From positions 70,174 to 115,516 of the forward strand of contig JAPLYL010000001.1 in assembly GCA_026395595.1 (NCBI GenBank): DNA of 45,343 nucleotides, in the 5' to 3' direction. Below the pieces are notes generated by a model that was not told where the DNA came from, did no database searches, and worked only from the letters and a program-made list of their open reading frames with translations. Source of the stretch: Candidatus Parcubacteria bacterium (lineage in GTDB: Bacteria; Patescibacteriota; Minisyncoccia; Phycocordibacterales; CAIJYI01). Below, one piece after another: positions 1 through 45,343 of the stretch (within the stretch, counting starts at the first letter, position 1; each line of letters starts with the position of its first letter). The translations under genes and the position numbers were made by a program.

Positions 1-644
1 AAGTGTTTTTTCAGTTCTTTGTCTTTTGATAAGTAATCCACCGATAGGATTTCCACAAATTTCCCTACTCCGAAATAATCGGCAACATAGAGAATTTCTT
101 TTTCACATGGGTGCGGATACACCCAAACGCTTTTCTGGTATTGATAAAAACCGAGAGCTTTCAACCTCCAACGAAGCGCCTCCCTCGCTTTTGAAAATTG
201 AACGGGAATATCAAACAAAACAAATGTCCATTTCCCTCCCCATTTTTTTGGTTCCGGTAATTGTACGTCATCAAATAAGATTTTCTGAAAATAGGCCTCA
301 CCTTTTTTGGTAAGCCGAATGCGGGGAGTTCCGTTATCTCCAATACTTTCCTCTATATATCCTCCTCTTCTTAAATTGCCAGTAGCGTTTGCAAAATCTC
401 TGCTGGTATAGCCTTTTGACCTTTGGTAACCTCGAGCTGCAACCGTAAGTCCAGGAACAGCTCCAAGAACCACCACCCCAGAGAGAAGAATAAGGACTAA
501 AGCAACCTGTGTTGCATAGGAAGCCGGAGTACCAGAAGCAAGAAATTCTTCCGCACGAATTTTTAAAGTTTTTTCATTAATCTTTTTTGGTTCAAAATAA
601 TTTTTTGAATACTTTGATCTTGATTGAATCTTTGGCTTAACCAT
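1..644 (-). CDS. PaaX-like winged-helix regulator, C-terminus cut off by the window edge
   Basis: The start is the ATG at 644 and the frame is open to base 1, so the stop lies outside the window; 214 residues are visible. A basic N-terminus leads to a hydrophobic stretch (about residues 45-65). A helix-turn-helix-like part follows (YTSRDFANATGNLRRGGYIEE), with a wing (RIRLTKKGEAYF). The C-terminal part (KWTFVLFDIPVQFSKAREAL, then LGFYQYQKSVWVYPHPCEKE) matches the PaaX middle domain, which has a Cas2-like ferredoxin fold and is frequent in CPR genomes. Such proteins are sometimes annotated Cas2, but no cas gene or CRISPR array is nearby. A -10 box sits 7 nt before the ATG. A 48-bp palindrome overlaps the -35, so self-regulation is a plausible inference. 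The effector and targets are unknown. Confidence 0.75.
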   Translation of the reverse strand, partial: MVKPKIQSRSKYSKNYFEPKKINEKTLKIRAEEFLASGTPASYATQVALVLILLSGVVVLGAVPGLTVAARGYQRSKGYTSRDFANATGNLRRGGYIEESIGDNGTPRIRLTKKGEAYFQKILFDDVQLPEPKKWGGKWTFVLFDIPVQFSKAREALRWRLKALGFYQYQKSVWVYPHPCEKEILYVADYFGVGKFVEILSVDYLSKDKELKKH

Positions 645-651
645 ATTTTAC

Positions 652-680
652 AGTATATCAGGGCTAAATGATGTTGTAAA
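652..680 (-). promoter_or_regulatory. Promoter of the PaaX-like gene
   Basis: On the minus strand, TTTACA (675-680), a 17-nt spacer and TATACT (652-657). The -10 ends 7 nt before the ATG at 644, so the transcript would be leaderless. The -35 lies within one arm of the palindrome at 666-713. Confidence 0.6.
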
Positions 681-713
681 TTCTAGCATATGCTAGAATT
701 TACAACATCATTT
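666..713. repeat. 48-bp perfect palindrome, copy 1
   Basis: Two 24-bp arms with no loop, centred on CATATG at 687-692. The central 38 bp (671-708) recur exactly at 6287-6324. It lies between the tRNA-Tyr terminator and the PaaX-like gene and overlaps that gene's -35. It could be an operator or a mobile palindromic element. It lacks a directional U-tract of its own, so a plain terminator is less likely. Confidence 0.85.
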
Positions 714-718
714 TTTAA

Positions 719-744
719 AAAAAAGACCTGGAAAGGTCTTTTTT
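719..744 (-). terminator. Intrinsic terminator of tRNA-Tyr
   Basis: An 11-bp stem with the core AGACCT/AGGTCT, a GGAA/TTCC loop and a T-run on the minus strand, just downstream of the tRNA 3' end. Confidence 0.75.
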
Positions 745-749
745 GTTTG

Positions 750-832
750 TGCGCCGGGTTGGATTCGAACCAACGAAGACTGATGTCAGCAGATTTACAG
801 TCTGCCCCCGTTGACCGCTTGGGTACCGACGC
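750..832 (-). tRNA. tRNA-Tyr (GUA)
   Basis: The acceptor stem is GCGTCGG paired with CCGGCGC (one G-U). The anticodon loop reads CTGTAAA with anticodon GTA. A long variable arm, typical of bacterial tRNA-Tyr, is present, and the T-arm is GTTGG-TTCGAAT-CCAAC. The discriminator is A and no 3' CCA is encoded. Confidence 0.95.
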
Positions 833-876
833 ATCTGACACTTTGACAGTATAACAGAAAATTTTGAAAAAGAAAG

Positions 877-901
877 GCCCGCCAAGGTGTACTTGGCGGG
901 C
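877..901 (-). terminator. Intrinsic terminator of the 100-aa gene
   Basis: A perfect 10-bp GC-rich stem (GCCCGCCAAG/CTTGGCGGGC) with a 5-nt loop, followed on the minus strand by a T-rich run, 9 nt after the stop at 910. Confidence 0.8.
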
Positions 902-909
902 GGGTGTTT

Positions 910-1212
910 CTATTCTCCGAAATGAGAATCGGGAACGATTGACCAGAGGCCATTCATGGAAATGACTTTGGCCTGCCGTTCGGCAAGATCCAAAATTTCA
1001 TGAACGAGGCGGGGTTCGCGAATAAAGAAAAGCAGTTCGCAGACAGAAGTAATTTCACCGATAGTGAATCCGTCTTTTCGGAAAGCAACCGATAATTCTC
1101 GGAGAATTTCCAAAATATCTTTTTGTTCCGGAGCACAATGACGTCTTGCTTCTCTCGCCTTTTCGGCTAAAATGTGTGAATCATACGCGTTGATAATCGC
1201 TTTTTTGTCCAT
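910..1212 (-). CDS. Hypothetical protein, 100 aa
   Basis: I do not recognise a family. The sequence is soluble, charged and mostly helical in character (DAYDSHILAEKAREARRH, then an ILEILREL segment), with no signal peptide or membrane segment. The start is well supported: AAAGGAGG lies 6 nt before the ATG at 1212. It has its own terminator at 877-901. It is downstream of clpB in the same direction but separated from it by a strong terminator, so it is probably transcribed independently. Confidence 0.75.
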   Translation of the reverse strand: MDKKAIINAYDSHILAEKAREARRHCAPEQKDILEILRELSVAFRKDGFTIGEITSVCELLFFIREPRLVHEILDLAERQAKVISMNGLWSIVPDSHFGE

Positions 1213-1296
1213 TTTTTCCTCCTTTGCACGCCATAGCTCATAGAGAGCGAAGGCGGGTCTTGCTCATTAAAAAATCAATGTTCTAGATTAATAGAT

Positions 1297-1345
1297 AACA
1301 CAAAACAAAAAGCAAGTCAATATGACTTGCTTTTTGTTTTGTGTT
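1297..1345 (-). terminator. Long hairpin terminator after clpB
   Basis: A perfect 23-bp stem with a 3-nt loop. The core AGCAAGTCA/TGACTTGCT is flanked by A-rich and T-rich arms, so it can work in both directions. It starts 16 nt past the clpB stop. Confidence 0.8.
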
Positions 1346-1360
1346 TAAAAAACGAAAAGC

Positions 1361-4039
1361 TTATACCATAACTTTTTCTTTTTGACCCTTCCCTACCGGT
1401 TTGCGTTTTATTTTATCGGCAACAATAGTGAGCTCGCCGTTTTTCATTCCGACGGAAACAATTCCTCCGAAGAGCATGCCTTTGGAGATCATCATGGTTG
1501 CAACGGGATTCAAAATCTTGTTTTGGATAAGCCGTTTGAGCGGTCTCGCGCCGTACTGCGGGTTGTATCCTTCTTTGGCAAGATATTCCAACGCGGAATC
1601 AGAAACGCTGAGCAGTATGTCTTTTTCTTTTAATCGTTTTTGAACGATAGCCACCTGGAGACCGGCAATCTCTCTGACGGCTTCTTGGGAAAGAATGTCA
1701 AAAATAAGGATCTCATCCAGACGATTCAAAAACTCAGGGCGGAAATAATTTTTGAGCGCCGCGGTAACTTTTTCTTTTGCTTCGGTGTAATCGGCGGCAT
1801 CATTGGTGTTGGAGAATCCGATGGACTTCATGCGGTCAATAAATTCAGCGCCGATGTTGGAGGTAAGAATAATAACCGTATTTTTGAAGTTGACGGTTCT
1901 CCCCTTCGCGTCGGTAAGGCGTCCATTATCAAGCACCTGCAAAAGGATGTTGAAAACTTCCGGATGCGCTTTTTCTATTTCATCAAACAAGAGTACCGAG
2001 TACGGTTTGTGACGGACGAGCTCGGTGATATTTCCCCCTTCTTCGTGACCGACATATCCGGGAGGAGAACCGATGATTTTTGAAACCGAGTGTTTCTCCA
2101 TGTACTCGGACATGTCTATGCGAATGAGGGATTTCTCATCGTTGAACAAAAATTCAGCCACCGCTTTTGAGAGTTCAGTCTTTCCGACGCCGGTCGGACC
2201 CAAGAACAAGAATGAACCGATTGGATGGTTCGGATCGGCGATGCCGACGCGAGAGCGTTTGATGGCATCGGAAATTTTTGTGATGGCGCTATTTTGTCCG
2301 ACCACGCGCGCGCGAAGTTTCTCTTCAAGCATACCGAGTTTCGCGGCTTCTTCTTCCAGCATTTTTGAAACGGGGATCCCTGTCCATTTAGAAACTATAT
2401 CGGCGATCTCGGCTTCGGTAATTTCTTCTTTCAAAATTCTCTGAGTGCTTTTCAGTTTTTTCAAACGAAGACTTTTGGCGGCAAGCTCTTTTTCGAGCGT
2501 CGGAATTTTTCCATAACGGATTTCCGCAACCGTAGCCAAATCAGTGCGAGCTTCAGCGGTCTCCGCCTCAAGACGGAAAGCATCAAGCTGTTTCTTTATC
2601 TCGCGGATAGCGGTAAGAATTTCTTTTTCATTCGTCCATCTCGTTTCAACATTGTGAGTTCTTTCCCGAAGATCGGCGATTTCTTTATCAATATCTTTCA
2701 TGCGAGATTTTGCATTGTGTCCCTCTTGCGTGCCGGCTTCTTTCTTCAGCGCTTCTTTTTCAATCTCAAGGCGCATGATTTTACGATGGGCATCTTCAAG
2801 AATCGCCGGTTTTGTTTCCAGAGAAATTTTCAGCATGGAAGCCGCTTCGTCTATGAGGTCAACGGCTTTGTCTGGTAAAAATCGGTCACTAATATAACGA
2901 CCGCTCAAATTGACGGCGGAAATAATGGCATCATCGGTAATGCGCACTCCGTGATAGAGCTCGTATTTTTCTTTCAAACCACGAAGAATAGCGACCGCGT
3001 CCGGAATAGACGGTTCGTTCACTAAGACCGGTTGAAATCGACGAGTGAGCGCTGGGTCTTTTTCAATATGTTTTTGGTATTCTTTGAGTGTGGTTGCTCC
3101 GATAGCGCGAAGATCTCCGCGGGCGAGCGCGGGTTTCAGCATATTGGAAGCATCAAGAGAACCATCCGCTCCGCCGGCACCGACGATCATGTGTATTTCA
3201 TCAATAAAAAGAATAATCTTCCCTTCGGAATGTTCAATTTCTTTCATGATGGCTTTCAGTCTTTCTTCAAATTCTCCGCGGTATTTCGTACCGGCGACCA
3301 AAGAACCGATATCCAGAGAAACAAGTTCTTTGTCTTTGAGAGATTCAGGCACATCGCCTTTTGCCATGCGAATCGCAAGACCTTCAACAACGGCGGTTTT
3401 TCCCACGCCGGCTTCTCCGATGAGAATCGGATTGTTTTTGGTTCGGCGAGAAAGAATTTGCATGATGCGGGCAATTTCAACATCGCGACCAATGACCGGA
3501 TCAAGTTTATCTTCACTCGCGAGCTTGGTCAGGCTTCGCGTATAGCGTGAAAGCACTTTGGATTTTTTCGGAGCGCTGATATCGGTAATGTTTCCATTCT
3601 TAAATTCCTGCAAAATACGGAGCACTTCGTCTTTCGTAATTTTAAAACGAGCAAGAAGCTCGCGAGAAGTCTGAGAAATTTCTATAAGAGAAAGGAACAT
3701 GTGCTCGGTGGAAATGAAACTATCGTTCAAAGACTGAGAAACCTTGGCGGAATTTTCCAGAACATTGGCAATCTCCGGGGTCAGATACATCTGATACGAC
3801 GGAGACATGGTCGTGCCATTTTCATTCGTTTCAAGCACGGCAAGAAGAGAATCTATAAGAAGATTCTGATCGGTCTCCATTCTATCTAAAATGGCGATAA
3901 CAGGGCCTTCTTCCTGAAGAACGAGCGCGGCAAGAAGATGCAAAGAATCAACGTGGTTTTGCCCGCGTTCAATAGCCAATTCGTGAGCCCGACGAATAGC
4001 CTCTTTTGCTTTGGTGGTAAAATCTTTAAGTGGTGGCAT
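1361..4039 (-). CDS. clpB: ClpB-type AAA+ disaggregase
   Basis: 892 aa, the usual ClpB length. It is a hexameric ATPase that threads aggregated proteins, usually with DnaK. Visible parts are an N-terminal Clp repeat domain (residues 1-145), NBD1 with Walker A GEAGVGKT (208-215) and Walker B LFIDEIH, and a long coiled-coil middle domain (about 410-525) carrying the ClpB-typical [15 protein letters not shown]2 has [22 protein letters not shown] and the arginine-finger region NRLDEILIF, followed by the small C-terminal domain. The complete middle domain argues for ClpB over ClpC or ClpA, and I see no IGF/IGL ClpP-binding loop. A sigma70-type promoter lies at 4089-4117. No CIRCE operator is visible. 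Confidence 0.92.
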
Positions 4040-4088
4040 ATATATTTAGATAAAAAAGAAAAACCAATGATTGATTTTTCTTTTGTTT

Positions 4089-4117
4089 ATGATACAAGAG
4101 TTGAGAAAGATTGTCAA
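4089..4117 (-). promoter_or_regulatory. clpB promoter
   Basis: On the minus strand, a consensus -35 TTGACA (4112-4117), 17-nt spacer and -10 TATCAT (4089-4094). The predicted start near 4082 gives a leader of about 43 nt. The -35 overlaps the last codons of the upstream gene. Confidence 0.75.
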
Positions 4118-4977
4118 ACACCCGGCAAAGCCTCTATGGCCGCAGCCTGAGAGGCCGTCGGCTTGTCGGTTTTTGGCTTTTTATACTCATTTATGGCGCT
4201 TTGAATATGAGAAGAAGAAAGCGAAAAATCTTTCCCTTCTGATGAAACCATGTTGATTCCGATGACTTTTCCGTCAATTCCGAACATCGGGCCTCCACGG
4301 TCGGAAAGAGATAAAGAAATAGAATTCATAATCCGAGTAATGGGATTCTCTTTATCTTGAGATTTCACAACTTCCGAAACAATTCCTTGAGAAACCGTCC
4401 CGGCGCTTTTTCCTCCGAGAGAAAGCACGGTTTGTCCGAGTTTCGGATCAGTGAGTGCCAGCGGTGCTCCGCGAAGAGTAACGAGTTTTTTATCATCAAA
4501 TAATTCCAAAAGAGCCATGCCGGTTTTTTCGTCAACAAAAACTTTTTTACCCGTGTAAGTTTTTCCGCCAAGAAGAGTAACGGAAAATTCATTCCATTCA
4601 CCCAAGACGCCGGCATCGGTAGCGACCACGTTACCCCCGTCAGCAAGAAATCCTATCCCGCGTTTTTCTCCCTCGTTCGTTTCCGTTTTCGGAGTGGAAA
4701 TACTCACCATGAAGGCAAGGTTATTCTGAACAGAAGCAACGATTTGATCATTCTCTGTCAGAGAAGAAACAGGAGTGGGGACTCTGGTAACAGACGGCGT
4801 CGTTGTTCCCGTAACGACTCGTTCTATTGTCTTTTCCACAATACGATTGAAGGTTTGAGAAATAATAGGGGTCGTGTCGGTAAGCATGGATACGATAACA
4901 ATACTCGTTGCTGTAGAAGCAACGAAGCTTACCAAAAGGTTCAAAAGCACCATTTGTTGTTTTGTGAGATCTTCCAT
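4114..4977 (-). CDS. Membrane-anchored HtrA/trypsin-like protein with catalytic triad lost
   Basis: 287 aa from the ATG at 4977. A longer reading to 5058 would run through a terminator hairpin and is rejected. One N-terminal membrane helix (about residues 10-30), a Ser/Thr/Pro linker and a trypsin-like domain (about 85-270) are visible. In HtrA proteases the His sits in a T-N-x-H motif, the Asp in D-L-A and the Ser in N-S-G-G-P. Here the matching segments read VVATDAGVLG, KTGMALLEL and SDRGGPMFGIDGKVIGIN. His, Asp and Ser all appear replaced while the fold-defining GGP and GKVIGIN are kept. It is probably a non-catalytic scaffold or binding protein facing the outside. Family assignment is by motif only. 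A leaderless promoter lies at 4984-5012. Confidence 0.75.
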   Translation of the reverse strand: MEDLTKQQMVLLNLLVSFVASTATSIVIVSMLTDTTPIISQTFNRIVEKTIERVVTGTTTPSVTRVPTPVSSLTENDQIVASVQNNLAFMVSISTPKTETNEGEKRGIGFLADGGNVVATDAGVLGEWNEFSVTLLGGKTYTGKKVFVDEKTGMALLELFDDKKLVTLRGAPLALTDPKLGQTVLSLGGKSAGTVSQGIVSEVVKSQDKENPITRIMNSISLSLSDRGGPMFGIDGKVIGINMVSSEGKDFSLSSSHIQSAINEYKKPKTDKPTASQAAAIEALPGV

Positions 4978-4983
4978 AGTTCT

Positions 4984-5012
4984 ATAATACCAAGAAAAAG
5001 AAAGAAAGTTAA
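4984..5012 (-). promoter_or_regulatory. Leaderless promoter of the HtrA-like gene
   Basis: On the minus strand, TTAACT (5007-5012), 17-nt spacer and TATTAT (4984-4989), then 6 nt to the ATG at 4977. The expected start falls on or next to the A of the ATG. This fixes the start at 4977. Confidence 0.6.
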
Positions 5013-5018
5013 TAAGAA

Positions 5019-5049
5019 AAATCGCCGGACAACATTTGTCCGGCGATTT
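5019..5049 (-). terminator. Intrinsic terminator of the 145-aa gene
   Basis: A 14-bp stem AAATCGCCGGACAA/TTGTCCGGCGATTT with a 3-nt loop and T-run, 10 nt past the stop at 5059. Confidence 0.85.
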
Positions 5050-5058
5050 GATTGTCAA

Positions 5059-5496
5059 TTACGATAATCCTAACGTCTTTGATTGTTCTTGAGTAATGAC
5101 GCGAACGCCCTGTTTGATGAGAATATCTTTCAAGAGCGCCACTTGGCTTTCAAGATGCGCAATCTTTTTATCTTTGCGAGCGCGATGTTCTTTTTCACTT
5201 TCGTAAAGAAACAACGCCCATGCTTCAAGATCGTAGATATATGCAGTATCGCCACCATCGCGAGACAAAACAAAGCGCTCGCCACTGTTGTCCATTAAGA
5301 CGTATGAATAATTCCAATTATCCACGAACGTTTTTTCAATGATGGCAAAAACCGTTCTTGAAGGATATTTTGCCAGCGGAGAAATTGAATCTTTTGAAAA
5401 ACATACATTATCAAGAATAACCCGCCTCCCGACCACACCTTTTCCATACAGAGCATCCAGTCTGACTGTTTCTCCATCTTTATAATACTCTAACAT
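5059..5496 (-). CDS. Hypothetical protein, 145 aa
   Basis: No family recognised. I chose the ATG at 5496 because GAGGAG lies 6-7 nt upstream; in-frame sequence continues to 5613 but has no ribosome-binding site. The protein is soluble. It begins with a KOW/Tudor-like segment (YYKDGETVRLDALYGKGVVG), then a beta-rich middle (YSYVLMDNSGERFVLSRDG), and ends in a short coiled coil (KKIAHLESQVALLKDILIKQ). It has its own terminator and sits between the HtrA-like gene and sod. Confidence 0.7.
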   Translation of the reverse strand: MLEYYKDGETVRLDALYGKGVVGRRVILDNVCFSKDSISPLAKYPSRTVFAIIEKTFVDNWNYSYVLMDNSGERFVLSRDGGDTAYIYDLEAWALFLYESEKEHRARKDKKIAHLESQVALLKDILIKQGVRVITQEQSKTLGLS

Positions 5497-5650
5497 TTTG
5501 TTCTCCTCTTCCGTCCGCGGTTTGGATTCGCCTACCATTAAAAAACGGGGCTTCCCGCAGACAAAGTTTTCATGCGAAACCTGCACAGGGTATAACGTAT
5601 AAAGCAAATTCAAAGAACTCTGCTTACCATAACAAAATAACAGAATGTAT

Positions 5651-6223
5651 TTAGTTTGTCAACCTCCCTTCCACTGTTTTCCAATCAATCGCGTCCCAAA
5701 AGGCTTTGAGGTAATCGGCTCGTTTCAAACCGTAATCAACCATAAAGGCGTGTTCAAAAACGTCCAGGACCAGCAACGGAACGGTTCCAATTAAAAGCCC
5801 GACATCGTGTTCGTTTATCCACGCATTGAAGAGTCTTCCCTCTTTTTTATCGTAGGCAAGAATAACCCAGCCGATACCGCGCATGGTGCCGGTCGCGAGA
5901 AAATCTTTTTTCCAGTTCTCAAACGAACCGAATCGTTCGGTTATTTTTTGATAAAATTCAGAATTGCCGTTTATAGCGAGGGCGTCTTTCTTCATGTTAT
6001 CAAAATAAAGTTCATGCAGATGCATGCCGTTCCATTCCCACGCAAAACGCCGTTTCGTTTCGGCATATTCAATGGAACCCGCTTCAACCGTTTCCGATTT
6101 TTCGGCAAATTTATTCACGTTCGCGACATATCCCTGATACAGCGTAAAATGATTTTTCAGCAGCGTCTCGCTGAACCCGGCAAGTCCGATCAAATGATCA
6201 TATTTTTTTGCTTCGTAAGCCAT
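5651..6223 (-). CDS. Iron/manganese superoxide dismutase
   Basis: 190 aa, the family's normal length. It would convert superoxide to oxygen and hydrogen peroxide in the cytosol. Probable metal ligands are His25 (in HFTLYQGYV), His68 or His70 (in WNGMHLHELYF), Asp154 and His158 (in LDVFEHAF). The conserved C-terminal pattern DYGLKRADYLKAFWDAIDW is intact. The middle ligand region is not the textbook NHxxF form, so metal preference cannot be told from sequence. Start at the ATG at 6223. A -10-like TATACT lies at 6255-6260 and a copy of the long palindrome lies further upstream at 6285-6326. Confidence 0.88.
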   Translation of the reverse strand: MAYEAKKYDHLIGLAGFSETLLKNHFTLYQGYVANVNKFAEKSETVEAGSIEYAETKRRFAWEWNGMHLHELYFDNMKKDALAINGNSEFYQKITERFGSFENWKKDFLATGTMRGIGWVILAYDKKEGRLFNAWINEHDVGLLIGTVPLLVLDVFEHAFMVDYGLKRADYLKAFWDAIDWKTVEGRLTN

Positions 6224-6284
6224 AGTACTAATGGATTAAATTTTTAATCCTTATAGTATAGCACAAAAAAAAACAAGCTTACGT

Positions 6285-6326
6285 CCATGTTGTAAATTCT
6301 AGCATATGCTAGAATTTACAACATGG
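6285..6326. repeat. 42-bp perfect palindrome, copy 2
   Basis: 21-bp arms centred on CATATG at 6303-6308. The inner 38 bp (6287-6324) are identical to 671-708, and the outer bases differ between the copies but stay self-complementary. It lies between the cysteine desulfurase stop and the sod promoter region. Confidence 0.85.
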
Positions 6327-6340
6327 TTTCCCTTCATAAT

Positions 6341-7498
6341 CTATCTTGTTATTTTTAGGATTTTTGAGAGTTCGTTCACCGTACAAAAGAGGTCTTCTTT
6401 TTTTGTGTCGCGACCGAGAGTAAAACGCAAAGAGCTTGCGGATCGGTTTCTTCCGAAGCCGAGGGCTTCTATGACATGCGAAACTTTTCCGTCATGACTG
6501 ATATTAGCACAGGCGGAACCGGTGGAGCAGGAGATACCACGAGCATCTAACTGAATAACGAGCGCTTCGGCATCGGTTCCCGGAATGGAAATGTTGACGT
6601 TGTTCGGCAATCTTTTTTCTGCGCTTCCGTTTAAAACAGTTCCCGGAATTTTTTTCAAGATTTCGGCAATGAAGAAATCGCGAAGTTTTAGCAATCGCGC
6701 TGATTCTTTTTCTTTCATTTCTTCCGTGATTCTCATCGCTTCCGCAAATCCTTTCAAACCGGCGACATTTTCCGTTCCACTTCTCGCTCCTTTTTCTTGT
6801 CCTCCACCGAAAAGTATCGGGGAAATTTTTACTCCTCTTTTTACAAACAAAGCGCCGACGCCTTTCGGACCATATATTTTTGAAGCATTGAAGGTCATGA
6901 GGTCAACACCAAGCCGAAGAACGTTCATATCCAAATAATTTACGGCTTGGCACGCATCCGTATGAAAAATCGGTTTGCTTTTTGAATGGCGGATGACTTT
7001 CGCGATTTCCGCTATCGGCTGTATCGTGCCAATTTCGTTATTCGCATACATGACGGAAACTAAAACCGTGTTTTCTTTGATGGCTTCTTTTACGTCTTTC
7101 GGAGAAACCAATCCGTCGCTATCAACAGGAAGATAGGTAACTTCCGCTCCGCGTTTTTCCAGTTCGCGTGCGCATTCCAAAACGGAAGCATGTTCAATGG
7201 AAGAAACGATGAGGTGAAATTTTTTCGGATCTTGCACGACGCCAAAAAGAGCAAGATTGTTGGATTCCGTTCCTCCGCTCGTAAAGATGATTTCGTCGGG
7301 ATTGGCGCCTATCGCTTCCGCAATATCTTTTCTTATTTCCAAAAGAGCCTTCTTCGCTTCCACTCCTTCTTTATGGAGGGAACTCGGATTGCCGTATATT
7401 TCTGAACTAATCTTTTGCACAACAGAAAGAACCCGCTTGTCCAGAGGCGTCGTCGCGGAATGGTCTAAATATATGCATTTTGATTTTGAGCTTGACAT
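6341..7498 (-). CDS. Cysteine desulfurase (NifS/IscS type)
   Basis: 385 aa, a PLP enzyme that moves sulfur from cysteine to a catalytic cysteine for Fe-S clusters and tRNA thiolation. Visible parts are YLDHSATTPLD at the N-terminus, TSGGTESNN, His in SSIEHASV, the PLP lysine Lys207 in TFNASKIYGPKGVG, RSGTENV, and catalytic Cys330 in STGSACANISHDGKVSHV. The catalytic loop is of the longer IscS/NifS type. No iscU or other isc/suf gene is adjacent. A divergent promoter region (7505-7522) is shared with the small membrane protein, and a -10 box ends 7 nt before the ATG. Confidence 0.92.
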   Translation of the reverse strand: MSSSKSKCIYLDHSATTPLDKRVLSVVQKISSEIYGNPSSLHKEGVEAKKALLEIRKDIAEAIGANPDEIIFTSGGTESNNLALFGVVQDPKKFHLIVSSIEHASVLECARELEKRGAEVTYLPVDSDGLVSPKDVKEAIKENTVLVSVMYANNEIGTIQPIAEIAKVIRHSKSKPIFHTDACQAVNYLDMNVLRLGVDLMTFNASKIYGPKGVGALFVKRGVKISPILFGGGQEKGARSGTENVAGLKGFAEAMRITEEMKEKESARLLKLRDFFIAEILKKIPGTVLNGSAEKRLPNNVNISIPGTDAEALVIQLDARGISCSTGSACANISHDGKVSHVIEALGFGRNRSASSLRFTLGRDTKKEDLFCTVNELSKILKITR

Positions 7499-7504
7499 TT
7501 TAGT

Positions 7505-7522
7505 CAGTATAGTATATACTAT
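7505..7522. promoter_or_regulatory. Divergent promoter region with overlapping -10 boxes
   Basis: A 14-bp palindrome ATAGTATATACTAT (7509-7522) gives TATACT on both strands (plus 7515-7520, minus 7511-7516). A further minus-strand TATACT at 7506-7511 ends 7 nt before the cysteine desulfurase ATG. Confidence 0.5.
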
Positions 7523-7557
7523 TTCCAGTATTTGTCCAACAAAAAAGGAGTCACCCT

Positions 7558-7779
7558 ATGAACGCAGCACTCGCCTTTGTCATTTATTTTTTTATTTCCT
7601 CAATTGTTTTGATTATAACCGACTGTTTTACCGGGTACCGAGACGCTCTCGCCGCCCAAAATATCAGCATAGTGAAAAAGATAATTCATGGAACAGTATA
7701 CATGATCTCCGGTGCGGTTCTGATGTGTTTAATGCTCTACTATGGTCTAACGGATTTGGTGATTAAAATGCTTACGTAA
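7558..7779 (+). CDS. Small membrane protein, 73 aa
   Basis: Two predicted membrane helices (about residues 3-22 and 46-68) flank a short charged loop (RDALAAQNISIVKK). AAGGAG lies 8 nt before the ATG, and a terminator follows at 7803-7827. No family is recognised. It is divergent from the cysteine desulfurase gene. Confidence 0.75.
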   Translation: MNAALAFVIYFFISSIVLIITDCFTGYRDALAAQNISIVKKIIHGTVYMISGAVLMCLMLYYGLTDLVIKMLT

Positions 7780-7802
7780 TCAATCAGGATTTATCCGCCT
7801 CA

Positions 7803-7827
7803 CAGCACCGCAACACGGTGCTGCTTT
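7803..7827 (+). terminator. Intrinsic terminator of the 73-aa gene
   Basis: An 8-bp stem CAGCACCG/CGGTGCTG with a 5-nt loop, followed by CTTTT. Confidence 0.75.
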
Positions 7828-7835
7828 TGTATATA

Positions 7836-7864
7836 TTGACTTTTTGTTAATCATGTTATATATT
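7836..7864 (+). promoter_or_regulatory. Promoter of the Nudix gene
   Basis: TTGACT (7836-7841), 17-nt spacer and TATATT (7859-7864). The leader is about 60 nt and ends with AAGGAG before the ATG at 7932. Confidence 0.65.
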
Positions 7865-7931
7865 CAAGGTTGGTTCTATTACACCAATTGTTCTAGAAAA
7901 TTTATCATAATACACAATTAAGGAGTTGGCA

Positions 7932-8507
7932 ATGACACCAACCAAAGATAGTCACACGATAAAAGCCGTATTGATACGGATAAGAAACAAAACCCCTGAA
8001 CTGCTGCTCTTGGAGCACAAGGTTCGGGAGGATACCGCCCCGCAAAAAAGAGGCGGAAAGTTCAAAGAATGGAGGCGTTGGGGTTTACCGGGCGGAAAAG
8101 TTGAACTCAATGAAAACCTACTTACGACGCTTATACGCGAGACATGGGAAGAAATACATCTTCGTCTGTCTGCGGAAATGTTCAAAGAAGAACACATTGT
8201 TCATTGTCCGATAAAACCATCACTTCGGGCCGGTTATGACACCCATCAAGATCATTATATGTTCGCCATTCTTCCTCAAGAAACGGAGATAGAAGAAATA
8301 GAGAGCGATAACGATGAAATTGTCCGTGGACAGTTCTTCCCTCTTGATAAGATACCCACACCGGATGACGCGCTTCCTTTTACCAGAAATCAGCTTCGCG
8401 GGCTTGTGGAAATGCTGCGTCATTTAATCGGAAAGGTGGAAGATGCCGATAAGTGGTCGGCGACCGTTGAGAAATGGGCGTACCCATACCTCACGACAAG
8501 AAAATAG
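7932..8507 (+). CDS. Nudix hydrolase
   Basis: 191 aa. It would hydrolyse a nucleoside diphosphate linked to a group X; the substrate is unknown. The Nudix box is at about residues 55-77: GGKVELNENLLTTLIRETWE followed by EIHL. It fits G-x5-E-x7-R-E-U-x-E-E except that the usual near-terminal Gly is His. A basic insert (REDTAPQKRGGKFKEWRR) precedes the box. The ATG at 7932 is preferred to the in-frame TTG at 7926 because AAGGAG sits 7 nt before the ATG and would overlap the TTG. It is flanked by its own promoter and terminator. Confidence 0.85.
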   Translation: MTPTKDSHTIKAVLIRIRNKTPELLLLEHKVREDTAPQKRGGKFKEWRRWGLPGGKVELNENLLTTLIRETWEEIHLRLSAEMFKEEHIVHCPIKPSLRAGYDTHQDHYMFAILPQETEIEEIESDNDEIVRGQFFPLDKIPTPDDALPFTRNQLRGLVEMLRHLIGKVEDADKWSATVEKWAYPYLTTRK

Positions 8508-8517
8508 TTTCAGAAGT

Positions 8518-8547
8518 CACGGCCTCGTAAAGAGGCCGTGTTTTTTT
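8518..8547 (+). terminator. Intrinsic terminator of the Nudix gene
   Basis: A 9-bp stem CACGGCCTC/GAGGCCGTG with loop GTAAA and a run of seven T. Confidence 0.9.
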
Positions 8548-8574
8548 GCATATTTCCTATTATTGTTATATAAT
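8546..8574 (+). promoter_or_regulatory. Promoter of the DUF4446 gene
   Basis: TTGCAT (8546-8551), 17-nt spacer and consensus TATAAT (8569-8574), 9 nt before the ATG at 8584. The mRNA would have almost no leader. Confidence 0.6.
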
Positions 8575-8583
8575 TGCCCGCAT

Positions 8584-9042
8584 ATGGATACCACTTCTCT
8601 TCTCTATGTTTTTATCGTGCTCGCCGTAGTCCTTACTGTCTGGGTCATTCGCCTGGAAATAAAAATGAGTCGATTATTGGCCGGTCAAGACGGTAAAAGT
8701 CTGGAAACAAGTATTGTGACCCTTATTGGAAAAGTAGGAAAACTTGAAGGCGCCAGTATTGACGCGCATGCCAAAATAGCCGCTCTTCGCGCTCACTTGA
8801 GAAAAAGCATCCAAAGAGTGGAAACGATACGGTTCAATCCATTTAAAGGAACCGGTTCGGGGGGAAACCAAAGTTTTGTCACTTCTTTTTCTGATGAAGA
8901 CGGAAACGGCGTGGTCATATCAGGACTCTATGCGCGCGACGGAGTAAGCGTCTACGCCAAGCCGATTAGCAAATTCGCATCAGAATACAATCTTTCAGAA
9001 GAAGAGAAAGAAATAATAGAAAAATTAAAACAAAGAAGTTAA
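8584..9042 (+). CDS. DUF4446 family membrane-anchored protein
   Basis: 152 aa. A single N-terminal membrane helix (about residues 5-24) is followed by a helical segment (LIGKVGKLEGASIDAHAK) and the family core (VETIRFNPFKGTGSGGNQSF, then DEDGNGVVISGLYARDGVSV). It ends YAKPI...LSEEEKEIIEKLK, as is usual for DUF4446. Its function is unknown. The ATG at 8584 is chosen because the -10 box is just upstream and the longer in-frame reading would run through the terminator at 8518-8547. Confidence 0.88.
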   Translation: MDTTSLLYVFIVLAVVLTVWVIRLEIKMSRLLAGQDGKSLETSIVTLIGKVGKLEGASIDAHAKIAALRAHLRKSIQRVETIRFNPFKGTGSGGNQSFVTSFSDEDGNGVVISGLYARDGVSVYAKPISKFASEYNLSEEEKEIIEKLKQRS

Positions 9043-9047
9043 GAACA

Positions 9048-9095
9048 AAAATTTGGCGGTGAGACCGCTTGCGAGCGGACTCACCGCCAAATTTT
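9048..9095 (+). terminator. Intrinsic terminator after the DUF4446 gene
   Basis: The outer stem AAAATTTGGCGGTGAG pairs with CTCACCGCCAAATTTT. An inner CCGCT/AGCGG helix is separated by one mismatch. The right arm supplies the T-run. Confidence 0.8.
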
Positions 9096-9123
9096 CGTCC
9101 TTGACCTTCCAATAAAAAATACA

Positions 9124-10659
9124 ATGCTACACATAACCAACAAAAAACCCGCCCCTATTTCCACTATCATGTCCCGTCCGCCTATCGTTACAGTCATGGG
9201 ACATATTGACCACGGAAAATCCACGCTTCTTGATTACATCAGGAAAGCAAATGTTGTTGGGGGAGAAGTCGGCGGTATTACGCAAAGACTTACCGCTTAT
9301 GAAGCTACTCATACGAATGAAAAAGGAGAAGTAAAAAAAATAACGTTCTTGGACACTCCCGGACATGAAGCATTTTCAAAGATGCGTTCCAATAGCGCCG
9401 TCGCTGCCGATATTGCTATTCTCATTGTTTCCGCCGAAGACGGAGTCAAAGCGCAAACCATTGAAGCATTCAAGGCGATAGACAGTTCAGGTATCCCGTT
9501 TGTCGTCGCTATCAATAAAATTGACCGCCCGAATGCCGACGTTGAACGAACCAAACAAACCCTCACCGAAAACGAAATATATCTGGAAGGATTCGGAGGA
9601 AATATCCCTTGGGTTCCCATTTCCGCAAAAACAGGCGAAGGTGTCCCAGAACTCCTTGAGATGGTTCTTCTTATCGCAGAAATGGAAGACTTAAAAGGAG
9701 ATACTTCTCTCAAAGCAGAAGGAGTCGTCCTTGAATCTCATGTAGATGCCAAAAACGGAGTTACCGCGACTCTCCTTATTAAAGACGGCGTTTTGAAAAA
9801 AGGTATGTATGTTACGTCACGCGGAGACATCGCGCCCGTCCGATCCATTGAAAACTTCCTCGGAAAAAAGATAGACCAAGCACAGTTCTCTATGCCCGTC
9901 AGTATCTCAGGATGGAGCGATCTTCCAAAATCAGGATCCGGTTTTAATTCCTTCCTTTCAAAAACAGAGGCAAAAAAGTGGGTAGATGAATTCCGCGAAG
10001 CCAGCCGAGAAGATACTAAAAATCACAAAGTGAACGAAGGAGCAAAGGCTGGTGTTCTCCGTATACCGGTTATCATCAAGGCCGAGGCCCTCGGAGCGAT
10101 TGATGCTATCTTGCACGAAATTAAAAAAATACAAGTTGAAAACGTTGAAATAAAAATACTGGGAGCAAGCGGAGGTTCCATTACGGAGAATGACGTAAAA
10201 TTGGCATCAAGCGACGGACACGGCATTGTTCTCGGCTTCGGAGTGGAAGCAGACGCAAGCGCCCGATCATCAGCAGAACGTTTTTCCGTAACCATTGCCA
10301 CTTTTGATATTATTTACAAAATGACAGAATGGTTAGCTGAAGAAATGGAAAAGAGGCGCCCAAGACAAGAAGTGGAAGAAAGAATGGGCGCCGCAAAAAT
10401 TATTCGCATCTTCAATACCGAGAAAAATTCTCGCGTCGTCGGAGGAAAAGTTACCGAGGGAGTTATCAATGTCGGAGACAATGTAAAAATAATGCGAAGA
10501 GATTTTGAAATCGGAAGAGGAAAAGTCATAGAACTCCAGCAGCAAAAATTAAAGTCCAAACAAGTAACCGAAGGACTGGAGTTCGGAGCAAAAATAGATT
10601 CCAAACAAGAGATAGCACAAGGAGATGTATTGGAAGCATTTGAAGTGGTGAGAAAGTAA
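9124..10659 (+). CDS. infB: Translation initiation factor IF-2, short form
   Basis: 511 aa, against about 890 in E. coli: the N-terminal extension and IF2-N domain are absent. It is the GTPase that brings initiator tRNA to the small subunit. Visible motifs are G1 GHIDHGKST (about residues 25-33), G2 region GGITQ, G3 DTPGHEAF, G4 NKID and G5 SAKTGEG. Beta-barrel domain II, domain III (GVLRIPVIIKAEALGAIDAI) and C-terminal domain C2 (EFGAKIDSKQEIAQGDVLEA) follow. The ATG at 9169 (MSRPPIVTVMG) is an alternative start. rbfA follows, as in many bacteria. Confidence 0.95.
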   Translation: MLHITNKKPAPISTIMSRPPIVTVMGHIDHGKSTLLDYIRKANVVGGEVGGITQRLTAYEATHTNEKGEVKKITFLDTPGHEAFSKMRSNSAVAADIAILIVSAEDGVKAQTIEAFKAIDSSGIPFVVAINKIDRPNADVERTKQTLTENEIYLEGFGGNIPWVPISAKTGEGVPELLEMVLLIAEMEDLKGDTSLKAEGVVLESHVDAKNGVTATLLIKDGVLKKGMYVTSRGDIAPVRSIENFLGKKIDQAQFSMPVSISGWSDLPKSGSGFNSFLSKTEAKKWVDEFREASREDTKNHKVNEGAKAGVLRIPVIIKAEALGAIDAILHEIKKIQVENVEIKILGASGGSITENDVKLASSDGHGIVLGFGVEADASARSSAERFSVTIATFDIIYKMTEWLAEEMEKRRPRQEVEERMGAAKIIRIFNTEKNSRVVGGKVTEGVINVGDNVKIMRRDFEIGRGKVIELQQQKLKSKQVTEGLEFGAKIDSKQEIAQGDVLEAFEVVRK

Positions 10660-10663
10660 TAAC

Positions 10664-10741
10664 GAATAGAAAAATAGAATAATAAGAAAATAGAAAGATT
10701 ATGACGACGACAAAATTTTTTCTATTTTATTATTTACATAT
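10664..10741. repeat. AT-rich imperfect inverted repeat between infB and rbfA
   Basis: The left words AATAATAAGAAAATAGAAA are roughly complementary to the right TTTCTATTTTATTATT across a GC-richer middle (ATGACGACGAC). It may attenuate or define the infB end, or belong to the AT-rich spacer family also seen at 11166, 17511, 19263 and 24063. Confidence 0.4.
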
Positions 10742-10750
10742 TTTAATATA

Positions 10751-11074
10751 ATGCCTAATTACGAAGAAAAAGCAGGAAATCTTTTCAGAAGACTCGCAGG
10801 AGAATTTATCGCCAGAGAATCTAACCGCACGACAATGATAACCGTGACAAATGTTCTGGTACGAGAAAATGGACGCGAACTGACCGTATTTGTTACGGTT
10901 TTTCCCGACGCAGAAGAAGAAACGGCTCTTTCTTTCTTGAAGAGAAAAAGAAGTGATTTTCGCGAATATGTCAAAAAGAACACGCGTATCAAAACCATTC
11001 CCGTGGTAGATTTTGAAATAGACAAAGGAGAGAAACATAGACAAAGAATTGACGAGATTTCGCAAGGGATATAG
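10751..11074 (+). CDS. rbfA: Ribosome-binding factor A
   Basis: 107 aa, normal size. It is a KH-like factor for 16S rRNA 5'-end maturation of the 30S subunit. N-terminal YEEKAGNLFRRLAGEFIARE, the beta strands MITVTNVLVRENGRELTVFV and C-terminal IKTIPVVDFEIDKGEKHRQRID (the V-P-x-V/L-x-F pattern) fit the family. It lies 91 nt after infB, a conserved pairing. Confidence 0.88.
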   Translation: MPNYEEKAGNLFRRLAGEFIARESNRTTMITVTNVLVRENGRELTVFVTVFPDAEEETALSFLKRKRSDFREYVKKNTRIKTIPVVDFEIDKGEKHRQRIDEISQGI

Positions 11075-11093
11075 TATAGATGAGAGAGAAACC

Positions 11094-11165
11094 GGCCTGG
11101 TAGCCAAGTGGTAAGGCGAAGCTCTGCAAAAGCTTTATGCGGGAGTTCAATTCTCCCCCAGGCCT
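11094..11165 (+). tRNA. tRNA-Cys (GCA)
   Basis: Acceptor GGCCTGG/CCAGGCC; anticodon arm AGCTC-TGCAAAA-GCTTT containing GCA; T-arm GGGAG-TTCAATT-CTCCC. The discriminator is T and no CCA is encoded. It lies just after rbfA. Confidence 0.93.
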
Positions 11166-11275
11166 CAAAGTAAGTTAAAAATGAAAAATTAAAAAACCAG
11201 AACAGAACATTGGTAATTTTAATTTTTTCTTGTTATTTTTATTTTTTCGTTTTTCCTTTTTCACTTACAAAATAA
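11166..11275. repeat. AT-rich inverted repeat between two tRNA genes
   Basis: The outer words GTAAG (left) and CTTAC (right) pair, and the left AAAAATGAAAAATTAAAAA resembles the complement of the right T-rich stretch. No gene is seen in this spacer. It may serve as a weak terminator and processing spacer between tRNA-Cys and tRNA-Leu. Confidence 0.4.
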
Positions 11276-11359
11276 GCCTGAGTGTTGAAATTGGTATACA
11301 AGCGACACTTAAAATGTCGTGGGCGTAAGCTCATGTGGGTTCGACTCCCACCTCAGGCA
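11276..11359 (+). tRNA. tRNA-Leu (UAA)
   Basis: Acceptor GCCTGAG/CTCAGGC; anticodon loop CTTAAAA with TAA; long variable arm (class II); T-arm GTGGG-TTCGACT-CCCAC. The discriminator is A and no CCA is encoded. No intron is present. Confidence 0.95.
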
Positions 11360-11367
11360 CAAAAAAT

Positions 11368-11850
11368 ATGGAATATTTTTTAGCAAAAAATACAGAAGAA
11401 GACTTTCAGGGACTTTTCAAATTAGAGGAAGAGTCTGACCTGTACCATGTTGATATTAATGAGGGAACACCCTTTATCCGAGTTCCTTTTGTTGAACAAT
11501 CAAAAAAAGACTACCGCAAGGATTTTTCGGATAATTTTAAAAATAACCATTATCTGCTCTTTGCAAAAGACGATCACGAATATGTAGGTTGCATCTCGGG
11601 ATATATTGAAGAACTTCCGCAGGCATATCAATCTCGAAATATTGGATATCTGGACGATATTATCGTTGCAAAAAAACATCGAGGACAAGGTATCAGTTCT
11701 GAAATGCGAGATTTATTTTTTGAGTGGCTCAGATCAAAAAATGTATCTTATTGCACTCTTGATGTAAAGATAAAAAATACTGATGCTGTTGAAATATACA
11801 AAAAATGGGGTTTTAAAACTGATGCATTGCATATGTGGAAGAAAATTTAA
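11368..11850 (+). CDS. GNAT-family N-acetyltransferase
   Basis: 160 aa. It would transfer an acetyl group from acetyl-CoA to an unknown amine. Motif A is YLDDIIVAKKHRGQGISSEM (about residues 91-110), with the CoA pyrophosphate-binding HRGQGIS. Motif B is NTDAVEIYKKWGFK near the C-terminus. The ATG at 11368 starts 9 nt after tRNA-Leu; an upstream in-frame GTG would lie inside the tRNA and is rejected. It is probably cotranscribed with the tRNAs. Confidence 0.85.
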   Translation: MEYFLAKNTEEDFQGLFKLEEESDLYHVDINEGTPFIRVPFVEQSKKDYRKDFSDNFKNNHYLLFAKDDHEYVGCISGYIEELPQAYQSRNIGYLDDIIVAKKHRGQGISSEMRDLFFEWLRSKNVSYCTLDVKIKNTDAVEIYKKWGFKTDALHMWKKI

Positions 11851-11910
11851 CCCTTTGTTTTCTTTTCTTGATATGCTATAGTTTCAAATACAAACGAAGC
11901 GTCAGCGCTT

Positions 11911-11981
11911 CGGGATGTAGTATACCGGTAGTACATACGATTCGGGTTCGTATAGACCGGGTTCGATTCCCGGCATCCCGA
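11911..11981 (+). tRNA. tRNA-Pro (CGG)
   Basis: Acceptor CGGGATG/CATCCCG; anticodon arm ATACGA-TTCGGGT-TCGTAT with CGG; T-arm CCGGG-TTCGATT-CCCGG. The discriminator A is followed by CCA at 11982-11984, which may be encoded or chance, as other tRNAs here lack it. Its 3' end is duplicated downstream (see 12034-12250). Confidence 0.93.
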
Positions 11982-12033
11982 CCATATTAAAATAACCTTC
12001 AATTGCGAAGGTTATTTTAATATGGTCGGGATG
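11974..12033. repeat. Perfect 27-bp inverted repeat overlapping the tRNA-Pro 3' end
   Basis: The left arm at 11974-12000 includes the tRNA acceptor 3' strand (CATCCCG). The right arm is at 12007-12033, with a 6-nt loop AATTGC. It is not a classical terminator since no T-run follows. Confidence 0.8.
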
Positions 12034-12250
12034 AGCGAGTGACCTGCGTCACTCGCGTCCGGGAATCGAAGATGTTGAGTCTGTCGCAGTGAGCCGGTGA
12101 GGCGAAACGAGACGAGAAACATGTACCGTCCATGTAATGGAAGATATCCCGGCATCCCGACAATTTGAATATCGCTCGCACGGCTCGCTGGGCGATTGAT
12201 GAAAACCTACGGTTTTCATACTTTCCCTTGCCTGACCTCAGGCACGATTA
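12034..12250. other. tRNA-derived mosaic downstream of tRNA-Pro
   Basis: No gene is seen. After the inverted repeat come a 9-bp hairpin (12035-12056), an inverted copy of the tRNA-Pro T-arm (CCGGGAATCGAA, 12059-12070), and a direct copy of the tRNA-Pro 3' end (CCCGGCATCCCGAC, 12148-12161; original 11969-11982). A short hairpin GAAAACC/GGTTTTC follows. Near 12230-12245 there is a collapsed GCCTGA/TCAGGC resembling the tRNA-Leu acceptor stem. It looks like the scar of repeated tRNA-targeted insertion or duplication. Confidence 0.6.
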
Positions 12251-12280
12251 TATGGTATACTAAATACTAATACTAAATTA

Positions 12281-12286
12281 TATACT
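12281..12286 (+). promoter_or_regulatory. -10 box of the PAP2 gene
   Basis: TATACT ends 6 nt before the ATG at 12293, suggesting a leaderless transcript. The -35 (TACTAA at 17 nt) is weak. Confidence 0.4.
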
Positions 12287-12292
12287 TTATGT

Positions 12293-12973
12293 ATGCTGTT
12301 TAATCTTTCGCAAAAAAAACTTGTTTTCGCTTCTCTGTTTTCGGCGATTATTTTAATTTTAATAACATGGCTTGTAAAAATCTCTCCGGCGTTGCAAAGC
12401 TTTGATGACTATGCACTCGCTTTTTTCGCGCAAGGACGATGTCCTTTTTCTAATGCCTTCTTTCTTGCCATAACCTATTTGGGGAATACGGAATTTCTTG
12501 TCTCTTTCTCTTTTTTTCTTTCTATCGTTTTTTATTTTTATAAAAAACTTCCCTATTATATTATTTTTATCGGAACCATTATCGGAAGTTCCGCTTTTGT
12601 GTATATTCTCAAAGATATCGTTGAAAGAGCCCGCCCTTCTCTTATCGCTCCCGTTTATCAAGAGACTTCCCTTTCTTTCCCCAGCGGACACGCAGCTCTC
12701 TCCGTTATTTTCTACGGAATGCTTGCCTACTTTTTCGCGCGTAATACCAAGATAAAACAAGTTCAACAAAATCTTCTCGCCGGATGGATCTTCCTCTTTG
12801 TCTTCATCGGATACTCCCGCCTCCACCTCGGCGTTCATTTCGTCAGTGATGTCATCGCCGGATACGCAACCGGGTTTTTCTGGCTTTCTCTCGGAATACT
12901 TCTTTTTGAACAGCTTATCTCCGAAGAATTGCCGTGGTGGAAAAGGTGTTTGAATAAATTAAAACAGAGATAA
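12293..12973 (+). CDS. PAP2-family membrane phosphatase
   Basis: 226 aa with about six membrane helices. The three phosphatase motifs are complete: KDIVERARP (about residue 105), PSGH (about 130) and SRLHLGVHFVSD (about 176-187). Such enzymes dephosphorylate lipid phosphates at the outer face of the membrane. Undecaprenyl-diphosphate recycling for cell-wall synthesis is the likely job here but is not proved by the sequence. It shares a bidirectional terminator with the 42-aa gene on the other strand. Confidence 0.85.
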   Translation: MLFNLSQKKLVFASLFSAIILILITWLVKISPALQSFDDYALAFFAQGRCPFSNAFFLAITYLGNTEFLVSFSFFLSIVFYFYKKLPYYIIFIGTIIGSSAFVYILKDIVERARPSLIAPVYQETSLSFPSGHAALSVIFYGMLAYFFARNTKIKQVQQNLLAGWIFLFVFIGYSRLHLGVHFVSDVIAGYATGFFWLSLGILLFEQLISEELPWWKRCLNKLKQR

Positions 12974-12980
12974 TTTCCCA

Positions 12981-13017
12981 AAAAAATAACCCCGCAAAAT
13001 TTGCGGGGTTATTTTTT
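12981..13017. terminator. Bidirectional terminator
   Basis: CCCCGCAAA/TTTGCGGGG stem with A-rich left and T-rich right flanks. It serves the PAP2 gene on plus and the 42-aa gene on minus. Confidence 0.85.
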
Positions 13018-13144
13018 ATTTAAGGTATGACGAAATATGAATGAATGTGTCGGAAGTTTCAGCATGGACATAAGCAACGGAAAACCAAACGACAAACGCA
13101 ATATATACGGCTCCGAGAAGGAGTACGTTTTTTCTTTTTTCCAT
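13016..13144 (-). CDS. Small probable exported or anchored peptide, 42 aa
   Basis: Starts MEKRKNVLLLGAVYIAFVVW and continues FSVAYVHA before a short polar tail (ETSDTFIHISSYLK). A basic N-terminus, a 17-residue hydrophobic core and an AHA-like site before Glu resemble a signal peptide or anchor. The stop touches the bidirectional terminator, as for a real gene. The ribosome-binding site is weak, and a structured inverted repeat (13190-13365) lies upstream. No family is recognised. Confidence 0.5.
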   Translation of the reverse strand: MEKRKNVLLLGAVYIAFVVWFSVAYVHAETSDTFIHISSYLK

Positions 13145-13189
13145 TTGAGTAAAGAGATAAAAAATTAAAGGTAAAAAACAATAAATGAA

Positions 13190-13365
13190 GGGTTTGTAAA
13201 TAAATAAAGTGTTCAGTTCGGTTTCAGATTTTCATAAGATTTGATTTTTTCGATTGAGTAAACCTTGAAGCGTATCGAGATACGATGAAAGATTTGCGAT
13301 TGAGAAAAAATCAAAGATTAGGGAAAGATGGAAGCGAAAAGAGCACTTTATTTATTTACAAGCCC
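13190..13365. repeat. 176-nt imperfect inverted repeat (long stem-loop)
   Basis: Terminal 25-nt arms (13190-13214 and 13341-13365) differ at two places that become G-U pairs in plus-strand RNA. Further in, GATTTTTTC pairs with GAAAAAATC, and the tip is CGTATC-GA-GATACG (13271-13284). It occupies the gap between the amidotransferase stop and the 42-aa gene. It may be a structured RNA or a MITE-like remnant. Confidence 0.6.
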
Positions 13366-13401
13366 TCAGTATAACAATTTTTTCTAAAATTGCAATACTT
13401 T

Positions 13402-14154
13402 TTATCCCCTTGCCGCCTCTATGAACTTTTCAAAAAGAATTTTATTTTCCGGATGTTGCACTATCAACATTTCCGGGTGCCACTGAACGCCTAAAATCCA
13501 TCGGGAAACCATGTCTTCCGACTCTATTGCTTCCGCGACTCCGTCTTCTGCACGAGCACAGACGAGAAGTCCCGGAGCAATATCTTTTACCGCCTGATGA
13601 TGAAGACTATTTACGGTAATTTTTGAAAGAGGAAGAAAAGAAGCAAGCGCGGTATTTTCTGCAATAATCACCTCGTGTATCTCTTTTGGAAAGTACTCAG
13701 CCAAGGATATTTCTTTGTTATACTCATGATGGATATCGGTTTGAATTTCGCTCTGAATATCTTGATACAGTGTTCCGCCCATCGCGACATTGATAATTTG
13801 CGAGCCTCGGCAAACACCAAATATCGGTTTTCTTTTTTCAATAAAAATTTGAGCAAGCATTATTTCCAGTTCATCTCTTTCTTCGGAAATATCAGAGACA
13901 CTCTCGTGGATAGCAACAGCATCATATCGTTTCGGGTTTATATCCACTCCTCCGGGGATAAATAAACCTTGCGTCTTATCGGCAAGCAATTCCAGTTCAT
14001 CTCGGGAAAGACCAAGCGGTACAACGAGAGGAACAGCTCTACAGGCTTTCAAAACATCAAGATAAGAAGCATCAACCGATACAGTAGAAAATGATCCTCC
14101 TTTTGGAGAAGGTATGCGAAGCGAGGTAATAAGAATAATGGGCTTCTGTTCCAT
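13402..14154 (-). CDS. Class I glutamine amidotransferase, gamma-glutamyl-GABA hydrolase (PuuD/peptidase C26) type
   Basis: 250 aa. Features are FIPGGVDINPKRY (oxyanion region), nucleophile Cys115 in FGVCRGSQI, GGTLYQDI, VNSLHHQAVKDIAPGL and the His/Glu pair in GVQWHPE near the C-terminus. All three catalytic positions are kept, so it should hydrolyse a gamma-glutamyl amide. The substrate is unknown, and no putrescine or synthetase gene is nearby. Start ATG at 14154. It is divergent from the HD gene. Confidence 0.88.
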   Translation of the reverse strand: MEQKPIILITSLRIPSPKGGSFSTVSVDASYLDVLKACRAVPLVVPLGLSRDELELLADKTQGLFIPGGVDINPKRYDAVAIHESVSDISEERDELEIMLAQIFIEKRKPIFGVCRGSQIINVAMGGTLYQDIQSEIQTDIHHEYNKEISLAEYFPKEIHEVIIAENTALASFLPLSKITVNSLHHQAVKDIAPGLLVCARAEDGVAEAIESEDMVSRWILGVQWHPEMLIVQHPENKILFEKFIEAARG

Positions 14155-14184
14155 ATAGGTATATTATACCACTATTTTAATAAT

Positions 14185-14214
14185 TTGTACAGAAAATACT
14201 CTTCATGGTATTAT
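14185..14214 (+). promoter_or_regulatory. Leaderless promoter of the HD gene
   Basis: TTGTAC (14185-14190), 18-nt spacer and TATTAT (14209-14214), 6 nt before the ATG at 14221. This excludes the longer reading that starts inside the -35. Confidence 0.6.
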
Positions 14215-14220
14215 AAAGAT

Positions 14221-15375
14221 ATGGAAACCGACCAAATTATTAAAGAGATCTTTAATCAGGAAGAGTACCTCAAAATAGGTGATGACTTGAAAAAGACAGG
14301 CGTATTAAAAGACCACATAGAAAAACTTCGCGAAAGGTATGCGAAGCGGTTCAGCGAAATACGCTTTGAACCCGAAGAGAAAATGTGGGAGATGATGGCG
14401 ATTGAAGACCTCTACGATACGATGACCTTCAAACACAGCGTTCGCGTTTCCGAGCTTACCTACAAGATTATCACAAAAAATCTCATTGCCCCGAACGGCG
14501 AGAATTTAATTCTTCAAACCTTTATTGAAAAAAGAGGAGTAAGCCTTCATGATATCACCGCGGCCGCTCTCGGACACGACATAGGAAAAATAAAAATACC
14601 GTTGGAGGTTTTACACAACACCCTCGGAGATAAGGAAATGAATCATATTCTGATTGATATGATCCATCGCGGAGTACGAAAAAAAGAAGTTTTTGAGAGG
14701 ATCGGTTTTAAGGAAAACGATCAAAAAAGCGACGAAGAAATTTTGGCTCAACTTTACCGCAAAGGTCTCCGAGCGGTAAACGTCGTTCCCCTCTCCGAAG
14801 CTTTCCCTGAAGAAAAACATCCCGGATTTTCCGAGATTTTGAAGAAACGAGGTTTCTCTCCGGAACAAACGATAAAACAGATTGCCGTATCGCATGAAGC
14901 GGCGGGGCAAAAGATATTTGAAATACTGGACGAACCGATTATCGCTGACTTGGTGGGAAATCATCACAATTATAAAAAGAAAGACGACGGAGAAATGAAA
15001 TACAAAATGAACATTCCCGCACTTCATTCGGAAGGCGTGAGCGATGAATTTGGGGTTCGCAATATCATTACCATCGCCGATCAGCTGGATTCTCTGCAAA
15101 GTTCTCGCCCCTATAAAAAAGCCATGACCAGACTTTCCGCCCTTGCCGAATTAACCCACCAAGCGGATACCGGACGAATGAACAAAAGACTTCTCTATCT
15201 CTGGATAGAGAATGAATACAAGGAACTGAAAGAAAAAATGGAGAATGGATCTCTTGATCCGATAACGTTGGAACAAGAACAAAAAAACATTGAACAAGTG
15301 AAAGAATTTTTAAAAAATACAAAAAAGATATTTAAAAAGAAATTTTCTTTCTTTTCCTTCTTCCAGAAGGGCTAG
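14221..15375 (+). CDS. HD-domain metal-dependent phosphohydrolase
   Basis: 384 aa. Metal-binding positions are His in KHSVRVSELT (about residue 87), HD in ALGHDIGKIKIP (about 120), SHEAAGQKIFEIL, NHHNYKKK and the Asp of TIADQLDSLQSSRPYKKA. The order resembles HD-GYP domains, but the GYP segment is not recognisable (NYKKKDDGEMKY). A basic C-terminal tail (KNTKKIFKKKFSFFSFF) may touch the membrane. The substrate is unknown; cyclic dinucleotide or nucleotide hydrolysis are the usual family roles. Confidence 0.8.
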   Translation: METDQIIKEIFNQEEYLKIGDDLKKTGVLKDHIEKLRERYAKRFSEIRFEPEEKMWEMMAIEDLYDTMTFKHSVRVSELTYKIITKNLIAPNGENLILQTFIEKRGVSLHDITAAALGHDIGKIKIPLEVLHNTLGDKEMNHILIDMIHRGVRKKEVFERIGFKENDQKSDEEILAQLYRKGLRAVNVVPLSEAFPEEKHPGFSEILKKRGFSPEQTIKQIAVSHEAAGQKIFEILDEPIIADLVGNHHNYKKKDDGEMKYKMNIPALHSEGVSDEFGVRNIITIADQLDSLQSSRPYKKAMTRLSALAELTHQADTGRMNKRLLYLWIENEYKELKEKMENGSLDPITLEQEQKNIEQVKEFLKNTKKIFKKKFSFFSFFQKG

Positions 15376-15381
15376 CAACAA

Positions 15382-15409
15382 AAAAATCCGCTCACCGCGG
15401 ATTTTTCTT
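15382..15409. terminator. Bidirectional terminator between the HD gene and tRNA-Phe
   Basis: AAAAATCCGC/GCGGATTTTT with loop TCACC. T-runs lie on both strands. Confidence 0.85.
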
Positions 15410-15411
15410 TG

Positions 15412-15485
15412 TGCCCAGGGGCAGAGTTGAACTGCCGACCCTTGGTTCTTCAGACCAATGCTCTAACCAACTGAGCTACCTGGGC
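15412..15485 (-). tRNA. tRNA-Phe (GAA)
   Basis: Acceptor GCCCAGG/CCTGGGC; anticodon loop CTGAAGA with GAA; T-arm GGCAG-TTCAACT-CTGCC; discriminator A; no CCA encoded. Confidence 0.95.
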
Positions 15486-15521
15486 ATTTTCTCAAAATTT
15501 TGTTTTTGTGTCTTTCTGTCC

Positions 15522-15545
15522 AAAACAGCTACCTGGGGCTGTTTT
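15522..15545 (-). terminator. Hairpin after the 79-aa gene, possibly a weak terminator
   Basis: AAAACAGC/GCTGTTTT, 8-bp stem with an 8-nt loop. Only four T follow on the minus strand. The loop repeats 11 nt of the tRNA-Phe 5' end (AGCTACCTGGG). Confidence 0.4.
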
Positions 15546-15605
15546 ATTCTTCTGTCTATTGTCTATTTATACTCGTTTTTGGCTCTTTTGTAAAGAAATC
15601 GCGAT

Positions 15606-15845
15606 TTATGGCTTTGCGCCCGGAAGTAATTTTGAAGCCTGTTCATACAGATTCATCATTTTCTCAATATACGGCTGAGCATAGTAAAACGAACCGAACA
15701 TCAATCCGATAATAACAAACCAATAAAAAAACTTAAATACCCTTCCCCACATCATACTGGAGTGAAGATCACGCAGTAACTCGTTGTTCTCCTTCTCTAT
15801 TTTGTATGTTTCTTCTAAGAGCTTTTCTTCTTTTGGTTCCAACAT
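15606..15845 (-). CDS. Small coiled-coil membrane protein, 79 aa
   Basis: An N-terminal charged coiled coil (EEKLLEETYKIEKENNELLR), one membrane helix (about residues 38-57, FYWFVIIGLMFGSFYYAQPY) and a short tail. The ATG at 15845 is chosen because TATCAT ends 7 nt upstream; a longer reading to 15950 would cover both promoters and the folD start. No named family is recognised. It is divergent from folD. Confidence 0.75.
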   Translation of the reverse strand: MLEPKEEKLLEETYKIEKENNELLRDLHSSMMWGRVFKFFYWFVIIGLMFGSFYYAQPYIEKMMNLYEQASKLLPGAKP

Positions 15846-15852
15846 GTTTATC

Positions 15853-15881
15853 ATGATACCAAAAAATGAGAGGAAAATCAA
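15853..15881 (-). promoter_or_regulatory. Leaderless promoter of the 79-aa gene
   Basis: TTGATT (15876-15881), 17-nt spacer and TATCAT (15853-15858), 7 nt before the ATG at 15845. Confidence 0.65.
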
Positions 15882-15884
15882 TTT

Positions 15885-15913
15885 TTGATATAAATGCAAA
15901 ATAATACTATAAT
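15885..15913 (+). promoter_or_regulatory. Leaderless promoter of folD
   Basis: TTGATA (15885-15890), 17-nt spacer and TATAAT (15908-15913), 7 nt before the ATG at 15921. It stands back to back with the minus promoter, the two -35 boxes being 3 nt apart. The ATG at 15894 lies inside this promoter and is rejected. Confidence 0.7.
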
Positions 15914-15920
15914 CACTTCT

Positions 15921-16745
15921 ATGATCATAAACGGAAAACAGATTGCGCAAGAAATAAAAGATGCGCTTAAAAAAGAAGCGGCAACGCTTCCCCGAAAATT
16001 ACGGCTGGATATCATCTATGCCGGAACCGATCCCGTTATTGAAAACTTCCTCGGAATGAAAATAAGGGTCGGAAAGGAAATCGGTGTGGATACGATTGTG
16101 CACCGATTACCAGAATCTATTTCTCAAAAAGAACTCATCGCGCATATAAAAAGCATCGGGAGCGATTCGTCGGCTGATGGAATGCTTGTCCAACTCCCAT
16201 TGCCGGGAGGAATGGATATTCAAGAAATTCTAAACACCGTACCCCCGGAAAAAGACGTTGATGTTCTGTCTGATTCGGCGCTGAAATTATTTTCCGAAAA
16301 CAAAACTGACAACATTTCTCCTGTTGCCGGAGCCTTTATGGAAATACTTCAAAGGAACAACGTTTCTTTGAAAAGTAAAAAGATTGTTATCTTGGGTCGC
16401 GGGCGCCTTGTGGGAAAACCGTTCGCCATTTGTGTAGAAAGAGAGGGCGCGGATGTTACCTATCTAAACAGTACGACAGGAGATCCTGTTCCTCATCTTT
16501 TAAAAGCGGACATCATCGCCACGGGTATGGGAAAACCGCATTTCATCAAACCGGAAATGATACGCGAAGGTGTGATAATTTTAGACGGAGGCACATCAGA
16601 AAAAAACGGCAAAATAGTCGGCGATGCTGATCCCGCATGCGCCGAAAAATGCCAAATCTTTACTCCCGTACCGGGAGGAATCGGGCCGATTACCGTGGCA
16701 TTAATTTTTAAAAATCTATTGAATGCAACAAAACGACGAGTTTAA
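15921..16745 (+). CDS. folD: FolD: methylene-THF dehydrogenase / methenyl-THF cyclohydrolase, divergent
   Basis: 274 aa. It interconverts methylene-, methenyl- and formyl-tetrahydrofolate and pairs logically with glyA and the PurN-like gene here. The catalytic Lys is kept in ENFLGMK, but the usual Tyr of the YxxxK motif is Phe. The substrate loop GMLVQLPLPGG and PPEKDVD are present, while the following GFH is replaced by VLS and the CTPxG segment reads SPVAG. The NADP site GRGRLVGKPFA and C-terminal PVPGGIGPITVA are intact. Cyclohydrolase activity may be altered; this is inference from the substitutions. Confidence 0.88.
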   Translation: MIINGKQIAQEIKDALKKEAATLPRKLRLDIIYAGTDPVIENFLGMKIRVGKEIGVDTIVHRLPESISQKELIAHIKSIGSDSSADGMLVQLPLPGGMDIQEILNTVPPEKDVDVLSDSALKLFSENKTDNISPVAGAFMEILQRNNVSLKSKKIVILGRGRLVGKPFAICVEREGADVTYLNSTTGDPVPHLLKADIIATGMGKPHFIKPEMIREGVIILDGGTSEKNGKIVGDADPACAEKCQIFTPVPGGIGPITVALIFKNLLNATKRRV

Positions 16746-16760
16746 TCCTCGTCGTTTTGT
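16730..16760 (+). terminator. folD terminator overlapping the stop codon
   Basis: AAAACGACGAG/CTCGTCGTTTT, 11-bp stem. The loop contains the TAA stop (16743-16745). Confidence 0.85.
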
Positions 16761-16773
16761 TATTTGTAAATTA

Positions 16774-17259
16774 TCAAACAAAGTATTCTTTTAATTTCTT
16801 TGTACTTTCTCTTATCTTTATCAATTCAAATTCATTGGAATATTCTTCTTTCGCAAAATCCATTATCTTCATGACATTATTAACTTTTCTTTTATACTCA
16901 AACATCCATGAGTGCCAAGGAAACATCCAAACATGAAAATGAGACGAGGAGCTTGGTTCTTCTTGAACGATAGTTATTTCGTCAATTCCCAATTTTTCTT
17001 TCATCGCCCTCCTGCATTTAATTAAAAAACGACAGAGGTCTGTTTGTTCGGCATCTGTAAATTCCAGAATAGATTTAACATGTCTTTTAGACGCGATAAT
17101 TACAAACCCTTCTATCGGATATTCAAAATCTTGTTCAGCAACAAAATATTCAGTTTCTGCGATTCTTTCGACAGGCAAAGAAACCTCTCCACTCTGAATT
17201 GAACAAGCGATACAATCAATATTATGTTCTGTTCCTGATATATCTTTTATCGTGACCAT
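16774..17259 (-). CDS. HIT-like protein (diadenosine polyphosphate hydrolase type)
   Basis: 161 aa. An N-terminal segment with two Cys (HNIDCIACSI) is typical of HIT proteins with a zinc site. GFVIIASKRHVKSILEFTD fits the HIT substrate-binding region, and SSHFHVWMFPWH is the HIT triad region. Its pattern is H-x-H-x-W, with the third His replaced by Trp. The catalytic middle His appears kept. The ATG at 17259 is preferred; longer readings run into the tRNA genes. Confidence 0.75.
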   Translation of the reverse strand: MVTIKDISGTEHNIDCIACSIQSGEVSLPVERIAETEYFVAEQDFEYPIEGFVIIASKRHVKSILEFTDAEQTDLCRFLIKCRRAMKEKLGIDEITIVQEEPSSSSHFHVWMFPWHSWMFEYKRKVNNVMKIMDFAKEEYSNEFELIKIRESTKKLKEYFV

Positions 17260-17347
17260 AATCGTGACTTTCAGCTTTAAATTTTTAATCTTCGTTGGTG
17301 CCCTCGGCAGGAATCGAACCTGCATCAGCTCGCCCCGTTATAAATTG

Positions 17348-17419
17348 TCCTCTTGGCAGGAATCGGACCTGCATCAGCTCGTTAGGAGTGAGCTATTCTA
17401 TCCATTGAACTACAAGAGG
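17348..17419 (-). tRNA. tRNA-Arg (CCU), nested inside another tRNA-like gene
   Basis: Acceptor CCTCTTG/CAAGAGG; D-stem GTTC/GAAT; anticodon loop CTCCTAA with CCT; T-arm GCAGG-TCCGATT-CCTGC; discriminator A; no CCA. There is an A-C mismatch at the last anticodon-stem pair (31-39). All parts needed for a functional tRNA are present. Confidence 0.88.
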
Positions 17420-17445
17420 AAAATTTATAACAGGGTGAGCTATTC

Positions 17446-17481
17446 CCCACCCGACTGAACGACATCAGTCGTTCGGGCGGG
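17446..17481 (-). repeat. 36-nt GC-rich hairpin inserted in the outer tRNA D-loop
   Basis: CCCGCCC pairs with GGGTGGG and GAACGAC with GTCGTTC around loop TGAT. It lies exactly between D-loop position 21 and D-stem position 22 as judged from the inner tRNA. Confidence 0.75.
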
Positions 17482-17510
17482 TATCCATTGAACTACGAAG
17501 GCAGACGACG

Positions 17511-17592
17511 AAGATTTATGATTTAAGATTCAGGATTTATGAACACGCAGGTCGTCATTCTTAAATCTTTAATCATAAACCTTAAATCCCCG
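17511..17592. repeat. AT-rich imperfect inverted repeat upstream of the nested tRNA
   Basis: Words such as GATTTATGATTTAAGATT on the left are loosely complementary to CTTAAATCTTTAATCATAAA on the right. A closely similar element lies at 19263-19340, also just upstream of a minus-strand tRNA gene. Confidence 0.45.
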
Positions 17593-17598
17593 TTCGTT

Positions 17599-17838
17599 CT
17601 AGAGTCCGAGAGAGCTGACGAGTCTTGGTTTGTCAAAACCGATAACCGGCTCGCTTTCCCCTTCTACGGTAATGACGGGAACCCCCATTTGTCCGGTAAG
17701 TTCCAACATTTCTTTTCTTTTTTCAATATCCGTCCCGACATTGTATTCTTCAAAAGGCACGTTATTGGCGGTGAAAAAATCTTTCGCCATTTTGCAATAC
17801 ATGCACGTAGAAGTGGTGTATATTTTTACTTTTTTCAT
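17599..17838 (-). CDS. Glutaredoxin-like protein (NrdH/Grx type)
   Basis: 79 aa, a single thioredoxin fold. The redox motif is Cys12-Met-Tyr-Cys15 in TTSTCMYCKMAKDFF. The cis-Pro segment is GVPVITVEG and the C-terminal GFDKPRLVSSL fits glutaredoxins. It is a cytosolic thiol-disulfide carrier, and the partner is unknown. A -10-like TAATAT lies 9 nt before the ATG. Confidence 0.88.
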   Translation of the reverse strand: MKKVKIYTTSTCMYCKMAKDFFTANNVPFEEYNVGTDIEKRKEMLELTGQMGVPVITVEGESEPVIGFDKPRLVSSLGL

Positions 17839-17965
17839 AAAATCTTTATATTATTGAATAACATACGCAGTATAGCACAAGAACACTTATTTGAAAATTT
17901 GCTCGGTTTTGCGCCATATGATACTCTTTCTAAAGAGATATGTTCAAAAAAAGGAGTAAGGAGAG

Positions 17966-18403
17966 ATGGAAAAAGTAAAAATAGATGCAGTAGCCTATCA
18001 TGAAGCGGGGCATGCCTTCGTTGCTGTAATGACAAACAAGATACGCGTCAAAAAAGTTTTTTATGACGGGGCGGAAGGATATACGGAGACCGAGTGGCTT
18101 TCGGGAAATATAAATTTTGAAAAACTTTGCTTTTTCCTCGCAGGAGAAATTTCCGAATACCGATTATCGGAAAATTTTTCAGAAATCAATTCCGGCATAG
18201 ACCGAAAGAACACAGAAGACGTTCTCTTCCTCATTTCAGGAAAAAGAGAAGAACAATATGCCTTCTGGCTGAAAGCGATAAAAACCGTTAACGAGTGGAT
18301 TGATGATCCGAAAAATGCGGAAAAAATAAAAAGAATCGCGAAAGATCTTATGATAAAATCAACCCTTTCAGAAGAAGATATACGGGCGATAATGAGCGAA
18401 TAA
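17966..18403 (+). CDS. Stand-alone HEXXH protein resembling the FtsH (M41) peptidase active-site segment
   Basis: 145 aa. The N-terminus is AVAYHEAGHAFVAVM with zinc-binding His12-Glu13-x-x-His16, the same A-x-H-E-A-G-H pattern as FtsH. There is no AAA+ domain and no membrane helix. A possible third ligand is an acidic residue in INSGIDRKNTEDV (FtsH uses an Asp). The C-terminal half is helical (YAFWLKAIKTVNEWIDDP, then LSEEDIRAIMSE). AAGGAG/GGAGAG precedes the ATG. Proteolytic activity is inferred from the motif alone. Confidence 0.75.
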   Translation: MEKVKIDAVAYHEAGHAFVAVMTNKIRVKKVFYDGAEGYTETEWLSGNINFEKLCFFLAGEISEYRLSENFSEINSGIDRKNTEDVLFLISGKREEQYAFWLKAIKTVNEWIDDPKNAEKIKRIAKDLMIKSTLSEEDIRAIMSE

Positions 18404-18406
18404 GAG

Positions 18407-18440
18407 AAACCCCGTGCGTCGTATCGCACGGGGGTTTTTT
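18407..18440 (+). terminator. Intrinsic terminator of the HEXXH gene
   Basis: AACCCCGTGCG pairs with CGCACGGGG plus T's across loop TCGTAT, followed by TTTTTT. It overlaps the last base pairs of the convergent formyltransferase gene. Confidence 0.85.
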
Positions 18441-19104
18441 ATGCCGTCTTCGGCAAAAAGCGATAACCTTCAGGAACAATAAGAGACTTCGGATCTTTTC
18501 CGTCCCATGATATTTTTTTATGAATGACCATGTCAGTGATAACCCACTGAAAAAGATGTTCAAAACCCTTCACTCTTTCCTGTAATATCTTCGGCGTATC
18601 AGTCGGATAGATTGGAACCGGATATTCAAAGAATACCGGACCTTTATCGTACTCGTCCGTTACGAAATGCATAGATACCGCCGTATCTTTTATATATCCT
18701 TTTTGATACGCATCTATGACCGCCCGATGAATATGTATTCCGTACATTCCACGGCCGCCAAAAGCAAGTCTTGCGGGGTGGATGTTAAAAGTTGTTCTCG
18801 GGTCATAACCTTCCATTTTCTTCAACCAACCAGAAAGAGCAACCCATTCACCCCCATGTTTGCGTATTACATAATTATAATTACGAACGTCATAAGGCCC
18901 GGGAAACCAAAGGAAACGGATTCCATTCGCTTCCGCTTTTCTTCTTATTCCCCCAAATCGATGAGAAGAAACCGCACCGACGATATTCGCATCTAACATT
19001 CCATTTTTTTGCGCGTCAACCAATGCTTCAAATCCGCTTCCTCCTTCTTTTTTTGTTCCAGAAGCAAAAACAAGCAATCTTGGTTTATTTTCTTTTTTCT
19101 CCAT
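18439..19104 (-). CDS. PurN-like phosphoribosylglycinamide formyltransferase
   Basis: 221 aa. Formyltransferase-fold features are VFASGTKKEGGSGFEALVDA at the N-terminus, catalytic Asn/His in FNIHPARLAFGGRGMYG and Asp in VSMHFVTDEYDKGPVFFE. It would pass a formyl group from formyl-THF to GAR in purine synthesis, using cofactor made by FolD and GlyA. No other pur gene is in the window, so another formyl acceptor is possible. The ATG at 19104 is fixed by AGGAGG; the longer reading runs through tRNA-Gly. Confidence 0.8.
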   Translation of the reverse strand: MEKKENKPRLLVFASGTKKEGGSGFEALVDAQKNGMLDANIVGAVSSHRFGGIRRKAEANGIRFLWFPGPYDVRNYNYVIRKHGGEWVALSGWLKKMEGYDPRTTFNIHPARLAFGGRGMYGIHIHRAVIDAYQKGYIKDTAVSMHFVTDEYDKGPVFFEYPVPIYPTDTPKILQERVKGFEHLFQWVITDMVIHKKISWDGKDPKSLIVPEGYRFLPKTA

Positions 19105-19147
19105 TCGTTCCTCCTGTAAAAAAACTCCAGATTTCTTTATATCATAC

Positions 19148-19183
19148 AAAGCAAAAAATCGCCATATGGCGATTTTTTGCTTT
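19148..19183. terminator. Palindromic terminator after tRNA-Gly
   Basis: AAAAAATCGCCAT/ATGGCGATTTTTT, perfect palindrome, just past the tRNA 3' end on the minus strand. Confidence 0.8.
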
Positions 19184-19185
19184 TG

Positions 19186-19256
19186 TGCGAGTAGGGAGAA
19201 TCGAACTCCCGCCCACTGCTTGGGAAGCAGCAGTTCTGCCACTAAACTATACTCGC
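19186..19256 (-). tRNA. tRNA-Gly (CCC)
   Basis: Acceptor GCGAGTA/TACTCGC; anticodon loop TTCCCAA with CCC; T-arm GGGAG-TTCGATT-CTCCC; discriminator A; no CCA. Confidence 0.95.
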
Positions 19257-19262
19257 GGGACG

Positions 19263-19340
19263 ATGATTTAAGATTTATGATTTATGAAAAAACGTAAACT
19301 TCGTATTCTTAAATCCTAAATCATGAATCGTAAATCACTT
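19263..19340. repeat. AT-rich imperfect inverted repeat upstream of tRNA-Gly
   Basis: The left GATTTAAGATTTATGATTTA and right AAATCCTAAATCATGAATCG are loosely complementary. It shares words with the element at 17511-17592. No gene is seen. Confidence 0.45.
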
Positions 19341-19347
19341 ATTCATA

Positions 19348-19746
19348 CTACCTGAAAAAATTTAAAAATCTAGACCATGCGGACGGCTCGGGGGCTGACT
19401 CTTTTGTTGTGGTTGCTTGTGGAGTATCAACCACTAAAATAACTCCTTCCCCTTCCTTCCCTACCATAAATTTTTCTCGGATCTCGGATTCTTGACCTCT
19501 CTCTGTTTTCAAAAAACTTACTCTTTTTTCCAAGTCTGTTTTTCTTTCTTCCAGACTACGAAGTTCGGCTTTGGCTTCGTTCGCTTTCCGAACCGCTTCT
19601 CGATTGGTTTGATACAATCCCCATATCCGACTCGCAAAAAACACAAAAAGGATTGCTAAAAAAACCAGCATCGGACTAGAGTACATCAGCCGTCTTGTCT
19701 TTTGTTTTTCTTTAAAATCAAGCATCTTGTTTTTGATATCTGACAA
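19348..19746 (-). CDS. DivIC/FtsB-like cell-division protein
   Basis: 132 aa. A cytoplasmic N-terminus leads to one membrane helix (about residues 22-44), then a coiled coil (about 48-85: REAVRKANEAKAELRSLEER). The family-typical segment ESEIREKFMVGKEGEGVILV follows, and the tail is Pro/Thr-rich. It would sit in the divisome with FtsL-like partners. The best start is TTG at 19746, just after a TATACT box; ATG at 19725 is the alternative. It is divergent from the 37-aa gene. Confidence 0.82.
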   Translation of the reverse strand: MSDIKNKMLDFKEKQKTRRLMYSSPMLVFLAILFVFFASRIWGLYQTNREAVRKANEAKAELRSLEERKTDLEKRVSFLKTERGQESEIREKFMVGKEGEGVILVVDTPQATTTKESAPEPSAWSRFLNFFR

Positions 19747-19762
19747 TGATAGTATATCTCAT

Positions 19763-19876
19763 ATGGCATTCTTCAGCAAAAAAAATAAGAAAAAAGTGGA
19801 GTTTATTTGGGCAATTATCAGCGTTCTGGTAGCCATCAGCATGGTACTTTTGTATATGCCAAGTTTATTTCAATAA
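19763..19876 (+). CDS. Tiny membrane protein, 37 aa
   Basis: MAFFSKKNKKKVEFIWAIIS continues into a hydrophobic helix VLVAISMVLLYMPSLFQ. The pattern of basic N-terminus then single helix, and the divergent position next to the DivIC-like gene, suggest a real membrane peptide. TTGTTT (19727-19732), 17 nt and TAGTAT (19750-19755) lie 7 nt before the ATG, again a leaderless layout. No family is recognised. Confidence 0.6.
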   Translation: MAFFSKKNKKKVEFIWAIISVLVAISMVLLYMPSLFQ

Positions 19877-19950
19877 AGAAATTATCGAAAAAAAAAGACT
19901 CCTGAAAGTATTTTTTATAAGATTAAAAAGATACGCCAAAAACGAAACAT

Positions 19951-19978
19951 TTGATTTATTTTTTTATTCGTGTATACT
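19951..19978 (+). promoter_or_regulatory. Promoter of the unclassified small RNA
   Basis: TTGATT (19951-19956), 16-nt spacer and TATACT (19973-19978), the latter preceded by TG. Confidence 0.6.
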
Positions 19979-19984
19979 CGTAAT

Positions 19985-20147
19985 TGGAGCGGAGGCAAGG
20001 ATTAGTGAGTTGCGACTCGCCCCTACCTTTGTAAAGACCCGGAACGGCACAAGGATGTGCTGCGAAAGGAAAAAATTAGCTTGTGTGAAAACATAAGTGA
20101 TTACGGAAAAGGACGAAGCACTTCGGTGTTTCGTCCTTCTTTTTTTT
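19985..20147 (+). ncRNA. Unclassified small RNA gene, about 160 nt
   Basis: It has its own promoter and terminator and no open reading frame worth calling. G+C is clearly higher than in the flanks. Visible hairpins are GAGT-TGCG-ACTC, GCACA-AGGA-TGTGC nested in CCTTTG/CGAAAGG, and a possible closing helix CGTAAT (19979-19984)/ATTACG near 20100. I checked for hallmarks of SRP RNA, tmRNA, RNase P RNA and 6S RNA and could not establish any. A housekeeping RNA too divergent to recognise is possible. Confidence 0.6.
20109..20147 (+). terminator. Intrinsic terminator of the small RNA
   Basis: AAGGACGAAGCAC pairs with GTGTTTCGTCCTT (one G-U) around a TTCG tetraloop, followed by a T-rich run. Confidence 0.9.
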
Positions 20148-20156
20148 CAAAAACGC

Positions 20157-20185
20157 TTGACAATATTGATTTTATAGTTTATACT
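20157..20185 (+). promoter_or_regulatory. Promoter of the 88-aa gene
   Basis: Consensus TTGACA (20157-20162), 17-nt spacer and TATACT (20180-20185). A leader of about 26 nt ends in GGAGA. Confidence 0.8.
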
Positions 20186-20217
20186 ATATTAGGTATTAAT
20201 GTTCTTGGAGAATTATA

Positions 20218-20484
20218 ATGTTGTCATTATTAAAAAAAATATTGATCGGAATTTTATTTGCATATATAGTGAGTGCAAACTTCTGGTTCACTACAGAAGG
20301 TGTTCTTTCTGAAATAAGAAAGGTGGACGCGGGAACCTATCATATCTATGTTGAAAAAGTAAACGTGAAGCCATTCAAAACAACGGTGGACGTAAAAATT
20401 AACTACACAGATAAACTTCCACAATATCGATATTGTGTAGACTCAAATATACTTTTCTTATACAAAGTCTATCTATGCGAATAA
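20218..20484 (+). CDS. Small anchored or exported protein, 88 aa
   Basis: A hydrophobic N-terminal helix (LLKKILIGILFAYIVSANFW) then a beta-rich domain (GTYHIYVEKVNVKPFKTTVD). There are two Cys (VDSNILFLYKVYLCE region), which could form a disulfide outside the cell. A strong promoter, GGAGA and a terminator frame it as its own unit. No family is recognised. Confidence 0.72.
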   Translation: MLSLLKKILIGILFAYIVSANFWFTTEGVLSEIRKVDAGTYHIYVEKVNVKPFKTTVDVKINYTDKLPQYRYCVDSNILFLYKVYLCE

Positions 20485-20488
20485 GCCT

Positions 20489-20517
20489 ATCGCGAGGTAA
20501 AACCTCGCGATTTTTTA
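20489..20517 (+). terminator. Intrinsic terminator of the 88-aa gene
   Basis: ATCGCGAGGT/ACCTCGCGAT with loop AAA and a T6 run. It overlaps the lepA stop on the other strand. Confidence 0.88.
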
Positions 20518-22335
20518 TTGTTTCATCATTTTCAGGAACACCTCATGCGGAATATTGACCTTCCCTTTTCCTCTCGCCTTCATCTTCTTCTTCCCTCTTT
20601 TTTGTTTTTCCAAAAGTTTCATTTTACGCGTGATGTCGCCTCCGTACAAATAATCGGTTACATCTTTACGCATAGCAGAAAGTGACCTTGATGAGATAAT
20701 TCTTCCTAATGCCTGCGACTGTATTTTTACGACAAACATCTGTCTTGGTAAAATATTGTGGAGTTTTTCCACGGCATCTTCGGCCTCTTCTTGAATTCTT
20801 TTTCTTGAGACTACGCGAGTAAAGGCGACAACCGGTTCTTCGGCTACCAAGATATCCAAACGCGCAACATCGGCGGGGCGCATGCCGGTAATTTTGTAGG
20901 AGAGCGAAGCATAGCCTGAACTGGCGCTTTTTAATTTATCGAAAAATCCGCGCATAAGCTCGCGCAACGGCATATCCACTTCTGTGGCATTGCGATTCTC
21001 TCCAAAAAGTTCTGATGCGCCGACTTCCCCCTCGTGTTCATAAAGGAGCGTCATAATGTTGCCAACGTATTCCGGCGGCGTAATAATCTTCGCTTTTACC
21101 CACGGCTCGGCGACTGATTTGTACGAACCGTAATCAGGAAACAGCGCAGGCGAGTAAATCATTTTTTTCTCGCCATTTAAGTATTCAACTTCGTAGGTAA
21201 TAGACGGCGTAGCAATGATCATGTCCAAGTCAAATTCTCGATGCAGACGTTCGGTAATAATTTCCAAATGGAGCATTCCGAGAAACCCGCAACGGAAACC
21301 GCGACCAAGAGAACCGGAAGTTTCTTCTTCATACGAGAGTGAGGCATCAGTAAGACGAAGCCGTCCGAGTGCTTGTTTCAATAAATTGAAATCGTCCTGT
21401 CCTTCGGGATAAACGGATGCCCACACGACCGGCGCGGGATTCATGTATCCGGGAAGCGCAAGACTTGGACGTTTGAATGAAGTCACTGTGTCTCCGACAG
21501 AGGCAATACCCGGCTGTTTGATGCCGGTTACGATATATCCGATCTCGCCCGCTTTGAGAGAGTCTTGAGGAACTTGATCCGGATGAAAAATGCCGACTTC
21601 AAGCGCAATGAATTTTTCATTAGCCGCACTAAAGAGAAGTATGTCATTCTTTTTCACTTCGCCATTAAACATACGGACATACACAATAACTCCGCGATGC
21701 GTGGAATATTGGAAATCAAAAACCAGCGCGCGCGGAGACTCCTCCCCTAGGTCAGTCCTAGGGGTTTCGGTTTCTTCTTGAGGGGGTTCAATTTTCTCAA
21801 TGACGGCGCGAAGAACTTCTTCAACACCTTCTCCTGTTTTTCCGGAAACGGCAAGAACCTCATTAATGTTACAATCAAGAAGCTGTGCCACCTCAGCTTT
21901 TACCTCCTCCGTTCGGGCAATCGGAGAATCGATTTTACTGACAACAGGAATAATAGTAAGCCCGGATTCGCGCGCCATTTCAAGGGTGGTCAATGTCTGC
22001 GCCTGCACGCCCTGAGTCGCGTCCACGAGCAAAATAGAGCCTTCTACGGCTTTCAGAGCGCGGGATACTTCATAAGAGAAGTCTATGTGTCCGGGAGTAT
22101 CTATCAAATTCAACACATAGGGATGCCCTTGGTATTCGTACTCCATTCTGACCGGCTGCATTTTGATGGTGATGCCTCGCTCGCGTTCAAGTTCCATGGA
22201 ATCAAGTACCTGCGCCATCATTTTGCGCTTCTCAATCGTGTGGGTGATTTCCAACATGCGATCAGCCAAAGTGGACTTCCCGTGATCAATATGAGCAATA
22301 ATGCTGAAATTTCTGATGTTTTTTCTATCTAACAT
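20515..22335 (-). CDS. lepA: Elongation factor 4 (LepA)
   Basis: 606 aa, the usual length. It is a ribosome-dependent GTPase that back-translocates or helps biogenesis of ribosomes under stress. G1 AHIDHGKSTL, G3 DTPGHIDF and the LepA C-terminal domain ending KQKRGKKKMKARGKGKVNIP are visible. Between the G domain and domain II, the usual short link P-P-x8-L-R-A-L-I-F-D is about 8 residues longer and is encoded by a palindrome (21744-21764). A -10 box TATTAT ends 7 nt before the ATG at 22335. Confidence 0.96.
   Translation of the reverse strand: MLDRKNIRNFSIIAHIDHGKSTLADRMLEITHTIEKRKMMAQVLDSMELERERGITIKMQPVRMEYEYQGHPYVLNLIDTPGHIDFSYEVSRALKAVEGSILLVDATQGVQAQTLTTLEMARESGLTIIPVVSKIDSPIARTEEVKAEVAQLLDCNINEVLAVSGKTGEGVEEVLRAVIEKIEPPQEETETPRTDLGEESPRALVFDFQYSTHRGVIVYVRMFNGEVKKNDILLFSAANEKFIALEVGIFHPDQVPQDSLKAGEIGYIVTGIKQPGIASVGDTVTSFKRPSLALPGYMNPAPVVWASVYPEGQDDFNLLKQALGRLRLTDASLSYEEETSGSLGRGFRCGFLGMLHLEIITERLHREFDLDMIIATPSITYEVEYLNGEKKMIYSPALFPDYGSYKSVAEPWVKAKIITPPEYVGNIMTLLYEHEGEVGASELFGENRNATEVDMPLRELMRGFFDKLKSASSGYASLSYKITGMRPADVARLDILVAEEPVVAFTRVVSRKRIQEEAEDAVEKLHNILPRQMFVVKIQSQALGRIISSRSLSAMRKDVTDYLYGGDITRKMKLLEKQKRGKKKMKARGKGKVNIPHEVFLKMMKQ
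21744..21764. repeat. Short palindrome inside lepA
   Basis: CCCCTAGG/CCTAGGGG with a 5-nt centre. It encodes part of TPRTDLGEE, a stretch absent from typical LepA. Confidence 0.55.
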
Positions 22336-22377
22336 AGGTGTGATAATACCTCAAAATCAAACAAAGAGGAAGAGCAA

Positions 22378-24057
22378 CTATATTTCCTCTTGTCCCGGCG
22401 ATACCGGTTTTGCTTTCCAGAACTTGTGGTGAACCTCCGCTCTTACGGTTTCAAATTCGGGATTTTTCAAAAGCATGAGAACAATCACGCCAGCGGCTAT
22501 TCCTATAATTCCCGCTAAAAATCCTTGAAAGAAAACGCCGAGGAATTTGTTTTGATCAAAAACGAGAGCAAAGATATTCAGACCTTCGTAGGCGACAAAT
22601 CCCATCGCGAACGAGGCGGTCAGACTATGCCAGAAGGCTTGGGAAATTTCTTTGGTCATTCCTTTGGCAAATTCCCTTTCAAAGGCGACCCAGTGCAGGA
22701 CGGCATTCAAAATCGTACCAATGCTGTAGGCGAGCGGAAGAGCTATTACTCCGGCGCCTTCCGCTCCTTTAATTTTAAGGACTGATTCCATAAAAATTCG
22801 GAAATCATTTTGTCCGGCGAATACATGAATAAAAAAGAAAGCAAGAATGATTATCAGCACCGCACAGAAGAAATTCATGAAGAGCGGTTTTTTGGTATTG
22901 CCGGTGGCGTAATAGCCACGGGTAAAAAGCAGAATGAGACTTTGCGCGACGAGAGAGATGGTGAAGAGCGCGAGCGCTGCCGCAGTCAGACGAGTATCAT
23001 TCCAACTAAAACGACCGGATCCTAAAATAACGCGGACGATTTGCGCGCGGAGAACGATGAACAAAAAGATAACGGGAAGCGACCAGAAGATGATATGCTT
23101 GGCAGCATTTGTGATTTGCGCGGCAAATTTCTTTTTTTCTCCGTTCGCAAAAAGCCGCGCCATCGTCGGAAACGCAGCGACGGAATACGAAACGCCGATA
23201 ATGGACAACGGAACCGATTGGAGGTTGTACGAAAATTGAAAAATGGAAATGGAACCGACAGAAATAAGAGAAGCAAAAGTAATGAGAATAAGAACGGAAA
23301 TGTTGTTGATGGACATTGCCAGAGTTCTCGGCAAAGAAAGCAAAGTTACTTTTCTTATACTCTTCCAGTCAACAAAAGCGGAGAATTTCGGAAAGAAATC
23401 TTCTTTAAGGATGACGGGGAGTTGAATGATAAGGTGGAAGAATGCTCCGATAACGACGCCAAGAACGATTCCGAGAAGCCCGAACATTGGGTACAGAAAA
23501 ATAATGCCGATAATAATACCGAGATTGTAGAGTACCGGACTCAAAGCAAAGACAAAAAATTTATTGACTGACTGCGTAATACTACCGACGAGATTGGAAA
23601 GTCCGAGAAGGAAAGGGGAGAGAAGAAGCACACGGGCGAGAAATACTACTTGCGTTTGATCCGCCCAGGAAAAACCAGGCACCACATATGGAGCAAGAAA
23701 CGGCATCAAAGCAAAAATAAAAAGAGAAGCCGTGGCCATCGCCACAAAAAACAACGTAAAAATATCATTAAGAAATTTTTTCGCTTCATCGTGCCCCTTC
23801 CCGATTCTTTCTATAAAAAACGGAACGATGGCTGTCGCCGATGCGAACGAAGCAATGGAAACAAAAAGAAAATCAGGAATCCGAAATGCGGCATAGTACA
23901 TGTCCAGAGCATGCGAAGCGCCGAAAGAATGGGCGAGTAATCGGTCGCGTACTAAACCAAGCACCTGCGACAAAAGCGCGAAGATGGCCAGAAGATATGC
24001 CGCTTCATGCAAGCCTCCGAATTCTTTATGGAAAATTTTTAATAAGCGACTAACCAT
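22378..24057 (-). CDS. murJ: Lipid II flippase MurJ
   Basis: 559 aa with about 14 membrane helices. It flips the peptidoglycan precursor lipid II across the membrane. Family segments include LSQVLGLVRDRLLAHSFGAS, DMYYAAFRIPDFLFVS, SFASATAIVPFF, RGYYATGNTKKP and PLAYSIGTILNAV. The ATG at 24057 is preferred; the reading to 24114 would cross the inverted repeat in the spacer. It is downstream of secDF and upstream of lepA on the same strand. Confidence 0.92.
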   Translation of the reverse strand: MVSRLLKIFHKEFGGLHEAAYLLAIFALLSQVLGLVRDRLLAHSFGASHALDMYYAAFRIPDFLFVSIASFASATAIVPFFIERIGKGHDEAKKFLNDIFTLFFVAMATASLFIFALMPFLAPYVVPGFSWADQTQVVFLARVLLLSPFLLGLSNLVGSITQSVNKFFVFALSPVLYNLGIIIGIIFLYPMFGLLGIVLGVVIGAFFHLIIQLPVILKEDFFPKFSAFVDWKSIRKVTLLSLPRTLAMSINNISVLILITFASLISVGSISIFQFSYNLQSVPLSIIGVSYSVAAFPTMARLFANGEKKKFAAQITNAAKHIIFWSLPVIFLFIVLRAQIVRVILGSGRFSWNDTRLTAAALALFTISLVAQSLILLFTRGYYATGNTKKPLFMNFFCAVLIIILAFFFIHVFAGQNDFRIFMESVLKIKGAEGAGVIALPLAYSIGTILNAVLHWVAFEREFAKGMTKEISQAFWHSLTASFAMGFVAYEGLNIFALVFDQNKFLGVFFQGFLAGIIGIAAGVIVLMLLKNPEFETVRAEVHHKFWKAKPVSPGQEEI

Positions 24058-24062
24058 TGTTT

Positions 24063-24179
24063 TTAAATTTCCAATTTCAAATACCCAATTTCCAATAAAA
24101 TGTCCAATACCCAATTGTTAAAATAGTTTTTTGACATTTGGATTTTTATTGGAAATTGGTAATTGGGAATTTGAAATTA
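24063..24179. repeat. 117-bp imperfect inverted repeat between murJ and secF
   Basis: AATTTCAAATACCCAATTTCC on the left matches the complement of GGAAATTGGTAATTGGGAAT on the right with small gaps, and TGTCC pairs with GGACA-like sequence near the loop. Built from A/T-rich words, it occupies the spacer fully. No gene is seen. Confidence 0.6.
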
Positions 24180-24218
24180 TTGCCTCTATTATATACGATT
24201 TCTCTTCATAATTACAGG

Positions 24219-24242
24219 AAAAAACGGCTTGCGCCGTTTTTC
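24219..24242 (-). terminator. secDF terminator
   Basis: AAAAACGGC/GCCGTTTTT with a 4-nt loop, about 10 nt past the secF stop. Confidence 0.82.
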
Positions 24243-24250
24243 TCCAAAAA

Positions 24251-25285
24251 TTATTTTTTCTTTTTCTGATAATTCTGATTGGCAGCAACAACAGGAATGT
24301 GTTTTCTTTTATACTCCTCTACCACCACCAAAAGCGGACTCGCGAGGAAGATGGAAGAATAGGTTCCCATGGTTACGCCGATCAAGAGGATAAGAGCGAA
24401 GTTATAAGTGGAGGCGGGGCCGAAGACAAGAAGCATAACCAGCACCAAAATCAGGGTCAGTGAAGTGTTGATGGAACGAACAAAGGTCTGTTGGAGAGAA
24501 GCACCGACAACTTTTTCAAAATCCAAAGAAATTTTGTTTTTCAAGTTCTCGCGAATTCGGTCAAAAACGACGATGGTATCGTGTACGGAAAATCCGAGAA
24601 TGATAAGAAGCGCCGTAACAAAAAGGATATCCGCCTCAAAAGAAGGATTGAAATGTCCAAGAATGGCCAGCGCGCCGGTCGGAATGATAACGTCGTGCAT
24701 CAAAGAAATGACGACCATGACTCCATATTTTGAAGAAGAGACAGGAACGGATACTTTTCGGAAAGCAAAAGCAATGAAAAGCATGATGGCGAGAATAACT
24801 CCTCCGACTGCCACGAATGCTTTGGATCGGAGTTCTGTTCCCATAACAGGGCCAATGGAAGTAAATCTTTTTTCAACAATCTGTTGGGTGCCGCCAAAAG
24901 AAAGAACTTCAAGAAGTTTGGTATGTTCCGTGTCAGAGAGAGATTTGGTACGGATGATGTATCCGCTCTTCCCCGTTGGCTGAACGATAGCATCATTAAT
25001 TCCGTCTTTAACCAAAGCTTCTTTAACATCTGAGATTTTCGGAAGAGTCGTGGCAACGACGGGGGTAATAACATTTTCCGAAACGGGCGCGACTTCTACA
25101 CCTTCAGATACGATTATCGGAGTAGCAGCGGACGGGGCTTTCAGTGAGTATTCCGCCTCAAGAAGACTACCTCCAGTAAAATCAATACCGTAACGAACTC
25201 CGAAGATGTACATACTCGCAAATGAGAGAACGACCAGTACGGCGGAAATTCCAATGAATATATATTTGTGTTTGATGATAAACAT
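24251..25285 (-). CDS. secF: Protein translocase subunit SecF
   Basis: 344 aa with six membrane helices expected. With SecD it forms the proton-driven motor that pulls exported proteins out of SecYEG. YGIDFTGGSLLEAEY lies after helix 1, and GFSVHDTIVVFDRIRENL is the conserved C-terminal half motif. An Ala/Pro/Val-rich insert (about residues 50-82) lengthens the outer domain. It is 17 nt downstream of secD, in one operon. Confidence 0.95.
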   Translation of the reverse strand: MFIIKHKYIFIGISAVLVVLSFASMYIFGVRYGIDFTGGSLLEAEYSLKAPSAATPIIVSEGVEVAPVSENVITPVVATTLPKISDVKEALVKDGINDAIVQPTGKSGYIIRTKSLSDTEHTKLLEVLSFGGTQQIVEKRFTSIGPVMGTELRSKAFVAVGGVILAIMLFIAFAFRKVSVPVSSSKYGVMVVISLMHDVIIPTGALAILGHFNPSFEADILFVTALLIILGFSVHDTIVVFDRIRENLKNKISLDFEKVVGASLQQTFVRSINTSLTLILVLVMLLVFGPASTYNFALILLIGVTMGTYSSIFLASPLLVVVEEYKRKHIPVVAANQNYQKKKK

Positions 25286-25302
25286 AAAGATTTTTTGCGC
25301 GA

Positions 25303-26745
25303 TTAATTTTTCGCTCCGCTTCCGAAGAGGAACTTGGTAAACTTTGAATCTCCGTCAACTCCGATTGCCAAAAGCAAAGTACGGGTAACCGTAAGCGCGG
25401 TAAACATGGAAACAAGAACACCGATTCCGAGAACAAGAGCGAATCCTTTAATCATTGCGGTTCCAAACCAGAAGAGAATGACAGCACTGATGATAGTGGA
25501 AAGATTGCTGTCGCGAATTGAAGTCCAAGCGCGCGCAAATCCTTCAAGAACCGCATCATGAACCCCTCGTCCTTTTGCGAGCTCTTCTTTCATACGAGCG
25601 AAGATAAGAATGTTGGCATCAACGGCCATACCGATAGTAAGAATAAAACCGGCAATACCGGCAGCCGTCATCGTAACCGGAAGCGTTTTGAAAATTGCAA
25701 TCATAATCGCCGCATAGATAGAGAGAGAAATGGTTGCGATAAGTCCGGGAAAACGATACCAGAGCAACATGAAAAGCGCGACGACAAGAAAACCGTATAA
25801 ACCGGCGAGTAAGATGGATGAATATGCTTCGCCTCCGAGAGTTGAACCCACAGACTGAGTAGAAAGAAGTTCAATGGAAACAGGGAGCGCTCCCGAATTC
25901 AAGCGGCCGACAAGAGTTTTTGCTTCTTCAACGGTGAAAGAACCGGAGATAACGGCGTTGCCCGATAAAATTTCTTCATTGACTCTCGGTGCGGAAATAG
26001 GAGAACCGTCAAGATAGATCGCAACGGTTTTTCCGACATTCTCTCTGGTAATTTTTGCAAAGAGGTCTTTTCCTTGCGTATTGAATTCAAGAGCGACTTT
26101 CGGCTCGCCGAATTGACTCAGGTCAAGAGATGATTTTTTGAGAAATTGTCCGGTAAGTTCGGTGGAAGCATAGACATCTTCAAAAGCCAAAGGATTGATT
26201 TTTGACTGGTCAAACGGTGTTCCATTTTTCTGTGCTTCTTCAGATAACTTTTGGGCTTCTTCTTTTGCTTTCGTTATTGCTTCCATTTCCGCTTTCGGAC
26301 GTTCCACTTTGAATTCCAAAATGGGGGTCGCACCAATCATTGATACGGCTTTCTGGACATCAGTTACTCCGGGAAGTTCAACAATAAGACGCTGTTGCTG
26401 TCCGCCCTCTGTAAAAGAGCTTGACTGTTCAACCTGCACGAGCGGTTCCGCTACGCCAAAAAGATTGACGCGTCGTTCTATGACATCGCGAAGAGAGTTC
26501 ATGGAAGTGTTCACATCGGTAGCCTTCGTGCCAACCAATTTATTCGTGTTGGCTTTGTAAACAAGATGCGTTCCTCCTTGGAGATCCAGACCAAGCTTAA
26601 GAGAAAACTTTTGGAGAGAGGCTTTCGGGCTGATATTTACTTTGTCTAATATCGCAAAATGCTTTGATTCTGACGCGAAGTCAAAATATGCGAGTCCGAG
26701 GCCGCAGAGAACCAACAAGACCGCCAAAAATCTGGTTTTTTTCAT
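25303..26745 (-). CDS. secD: Protein translocase subunit SecD
   Basis: 480 aa. N-terminal membrane helix, LKLGLDLQGGTHLVYKAN, the P1 outer domain (about 60-290), then five membrane helices with GFILTIGMAVDANILIFARM. Standard architecture. The ATG at 26745 follows TATAAT by 11 nt. First gene of secDF. Confidence 0.95.
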   Translation of the reverse strand: MKKTRFLAVLLVLCGLGLAYFDFASESKHFAILDKVNISPKASLQKFSLKLGLDLQGGTHLVYKANTNKLVGTKATDVNTSMNSLRDVIERRVNLFGVAEPLVQVEQSSSFTEGGQQQRLIVELPGVTDVQKAVSMIGATPILEFKVERPKAEMEAITKAKEEAQKLSEEAQKNGTPFDQSKINPLAFEDVYASTELTGQFLKKSSLDLSQFGEPKVALEFNTQGKDLFAKITRENVGKTVAIYLDGSPISAPRVNEEILSGNAVISGSFTVEEAKTLVGRLNSGALPVSIELLSTQSVGSTLGGEAYSSILLAGLYGFLVVALFMLLWYRFPGLIATISLSIYAAIMIAIFKTLPVTMTAAGIAGFILTIGMAVDANILIFARMKEELAKGRGVHDAVLEGFARAWTSIRDSNLSTIISAVILFWFGTAMIKGFALVLGIGVLVSMFTALTVTRTLLLAIGVDGDSKFTKFLFGSGAKN

Positions 26746-26822
26746 AAGTACAAGAAATTATATGCTTTTTACGCGATTTTGCAACGGTTGCAAAAAAGGT
26801 CGACGTATGTGTTAAAAAATAC

Positions 26823-26851
26823 TTGACTTATTGGAATATACATGATATTAT
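26823..26851 (+). promoter_or_regulatory. Promoter of the isochorismatase-like gene
   Basis: TTGACT (26823-26828), 17-nt spacer and TATTAT (26846-26851). A leader of about 43 nt ends in AAGGAGAG. Confidence 0.75.
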
Positions 26852-26900
26852 AAAAACCGATATTTCAGTTCCTTTCCATATTCAAACCAAGGAGAGACCT

Positions 26901-27545
26901 ATGTCTATTTGGACTCTTATTTGGGTGATTCCTTTGTTTTTTCTCTTTTTCTTTTTGAAAAAAGTTTACAAAGGTACCCTATTAGACAAAAAAGAACAAC
27001 TTTTACACCAAGACATTACCGTAGAAGACGAGCAAAAAAAATTTGCAACTATTGAGTTGAACGATCAAACAACCGAGGGTGTTGGCGCGATCGTGATTGA
27101 CATGCAAGACTATTTCATGAGCGACGAAAAACTAAAAATGGTAAAGAATCAGATTCCAATCATTTCTTTTTGCAGAAAAAACGGTATCCCTGTTGCTGTT
27201 ATAAATTATCACAAATGTGGCCCAATTACGGCATCACTTACTGACTCAACGTCCGGTTTACCTGTCTTTGAAAAAAGAAAAGATGATGCGTTTTCTCAAG
27301 AAGATTTCCAAAACTGGCTCAAGAAAAACGGGGTGAAAACATTAATAATCATGGGTGTAAATGCTTGCGCTTGTGTCTTTGAAACAGCAAACAGCGCTCT
27401 CAAAAACGGATACCGAGTTATAACGAATCATGAGATAATCGGGGGATACTGCGGGCATTCTTTTTGCTCAGGAGGAACACCGGAATGGTACGACAAAAAC
27501 ACCATTCAACTCAACACCCGTGAGGCAGAAATCACAGGGAAATAA
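26901..27545 (+). CDS. Membrane-anchored isochorismatase-family hydrolase
   Basis: 214 aa. An N-terminal membrane helix (residues 3-19) and linker precede a cysteine-hydrolase domain. The catalytic triad is visible: Asp67 in AIVIDMQDYF, Lys in PVFEKRKDDAF (125 or 127) and Cys158 in GVNACACVFET. Members hydrolyse isochorismate, nicotinamide or amides; the substrate here is unknown. Most family members are cytosolic, so the anchor is unusual. The ATG at 26901 is set by AAGGAG. Confidence 0.85.
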   Translation: MSIWTLIWVIPLFFLFFFLKKVYKGTLLDKKEQLLHQDITVEDEQKKFATIELNDQTTEGVGAIVIDMQDYFMSDEKLKMVKNQIPIISFCRKNGIPVAVINYHKCGPITASLTDSTSGLPVFEKRKDDAFSQEDFQNWLKKNGVKTLIIMGVNACACVFETANSALKNGYRVITNHEIIGGYCGHSFCSGGTPEWYDKNTIQLNTREAEITGK

Positions 27546-27591
27546 ACTCTCTCCAAAAATATTTTGAGTTTTACTAATAAATAAAACCCAA

Positions 27592-27623
27592 AAATGCCAC
27601 CGAATAAAATCGGTGGCATTTTA
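27592..27623 (+). terminator. Terminator of the isochorismatase-like gene
   Basis: AAAATGCCACCGA/TCGGTGGCATTTT, 13-bp stem, loop ATAAAA. It may also serve glyA on the minus strand. Confidence 0.88.
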
Positions 27624-27649
27624 TATTTATGTGTCAGAAATCACCAGCG

Positions 27650-28822
27650 CTAATTTTTTAAGATCTTATCAATCCTCTCCACCAATTTTACCATGTCTTT
27701 TTCCTTCATCCCGCGAGTCGTTTCCGCCGCCGTTCCGAGGCGGATTCCGGATGGGTCAAAAGGTTTTCTGGTATCAAAAGGTATCGCGTTTTTGTTGACG
27801 ATAATTCCCTCTTTTTCCAAACGTTCGCTCGCCTCTTTTCCGGAAATGCCCGTTCCATTCTTCCACGTATCAACAAGCACGAGGTGTGAATCCGTTCCGC
27901 CGGAAATAATTCTCCATCCGCGTTTTTTCAATTCAGTAGCAAGTGCCTGTGCATTTTTTATTACCTGCTTTGCATAGACTTTGAACGCGGGAGTGTCGGC
28001 TTCCCCGAGAGCCACGGCCACACCGGCGATGGCATTCATATGCGGACCGCCCTGCAGTCCCGGAAAAATCGCTTTGTCTATTTTTTCAGGAAAACCGCGT
28101 TCATCTCTTTTTGAAAAGATAAGCGCCGCTCTGGGTCCGCGAAGGGTTTTGTGCGTAGTAGTCGTAACGACATCGGCATATTTGAAAGGACTCGGATATT
28201 CGCCTCCCGCAACCAGTCCGGCAAAGTGCGACATATCCACCATGAGTATCGCGCCGGACAAATCGGCAATGTTGCGGAATTTTTTGAAATCAATTTTTCT
28301 CGGATACGCGGTAAAACCGGCAACGATGATATCCGGTTTGTCTATCATGGCTTTCGTCAAAAGTTCTTCGTAGTTGATACGTTCCGTTTTTTTATCCAAA
28401 CCAAAGGGAATTCCTTTCCACGCATTGCCGGTAAAAGAAACTTTCTGTCCGTGAGTCAGATGTCCGCCATGCGCCAGCGACATTCCCATTATTTTTCTCC
28501 CCAACGGAACGAGCGCGGAATACACCGCAAGATTGGCGGGAGAACCGGAAAGAGGTTGAACATTCACCGCCCAGCTTTTTGGATTGAGTTTAAAAAGTTT
28601 GAGCGCACGATTTCGGCAGAGCGTTTCCACTTCATCAGTAACTTCATTTCCGCCGTAATATCGCTTGCCAGGATACCCCTCGGCATATTTATTCGTCAGT
28701 TCCGACCCAAGAGCAGTAAGAACATCAGCCGAAACAAAATTCTCGGAAGCAATCAAATTGACAACTTTCTTCTGTCGTTCTTTTTCTTTCTTTATGAGTT
28801 TTTCTATTTCTTTGTCTTTCAT
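27650..28822 (-). CDS. glyA: Serine hydroxymethyltransferase
   Basis: 390 aa, slightly shorter than the usual 415-420. It converts serine plus THF to glycine plus methylene-THF, feeding FolD. LIASENFVS, KYAEGYPGKRYYGG, VQPLSGSPANLAV, SLAHGGHLTHG and PLP lysine Lys225 in TTTTHKTLRGPR are all present. It starts 3 nt after the queA stop, so the two are cotranscribed; a -10-like TATTAT also overlaps the queA end. Confidence 0.95.
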   Translation of the reverse strand: MKDKEIEKLIKKEKERQKKVVNLIASENFVSADVLTALGSELTNKYAEGYPGKRYYGGNEVTDEVETLCRNRALKLFKLNPKSWAVNVQPLSGSPANLAVYSALVPLGRKIMGMSLAHGGHLTHGQKVSFTGNAWKGIPFGLDKKTERINYEELLTKAMIDKPDIIVAGFTAYPRKIDFKKFRNIADLSGAILMVDMSHFAGLVAGGEYPSPFKYADVVTTTTHKTLRGPRAALIFSKRDERGFPEKIDKAIFPGLQGGPHMNAIAGVAVALGEADTPAFKVYAKQVIKNAQALATELKKRGWRIISGGTDSHLVLVDTWKNGTGISGKEASERLEKEGIIVNKNAIPFDTRKPFDPSGIRLGTAAETTRGMKEKDMVKLVERIDKILKN

Positions 28823-28825
28823 AGG

Positions 28826-29887
28826 TCAATATAATAGCATACCGTCGCCGAAAGAGAAAAAACGGAAATCTTTTTGCATCGCTTCTTGATAGAGTTCAAA
28901 AAGTTTTTCACGACCGACAAAAGCCGAAACCAGCATAAGGAGCGAAGACTTCGGCACATGAAAATTTGTAATCATGCCGTCAATAAATTTGAACTTGTCG
29001 CCCGGGCGAATAAATAACCGTGTTTCCCCTGAATTACACAGGACTACCCTGTGTACACAGGGTAGTCCTGTGTAATTGTTTTGTGCCCATTGTTCAAGTG
29101 TCCGTACCGTCGTTGTACCGACGGCAATTATCGGCCGGTCTTCTTTTTTGGCTTTTATCAGCGCCTTTGCGGTCTTTTCCGGAATTTCATACCATTCTTT
29201 ATGAAGCTTTCCTGTTTTCAGCGCTTCTTCCGTAAGCGGAGCGAACGTTCCAAGATTGACGTGAAGCGTCACAAATTCAATTTGAATTCCCCGCTTTTTT
29301 AATTTTGCCAGCAAACGATTCGTAAAATGAAGTGAAGCGGTCGGCGCGGCAACAGAACCGGTATTCTTCGCAAACACGGTCTGATATTTTTCGCGCAATT
29401 GCGTTTCTGAAAGTTTCGTATTTTTTATATACGGCGGTATCGGGGTTTCCCCATATTTCATAAAAATTTTCTGAACATCTTTTATCAGGAACGACGGCTT
29501 CAACGTATAAATTTTATCTTCTTTTCCAAGCGCTTCAAAAAAGACCTTATCCGTCAAAAAAACTTTTTCGCCGACTTCCAAAAAATGATTTGTAATTGCC
29601 AAAATGTTTCCCTCTTTTTCTCCCACATAAAAAACTTCCACTTTCCCTCCCGTCTTTTTCTTCACATGCAACCGCGCCGGAAAAACTTTCGTATCATTCA
29701 ATACCAAAATCGCGCCTTTCGGAAGATATTTCCCGATGTTCGCAAACGTATCAAAAAACCGCTCGCCCGTTTCGCGATTATAAACAAGCAACTTTGCCGA
29801 ATCCCGTGGCGAAGCCGGCTCAGCAGCAATAAGCGCCGAGTCAAATTCATAATCGTATTCAGCTAATGTTTCTTCAAGGGATTTCAT
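28826..29887 (-). CDS. queA: S-adenosylmethionine:tRNA ribosyltransferase-isomerase with an in-frame palindromic insert
   Basis: 353 aa. It makes epoxyqueuosine in tRNA and pairs with Tgt encoded nearby. Family segments are LVLNDTKVFPARL, GTFAPLTEE, PIIAVGTTTVRTLEQWA, SGETRLFIRPGDKFKFIDGM and ITNFHVPKSSLLMLVSAF. Between VRTLEQWAQN and SGETR lie about 15 residues (NYTGLPCVHRVVLCN) encoded by a 46-bp perfect palindrome. The frame is kept and the flanking motifs are intact. The ATG at 29887 has TATTGT 9 nt upstream. Confidence 0.93.
   Translation of the reverse strand: MKSLEETLAEYDYEFDSALIAAEPASPRDSAKLLVYNRETGERFFDTFANIGKYLPKGAILVLNDTKVFPARLHVKKKTGGKVEVFYVGEKEGNILAITNHFLEVGEKVFLTDKVFFEALGKEDKIYTLKPSFLIKDVQKIFMKYGETPIPPYIKNTKLSETQLREKYQTVFAKNTGSVAAPTASLHFTNRLLAKLKKRGIQIEFVTLHVNLGTFAPLTEEALKTGKLHKEWYEIPEKTAKALIKAKKEDRPIIAVGTTTVRTLEQWAQNNYTGLPCVHRVVLCNSGETRLFIRPGDKFKFIDGMITNFHVPKSSLLMLVSAFVGREKLFELYQEAMQKDFRFFSFGDGMLLY
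29032..29077. repeat. 46-bp perfect palindrome inside queA
   Basis: 23-bp arms, no loop. It contains GGACTACCCT and its complement AGGGTAGTCC, the same core as the inverted repeat at 37292-37352. It adds 15 codons without breaking the frame. Confidence 0.9.
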
Positions 29888-29896
29888 GTTTTTTAC

Positions 29897-29925
29897 ACAA
29901 TATAACGGTATTACACTTCTGACAA
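29897..29925 (-). promoter_or_regulatory. queA promoter
   Basis: TTGTCA (29920-29925), 17-nt spacer and TATTGT (29897-29902), 9 nt before the ATG. Confidence 0.55.
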
Positions 29926-29926
29926 C

Positions 29927-29955
29927 TTGACATTTACTTATTTTTTGTATATAAT
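29927..29955 (+). promoter_or_regulatory. Fully consensus promoter of the 121-aa gene
   Basis: TTGACA (29927-29932), 17-nt spacer and TATAAT (29950-29955): an exact sigma70 consensus, back to back with the queA promoter. Confidence 0.88.
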
Positions 29956-29994
29956 TCGTTGTGGTTTTCAATTGTTTTTTAACAGGAGGATATT

Positions 29995-30360
29995 ATGTCC
30001 GACAAAATAGTTCCGCAAGAGAAAACATTCTGCTGGTTATTTGAAGAAACGGGAAAGGAATATCCTATGATCAGCCGTGTCTATTTATGGGAAAAAAATA
30101 TCGGGATCTCCCGTGTGTTAAGAGGAAATCTCAAAAATATGAACCCTCACCACACGATAGGATCTGGTTATGATCCCGATCTCTTTGATGCAGAACCAAC
30201 AGATGAAGATATAGCGGCATATGTCGCAAACTATGGCAAAGAACCATGTAATCCGGAAACAGGAAAGCCGTGGTCAGTCTATTTTGAAGTGGTCTCGACA
30301 GACAACCTTAAGACAGACGAAGAAGCATTATCTTTTTTGTTTATATCTCAAAAGCTTTAA
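29995..30360 (+). CDS. Hypothetical soluble protein, 121 aa
   Basis: No family recognised. It is acidic with no membrane segment; it contains YPMISRVYLWEKNIGISRVL and a Asp/Glu-rich part (YDPDLFDAEPTDEDIAAYVA). AGGAGG lies 6 nt before the ATG, and it has a perfect consensus promoter and its own terminator, so it is probably well expressed. Confidence 0.75.
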   Translation: MSDKIVPQEKTFCWLFEETGKEYPMISRVYLWEKNIGISRVLRGNLKNMNPHHTIGSGYDPDLFDAEPTDEDIAAYVANYGKEPCNPETGKPWSVYFEVVSTDNLKTDEEALSFLFISQKL

Positions 30361-30379
30361 GGCAACAGGGGTAGAAACC

Positions 30380-30415
30380 AAAACCCGACTTACCAAAAGT
30401 AAGCCGGGTTTTTTT
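30380..30415 (+). terminator. Terminator of the 121-aa gene
   Basis: AAACCCGACTTAC pairs with GTAAGCCGGGTTT (one mismatch), loop CAAAA, T7 run. It overlaps the tgt stop. Confidence 0.85.
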
Positions 30416-31550
30416 ATATTAATCCTTTTTTAATCTTCTCCCGAAACTCCTTTGCCAAATTATTCAGATAATAAAGATTATGAAAAGTCACCAAGTGCAT
30501 ACCGGTATATTCTCCGGCGCGGTAGAGGTGGGCGAGGTACGACCGGGTGTAATTTTTACAGACGTAACAGCTGCATTTCGGATCAAGGGGCTTTTTCTCT
30601 TTGAGTAAGCTCGTCTTTTTCATGTAGATTCTTCCGCCGCTCGTGAAGGCAGTGCCATGTCTCGCGTAGTGGGTCGGGGCGATGCAGTCAAAGGTGTCTA
30701 CTCCGGCGCGGATCATGTATTCAAAATCTTCCGGATGCCCGACACCGAGGAGATGTCTGGGTTTTTCTTCCGGCAATTCTCCAAGAGTGCTTCGCAGCAT
30801 TTTTTCCATGTCTTCTTTTTCGTAGCCGAATTCTCCGCCGATAGCGAAACCGTCAAAAGGCATGGCGCCAATCGTATGGGCGCATTCTTTTCTCAAGTCT
30901 TCCCACTTTCCGCCTTGGACGATTCCATACATAGCCTGTTTTTTGTTTTTCTTTGCGTCCAAACATATCTTCGCCCAGCGATGCGTTCTTGCGATGGAAG
31001 TTTTCATGTACTCGTAATCCGCGAGCGGCGACGGACACTCGTCAAAAGCGAGGATAATATCCGCGCCGATTTTTTCTTGTATCGCGATGGATTCCTTCGG
31101 GCCGAGAAACAATTTCGCGCCGTCAACCGGAGAGCGGAACTCCACGCCTTTTTCCGTGATTTTGATTTTTTGCGGTTGCATGCCCTCTTCAATCGTTCGT
31201 TCTTCTCCTTTCTTCAAAATTTTCCCCACGCCGTGATCCGTTCCGAAGCCAAGCGAAAAAACTTGAAACCCGCCGGAATCGGTCATCATCGGACGTTTCC
31301 ATCCCATGAATTTGTGAACCCCGCCGTGTCCTTTCACCAATGTTTCTCCTGGTCGCAAATGCAGATGAAACGTGTTGGAAATAAGCATCTGAGTGCCCGT
31401 TCTTTCCACGTCTTCGGTTGAGAGCGTTTTGATGGTCGCCTTCGTTGCCACACCGACAAAACAAGGTGTTTCTACCACCCCGTTTGCCGTTTTGAGCAAC
31501 CCTAAACGCGCCTTTGATTTCTTTGATTTTTTAAGTATTTCGAATTCCAT
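30414..31550 (-). CDS. tgt: Queuine/preQ1 tRNA-guanine transglycosylase
   Basis: 378 aa. It exchanges G34 for preQ1 in Asp, Asn, His and Tyr tRNAs; QueA acts next. Catalytic Asp region MMTDSGGFQVFSL, FDECPSPLADYEY, GIVQGGKWEDLR and GFAIGGEFGYE are visible, as is the zinc site CSCYVCKNYTRSYLAH ending VTFHN. A TAATGT-like box lies 6 nt before the ATG. Confidence 0.95.
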   Translation of the reverse strand: MEFEILKKSKKSKARLGLLKTANGVVETPCFVGVATKATIKTLSTEDVERTGTQMLISNTFHLHLRPGETLVKGHGGVHKFMGWKRPMMTDSGGFQVFSLGFGTDHGVGKILKKGEERTIEEGMQPQKIKITEKGVEFRSPVDGAKLFLGPKESIAIQEKIGADIILAFDECPSPLADYEYMKTSIARTHRWAKICLDAKKNKKQAMYGIVQGGKWEDLRKECAHTIGAMPFDGFAIGGEFGYEKEDMEKMLRSTLGELPEEKPRHLLGVGHPEDFEYMIRAGVDTFDCIAPTHYARHGTAFTSGGRIYMKKTSLLKEKKPLDPKCSCYVCKNYTRSYLAHLYRAGEYTGMHLVTFHNLYYLNNLAKEFREKIKKGLI

Positions 31551-31587
31551 TTCTAGACATTACACTACTTTTGTGGTTTTGTGAATG

Positions 31588-31616
31588 TTGACAATAAACA
31601 TACTTCGTGATAAATT
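31588..31616 (+). promoter_or_regulatory. Promoter of the 99-aa gene and ubiA-like gene
   Basis: TTGACA (31588-31593), 17-nt spacer and TAAATT (31611-31616). Confidence 0.6.
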
Positions 31617-31649
31617 AACGACGGAATAAACGAACAACAGGATCAAGAA

Positions 31650-31949
31650 ATGAAATTCCAATTTGGTATAGAAGTAAATGACCTTCCTGATTTTCTGGAT
31701 GGCAAAGCAGTAACCCTGCACGGGTATTGCGAAGATAAGAAAATAATCAGGGTTGAGCTTGACGACAGCGAAGTCGTCATCACCCGCAAACAAATTCGTG
31801 ATTCGTTTTTTGGAACATTGATAGCATTAAAGGAAGCAAAACCTCAATGGGAAAAACACCATTTTTCGGAAATAAAAAAACCTCCGAATAAGATAAGATT
31901 CCCAAAAACTGAAACGCCTTGCTTTATCGGCATGGAAGATGATGAATAA
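31650..31949 (+). CDS. Hypothetical protein, 99 aa
   Basis: No family recognised. It is soluble, with beta-strand-like segments (GKAVTLHGYCEDKKIIRVEL) and a charged C-terminus. A purine-rich AGGATCAAG precedes the ATG. Its 3' end overlaps the start of the prenyltransferase by 11 nt (ATGATGAATAA), which suggests translational coupling. Confidence 0.7.
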   Translation: MKFQFGIEVNDLPDFLDGKAVTLHGYCEDKKIIRVELDDSEVVITRKQIRDSFFGTLIALKEAKPQWEKHHFSEIKKPPNKIRFPKTETPCFIGMEDDE

Positions 31950-32850
31950 TATAAAAGTATTTTTTCAAAGTCTCAGGGTCTCCTTCGTTTCGGTTACCCT
32001 CTCAGGGGTTTTACTCGGCACCGCGACGGCTTTCTTTGTAACAAGAAGAATGGAACTGATTCCTTTTCTGGTCGTTGCTTTCGTAGCGGTAACCGGACAC
32101 GTCTCGGCAAATCTTTTCAATGATTATTTTGATCACCGTTCAGGAAACGACGTGATAAACAAAAACATCACCCCTCTTTCCGGAGGAAGTCGCGCCATCC
32201 AAGAAGGCGGACTGAGCGATTCAAAAGTATTGCTTTCCGCTTGTTTGTTTCTGGTATTAAGCGTGTTTGCAGGGTGCTGGTTCGTTTACGCGAAACAAGA
32301 TATGGATCTTGCCTATTTCGGATTAGCCGGACTGGTTCTGGGCTACGCGTATACCGCTCCCCCGTTCAAACTCGTCTATCGCGGACTCGGCGAACTGACC
32401 ATTATTATCACCTTCGGTCTATTCATCGTCGGCGGAGCCTATCTTGCGCAGACGGGAAATATCACCAATTCGGCGATAGTAACATCTTTACCGGCAGGAC
32501 TATTAACGGCGGTTATTCTTATCGTGAACGGATTTCCGGATCGCGTTGCGGATGAAACTTCCGGAAAAAGAACATTCATTGTCCTCTACGGAAAAGAAGT
32601 AACTATTCTTCTGATAAAAAAATTTGTTCTGCTTTCTTACGCGATAACCCTCGGCGGCGTACTGTCTGGCATTTTGCCTTTCGGAGCACTCGCCTGTCTG
32701 GTATCTCTTCCGATAGCCGTTCAATTTCTCAAAAAAGTTGACCGTATTGAAGAAGATTTTTTACCGGCCGGGATTGCCGCGATTGCCCTGCAGACAACAT
32801 TCGTTCTTTCAACCGCCTTCGGAATCGCCATAAGCGTTTTCCCTGTATAA
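31939..32850 (+). CDS. UbiA/MenA-type prenyltransferase
   Basis: 303 aa with about eight or nine membrane helices. UbiA enzymes attach a prenyl chain to an aromatic or other acceptor. Both Mg-binding motifs are present: NLFNDYFDHRSGND (N61, D62, D65, D71) and NGFPDRVADETSGKRTF. The order and LGYAYTAPPFKLVYRGLGEL resemble MenA. No other quinone genes are seen here, so the acceptor is unknown. It may use either of two adjacent ATG codons. Confidence 0.88.
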   Translation: MMNNIKVFFQSLRVSFVSVTLSGVLLGTATAFFVTRRMELIPFLVVAFVAVTGHVSANLFNDYFDHRSGNDVINKNITPLSGGSRAIQEGGLSDSKVLLSACLFLVLSVFAGCWFVYAKQDMDLAYFGLAGLVLGYAYTAPPFKLVYRGLGELTIIITFGLFIVGGAYLAQTGNITNSAIVTSLPAGLLTAVILIVNGFPDRVADETSGKRTFIVLYGKEVTILLIKKFVLLSYAITLGGVLSGILPFGALACLVSLPIAVQFLKKVDRIEEDFLPAGIAAIALQTTFVLSTAFGIAISVFPV

Positions 32851-32856
32851 AAAACA

Positions 32857-32886
32857 CCCCGTCTCATTTAGTGAGACGGGGATTTT
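32857..32886 (+). terminator. Terminator of the prenyltransferase gene
   Basis: CCCCGTCTCA/TGAGACGGGG, loop TTTAG, then ATTTTT. Confidence 0.85.
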
Positions 32887-32892
32887 TATATA

Positions 32893-33147
32893 TTAATAGC
32901 GGTAAAGATAATCATCATCCGATAATTCTCCTTTATAATAACGACACCATTTTGAACCTTTTCGGTGCGGAAAATGATAGCCGTCGCAAAGGCATTTTGC
33001 TTTTTTATTTTCTTTCTTTTTTCGGTACCAGTCTACGCGATATTCGCCTCCACAAGAACATTTTTTCGGTTTAGGGTAAGAATCGGGGTGGAAATGAAAA
33101 GTTTTTCTCGTCCCGCATTTTTTGCATCGGCAAGGAAATCTTTTCAT
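32893..33147 (-). CDS. Small Cys/His-rich zinc-ribbon-like protein, 84 aa
   Basis: Cysteine pairs CRCKKCG (N-terminus), CSCGG (middle) and CLCDGYHFPHRKGSKWC (C-terminus) suggest one or two zinc sites. The protein is very basic, so nucleic-acid binding is a fair guess. AAAGGAGG precedes the ATG. The N-terminal CxCxxC plus central CxC could form one ribbon. Downstream of the epimerase gene. Confidence 0.75.
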   Translation of the reverse strand: MKRFPCRCKKCGTRKTFHFHPDSYPKPKKCSCGGEYRVDWYRKKKENKKAKCLCDGYHFPHRKGSKWCRYYKGELSDDDYLYRY

Positions 33148-33188
33148 TCTGCGCCTCCTTTGAAAAATCTCGGTTCAGTATACCAGAA

Positions 33189-34103
33189 CTAATCGGCGAT
33201 ACCAAATATCTTTTTGAGTTCCGCGATACCTTCTTCAAAAGAGACCTCGGGTTCCCAGCCAAGCAATTGTTTAGCCAAAGAATTATCCGCCAGCGTATCA
33301 TGCGGTTCCAAACGAGGGGCGATGTGTTCCACCGGACCCCCGATTGTTTTTGCCAGATGATTAATGGTATGATTTTTTCCCGAACCGATATTGATGATTT
33401 CTCCTTTTCCCACTGTCTCGCTTTCAGCTGCGAGGATATTCGCGCGAACCACGTCGCGGACATGGGTCATATCGCGAGTCTGAGTACCATCGCCGGTAAT
33501 CGTAATCGGTTTGCCTTCTTTTCTGAGACGCAGAAATAACCCGACAGCAAGAGCGTAGGCTCCGTTCGGATCAAGCTTTGGACCGAAGACATTAAAATAC
33601 CGAAGAGAAACCGTCGGAAGCCCATATACGTCACTCCAAAGTTTACAGTACATTTCGCCGATACACTTGTGCAGACCGTACGGGCTTTTCGGGTTGACCG
33701 GCATCTCTTCGTGAAGGGGCATGACATCTTGATCCCCATAAGCAGCGCTTGATGCGGAAAAAATAACTTTTGAAACGCCTGCGTCATGCGCCGCTTTAAG
33801 CACATTAAGGGTTCCGTTCACATTTACATCATTCGTTTCAATCGGATGTTCAATGGAGAATTGCACGCGAGGAAGAGCCGCGAGATGAAAAACGTATTTT
33901 GCTCCTTCCATCGCTTCCTTCATATCTTCCAGATTGCGAATGTCTTTCTCGTAAAAGTGAGCTCTCGGATCCACATTTTCGCGTTTCCCTCCAACAAGGT
34001 TATCTATGGCATGAACTTCATATCCTTTTTCAAGAAGAGCCTCCGTCAGATTTGACCCGATAAAACCAGCTCCGCCGGTGACTACTACTTTTTCGTTTTT
34101 CAT
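33189..34103 (-). CDS. NAD-dependent sugar epimerase/dehydratase (extended SDR)
   Basis: 304 aa. Nucleotide-sugar 4-epimerase or dehydratase activity is expected. NAD motif GGAGFIGSNL (residues 10-19), Asp in HAIDNLVGG, Ser in SASSAAYG, catalytic Tyr142-x3-Lys146 in SPYGLHKCIGE, and RYFNVFGPKLDPNGAYA are visible. The exact sugar cannot be told. Next to the sugar transferase it probably supplies glycan precursors. Confidence 0.88.
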   Translation of the reverse strand: MKNEKVVVTGGAGFIGSNLTEALLEKGYEVHAIDNLVGGKRENVDPRAHFYEKDIRNLEDMKEAMEGAKYVFHLAALPRVQFSIEHPIETNDVNVNGTLNVLKAAHDAGVSKVIFSASSAAYGDQDVMPLHEEMPVNPKSPYGLHKCIGEMYCKLWSDVYGLPTVSLRYFNVFGPKLDPNGAYALAVGLFLRLRKEGKPITITGDGTQTRDMTHVRDVVRANILAAESETVGKGEIINIGSGKNHTINHLAKTIGGPVEHIAPRLEPHDTLADNSLAKQLLGWEPEVSFEEGIAELKKIFGIAD

Positions 34104-34166
34104 TTTTTTATTTTGGAAATTATTTATTTTCCTGATAGGTATAACTTTTTCTACGGCAAAAAGTTG

Positions 34167-35510
34167 CTATTTTCCACTTCTTGAAAGGATTGTTCGTATT
34201 GTCAGAAGAGTAATCTTGATATCCAGCATAATTGACCGATTCTTTATATAGTAAAGATCATAGGAAAGTTTGTTTTTTGTTTCTTCTACATCAATGCCGT
34301 GATGAGGATGATTTTCGTGATAGATTTGCGCCCAACCGGAAAGTCCCGGCTTGATAAGATGACGAACATTATAGTACGGAACTTCCGCGACATATTGTTT
34401 TACCGGATCAGGAAATTCCGGACGAGGGCCGATTAATGAGATGCTTCCGCCGAGCACATTCCAAAGCTGGGGCAATTCATCTATACGGGTTTTTCTCAAA
34501 AATTCCCCTACGCGAGTAACTCGGTTCTCCTCTTCGCCCCACACGCCGGCGTCATCTCTGGTCATTGTGCGAAACTTCAAAAGGTGAATAATTCTATTCC
34601 CTTTTCCGACACGATCTTGATGACTGAAAATTTTTCCGCCTCCGTCCATCTTAATTGCTGTAAAAACAAAAGGATAAAAAAGGAAAGAAACGACGAGTGC
34701 TGCCAGCGATACGGCCATATCCATGAGACGCTTCAGCGTATCATATACGGGGTGCGAAGAAGAAGAAACGTTTTGCAAAAACCAGTCATACCGAAGGAGA
34801 GAAAGAGGGACCCGATCAAAAATATCTTCATAGACTTTGTGCATGTCTACGAAACTTACATTCGCAAAGATAAGATTATAGAGACGAGGAAGAAGCGGTT
34901 CAATCTTCGCGCTCTTGGAATCTACGACAATTACCGAAATGCCGTGTTCAAAAACCGGACGAACGAGATCGTCTTCCACATCAAATTCATCTTTCCCGAT
35001 ATCAAGGAAACCGACAAAAGATAAAGAGTATCGCGGATTATTATTCACCTCTTCATACAACTCCCGCACTTCTTTCCCCGTTCCGATAAGAAATGCTTTT
35101 TGCTTTTTCCGAAAACCGAGATAAGAAACGATCTTAACTCTCCAGATTAAAATAAAGACAAAAGAAATGACAAGATACACGAACAACAATACCTTGGGAG
35201 TAATAACCAATGCAGGGATAAAATAGAAAAAGATAACCGCGAGAACGCTATTGATTATTTGAGTGTTGAGAAGCAACGTCGGCAATCGACTTTTAAAAAG
35301 AAGAGTGTGTTTTCCATATAATCCGGCAGAGAAAAAACTGATTCCCCAAGCGGCAAAAATGAAGGAAAAAGGCAAAAGATGGTGATAGAATAGCTGCCCG
35401 GTCGGCATCTGAAGGTAACGGGCAAAAAGCGCCAGCCATAATGAAACGACAAAAACGAAAATGTCGCCCAAAAAGAGCAAAAGCCCTTCTTTCTTGTTAT
35501 AAATAGTCAT
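34167..35510 (-). CDS. Polyprenyl-phosphate sugar-1-phosphate transferase (WbaP/WcaJ type)
   Basis: 447 aa. Four or five N-terminal membrane helices (to about residue 125), a CoA-binding-like middle domain (KAFLIGTGKEVRELYEEV) and a catalytic C-terminal domain are visible. The latter carries KRLMDMAVSLAAL, LLKFRTM, RKTRIDELPQLWNVLGG, LIGPRPE and KPGLSGWAQI. It starts a surface glycan by moving a sugar-phosphate to undecaprenyl phosphate. A -10 TATACT ends 7 nt before the ATG. Confidence 0.92.
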   Translation of the reverse strand: MTIYNKKEGLLLFLGDIFVFVVSLWLALFARYLQMPTGQLFYHHLLPFSFIFAAWGISFFSAGLYGKHTLLFKSRLPTLLLNTQIINSVLAVIFFYFIPALVITPKVLLFVYLVISFVFILIWRVKIVSYLGFRKKQKAFLIGTGKEVRELYEEVNNNPRYSLSFVGFLDIGKDEFDVEDDLVRPVFEHGISVIVVDSKSAKIEPLLPRLYNLIFANVSFVDMHKVYEDIFDRVPLSLLRYDWFLQNVSSSSHPVYDTLKRLMDMAVSLAALVVSFLFYPFVFTAIKMDGGGKIFSHQDRVGKGNRIIHLLKFRTMTRDDAGVWGEEENRVTRVGEFLRKTRIDELPQLWNVLGGSISLIGPRPEFPDPVKQYVAEVPYYNVRHLIKPGLSGWAQIYHENHPHHGIDVEETKNKLSYDLYYIKNRSIMLDIKITLLTIRTILSRSGK

Positions 35511-35517
35511 AATATAT

Positions 35518-35545
35518 AGTATAATGTAAAATGTTGATTTGTTAA
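35518..35545. promoter_or_regulatory. Divergent promoters of the sugar transferase and GT4 genes
   Basis: Minus: TTAACA-16-TATACT (-10 at 35518-35523), 7 nt before the ATG at 35510. Plus: TATAAT at 35520-35525 overlaps it, with TTATAA 17 nt upstream. Confidence 0.5.
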
Positions 35546-35562
35546 ATAGTCAACCCGCCATT

Positions 35563-36714
35563 ATGGAACAAAAAACCGATAAAAAGAAAATACTGTACGT
35601 CATCACCAAATCCAATTGGGGAGGTGCTCAACGCTACGTTTTTAATCTCGCAACAAACTTTGCCGAAAAATATGACGTATCCGTGGCTCTTGGAGGCGAC
35701 GGCGAGCTGAAAACAAAACTGCAAAATGCGGGGATTCGCACTATCTCGCTTCCCTTTCTCAGAAGAGACTTTAACCCTTTTACCGATATTCTCGCCTTCA
35801 AAAAGATTGTGTCCCTTTTCAAAGAAGAAAAGCCGGATATCATACACGTCAACAGTTCAAAGATAGGAGGCCTTGGTGCGCTTGCCGGGCGCATCGCCAA
35901 GGTTCCAAAAATTATTTTCACCGCGCATGGATGGGCGTTCCGCGAAGAGAGGCCGGCATATCAAAAAATCATTATTAAGTTCTTATCGTGGCTCACCATT
36001 CTCTTGTCTCATTCCGTCATTACTGTTTCTGAAAGAGACGAGAGAGAAGGACTTGCTATGCCTTTTTCAAAAGGAAAAATTACCCTTGTCCGCAACGGTA
36101 TGGAAAAACCGGAATTTCTTTCCAAGGAAAAAGCGCGCGAAGCGATTTTAGAACAACAAGATTTGTCCCGCGAAAAAATAAAAAACGATGCGCTTTGGAT
36201 TGGAACTATCGGTGAATTGCATAAAAACAAAGGACATATGTATGCCGTGGAAGCTTTTTCAAAACTTCCAAAAAATATGAATGTTCTCTTCTTTATCATA
36301 GGAGAAGGAGAAGAAAAAAAAGCGCTCCAGCAAAAGATTAAAAAATCCGGACTTGAGGAAAAAATCTTTCTTCTTGGAAAAAGAGGTGACGCATCGCGTC
36401 TTCTCGGCGCTTTTGATGTATTTCTTTTTCCTTCCGTCAAAGAAGGGCTCCCTTTTGCTATTTTGGAGGCCGGCTCAGCAGGACTTCCAACCATTGCGTC
36501 GGCAGTCGGAGGAATTCCCGAAGTGATTACCGATATGGAAACGGGGATTCTCATCAGACCCAAAAATACCGACGAAATAATCCGCGCGATAGATTATGTC
36601 CTCAATCATCCGACCAAGACAAAAGACTTCGGGAAAAAACTGCAGGGTGTCATCAAAAAAGATTTTTCTCTTAAAAAAATGCTCGCGGAAACCGTAGCGG
36701 TATATAAAGAATAA
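35563..36714 (+). CDS. GT4-family glycosyltransferase
   Basis: 383 aa with a GT-B fold. The N-terminal domain has ITKSNWGGAQRYVFNLA and IIHVNSSKIGGLGALAGR. The C-terminal domain has IGTIGELHKNKGHMYAVEAF and the nucleotide-sugar E-x7-E in VKEGLPFAILEAGSAGLPTI. It transfers a sugar to a surface polymer or lipid and acts with the divergent sugar transferase. ATG at 35563 is preferred over an in-frame TTG at 35539. Confidence 0.92.
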   Translation: MEQKTDKKKILYVITKSNWGGAQRYVFNLATNFAEKYDVSVALGGDGELKTKLQNAGIRTISLPFLRRDFNPFTDILAFKKIVSLFKEEKPDIIHVNSSKIGGLGALAGRIAKVPKIIFTAHGWAFREERPAYQKIIIKFLSWLTILLSHSVITVSERDEREGLAMPFSKGKITLVRNGMEKPEFLSKEKAREAILEQQDLSREKIKNDALWIGTIGELHKNKGHMYAVEAFSKLPKNMNVLFFIIGEGEEKKALQQKIKKSGLEEKIFLLGKRGDASRLLGAFDVFLFPSVKEGLPFAILEAGSAGLPTIASAVGGIPEVITDMETGILIRPKNTDEIIRAIDYVLNHPTKTKDFGKKLQGVIKKDFSLKKMLAETVAVYKE

Positions 36715-36722
36715 GCAAAGAT

Positions 36723-36758
36723 AAAACCCGCGCCGAAGTCTCGGCGCAGGTTTGTTTT
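36723..36758. terminator. Bidirectional terminator
   Basis: AAACC-CGCGCCGA/TCGGCGC-A-GGTTT with loop AGTC. It ends the GT4 gene and the 134-aa gene on the other strand. Confidence 0.82.
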
Positions 36759-37162
36759 TAATTCGCTTTTTTCTTGGGGACAACGGGAGCAAGGATCATA
36801 TTGATGAGATAGGTAATCTCTTTCAAATCTTCGGTTTTGTCGGCAAGCTCAGTAGGAACAAAAGCAACGTAATCTACTTGTCTTGGAAAAGAACGAAGAA
36901 ATTCTGCGTTGATATCGCCGTTGTAGTGCAGGCCATTATATTTTTCATGAGTATGGCCTTCAATATACAAGTATCCTTCATAACCGATTCCGTCGCTTCT
37001 CATGCGATAGATCCCGACAGTATCAGCGAGGCATCCTTGTCCCGGAGTTTTTCCGACCGCCATAACCGTCTTTCCTCCGCCGTCTTCCGCTAAAGCCAAA
37101 AACAGCCGTTCTTGGGGTGTTCCGGGAATACGGTCTTCCCCTATTCGTGTAATAAGTAACAT
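36758..37162 (-). CDS. Hypothetical protein, 134 aa
   Basis: No family recognised. It is soluble, with central GIGYEGYLYIEGHTHEKYNG and IPGTPQERLFLALAEDGGGK. His-Thr-His in EGHTHEKY could bind a metal, but that is speculative. The ATG at 37162 has AAGGAG 8 nt upstream, so the longer reading to 37195 is rejected. Confidence 0.75.
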   Translation of the reverse strand: MLLITRIGEDRIPGTPQERLFLALAEDGGGKTVMAVGKTPGQGCLADTVGIYRMRSDGIGYEGYLYIEGHTHEKYNGLHYNGDINAEFLRSFPRQVDYVAFVPTELADKTEDLKEITYLINMILAPVVPKKKAN

Positions 37163-37291
37163 GATTTTTACTCCTTCAAGTAATTCAATTTCCAAAGAGG
37201 ATTATATCACGTTTTACAAAAAAAGCAATACTAATCTCCGTTTCTGTTCATACCCTTAATCGTCATAAACATCTCAAGTCTGCCGCTCCAC

Positions 37292-37352
37292 CAAGGACTA
37301 CCCTTCCCCCGTCGCTCCGCTTCGCTGCGTTCCTCCTTAAGGGTAGTCCTTG
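37292..37352. repeat. Inverted repeat sharing its core with the queA palindrome
   Basis: CAAGGACTACCCTT (37292-37305) and AAGGGTAGTCCTTG (37339-37352), 14-bp arms around a 33-nt GC-rich centre (CGTCGCTCCGCTTCGCTGCG). It lies in the 240-nt gap between rodA and the 134-aa gene; nothing else is seen in that gap. Confidence 0.85.
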
Positions 37353-37405
37353 TTTCCGCTATTTTTGCTGTAAAAATATGAGAAATTTTAAGGCGAGAAA
37401 AGTTA

Positions 37406-38536
37406 CTAACCCACTCCGAGAAATTCATGGCGTAAATCATCGCGATGAGCCGCGCGGTTGTATCTTCTCATTCCCATGAGAATTCCCAAACCGGTAAATT
37501 CAGTCAGCAAGTGCGAACCGCCGTAACTCATGAAAGGTATCGTGATTCCCGTTACAGGCAAAAGTCCGATATTCATTCCGACGTTGACTACGAAATGGCT
37601 GATAAAATAGATGGCAAGACCCATACCAAAAAGTATTTCAAAATTCGTTTCCCCCAGAAGCGCATTATGTAAAATTCGCCAGATGAGAATAGCAAAAAAG
37701 AGAAAAAGCAACACTACTCCCATGAACCCCCACTCTTCCGAAAAAGCAGCAAAGATAAAGTCGGTCTGATATTCGGGAAGGAAATTCAAACGAGATTGTG
37801 TCCCATATCCGACACCTTTGCCGAAAATTCCGCCCGAACCGATAGCAATCGTGGATTGGAAAGAATTGTATCCCGCGCCGCGGATATCGGCAAGAGGATG
37901 AATGAAAGTCATAATGCGCTGTTTTTGATACGGTTCAAAAACAAAATTCCAAAGGCCGCCGAAAGAAATGACGCCAAGCGTAAAAACCAGAATGATGTGT
38001 TTTTTTGAAATGCCGGAAACAAAAACCATTCCAAGCCAGATAAAAAGAAAAATGATGGCGGAACCGAAGTCCGGCTGAGCGGCGACAAGAACAAAAGGGA
38101 TAAAAGCATAAATTCCCGATACAATAATATGCCGGATATTCGCAATCTCAATATGTCGCCGGGAAAAGTATTTCGTGAGGACTAGAATGATAACCAGTTT
38201 CATAACATCGGCCGGCTGAAAAGCGGCGAAACCGACATTGAACCAGCTCTGCGCCCCTTTATAGACGCTCCCTACCGCAGCAAGAACAAGAAGTACGAAG
38301 CATCCGCTCAAGAACAAAGTAACAATAACCCATGTTCGTCGGAGAAACCGAAAATCAATAAAACTCAAACCAAAAAAAACGGCGGAGGAAATCGCAATCC
38401 ACGTAAGCTGTCTCATGGCAAAATTCCCCTTCCCTCCGAACGAACCCATGGTAATAACCCCGGCAAAAAGTATCGGGAAAGTGGAGAAAAAAAGTATCCA
38501 ATCAATGTGGAAGGTTCGTTTCAGGTGAGTAAACAT
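37406..38536 (-). CDS. rodA: RodA-type SEDS peptidoglycan polymerase
   Basis: 376 aa with about ten membrane helices. It polymerises lipid II for lateral wall growth, with a class B PBP partner not in the window. Family segments are GAQSWFNVGFAAFQPADVMK, AAQPDFGSAIIFLFIW, FLPEYQTDFIFAAFSEEWGF and TGITIPFMSYGGSHLLTEF. The layout favours RodA over FtsW. It starts 14 nt after the Cys-rich protein gene, one operon. Confidence 0.92.
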   Translation of the reverse strand: MFTHLKRTFHIDWILFFSTFPILFAGVITMGSFGGKGNFAMRQLTWIAISSAVFFGLSFIDFRFLRRTWVIVTLFLSGCFVLLVLAAVGSVYKGAQSWFNVGFAAFQPADVMKLVIILVLTKYFSRRHIEIANIRHIIVSGIYAFIPFVLVAAQPDFGSAIIFLFIWLGMVFVSGISKKHIILVFTLGVISFGGLWNFVFEPYQKQRIMTFIHPLADIRGAGYNSFQSTIAIGSGGIFGKGVGYGTQSRLNFLPEYQTDFIFAAFSEEWGFMGVVLLFLFFAILIWRILHNALLGETNFEILFGMGLAIYFISHFVVNVGMNIGLLPVTGITIPFMSYGGSHLLTEFTGLGILMGMRRYNRAAHRDDLRHEFLGVG

Positions 38537-38550
38537 GAAAGAAAATGTGA

Positions 38551-39321
38551 CTATCGTACGGGGATTTCAAAAGGATCTACGCGAGGAAGAACCTCAACTC
38601 TCGCAGGAGAAAAAACGAAAGCGATGGGCCAGGTAAAGACGACTTCAGAAGCGGAATAAGCGGAAATAGAGTCAACAACGGAAGCGCTGGCTGCCATCGC
38701 ATTATCTTCATTATCATAGACGATAGCAACGACATTGATATTTTGAACGCCTATGTTGTTTCTATTCGTGAGAGAAACCGTTACTCTCGGAGTCGGGCCA
38801 GTTTCAGGAATCGGAGCCTTTACGGAAATGTCCGGTTTTTGTCCTTCAATTTTTATCCAATCGGAAAACGAAAGAAATTCAAAAAAAGTTTTTTTTGGGA
38901 TTCGCTCACCCACATCGATGCGCGGTTCAAAAATAGCGAATTGTTCATTTGGCCTAATGTAGGTTTTCCCGACGCGTTCAGTAATAAAAACATCGTTTTG
39001 GTCGTAGAGTTTGAAACGATACGTCGCTTCTCGCACTCCAAGATTGGAATTCGGATTTTCTATATATGCCACGGCATTGTAAGCGCTCTTTCCGCTTTCA
39101 AAAGAACGCGACCACGAAACGATAGGCTTAGTAACCTGCGCCTTACAGACGACGGAACACGGCCCGCCGCAGTCGGGTCCTTCTTCTCCTTGATTTTGAG
39201 TTTTATCGGTACAGGAAGGAGGTTGATAGTATTTAGTCAGATAGACGATTCCTCCGATAAGAGAGAATACGGCTAAAATACCGAATATAAAAAACAATCT
39301 TCTTTTTGTTGACCAAAGCAT
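38551..39321 (-). CDS. Membrane-anchored Cys-rich surface protein, 256 aa
   Basis: One N-terminal helix (about residues 9-30), then a Cys-rich motif CTDKTQNQGEEGPDCGGPC with a further VVC. That pattern (C-x2-4-Q-N-x2-E-x-G-x-D-C-G-G-x-C) recurs in CPR surface proteins. The rest is beta-rich, immunoglobulin/FxLYD-like (SNLGVREATYRFKLYDQND and NNIGVQNINVVAIVYDNED). Located outside the membrane. Coupling with rodA suggests a wall-synthesis partner, but this is inference. Confidence 0.78.
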   Translation of the reverse strand: MLWSTKRRLFFIFGILAVFSLIGGIVYLTKYYQPPSCTDKTQNQGEEGPDCGGPCSVVCKAQVTKPIVSWSRSFESGKSAYNAVAYIENPNSNLGVREATYRFKLYDQNDVFITERVGKTYIRPNEQFAIFEPRIDVGERIPKKTFFEFLSFSDWIKIEGQKPDISVKAPIPETGPTPRVTVSLTNRNNIGVQNINVVAIVYDNEDNAMAASASVVDSISAYSASEVVFTWPIAFVFSPARVEVLPRVDPFEIPVR

Positions 39322-39364
39322 ACGGACAGTATATCAAAAAAAGAGAGGGGCGAGAATAGGACAA

Positions 39365-39393
39365 AAAATCCGCCACTCAAAGCGACGGATTTT
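39365..39393 (-). terminator. Terminator of the 148-aa gene
   Basis: AAAATCCG/CGGATTTT stem around a 13-nt loop, T6 on the minus strand, just past the stop at 39400. Confidence 0.65.
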
Positions 39394-39399
39394 GATATG

Positions 39400-39846
39400 T
39401 TATTTTTTTCTTTCGCCGTACGGTTTGCCGGTTATTTTTCCGTACATCATTCGCGCAAAATTCTGTTCGGATTCCGAGGAACTTTCTTTAATAATTCGTT
39501 CGTACTGTCCAAGTTTATCACCCCATCTTTCTTGATATTCTTTTTGTTCCGCTTCTCTCTTTGCTTTTTCTTCCCATTCTTTTTTCCTTTTCGCTTCGGC
39601 GATTTCAGCTTCCACTTCCTCTTTTGTTTTTCCGATATTGATATGCTCACGGTAAAAAGCAGCCGCTTCAGAAGGCGAAGTAACTTTTTTTACCGGCTCC
39701 GCTCTGGTCTCAAAATTCACCGGTTCAGTTCTTTCCGAAGACATTCTTTTAAAGAGTTCTTTGTCGTTCGCCCTATTGGCAGCATTTATACCGGCGCCTT
39801 CAAAAATCTTTTTAGGAGCCGGTTTGAATTCGTAAGTTTCTTTCAT
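39400..39846 (-). CDS. Hypothetical charged coiled-coil protein, 148 aa
   Basis: The N-terminal half is low in structure. The C-terminal half is a highly charged helix (EEVEAEIAEAKRKKEWEEKA then KREAEQKEYQERW). No membrane segment. No family recognised. It lies upstream of, but is separated by a terminator from, the rodA operon. Confidence 0.72.
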   Translation of the reverse strand: MKETYEFKPAPKKIFEGAGINAANRANDKELFKRMSSERTEPVNFETRAEPVKKVTSPSEAAAFYREHINIGKTKEEVEAEIAEAKRKKEWEEKAKREAEQKEYQERWGDKLGQYERIIKESSSESEQNFARMMYGKITGKPYGERKK

Positions 39847-39904
39847 AAAGTTCTCTTTATTTTATACCGTAATCTTACCATGAGCAAACGTTGTTCCGTC
39901 TATG

Positions 39905-39934
39905 TTGACAAGTGTTTATGTTTCGTGCTATTAT
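39905..39934 (+). promoter_or_regulatory. Promoter of two small genes
   Basis: TTGACA (39905-39910), 18-nt spacer and TATTAT (39929-39934), upstream of the 67-aa and 59-aa genes. Confidence 0.7.
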
Positions 39935-39979
39935 AAAACACAGAAAAAACATGTTTTCACCTCACAAAAGGAAAAAATT

Positions 39980-40183
39980 ATGAGCATTTTTACGTTCTTT
40001 TCAAAAAAACCGAAAGTTAAAAAATTCAGATTCACTTACCAACAATTCCCGTTCGGCGAGTGGCTTGAATTTACCGTCTCCGCCCTTGATGAAAAAGCCG
40101 CCAGTCAATCGGCTGTTGAAGTTTTTCAAAAAATGTTTGATGAGAAAAAGACGGTTATGTCCACTTTCTATCTCAAAAAATAA
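39980..40183 (+). CDS. Small basic protein, 67 aa
   Basis: Starts MSIFTFFSKKPKVKKFRFTY; soluble, with a C-terminal helix (EKAASQSAVEVFQKMFDEKK). AAAGGA precedes the ATG at 39980. A longer in-frame reading from 39902 would overlap the promoter. No family recognised. It is the first gene of a two-gene unit. Confidence 0.68.
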   Translation: MSIFTFFSKKPKVKKFRFTYQQFPFGEWLEFTVSALDEKAASQSAVEVFQKMFDEKKTVMSTFYLKK

Positions 40184-40207
40184 GCACAAAAAACAAAGGA
40201 AAAGATT

Positions 40208-40387
40208 ATGTTATTTATAGACTTAAAAGTCGGCGAAAAATTTTTCTTTTTGAACGATCTCTTAGCGCCAGAGGGGGTTCGAATTCGCGAGAAGACAGGA
40301 TTCAGTGAGTATCGTTCCCATGACAATGGAGCATTACACTTTGGCGGATTCGCCAGTTCCGAAGTGGTAGTAAAACTCAAAGGATAA
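40208..40387 (+). CDS. Small protein, 59 aa
   Basis: Sequence begins MLFIDLKVGEKFFFLNDLLA and ends ASSEVVVKLKG; it looks like a small beta-barrel. AAAGGAAAAG lies before the ATG, 24 nt after the preceding gene, and a strong terminator follows. Short proteins of this style (D-L-x-x-G-x-x-F) occur in CPR but I cannot name a family. Confidence 0.65.
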   Translation: MLFIDLKVGEKFFFLNDLLAPEGVRIREKTGFSEYRSHDNGALHFGGFASSEVVVKLKG

Positions 40388-40395
40388 AAGAAAGC

Positions 40396-40431
40396 AAAAG
40401 GGGTATGCGACCAGATGCATACCCTTTTTTT
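40396..40431 (+). terminator. Terminator of the two-gene unit
   Basis: GGGTATGC/GCATACCC with a loop of 8 nt, preceded by A's and followed by T8. Confidence 0.85.
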
Positions 40432-40449
40432 AATTAACGTTTTTGTTTA

Positions 40450-40474
40450 CAAAAAGCCGGCATTTCTGCCGGCT
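40450..40474 (-). terminator. Terminator of hepT/mntA
   Basis: AGCCGGCA/TGCCGGCT with loop TTTC (plus strand) and a T5 run on the minus strand, 9 nt past the hepT stop. Confidence 0.85.
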
Positions 40475-40482
40475 ACCTACTT

Positions 40483-40818
40483 TTATGAGATATCGAGATA
40501 TTTTTTTATCTTCTGTTCAAGTTCTTGCACATCTTTCGTCGCCGTATTCCAAATAGCCTCAACATCCAGACTAAAATAATCGTGAGAAACCATATCTCTC
40601 AAACCAGAAATTTCTTTCCATGGGACATCAATTTTTGATCTTATTTCCTCCGGAATTTTTTTGGATAGTTCCCCGATTATCTGTATTTGCATGATAACCG
40701 CGCTTTCCGTCTTACTGTCAATCAAAAAATCATTAAGACTCATTTGTCCCAGATACTCTTGTATTTTTCTGGTCGCGTCCAGTATTAAGTGAAGGTAAGC
40801 GTGATTATCTTTTTCCAT
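40483..40818 (-). CDS. HepT-like toxin (DUF86, HEPN ribonuclease)
   Basis: 111 aa, all helical. The HEPN active-site motif R-x4-H-x-Y is present: Arg74, His79 and Tyr81 in SGLRDMVSHDYFSL. In characterised pairs the toxin is an RNase inactivated when its MntA partner adenylylates the Tyr. The ATG at 40818 is inside the 3' end of mntA (14-nt overlap), so translation is coupled. Confidence 0.88.
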   Translation of the reverse strand: MEKDNHAYLHLILDATRKIQEYLGQMSLNDFLIDSKTESAVIMQIQIIGELSKKIPEEIRSKIDVPWKEISGLRDMVSHDYFSLDVEAIWNTATKDVQELEQKIKKYLDIS

Positions 40819-41107
40819 AAAGAGGCTGTAAATCTTTAAAGATATATTCCCTGAAATATGGAACAACGGCACCATCGGAAATGATATCTACTTTTTTGTT
40901 GAAAATTTTTGAAAGCTCATCTTTCATACGAACAAAATCTAAAAGAGAAAGGGGTTTGTCGCCTTTTCCGATCAGAATATCCACATCGCTTTCGGTATTT
41001 TCTTCTCCTCGCGCATACGAGCCAAAAAGACCGGCATATCGCACGCCATACTTTTCAAATACCGGGGTCGCTTTTTCTGAAAATTGTTTTATTTTTTCTT
41101 CGCTCAT
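40805..41107 (-). CDS. MntA-like antitoxin nucleotidyltransferase
   Basis: 100 aa, minimal nucleotidyltransferase. G29-S30 followed by Asp41-x-Asp43 in GLFGSYARGEENTESDVDIL is the catalytic motif. It is the antitoxin of the HepT pair, and its order before hepT is typical of such operons. Confidence 0.88.
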   Translation of the reverse strand: MSEEKIKQFSEKATPVFEKYGVRYAGLFGSYARGEENTESDVDILIGKGDKPLSLLDFVRMKDELSKIFNKKVDIISDGAVVPYFREYIFKDLQPLYGKR

Positions 41108-41194
41108 AATTTTATTTTATTACAGCCACCAAAAGATGACTGTTGACGCCTATTGGCGATGGTGCTCTCATTATAGCAAAAAACATACAAAAAA

Positions 41195-41225
41195 CAAAAA
41201 AACGAGGCAAGACGGATCTTGCCTC
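41195..41225 (-). terminator. Terminator of the 68-aa gene
   Basis: GAGGCAAGA/TCTTGCCTC with loop CGGA; T-rich run on the minus strand. Confidence 0.85.
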
Positions 41226-41233
41226 AAAATTTA

Positions 41234-41440
41234 TCAATGGTCATCCTTTTTGCAACAGCAAGAATTTCTCTTGTTTTTCTCTTCCGAAATTCGGCTTATT
41301 CTGCCGAGTCCTATGCCTAAAATAAGAAACACTGCTGAATGTCCCTCAATAACACCGGCAATACCAAGTATTATCATAACAACAAGCGCAATCGGGGTAA
41401 CCCAGAAACTGTAATGTTTAAAGAATTGACTAAATGGCAT
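41234..41440 (-). CDS. Small membrane protein with Cys-rich tail, 68 aa
   Basis: Two membrane helices (about residues 11-29 and 33-46) and a C-terminal NKRNSCCCKKDDH tail that could bind metal. GAGGAGA lies 5 nt before the ATG at 41440, so the longer reading to 41545 is rejected. No family recognised. A TTGACA sequence lies further upstream. Confidence 0.7.
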   Translation of the reverse strand: MPFSQFFKHYSFWVTPIALVVMIILGIAGVIEGHSAVFLILGIGLGRISRISEEKNKRNSCCCKKDDH

Positions 41441-41548
41441 TTTTCTCTCCTCTATTTCTTGTACAATTTTCCTCAACAAAGTTCGCTTAAAAAATTCGTG
41501 AGTGTCTTCCGAATAAAAACTATCATACATAAGCAAATATGTCAAATA

Positions 41549-41577
41549 AAAAATACCGCTCTTTCAAGCGGTATTTT
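41549..41577 (-). terminator. rRNA operon terminator
   Basis: AAAATACCGCT/AGCGGTATTTT, loop CTTTCA, T-run on the minus strand, 17 nt past the 5S rRNA. Confidence 0.88.
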
Positions 41578-41593
41578 CCTTTGAGTTTTTTGT

Positions 41594-41700
41594 TCTGGCG
41601 GCTACCTACTCTTCCCCCGAAGGAGTACCATCGGTACTACGGCGCTTAACTGCTGAGTTCGAAATGAGATCAGGTGTGACCACCGCGTCAAGCCACCAAA
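41594..41700 (-). rRNA. rrf: 5S ribosomal RNA
   Basis: Helix I TGGTGGCT pairs with AGCCGCCA. The conserved internal parts CGAACTCAGCAGTTAAG and GGGGGAAGAGTAGGT are present. About 107 nt, a normal to slightly short length. It lies about 95 nt after the 23S 3' end. Confidence 0.93.
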
Positions 41701-42091
41701 ACAAAAAACTCAAAGAGTTTTTGTATTATAAATGTTACAGAATCGTTTCGCAAGCCTTTTAATCAAAAAATCGTAAAGTAAAAACGTGATTTTCAACTTT
41801 CCTAATAGGAATCGATATATTAGTACTTCTCGGCTCAACGCCTCGCAGCGCTTACACCTAAAGCCTATCACCTAATCATCTCTTAGGGATCTCAAACGAT
41901 TCCTCATCTTGAAGCTGGCTTCGATCTTAGATGCTTTCAGATCTTATCCATTCCCGACATAGTTACTCGGCGGTGCTCCTGGCGGAACAGCCGATACACC
42001 AGAGGTCAGTTCATTCCGGTCCTCTCGTACTAGGAACAAATCTTCTCAAGAATCAACGCCTGCAGTAGATAGGAGACCAACCTGTCTCACG

Positions 42092-42636
42092 CAACAGTAG
42101 CTGTTAGCTTTCAGCTTTTAGCTGTTAGCTTCACAACGCCGTCATTACTAACGGGATCGGACTATATTATAACCTGTTCAAAAATTGAATGAAGGTTGCT
42201 GACGTGTAGTCTCTACGGGCAACGCTTGCGCATTTTCCCTCGGTATTATCCTCGTTATTTTAACCTAACAGCTAACAGCTGAAAGCTAAAACCTCGCTCG
42301 GACTTCACCGATATAAGTCAACTTGATTCAAATATATTTCTATACTTGACCGCCGTGATTTGATTGATTTCTATCTCAGAGTCTTTTTTTAGACTCCTTT
42401 TTCTTTATTTCTTCATTTAGACGAAAATTCCTCGCGGGATTCAAACTGTTCATAAACCGTAGCCTATTACAGATTTGATATCTCTCCGCGTTTTCTATAT
42501 TTTTTGTAACTTATTTTCGTCGTCATTCTGAACTTGATTCAGAATCCACGTCGTTAACGCCGTGGATTGCGGGTCAAGCCCGCAATGACAAGAAGGTATG
42601 AAGTTACTTTCCACTTGTTGGATGTACCGTTTATAA
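42092..42636 (-). other. Group I intron in 23S rRNA at E. coli position 2593, no ORF
   Basis: The exons AACCGT (ending 42637) and CGTGAGACAGG (starting 42091) rejoin to the universal H93 loop. The intron ends in G, as group I introns do. The 5' exon ends in U. Core motifs are CCCGTAGAGACTACACG (R-like; AGACTA at 42207-42212) and ATATAGTCC (S-like; TAGTC at 42160-42164), which pair as P7. No homing endonuclease frame exists. Position 2593 is the site of the well-known Chlamydomonas I-CreI intron. The exon-IGS pair at the 5' site seems U-A rather than the usual U-G. Confidence 0.82.
42522..42589. repeat. Dispersed hairpin repeat inside the group I intron
   Basis: Two hairpins, ATTCTGAA-CTTGA-TTCAGAAT and ATTGCGGG-TCAAG-CCCGCAAT, in a longer inverted repeat (GTCATT...AATGAC). 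The words (TCATTCTGAACTTGATTCAG and CATTGCGGGCTTGACCCGC) are of a type seen as dispersed repeats in many bacterial genomes. It presumably extends a peripheral intron helix. Confidence 0.75.
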
Positions 42637-43293
42637 ACGGTTTGAACCCAGCTCGCGTATCTTTTTAATTGGCGAACAGCCAAACCCTTGGGACCTTCTC
42701 CAGCCCCAGGATAAGATGAGCCGACATCGAGGTGCCGAACTCCGCCGTCGATATGGACTCTTGGGCGGAACTAGCCTGTTATCCCCAGAGTAGCTTTTAT
42801 CCGTTGAGCTTCCCCCGCATCTAATGCGAAAGGTCGGATCACTTAGCCCCGCTTTCGCGGCTGCTCGGGATGTACCCCTTACAGTGAAGCCAGCTTATGC
42901 CTATACACTATCGGCACGGTTTCCATTCGCGCCTAGCTGACCTTTGGGCTCCTCCGTTACTTTTTAGGAGGATAGCGCCCCACTAAAACTGCCCACCAGA
43001 TACTGTCTCCGAACGTTTTTGCCGTTCAGGTTAGTGTATGCCTCGAAACAGAGTGGTATTTCACTGTTGGATCCATGACAACCAAGATCGTCACTTCAAA
43101 TCCTCCCACCTATGCTACGCAGTCACAAAACATACACAATATCAAGCTACAGTAAAGCTTCTGGGGTCTTTTCGTCTAACTGCAGGTAGCCGGCATCTTC
43201 ACCGGCACTGTATTTTCACCGAGCTACTCCCCGAGACAGTTCCCCAGTCATTACGCCATTCGTGCACGTCGGAATTTACCCGACAAGGAATTG

Positions 43294-43332
<39 letters not shown>

Positions 43333-43480
43333 CAGGGCTTATAACAGCCAGCTTGATATAATCGCACCACCGTTATTTGACCTTCTGGCATTGGTCAGGC
43401 GTCACCCCCTATACATCCTCTTGCGAGTTCGCAGGGAGCTGTGTTTTTGATAAACAGTTGCCAGGGAAACTTTCGCTGCG

Positions 43481-43633
43481 GCCGGCACCTTCATTCAAAT
43501 TTCAAATCTGAAAGAAGCGCTCAGCATAACAAACAAAATTTCTCTTATACCATATAATTTGAACTTTTTGTCTCGTCTCGTTTTTGTCGCTGACACCATT
43601 CTTCAACCTTAAAAGCTGAATGAAGGTGCCGGC
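43481..43633 (-). other. Expanded helix 63 of 23S rRNA
   Basis: GCCGGCACCTTCATTCA (43481-43497) pairs perfectly with TGAATGAAGGTGCCGGC (43617-43633). The 119-nt loop between them is AT-rich and unlike conserved 23S. The place corresponds to the variable H63 region. Confidence 0.65.
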
Positions 43634-44271
43634 AAGCCTTATCCCGAAGTTACGGCTGCTTTTTTGCCGAGTTCCTTGGGGAGCAATCACTCGTTCGCCT
43701 TGGTCTTCTCGACCTGACTACCTGTGTCGGTTTACGGTACGGATTCCGTGCATTTATGCTTAGAAGTTTTTCTCGGAAGTCTGCTCTGCCATATTCCTCA
43801 GGGTTTCCCCTAAAGTTTTCGCTCTTCTTGAGTTCTCCACTAAAGGACGTTCCCCGGATTTACCAAAGGAACTCTCTCAAAGTACGAACGCAAATCCAAT
43901 AATGCGCATAACATACAAAACTTCGTCACTCCATCGCAATGCAAGGAAGTCATGGAATATTAACCATGTGTCCATCGGATGCGGCTTTCGCCATCTCCTT
44001 AGGCCCGACTAACCCTTCGCTGATTACCATCGCAAAGGAAACCTTAGTCTTTCGGCGCGCGGGGATCTCACCCGCGTTGCGGTTACTTGTGCCAACATTC
44101 TCACTTCTTGACGCTCCACCATGGGTCACCCCTTTGGCTTCACTGCAGTCAAGAACGTTCTCCTACCACGCCCGCTTTCCGAAGAAAGCGGACATCCTCA
44201 GTTTCGGTACTACGTTTAACCCCGATCATCTTCGGCGCAAGATCTCTTAGTGAGTGAGCTGTTACGCTTTC

Positions 44272-44303
<32 letters not shown>

Positions 44304-45343
44304 TCACTGTCTGAGAAATTTCACCTCCTTAAGCGTACTTAACGTAGATTTAGGGACCTTAAATGGAGGTCCGGGCTGTTTCCCTTTTGACCAATGGAGC
44401 TTAGCCCCCACAGTCTAACTGCCGAGTAATGGCTTTCAGTATTCGGAGTTTGATAGAGTTGACGAGATTGCTCCCTGTTCAACTCTTCCAGTGCTCTACC
44501 CCTGAAAGGTAACCTCGACGCTAACCCAAAAGCTATTTCGGAGAAAACCAGCTATTACCTGAATCGATTAGCTTTTCACTCCTTGCCTCAAGTCATCCGA
44601 TAGTATTGTACGGCTAACCGGTTCGGGCCTTCTTTCGCCTTTCGGCGAAATGCACCCTGCTCAAGGCAAGCTCTTCAGGCTTCGGGTCTAATGTGTAATA
44701 CTAACGCGCTATTAACACTCGCTTTCGCTGCGGCTCCATCCAGTAACGGACTTAACCTAGGCAATACACATTAACTCGTTGGCTCATTCTTCAATAGGCA
44801 CGCCATGACGGGACAGCAAGCTGCCCGCTCTGACTCCTTGTAAGCATATGGTTTCAGGATCTATTTCACTCCCCTCACCGGGGTTCTTTTCACCTTTCCC
44901 TTACGGTACTTGTTCACTATCGGTCATCAAGGAATATTTAGGCTTGGCAGATGGTCCTGCCTGATTCACACCAGATGTTTGTGTCCTGTGCTACTCGGGA
45001 TCCTGCTCGCGTACGCTCCGCTTTCGACTACCGGGCTTTCACCGTCTCTGGCTGTACCTTCCAGTACTTTCATCTAGCTTCACGTATCACTTTATACAGT
45101 CCCACAACCCCGACAGAAATTGCTTCCTGCGGTTTGGCCTCTTTCGCTTTCGCTCGCCGCTACTTACAAAATCACTTTCTTGTTTTCTTTTCCTGAGGGT
45201 ACTAAGATGTTTCAATTCCCCTCGTTCGCCTCGCTAAAGATATTTATTCTCTCTAGGATACACCTTGCGGTGTGGGTTGCCCCATTCGGATATCACCGGA
45301 TCAAAGCCCTCTTGGCGGCTCCCCGATGCTTTTCGCAGCCTGA

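Follow-up and report, generated by a model that had tools for sequence, protein, structure and literature searches.

Genes for tRNAs that are interrupted by introns, split or permuted are known. The locus described here raises a further question: when one tRNA gene is lodged in the anticodon arm of another, which of the two decodes, where did the insert come from, and why is the interrupted gene kept? The locus lies in a stretch of 45,343 nucleotides (contig JAPLYL010000001.1, positions 70,174 to 115,516), referred to as the window, from a Candidatus Parcubacteria bacterium whose genome assembly, G000, comprises 979 kb and is 91% complete. The bacterium belongs to the Patescibacteria, a phylum of very small cells, most of which have not been cultured. 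The preliminary description of the locus knew of no bacterial case of this form, and our search of the open-access literature, a scope beyond which most subscription journals and bioRxiv lie, likewise yielded no account of bacterial tRNA genes that contain other tRNA genes.

Results

A tRNA-Arg(CCU) gene interrupts a tRNA-Arg body

Read on the minus strand, positions 17502-17299 spell out one tRNA-Arg body with two interruptions, a hairpin in the D-loop and an insert in the anticodon arm (Table 1). The outer body spans 17502 to 17300, with the discriminator at 17299 and an encoded CCA at 17298-17296. Its acceptor strands GCCUUCG/CGAGGGC form all seven pairs, the D-stem is GUUC/GAAU, the anticodon stem GCUCA/CGAGC contains one A.C, and the T-arm GCAGG-UUCGAUU-CCUGC is followed by A73 and the CCA. 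The 36-nt hairpin enters the outer D-loop after AUGGAUA, and the insert sits at the 3' end of the anticodon loop. We took as nested a whole tRNA lying between two halves with pairing acceptor strands; the window halves pair at 7/7 positions, and the long helix between leader and trailer that characterizes nests is present with 14 bp.

Table 1 Features of the nested locus in the window and of a triple nest in another genome. G001 and G002 are two other species of the genus of G000.
Feature	Position	Strand	Remarks
Outer acceptor 5' strand, GCCUUCG	17496..17502	-	7/7 with 17300-17306; same in G002; shared ancestry with G001 acceptor
Outer positions 8-9, D-stem 5' strand and D-loop (UAGUUCAAUGGAUA)	17482..17495	-	Equals inner D-arm and G001
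Palindromic hairpin, 36 nt, CCCGCCCGAACG...CGGGUGGG, in outer D-loop	17446..17481	-	Mobile palindrome family
Outer D-stem 3' strand (GAAU), A26, anticodon stem 5' strand (GCUCA)	17436..17445	-	
14-bp helix, 5' arm (CCCUGUUAUAAAUU), in place of anticodon loop	17422..17435	-	Pairs with 17333-17346
Inner leader UU, two nt	17420..17421	-	First base paired with A73
Inner tRNA-Arg, anticodon CCU, acceptor CCUCUUG/CAAGAGG, no encoded CCA	17348..17419	-	ARAGORN; Rfam RF00005, 59.1 bits
Inner trailer and helix 3' arm (CAAUUUAUAACGGGG)	17333..17347	-	12/14 against TIR consensus TCCCGTTAGAAATT, reverse-complemented
Outer 3' half: anticodon stem 3' strand, variable region, T-arm, acceptor CGAGGGC, discriminator A	17299..17332	-	
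Encoded CCA 3' of outer acceptor	17296..17298	-	G002 outer 3' end is ACACTA instead
Triple nested tRNA-Ile(UAU), decay rising outwards	L358 (G283:C7, about 1934-2300)		

The preliminary description had placed the nest at 17299-17502 with its outer stems and T-arm, and had drawn a 14-bp helix topped by a full tRNA-Arg(CCU); the complete outer acceptor on the minus strand and the inner call by ARAGORN and Rfam (59 bits) agree with this. Its account of the outer layout was right about the stems and the helix and overlooked the D-loop hairpin (17481-17446). It had also stated that the outer RNA has no anticodon loop of its own. Indeed, no residues are left between GCUCA and the helix in the window, and precise removal of the insert would not restore a 7-nt anticodon loop, whereas it would do so in some other nests.

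The minus-strand RNA has a predicted folding energy of -98.1 kcal/mol (z = -9.1), and none of 200 shuffled sequences was equally stable. The predicted fold contains both acceptors and both T-arms, outer and inner, as well as the hairpin and the long helix; the inner D and anticodon arms deviate somewhat from the cloverleaf. Predictions for unmodified tRNA commonly miss the exact cloverleaf arms. Downstream of the nest lies a gene for a HIT-like protein (no Pfam match), whose longest frame, 16774-17325 on the minus strand, begins within the outer 3' half (17299-17325); a start near 17260 is more likely.

Applied to the nest, ARAGORN and Rfam detected the inner tRNA-Arg(CCU) alone (17419-17348), and ARAGORN with its intron option likewise reported inner tRNAs only and no outer ones. 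Because gene finders report just the inner tRNA, this class of nest is invisible in annotation. The tRNA-Arg genes found elsewhere in G000 carry the anticodons CCG, UCG and UCU, so the inner gene is the sole CCU gene found, although at 91% completeness a second tRNA-Arg(CCU) could be missing from the assembly. Judged from the sequence, these observations support the inner tRNA-Arg(CCU) as the likely decoding copy, next to an outer RNA that has no anticodon loop.

The ancestral gene is the outer body, which is conserved

We compared the locus with two other species of the genus, G001 and G002 (Ca. Nomurabacteria bacterium Ike-200m-9). In G001, the syntenic locus, flanked by folD and a glutaredoxin-like gene, holds just one plain tRNA-Arg(CCU), whose acceptor, GCCCCCG/CGAGGGC, is close to the outer acceptor of the window. 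The inner tRNA has the same core as the outer one and a different acceptor. Since the plain tRNA of G001 has the outer-like acceptor, the gene originally present was the outer body, into which the inner tRNA was inserted. A foreign tRNA lodged in an unrelated host tRNA was considered and is ruled out for the window, as G001 and the shared core point to one ancestral tRNA-Arg(CCU). G002, in turn, carries the same nest at the syntenic place. It keeps seven loop residues (CUCGUAA) ahead of the insert, which have been lost in G000. An exact 20-mer scan of genome contigs returned seven matches, among which Ike-200m-9 is the only known nest carrier; the remaining ones (Chlorobiaceae, Acidimicrobiales, Verrucomicrobia) are probably due to chance.

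Synteny between G000 and G002 extends across the window at about 83% nucleotide identity, and their fourfold sites, 716 of 1307 identical (55%), are near saturation. At this distance the inner tRNA is unchanged (73/73), and five ordinary tRNAs of the window are 99-100% identical, with tRNA-Tyr as the exception (85%, aligned over only 55 of its 84 nt). Of the 65 positions of the outer body, 3 have changed (binomial 3e-13), and the outer 3' half (17299..17332) shows three substitutions. To control for conversion, we restricted the comparison to segments absent from the inner tRNA, namely the outer acceptor, the arms and the D-loop hairpin. These show 1 change in 14 positions, 3 in 30 and 2 in 37 aligned positions, respectively, or 6 in 81 when pooled (93% identity; binomial 8e-14). 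Conversion from the inner copy alone thus cannot explain the conservation of the shell. Within the 14-bp helix, G002 differs from the window by a double change from U-A to C-G and by a U.G turned into C-G. G002 also has defects in its outer tRNA, a C2.A71 in the acceptor and one mismatch in the T-stem. Because the outer-specific segments and the helix pairing stay conserved at near-saturated fourfold divergence, the outer shell is maintained, if imperfectly, though unable to decode.

These comparisons bear on several earlier proposals. Loss of the outer arms in relatives, which the preliminary description had named as the mark of a decaying duplicate, was not found in G002, where the arms are conserved; chance and an assembly error are excluded by the same nest at a syntenic locus in this independent genome; and the nested layout that was to be sought in related genomes occurs in G002 and, as described below, across the order and the phylum. 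The outer tRNA is no odd host for a foreign one, being the ancestral tRNA-Arg(CCU) gene that is still plain in G001. The suggestion that the outer RNA serves as a source of tRNA halves gained no support.

Nested tRNA genes recur across the order and the phylum

The census covered Patescibacteria, together with a scan of viral contigs. We searched for two T-arms 24-54 nt apart, the first belonging to a tRNA and the second to an orphan tRNA 3' half, a spacing too short for tandem tRNAs. This pattern occurs in 30 of 397 genomes of the order and, in a slightly stricter form, in 23 of 380 genomes of the phylum, with no match for the reversed control in either set. A 5' strand upstream of the inner tRNA pairs with the orphan acceptor strand at 15 of 29 loci in the order and 13 of 20 in the phylum, against expectations of 3.1 and 1.5 (maxima 7 and 5) with partners swapped between loci. 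Pooled, this amounts to 28 of the 49 loci examined versus about 4.6 by shuffling, an excess partly expected from ancestry as the loci were chosen by their orphan T-arm. The helix between leader and trailer, which played no part in selecting nests, is far stronger for nested tRNAs than for 133 other tRNAs (median -18.7 versus -6.7 kcal/mol, P = 2.5e-9).

Dissection of the nests revealed the isotypes Arg, Ile, Val, Gly, Ala, Asn and others. A break between nucleotides 35 and 36 is seen in several of the outer loops, as in CUUC|UAA (Arg UCU, three families), CUUA|UAY (Ile UAU), UUCC|CAA (Gly) and UUCA|CAC (Val). Inner and outer acceptors are identical in L100, L108, L110 and L146, where, by sequence, the copy looks recent and local. 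Overall, inner and outer tRNAs diverge by 37% in the acceptor, 11% in the D-arm and 17% in the T-arm, and acceptors that have diverged from each other keep their self-pairing.

The viral contigs served as a control. They contain 102 orphan T-arms near tRNAs, with only two convincingly nested cases, and a loose pairing test gave 5 against 2.8 expected by shuffling. Since orphan T-arms near tRNAs are common in viral contigs, a match to the T-arm pattern does not by itself establish nesting. One viral nest, L195:4973-5123 (IMGVR_UViG_3300018430_000106), has a whole tRNA-Phe placed directly, with no intervening helix, in the anticodon loop (CUU|CUAA) of a tRNA-Arg(UCU) that is intact, forms perfect outer stems and has an encoded CCA. 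The other, L167:4996-5145 (IMGVR_UViG_3300007177_000055), holds a tRNA-Ile(GAU) within a different tRNA with intact acceptor, anticodon and T stems.

Nests within nests decay from the outside in

Repeated nesting of the tRNA-Ile(UAU) gene occurs in one genus of the order. In the triple nest of G283, the outermost layer is a decayed remnant, whereas the middle tRNA and the innermost tRNA-Ile(UAU) are both intact. G057 and G125 share a locus, identified by its downstream gene, at which the outer tRNA is intact in G057 and decayed in G125, with the inner tRNA intact in both. Such decay of the layers from the outside in agrees with what serial replacement predicts. Since the shell decays in G125 and carries mismatches in G002, any shielding by it would not always be needed.

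A structured element of about 75 nt (AUAAUGAC..CGAGGAGC-hairpin-GUCCGAG..GUCAUUAU) precedes inner tRNA-Ile(UAU) genes, sometimes in tandem (L107, L108, L350-L361; also L364, L368, L355), and also adjoins orphan 3' halves of tRNA-Pro and tRNA-Ile. It has no match in Rfam.

The insert and the D-loop hairpin resemble mobile elements

Members of the palindrome family that includes the D-loop hairpin occur in 47 of 397 genomes of the order, with up to 15 copies per genome and no match for the reversed-pattern control; most copies lie outside tRNAs. In three other genomes of the order (L055, L060, L061), complete tRNA-Arg genes are closely preceded by partial tRNA-Arg copies in which this hairpin occupies the identical D-loop position.

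The helix arms of the window match the terminal inverted repeat (TIR) TCCCGTTAGAAATT at 12 and 11 of 14 positions, and the exact TIR is found at L105, L120 and L375. The corresponding MITE-like family (TIR TCCCGTTAGAAAT, 99-130 bp) occurs in 47 of 357 genomes of the order (L369-L398), and 15 of the 26 copies read are flanked by 4-bp direct repeats, often TGAA or TTCA. Three copies bear a tRNA (L105, L120, L375). At 105-114 bp they are the same size as ordinary copies, and all of them lie within tRNA anticodon arms with outer-tRNA flanks. No matching 4-bp target-site duplication of the CCCGTTAG family was found in the flanks of the nests in the window, G002, L105, L120 or L375. The window insert, about 110 bp, consists of the arms and the tRNA only; an integrase gene and direct repeats at its ends are absent. 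At L375:1464-1672, a nested tRNA-Ala(CGC), the outer T-loop bears a further palindrome (TGCCTGCCGGCAGGCAGG).

With an imperfect arm match and no target duplication at the tRNA-bearing copies, the insert may or may not have arrived as a unit. The tRNA may have entered as part of a transposed, tRNA-bearing unit, or gap repair may have copied a sister tRNA into a MITE already residing in the gene, which would explain why inner and outer isotypes agree. An aborted gap repair or a composite event could yield the same product. A MITE cannot be the whole story, because nests of Ile(UAU) and Arg(UCU) contain different inserts.

Discussion

We consider it probable that an inverted-repeat, MITE-like insert with a working copy broke the resident tRNA-Arg(CCU) gene, that the copy now decodes, and that the old gene persists as an RNA shell. 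An insert with the complete same tRNA in its interior would have entered the anticodon loop of the resident gene, destroying it and rescuing the cell in one stroke. From a single transcript, the inner tRNA would be cut out by ordinary end-processing with RNase P and a 3' nuclease. The outer acceptor and the long helix, whose pairing both the sequence and its conservation support, would hold the leftover halves together, and halves so paired may be kept from competing or pairing with the near-identical halves of the inner tRNA, that is, the shell may shield its replacement. The shell also acquired the mobile D-loop hairpin and, in G000, lost its anticodon loop. A broader version is plausible but tentative: in Patescibacteria, self-rescuing invaders with inverted repeats may insert into the anticodon loops of tRNA genes, supply a working copy of the tRNA they disrupt and, by re-invasion, build Russian-doll genes in which the displaced tRNA is selected as a folding shell.

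The conservation of the outer halves could be read in other ways. If they were an inert, decaying leftover, and the inner tRNA alone mattered, one would expect what is seen in the lost loop of G000, the outer mismatches of G002, and the decayed outer layers of G125 and G283 around intact inner copies. We nevertheless regard this as unlikely, given that the outer-specific segments are 93% identical between species against 55% at fourfold sites, that the helix shows paired changes, and that outer acceptors have diverged from the inner ones yet remain self-paired. A constraint on the DNA rather than the RNA, with the outer halves and inverted repeats acting as a substrate for recombination or transposition, or with gene conversion between the copies, would fit the likeness of the arms to transposon ends, the mobile palindrome in the D-loop and the near-identical inner and outer cores. 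Its prospects are poorer, as the outer acceptor strands lie outside both the inserts and the shared core and are still conserved at 13 of 14 positions, and the difference between inner and outer acceptors speaks against conversion across them. Misjoined repeats do occur in metagenome assemblies, but an assembly or binning artefact has a negligible chance of being right in view of an independent species with the nest at a syntenic locus, paired differences between the two, and dozens of other nests.

The outer tRNA might also be a product, with the inner tRNA and its arms removed as an intron and the outer halves ligated into a second tRNA. At other loci, many outer tRNAs retain every stem, and precise removal would leave them a correct 7-nt loop; loops such as CUUC|UAA, CUUA|UAY and UUCC|CAA are split between 35 and 36; and in two viral contigs a tRNA sits directly, without arms, in the loop of an intact outer tRNA. 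In the window, by contrast, the anticodon loop is gone, and in G002 the loop, the T-stem and the acceptor are mutated. RNase P and RNase Z cuts would not remove the arms. The ligases RtcB (PF01139) and T4-type RNA_ligase (PF09414) were found in none of 20 genomes tested (19 chosen around nests plus relatives; G000, G001 and G002 included), compared with 9 and 6 of 14 control genomes, respectively. Rfam covariance models gave no group I intron match in the window, nor in 20 nested loci at E up to 1, and a permissive Rfam search for ribozymes in the Ile(UAU) inserts returned only tRNA and chance matches, for example to antisense Plastid-ycf2 and microRNA models. We therefore hold a spliced second product to be very improbable as an account of the locus; splicing of the outer tRNA is unlikely in G000 and possible in species with intact outer loops and in the two viral contigs.

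The nests matter in several respects. A whole tRNA gene within the anticodon loop of another constitutes a class for which we found no description, spread over many genera of a large bacterial phylum and several isotypes, with one locus three deep. Nesting may offer an element a simple route to strike an essential gene without cost, by breaking and replacing it at once. It also makes a testable claim, namely that a broken copy may be retained to aid the folding of its replacement.

The nearest described case comes from archaea, where the intron of a tRNA-Trp gene houses a box C/D RNA (reviewed in PMC4090602). It resembles the nest in having a functional RNA inside the intron of a tRNA gene, and differs in that the nested RNA is a guide RNA instead of a tRNA and the outer tRNA is spliced. 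Bacterial tRNA genes with group I introns share the insertion into the anticodon loop, whereas the window insert has no group I match, is too short, contains a whole tRNA and leaves a loop that cannot be restored. Archaeal split, permuted and BHB-intron tRNAs likewise have halves joined by a helix on the anticodon side; in the nest, which is bacterial, a single transcript unit contains both halves with an entire second tRNA between them, and RtcB is absent (20 genomes). MITEs and REP-like palindromes have short terminal inverted repeats, here CCCGTTA-AAAT, which the arms of the insert match imperfectly, and this MITE-like family makes 4-bp target duplications elsewhere, but the nest insert carries what appears to be a functional tRNA, and tRNA-bearing copies lie inside tRNA loops with no visible target duplication. 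Integrative elements that target tRNA genes also bring tRNA sequence with them and leave the host unharmed, and repeated rounds leave displaced fragments behind. The nest insert differs from these elements in being about 110 bp long and geneless, with a complete tRNA inside, and in leaving the resident gene split on both sides and unrestored.

Follow-up and report, generated by a model that had tools for sequence, protein, structure and literature searches.

A palindrome within queA of a Parcubacteria bacterium as a probable REP-like repeat linked to a RAYT transposase

The palindrome and its host gene

The window analysed here, a stretch of 45,343 nucleotides from a Candidatus Parcubacteria genome (G000), contains a queA gene that carries a long perfect palindrome in frame. 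The features concerned are listed below, with a strand for the genes only.

28826-29887, minus strand: queA, host of the palindrome, 353 codons from ATG plus a stop codon
29032-29077: 46-bp perfect palindrome in queA, coding for NYTGLPCVHRVVLCN on the minus strand
29035-29074: 40-bp repeated core, an inverted dimer of two 21-nt hairpins with a common central TA; identical core at four further genomic places, unit order reversed at three more
29035-29055: hairpin unit 1, TACACAGG-ACTAC-CCTGTGTA
29054-29074: hairpin unit 2, TACACAGG-GTAGT-CCTGTGTA, a unit that also stands alone at C2:50875 of genome G001
20515-22335, minus strand: lepA (elongation factor 4), host of a second hairpin
21744-21764: second in-frame hairpin of like architecture, CCCCTAGG-TCAGT-CCTAGGGG, inside lepA
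37293-37351: intergenic relative of about 60 bp, an AAGG-ACTAC-CCTT ... AAGG-GTAGT-CCTT pair, between ORFs at 36758-37195 (minus) and 37406-38536 (minus)

The first-pass annotation of this DNA had reported a 46-bp perfect palindrome in frame in queA, and this is borne out by the letters themselves (AATTACACAGGACTACCCTGTGTACACAGGGTAGTCCTGTGTAATT), by a reading frame that stays open and in phase with the gene, by the identification of the host gene as a QueA equivalog (NCBIfam, 376.6 bits, over the cut-off) and by shuffling. When the window was shuffled 30 times under an order-1 Markov model, the longest palindrome had a mean length of 15.9 bp and was at most 22 bp, which rules out a chance origin. 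An assembly error private to one genome is likewise ruled out by independent genomes that carry the element. Folded as single-stranded DNA, the palindrome reaches -22.8 kcal/mol (z = -9.9) and forms a 21-bp hairpin, and a direct dimer in the queA gene of genome G002 folds into two hairpins.

The earlier claim that the palindrome adds 15 residues proved too simple. The sequence does encode NYTGLPCVHRVVLCN in frame, but the gap between the RTLE and SGxT motifs of QueA varies: it is 20 residues here, 7 in G001 (of the same genus), 25 in G002, where the element is likewise present, as the direct dimer, and 13 in a distant relative (G050). Compared with solved homologues, the protein is longer by 9 residues than Thermotoga maritima QueA (1vky) and by 7 than the QueA of 1yy3; a predicted model of low confidence (pLDDT 42.5) was set aside. 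The site is a loop in which changes of length are tolerated, and the element fills it. The queA copy, which adds a loop, probably has no regulatory role and is tolerated as a passenger. In the distant QueA proteins compared, the stretch is not conserved with non-palindromic codons, a pattern that the first-pass annotation had named as grounds for abandoning its claim. The search for an empty site that it had proposed gave no clean one with exact junctions among the genomes compared, G002 being occupied and G001 shorter and rearranged, so insertion is not directly shown.

Further perfect palindromes lie elsewhere in the window. Two of them, at 666-713 (48 bp) and 6285-6326 (42 bp), have a common core, TGTTGTAAATTCTAGCATATGCTAGAATTTACAACA, are apparently situated in spacers and probably represent another repeat family without AGG/CCT. 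A 36-bp perfect palindrome at 19148-19183 (AAAGCAAAAAATCGCCATATGGCGATTTTTTGCTTT) adjoins a tRNA gene and is terminator-like.

The hairpin unit and its genomic copies

The exact 28-bp centre of the palindrome occurs five times in the 979-kb genome, each time within an identical 40-bp core, and three further copies have the two units in the opposite order. Core copies lie in frame in four genes, namely queA, argS, elp3 (an Elp3-family gene) and murC. The element is not confined to genes: two copies occupy spacers (C4:963 and C3:16381). Another two (C6:806-846 and C6:1534-1573) flank a Y1_Tnp (RAYT) gene, the 3' copy supplying the last codons of the transposase. The number of copies is low, at about 1 to 12 with the exact loop per genome, and recent transposition is therefore not demonstrated.

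The AGGGTAGTCC core also occurs with other stems, in pairs or singly, at 37293-37351 of the window and at C5:3428, C2:12797 and C8:100111. The first of these corresponds to the recurrence of the core that had been annotated at 37292-37352. The core does recur there, but as part of a longer intergenic relative with another stem, which is a separate element; a similar pair is found at C5:3428-3472 of the same genome. A longer, MITE-like relative on C6 (L048:140-225; CCCAAGGTCTTCCCTTAAGGAG...GGGGAAAGGGGAGTCCTTGG) resembles this pair but has other loops.

The two units are found in both inverted orders, as one direct dimer (G002 queA) and as monomers (e.g. in G001). Since all these combinations occur, the basic unit is the 21-nt hairpin with a GTAGT loop and not the whole palindrome, which the annotation had taken as the unit. 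Reading the element as a GTAG followed by a hairpin, as in classical REPs, suits the unit order beside the RAYT gene but fails for the order in queA, for monomers and for single hairpins. Placing GTAG within the loop fits every arrangement. Two of the three reading frames through the 40-bp dimer are open, and its orientation is irrelevant owing to the palindromic symmetry. TA borders every core copy; as no clean empty site was found, a TA target-site duplication and a TA that is part of the element are inseparable.

Some hairpins are hybrids that combine the arms of two stem types (L123:1526 and L122:1809 (G002); L049:590). They are of the types TACCTAGG-GTAGT-CCTGTGTA and CCAAGG-GTAGT-CCTAAG, and it is possible that they are intermediates of exchange or decay.

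The transposase between the copies

The gene flanked by core copies encodes a protein with the HUH/Y1 fold. Pfam Y1_Tnp (PF01797) scores over its cut-off and is the only Pfam domain detected, with no helix-turn-helix tail by Pfam in the G000 protein. The sole NCBIfam model for the protein is that of the REP-associated tyrosine transposases, which falls below its own cut-off. An AlphaFold2 model (pLDDT 92.5) finds its best PDB match in 4er8, a complex of a RAYT with a REP hairpin (E 4.4e-6), and IS200/IS605 transposases rank after it.

In G002, an orthologous transposase lies between copies of the same core. At the same locus in G001, the gene is chimeric relative to that of G000: its N-terminal part has diverged and its C-terminal part is nearly identical (L121:1235-1903), a pattern in the sequence that suggests recombination inside the transposase gene. 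The hairpins flanking the G001 gene have the stem ACAAGG, with the loop TACGC/GCGTA upstream and GTAGT downstream. Other Y1_Tnp genes of G000 are found near different sets of hairpins (L128, C8:7500-11000; L129, C2:500-4000), of TTTGGAGGTTTAACCTCCAAA types and CGGTTCGGGGTTGTACCCCGAACCG types, possibly further REP families.

Hairpins around related transposases

Similar hairpins were sought around 80 related RAYT loci, mostly from lineages labelled Patescibacteria. Among the 72 loci with 300 nt or more of flank on each side, an AGG-N5-CCT hairpin with a stem of at least 6 was present upstream in 55, downstream in 51 and on both sides in 48. In 38 of these 48 two-sided loci a loop is common to both sides, so that the loop is mostly the same on the two sides of one RAYT and different between RAYTs. 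The density of the motif is 2.20/kb in RAYT flanks, compared with 0.057/kb elsewhere in the same loci.

As a guard against circularity, every odd-centred hairpin whose stem was 7 or longer was counted irrespective of motif. AGG/CCT was found in 136 of 173 such hairpins in the flanks and in 16 of 101 in the controls, and the next commonest triplet pair occurred 3 times. A GTAG or GTGG 0-2 nt 5' of the stem foot, which marks GTAG-tagged REPs, accompanied only 4 of the 136. Given these counts, the tag is AGG/CCT beside a 5-nt loop and not a GTAG foot, and the architecture common to the flanks of related RAYTs is stem-AGG-N5-CCT-stem.

Hairpins also occur inside the transposase genes. Both internal and flanking hairpins are present in 27 RAYT genes (a count that excludes L139, whose supposedly internal hairpin lies upstream of the start codon), and most of the internal ones share one position, immediately ahead of the HUH motif. 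The internal hairpin is identical to a flanking one in stem (6 nt) and loop in 26 of the 27. Permuting the partners gave a mean of 1.4 and a maximum of 7 matches, with relatedness among the RAYTs left uncorrected. The matches comprise 21 distinct stem-plus-loop types, and many matched changes must therefore have taken place. The protein loop at this site is often equally long with or without a hairpin, and some relatives have half-decayed arms.

Decorated genes and differences at the same site

In-frame hairpins were found in further genes by way of the loops CGTTG and TGGAA, and within the RAYT loci themselves. These genes include rnhA, miaA, a nifS/iscS-type gene, alaS (a dimer), atpG, rnhB, secA (in the C-terminal linker) and a secF-type gene. 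Within the window, LepA is 8 residues longer than Thermus thermophilus EF4. Just beyond the lepA stop codon, at 20489-20511, lies another AGG-N5-CCT hairpin (ATCGCGAGGTAAAACCTCGCGAT), followed by a T-run on the plus strand.

Three genes carry different hairpins at the same site in G000 and G001. In lepA, the coding strand reads CCCCTAGG-ACTGA-CCTAGGGG in G000 and CGAAGG-TCCAA-CCTTCG in G001, with no hairpin in G002. In argS, the stem is CACAGG in G000 and ACAAGG in G001 at the same codons; G002 has none and its protein is of equal length. In murC, G000 has a dimer and G001 a single CCGAGG-ACTGC-CCTCGG. At the control density of 0.057/kb, a particular 60-bp loop would contain such a hairpin with a chance of about 0.003, so the three pairs together are not due to chance. 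The argS hairpin is, in each of the two genomes, of the type that flanks its own RAYT, a match seen for argS only. The hairpins of argS and of the RAYT genes, which sit in loops of unchanged length, look like replacement, or like an old insertion in decay, rather than simple insertion. The same-site differences may reflect exchange in place, or loss followed by re-insertion at tolerant sites.

Interpretation

Together, these observations point to the palindrome being a mobile REP-like repeat of the non-autonomous kind, built as an inverted dimer of hairpins and cognate to the RAYT encoded elsewhere in the genome (probability roughly 0.85). Its mobility is inferred. Under this model, the RAYT, a single-strand HUH/Y1 transposase, would recognise the folded single-stranded hairpin by its 5-nt loop and its AGG/CCT neck, and would place or replace hairpin copies. 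Recognition of a loop has a precedent in the REPtrons of Stenotrophomonas maltophilia and Marinomonas, where some bases of the loop do not tolerate substitution (PMC8266576). Purifying selection would then leave copies only in tolerant loops and open frames, so that those surviving in genes would lie in surface loops tolerant of indels, with the frame left open. An occupied site could persist as one hairpin type is swapped for another.

A bolder proposal, to which we give clearly less than even odds, is that the RAYT system exchanges one hairpin type for another at persisting sites within essential genes, that protein loops thereby track the evolution of the transposase, and that the AGG/CCT loop-neck tag defines a third REP superfamily supplying the repeats that group 1 RAYTs have lacked. 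If true, a site-preserving exchange of single-strand hairpins would operate inside coding sequence.

An RNA element active in mRNAs, as a riboregulator, attenuator or stabiliser, and repeated only incidentally, would account for the strength of the hairpins and for terminator-like copies such as that at C19:19261 of G001, which is followed by a T-run; RNA roles are also possible for classical REPs (PMC3733652). Such an element is nevertheless improbable: copies lie within the coding regions of genes unrelated in function, equivalent places hold either unit order or a direct-repeat dimer, Rfam gives no match at the element's positions, and loop identity follows the transposase and not the host gene.

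The likeness to Rickettsia palindromic elements (RPEs) suggested by the first-pass annotation stands as far as behaviour is concerned, the element being repeated, palindromic and in frame within unrelated essential genes, with a different sequence. Two of the known RPEs, RPE-4 and RPE-6, have been identified with REPs that carry a CGTC tag (PMC3733652). A selfish coding insert of this kind without any connection to a transposase is slightly less probable still than an RNA element, since the RAYT gene is flanked by copies in three genomes, hairpin type tracks the RAYT and the element has no CGTC tag. Membership thus lies with the RAYT/REP system to which the repeat is cognate.

Imperfect inverted repeats can be made perfect by template switching, which may contribute to keeping the hairpin arms perfect. 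As the sole source of the palindromes, with ordinary loops made palindromic by hairpin repair independently at each site, it fits the unchanged net length of argS and of the RAYT loop but is the least credible explanation, because local mutation cannot yield identical 40-bp copies at unlinked sites that are also identical to RAYT flanks.

The preferred reading, that of a RAYT-cognate repeat, has several implications. Most of the 80 RAYT genes, with a signature of the subclass 2.1 type, have a clear cognate hairpin and a defined tag, so their DNA target can be tested directly; for the RAYT of this genome, single-stranded TACACAGGGTAGTCCTGTGTA would be the candidate substrate. In reduced genomes, a transposase-linked repeat adds loops to essential enzymes (queA, argS, murC, lepA, alaS, atpG and others). 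Sister genomes, taken in pairs, constitute natural experiments in which an intragenic hairpin changes and the reading frame is kept. The repeat family is apparently widespread and undescribed so far: in the literature searched, which covered few of the subscription journals, no paper joined RAYTs to repeats of Patescibacteria.

Comparison with known systems

The closest known systems are the GTAG-tagged REPs, REPINs and BIMEs with their RAYT (TnpA-REP) in Escherichia coli and the Pseudomonas REPtrons, which are likewise hairpins of 20-40 nt, often inverted dimers, found on both sides of the RAYT gene and scattered elsewhere (PMC3733652, PMC8266576, PMC3116915). As in a REPtron, the RAYT is flanked by repeat copies and a short stem-loop is repeated through the genome; as in a REPIN or BIME, two units are inverted; and the fold of the RAYT resembles that in the RAYT-REP complex 4er8. 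In contrast, the hairpins described here have no GTAG/GTGG foot, carry AGG/CCT beside a 5-nt loop and are low in copy number, and GTAG lies in the loop in this genus, the queA element included. The element is RAYT-linked and functions like a RAYT/REP system, yet it falls outside the GTAG-REP definition.

CGTC-tagged REPs, which include RPE-4 and RPE-6, have CGTC at one terminus, a feature that the queA element does not have. RPEs in general are in-frame palindromic insertions across unrelated protein genes, as is the repeat found here; it differs in being linked to a transposase and in having no CGTC tag such as that of RPE-4 and RPE-6.

Among transposases, the best fit is TnpA-Y1 subclass 2.1 (RAYT group 1), for which the published row gives NH[YF]H, FQ, Y[IV]HLNP and 238 aa (PMC6006769). 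The proteins compared here bear its signature (NHFH in 70/79, YIHLNP in 67/71, LFE or LFQ in 61/71) and, with NHFH, LF[EQ], YIHLNP, SS and about 220-240 aa, are putative members on the basis of signature and length. In the published survey, neither automatic nor manual searches revealed REP-like sequences near subclass 2.1 genes, which were linked to terminal inverted repeats instead (PMC6006769), whereas most of the RAYT genes studied here are flanked by hairpins.

REPs within genes have been described from other phyla, in tnpA of subclass 2.4 and in recB of Xanthomonas, and two species have different REPs at nearly the same position in recB (PMC3733652, PMC6006769). Like them, the present hairpins lie in frame, singly or as dimers, both in housekeeping genes and in the gene for the transposase. 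They differ in hairpin class and phylum, in the same-site differences of three genes in one pair of genomes, and in the matching of internal and flanking hairpins, in stem and loop, across 21 types.
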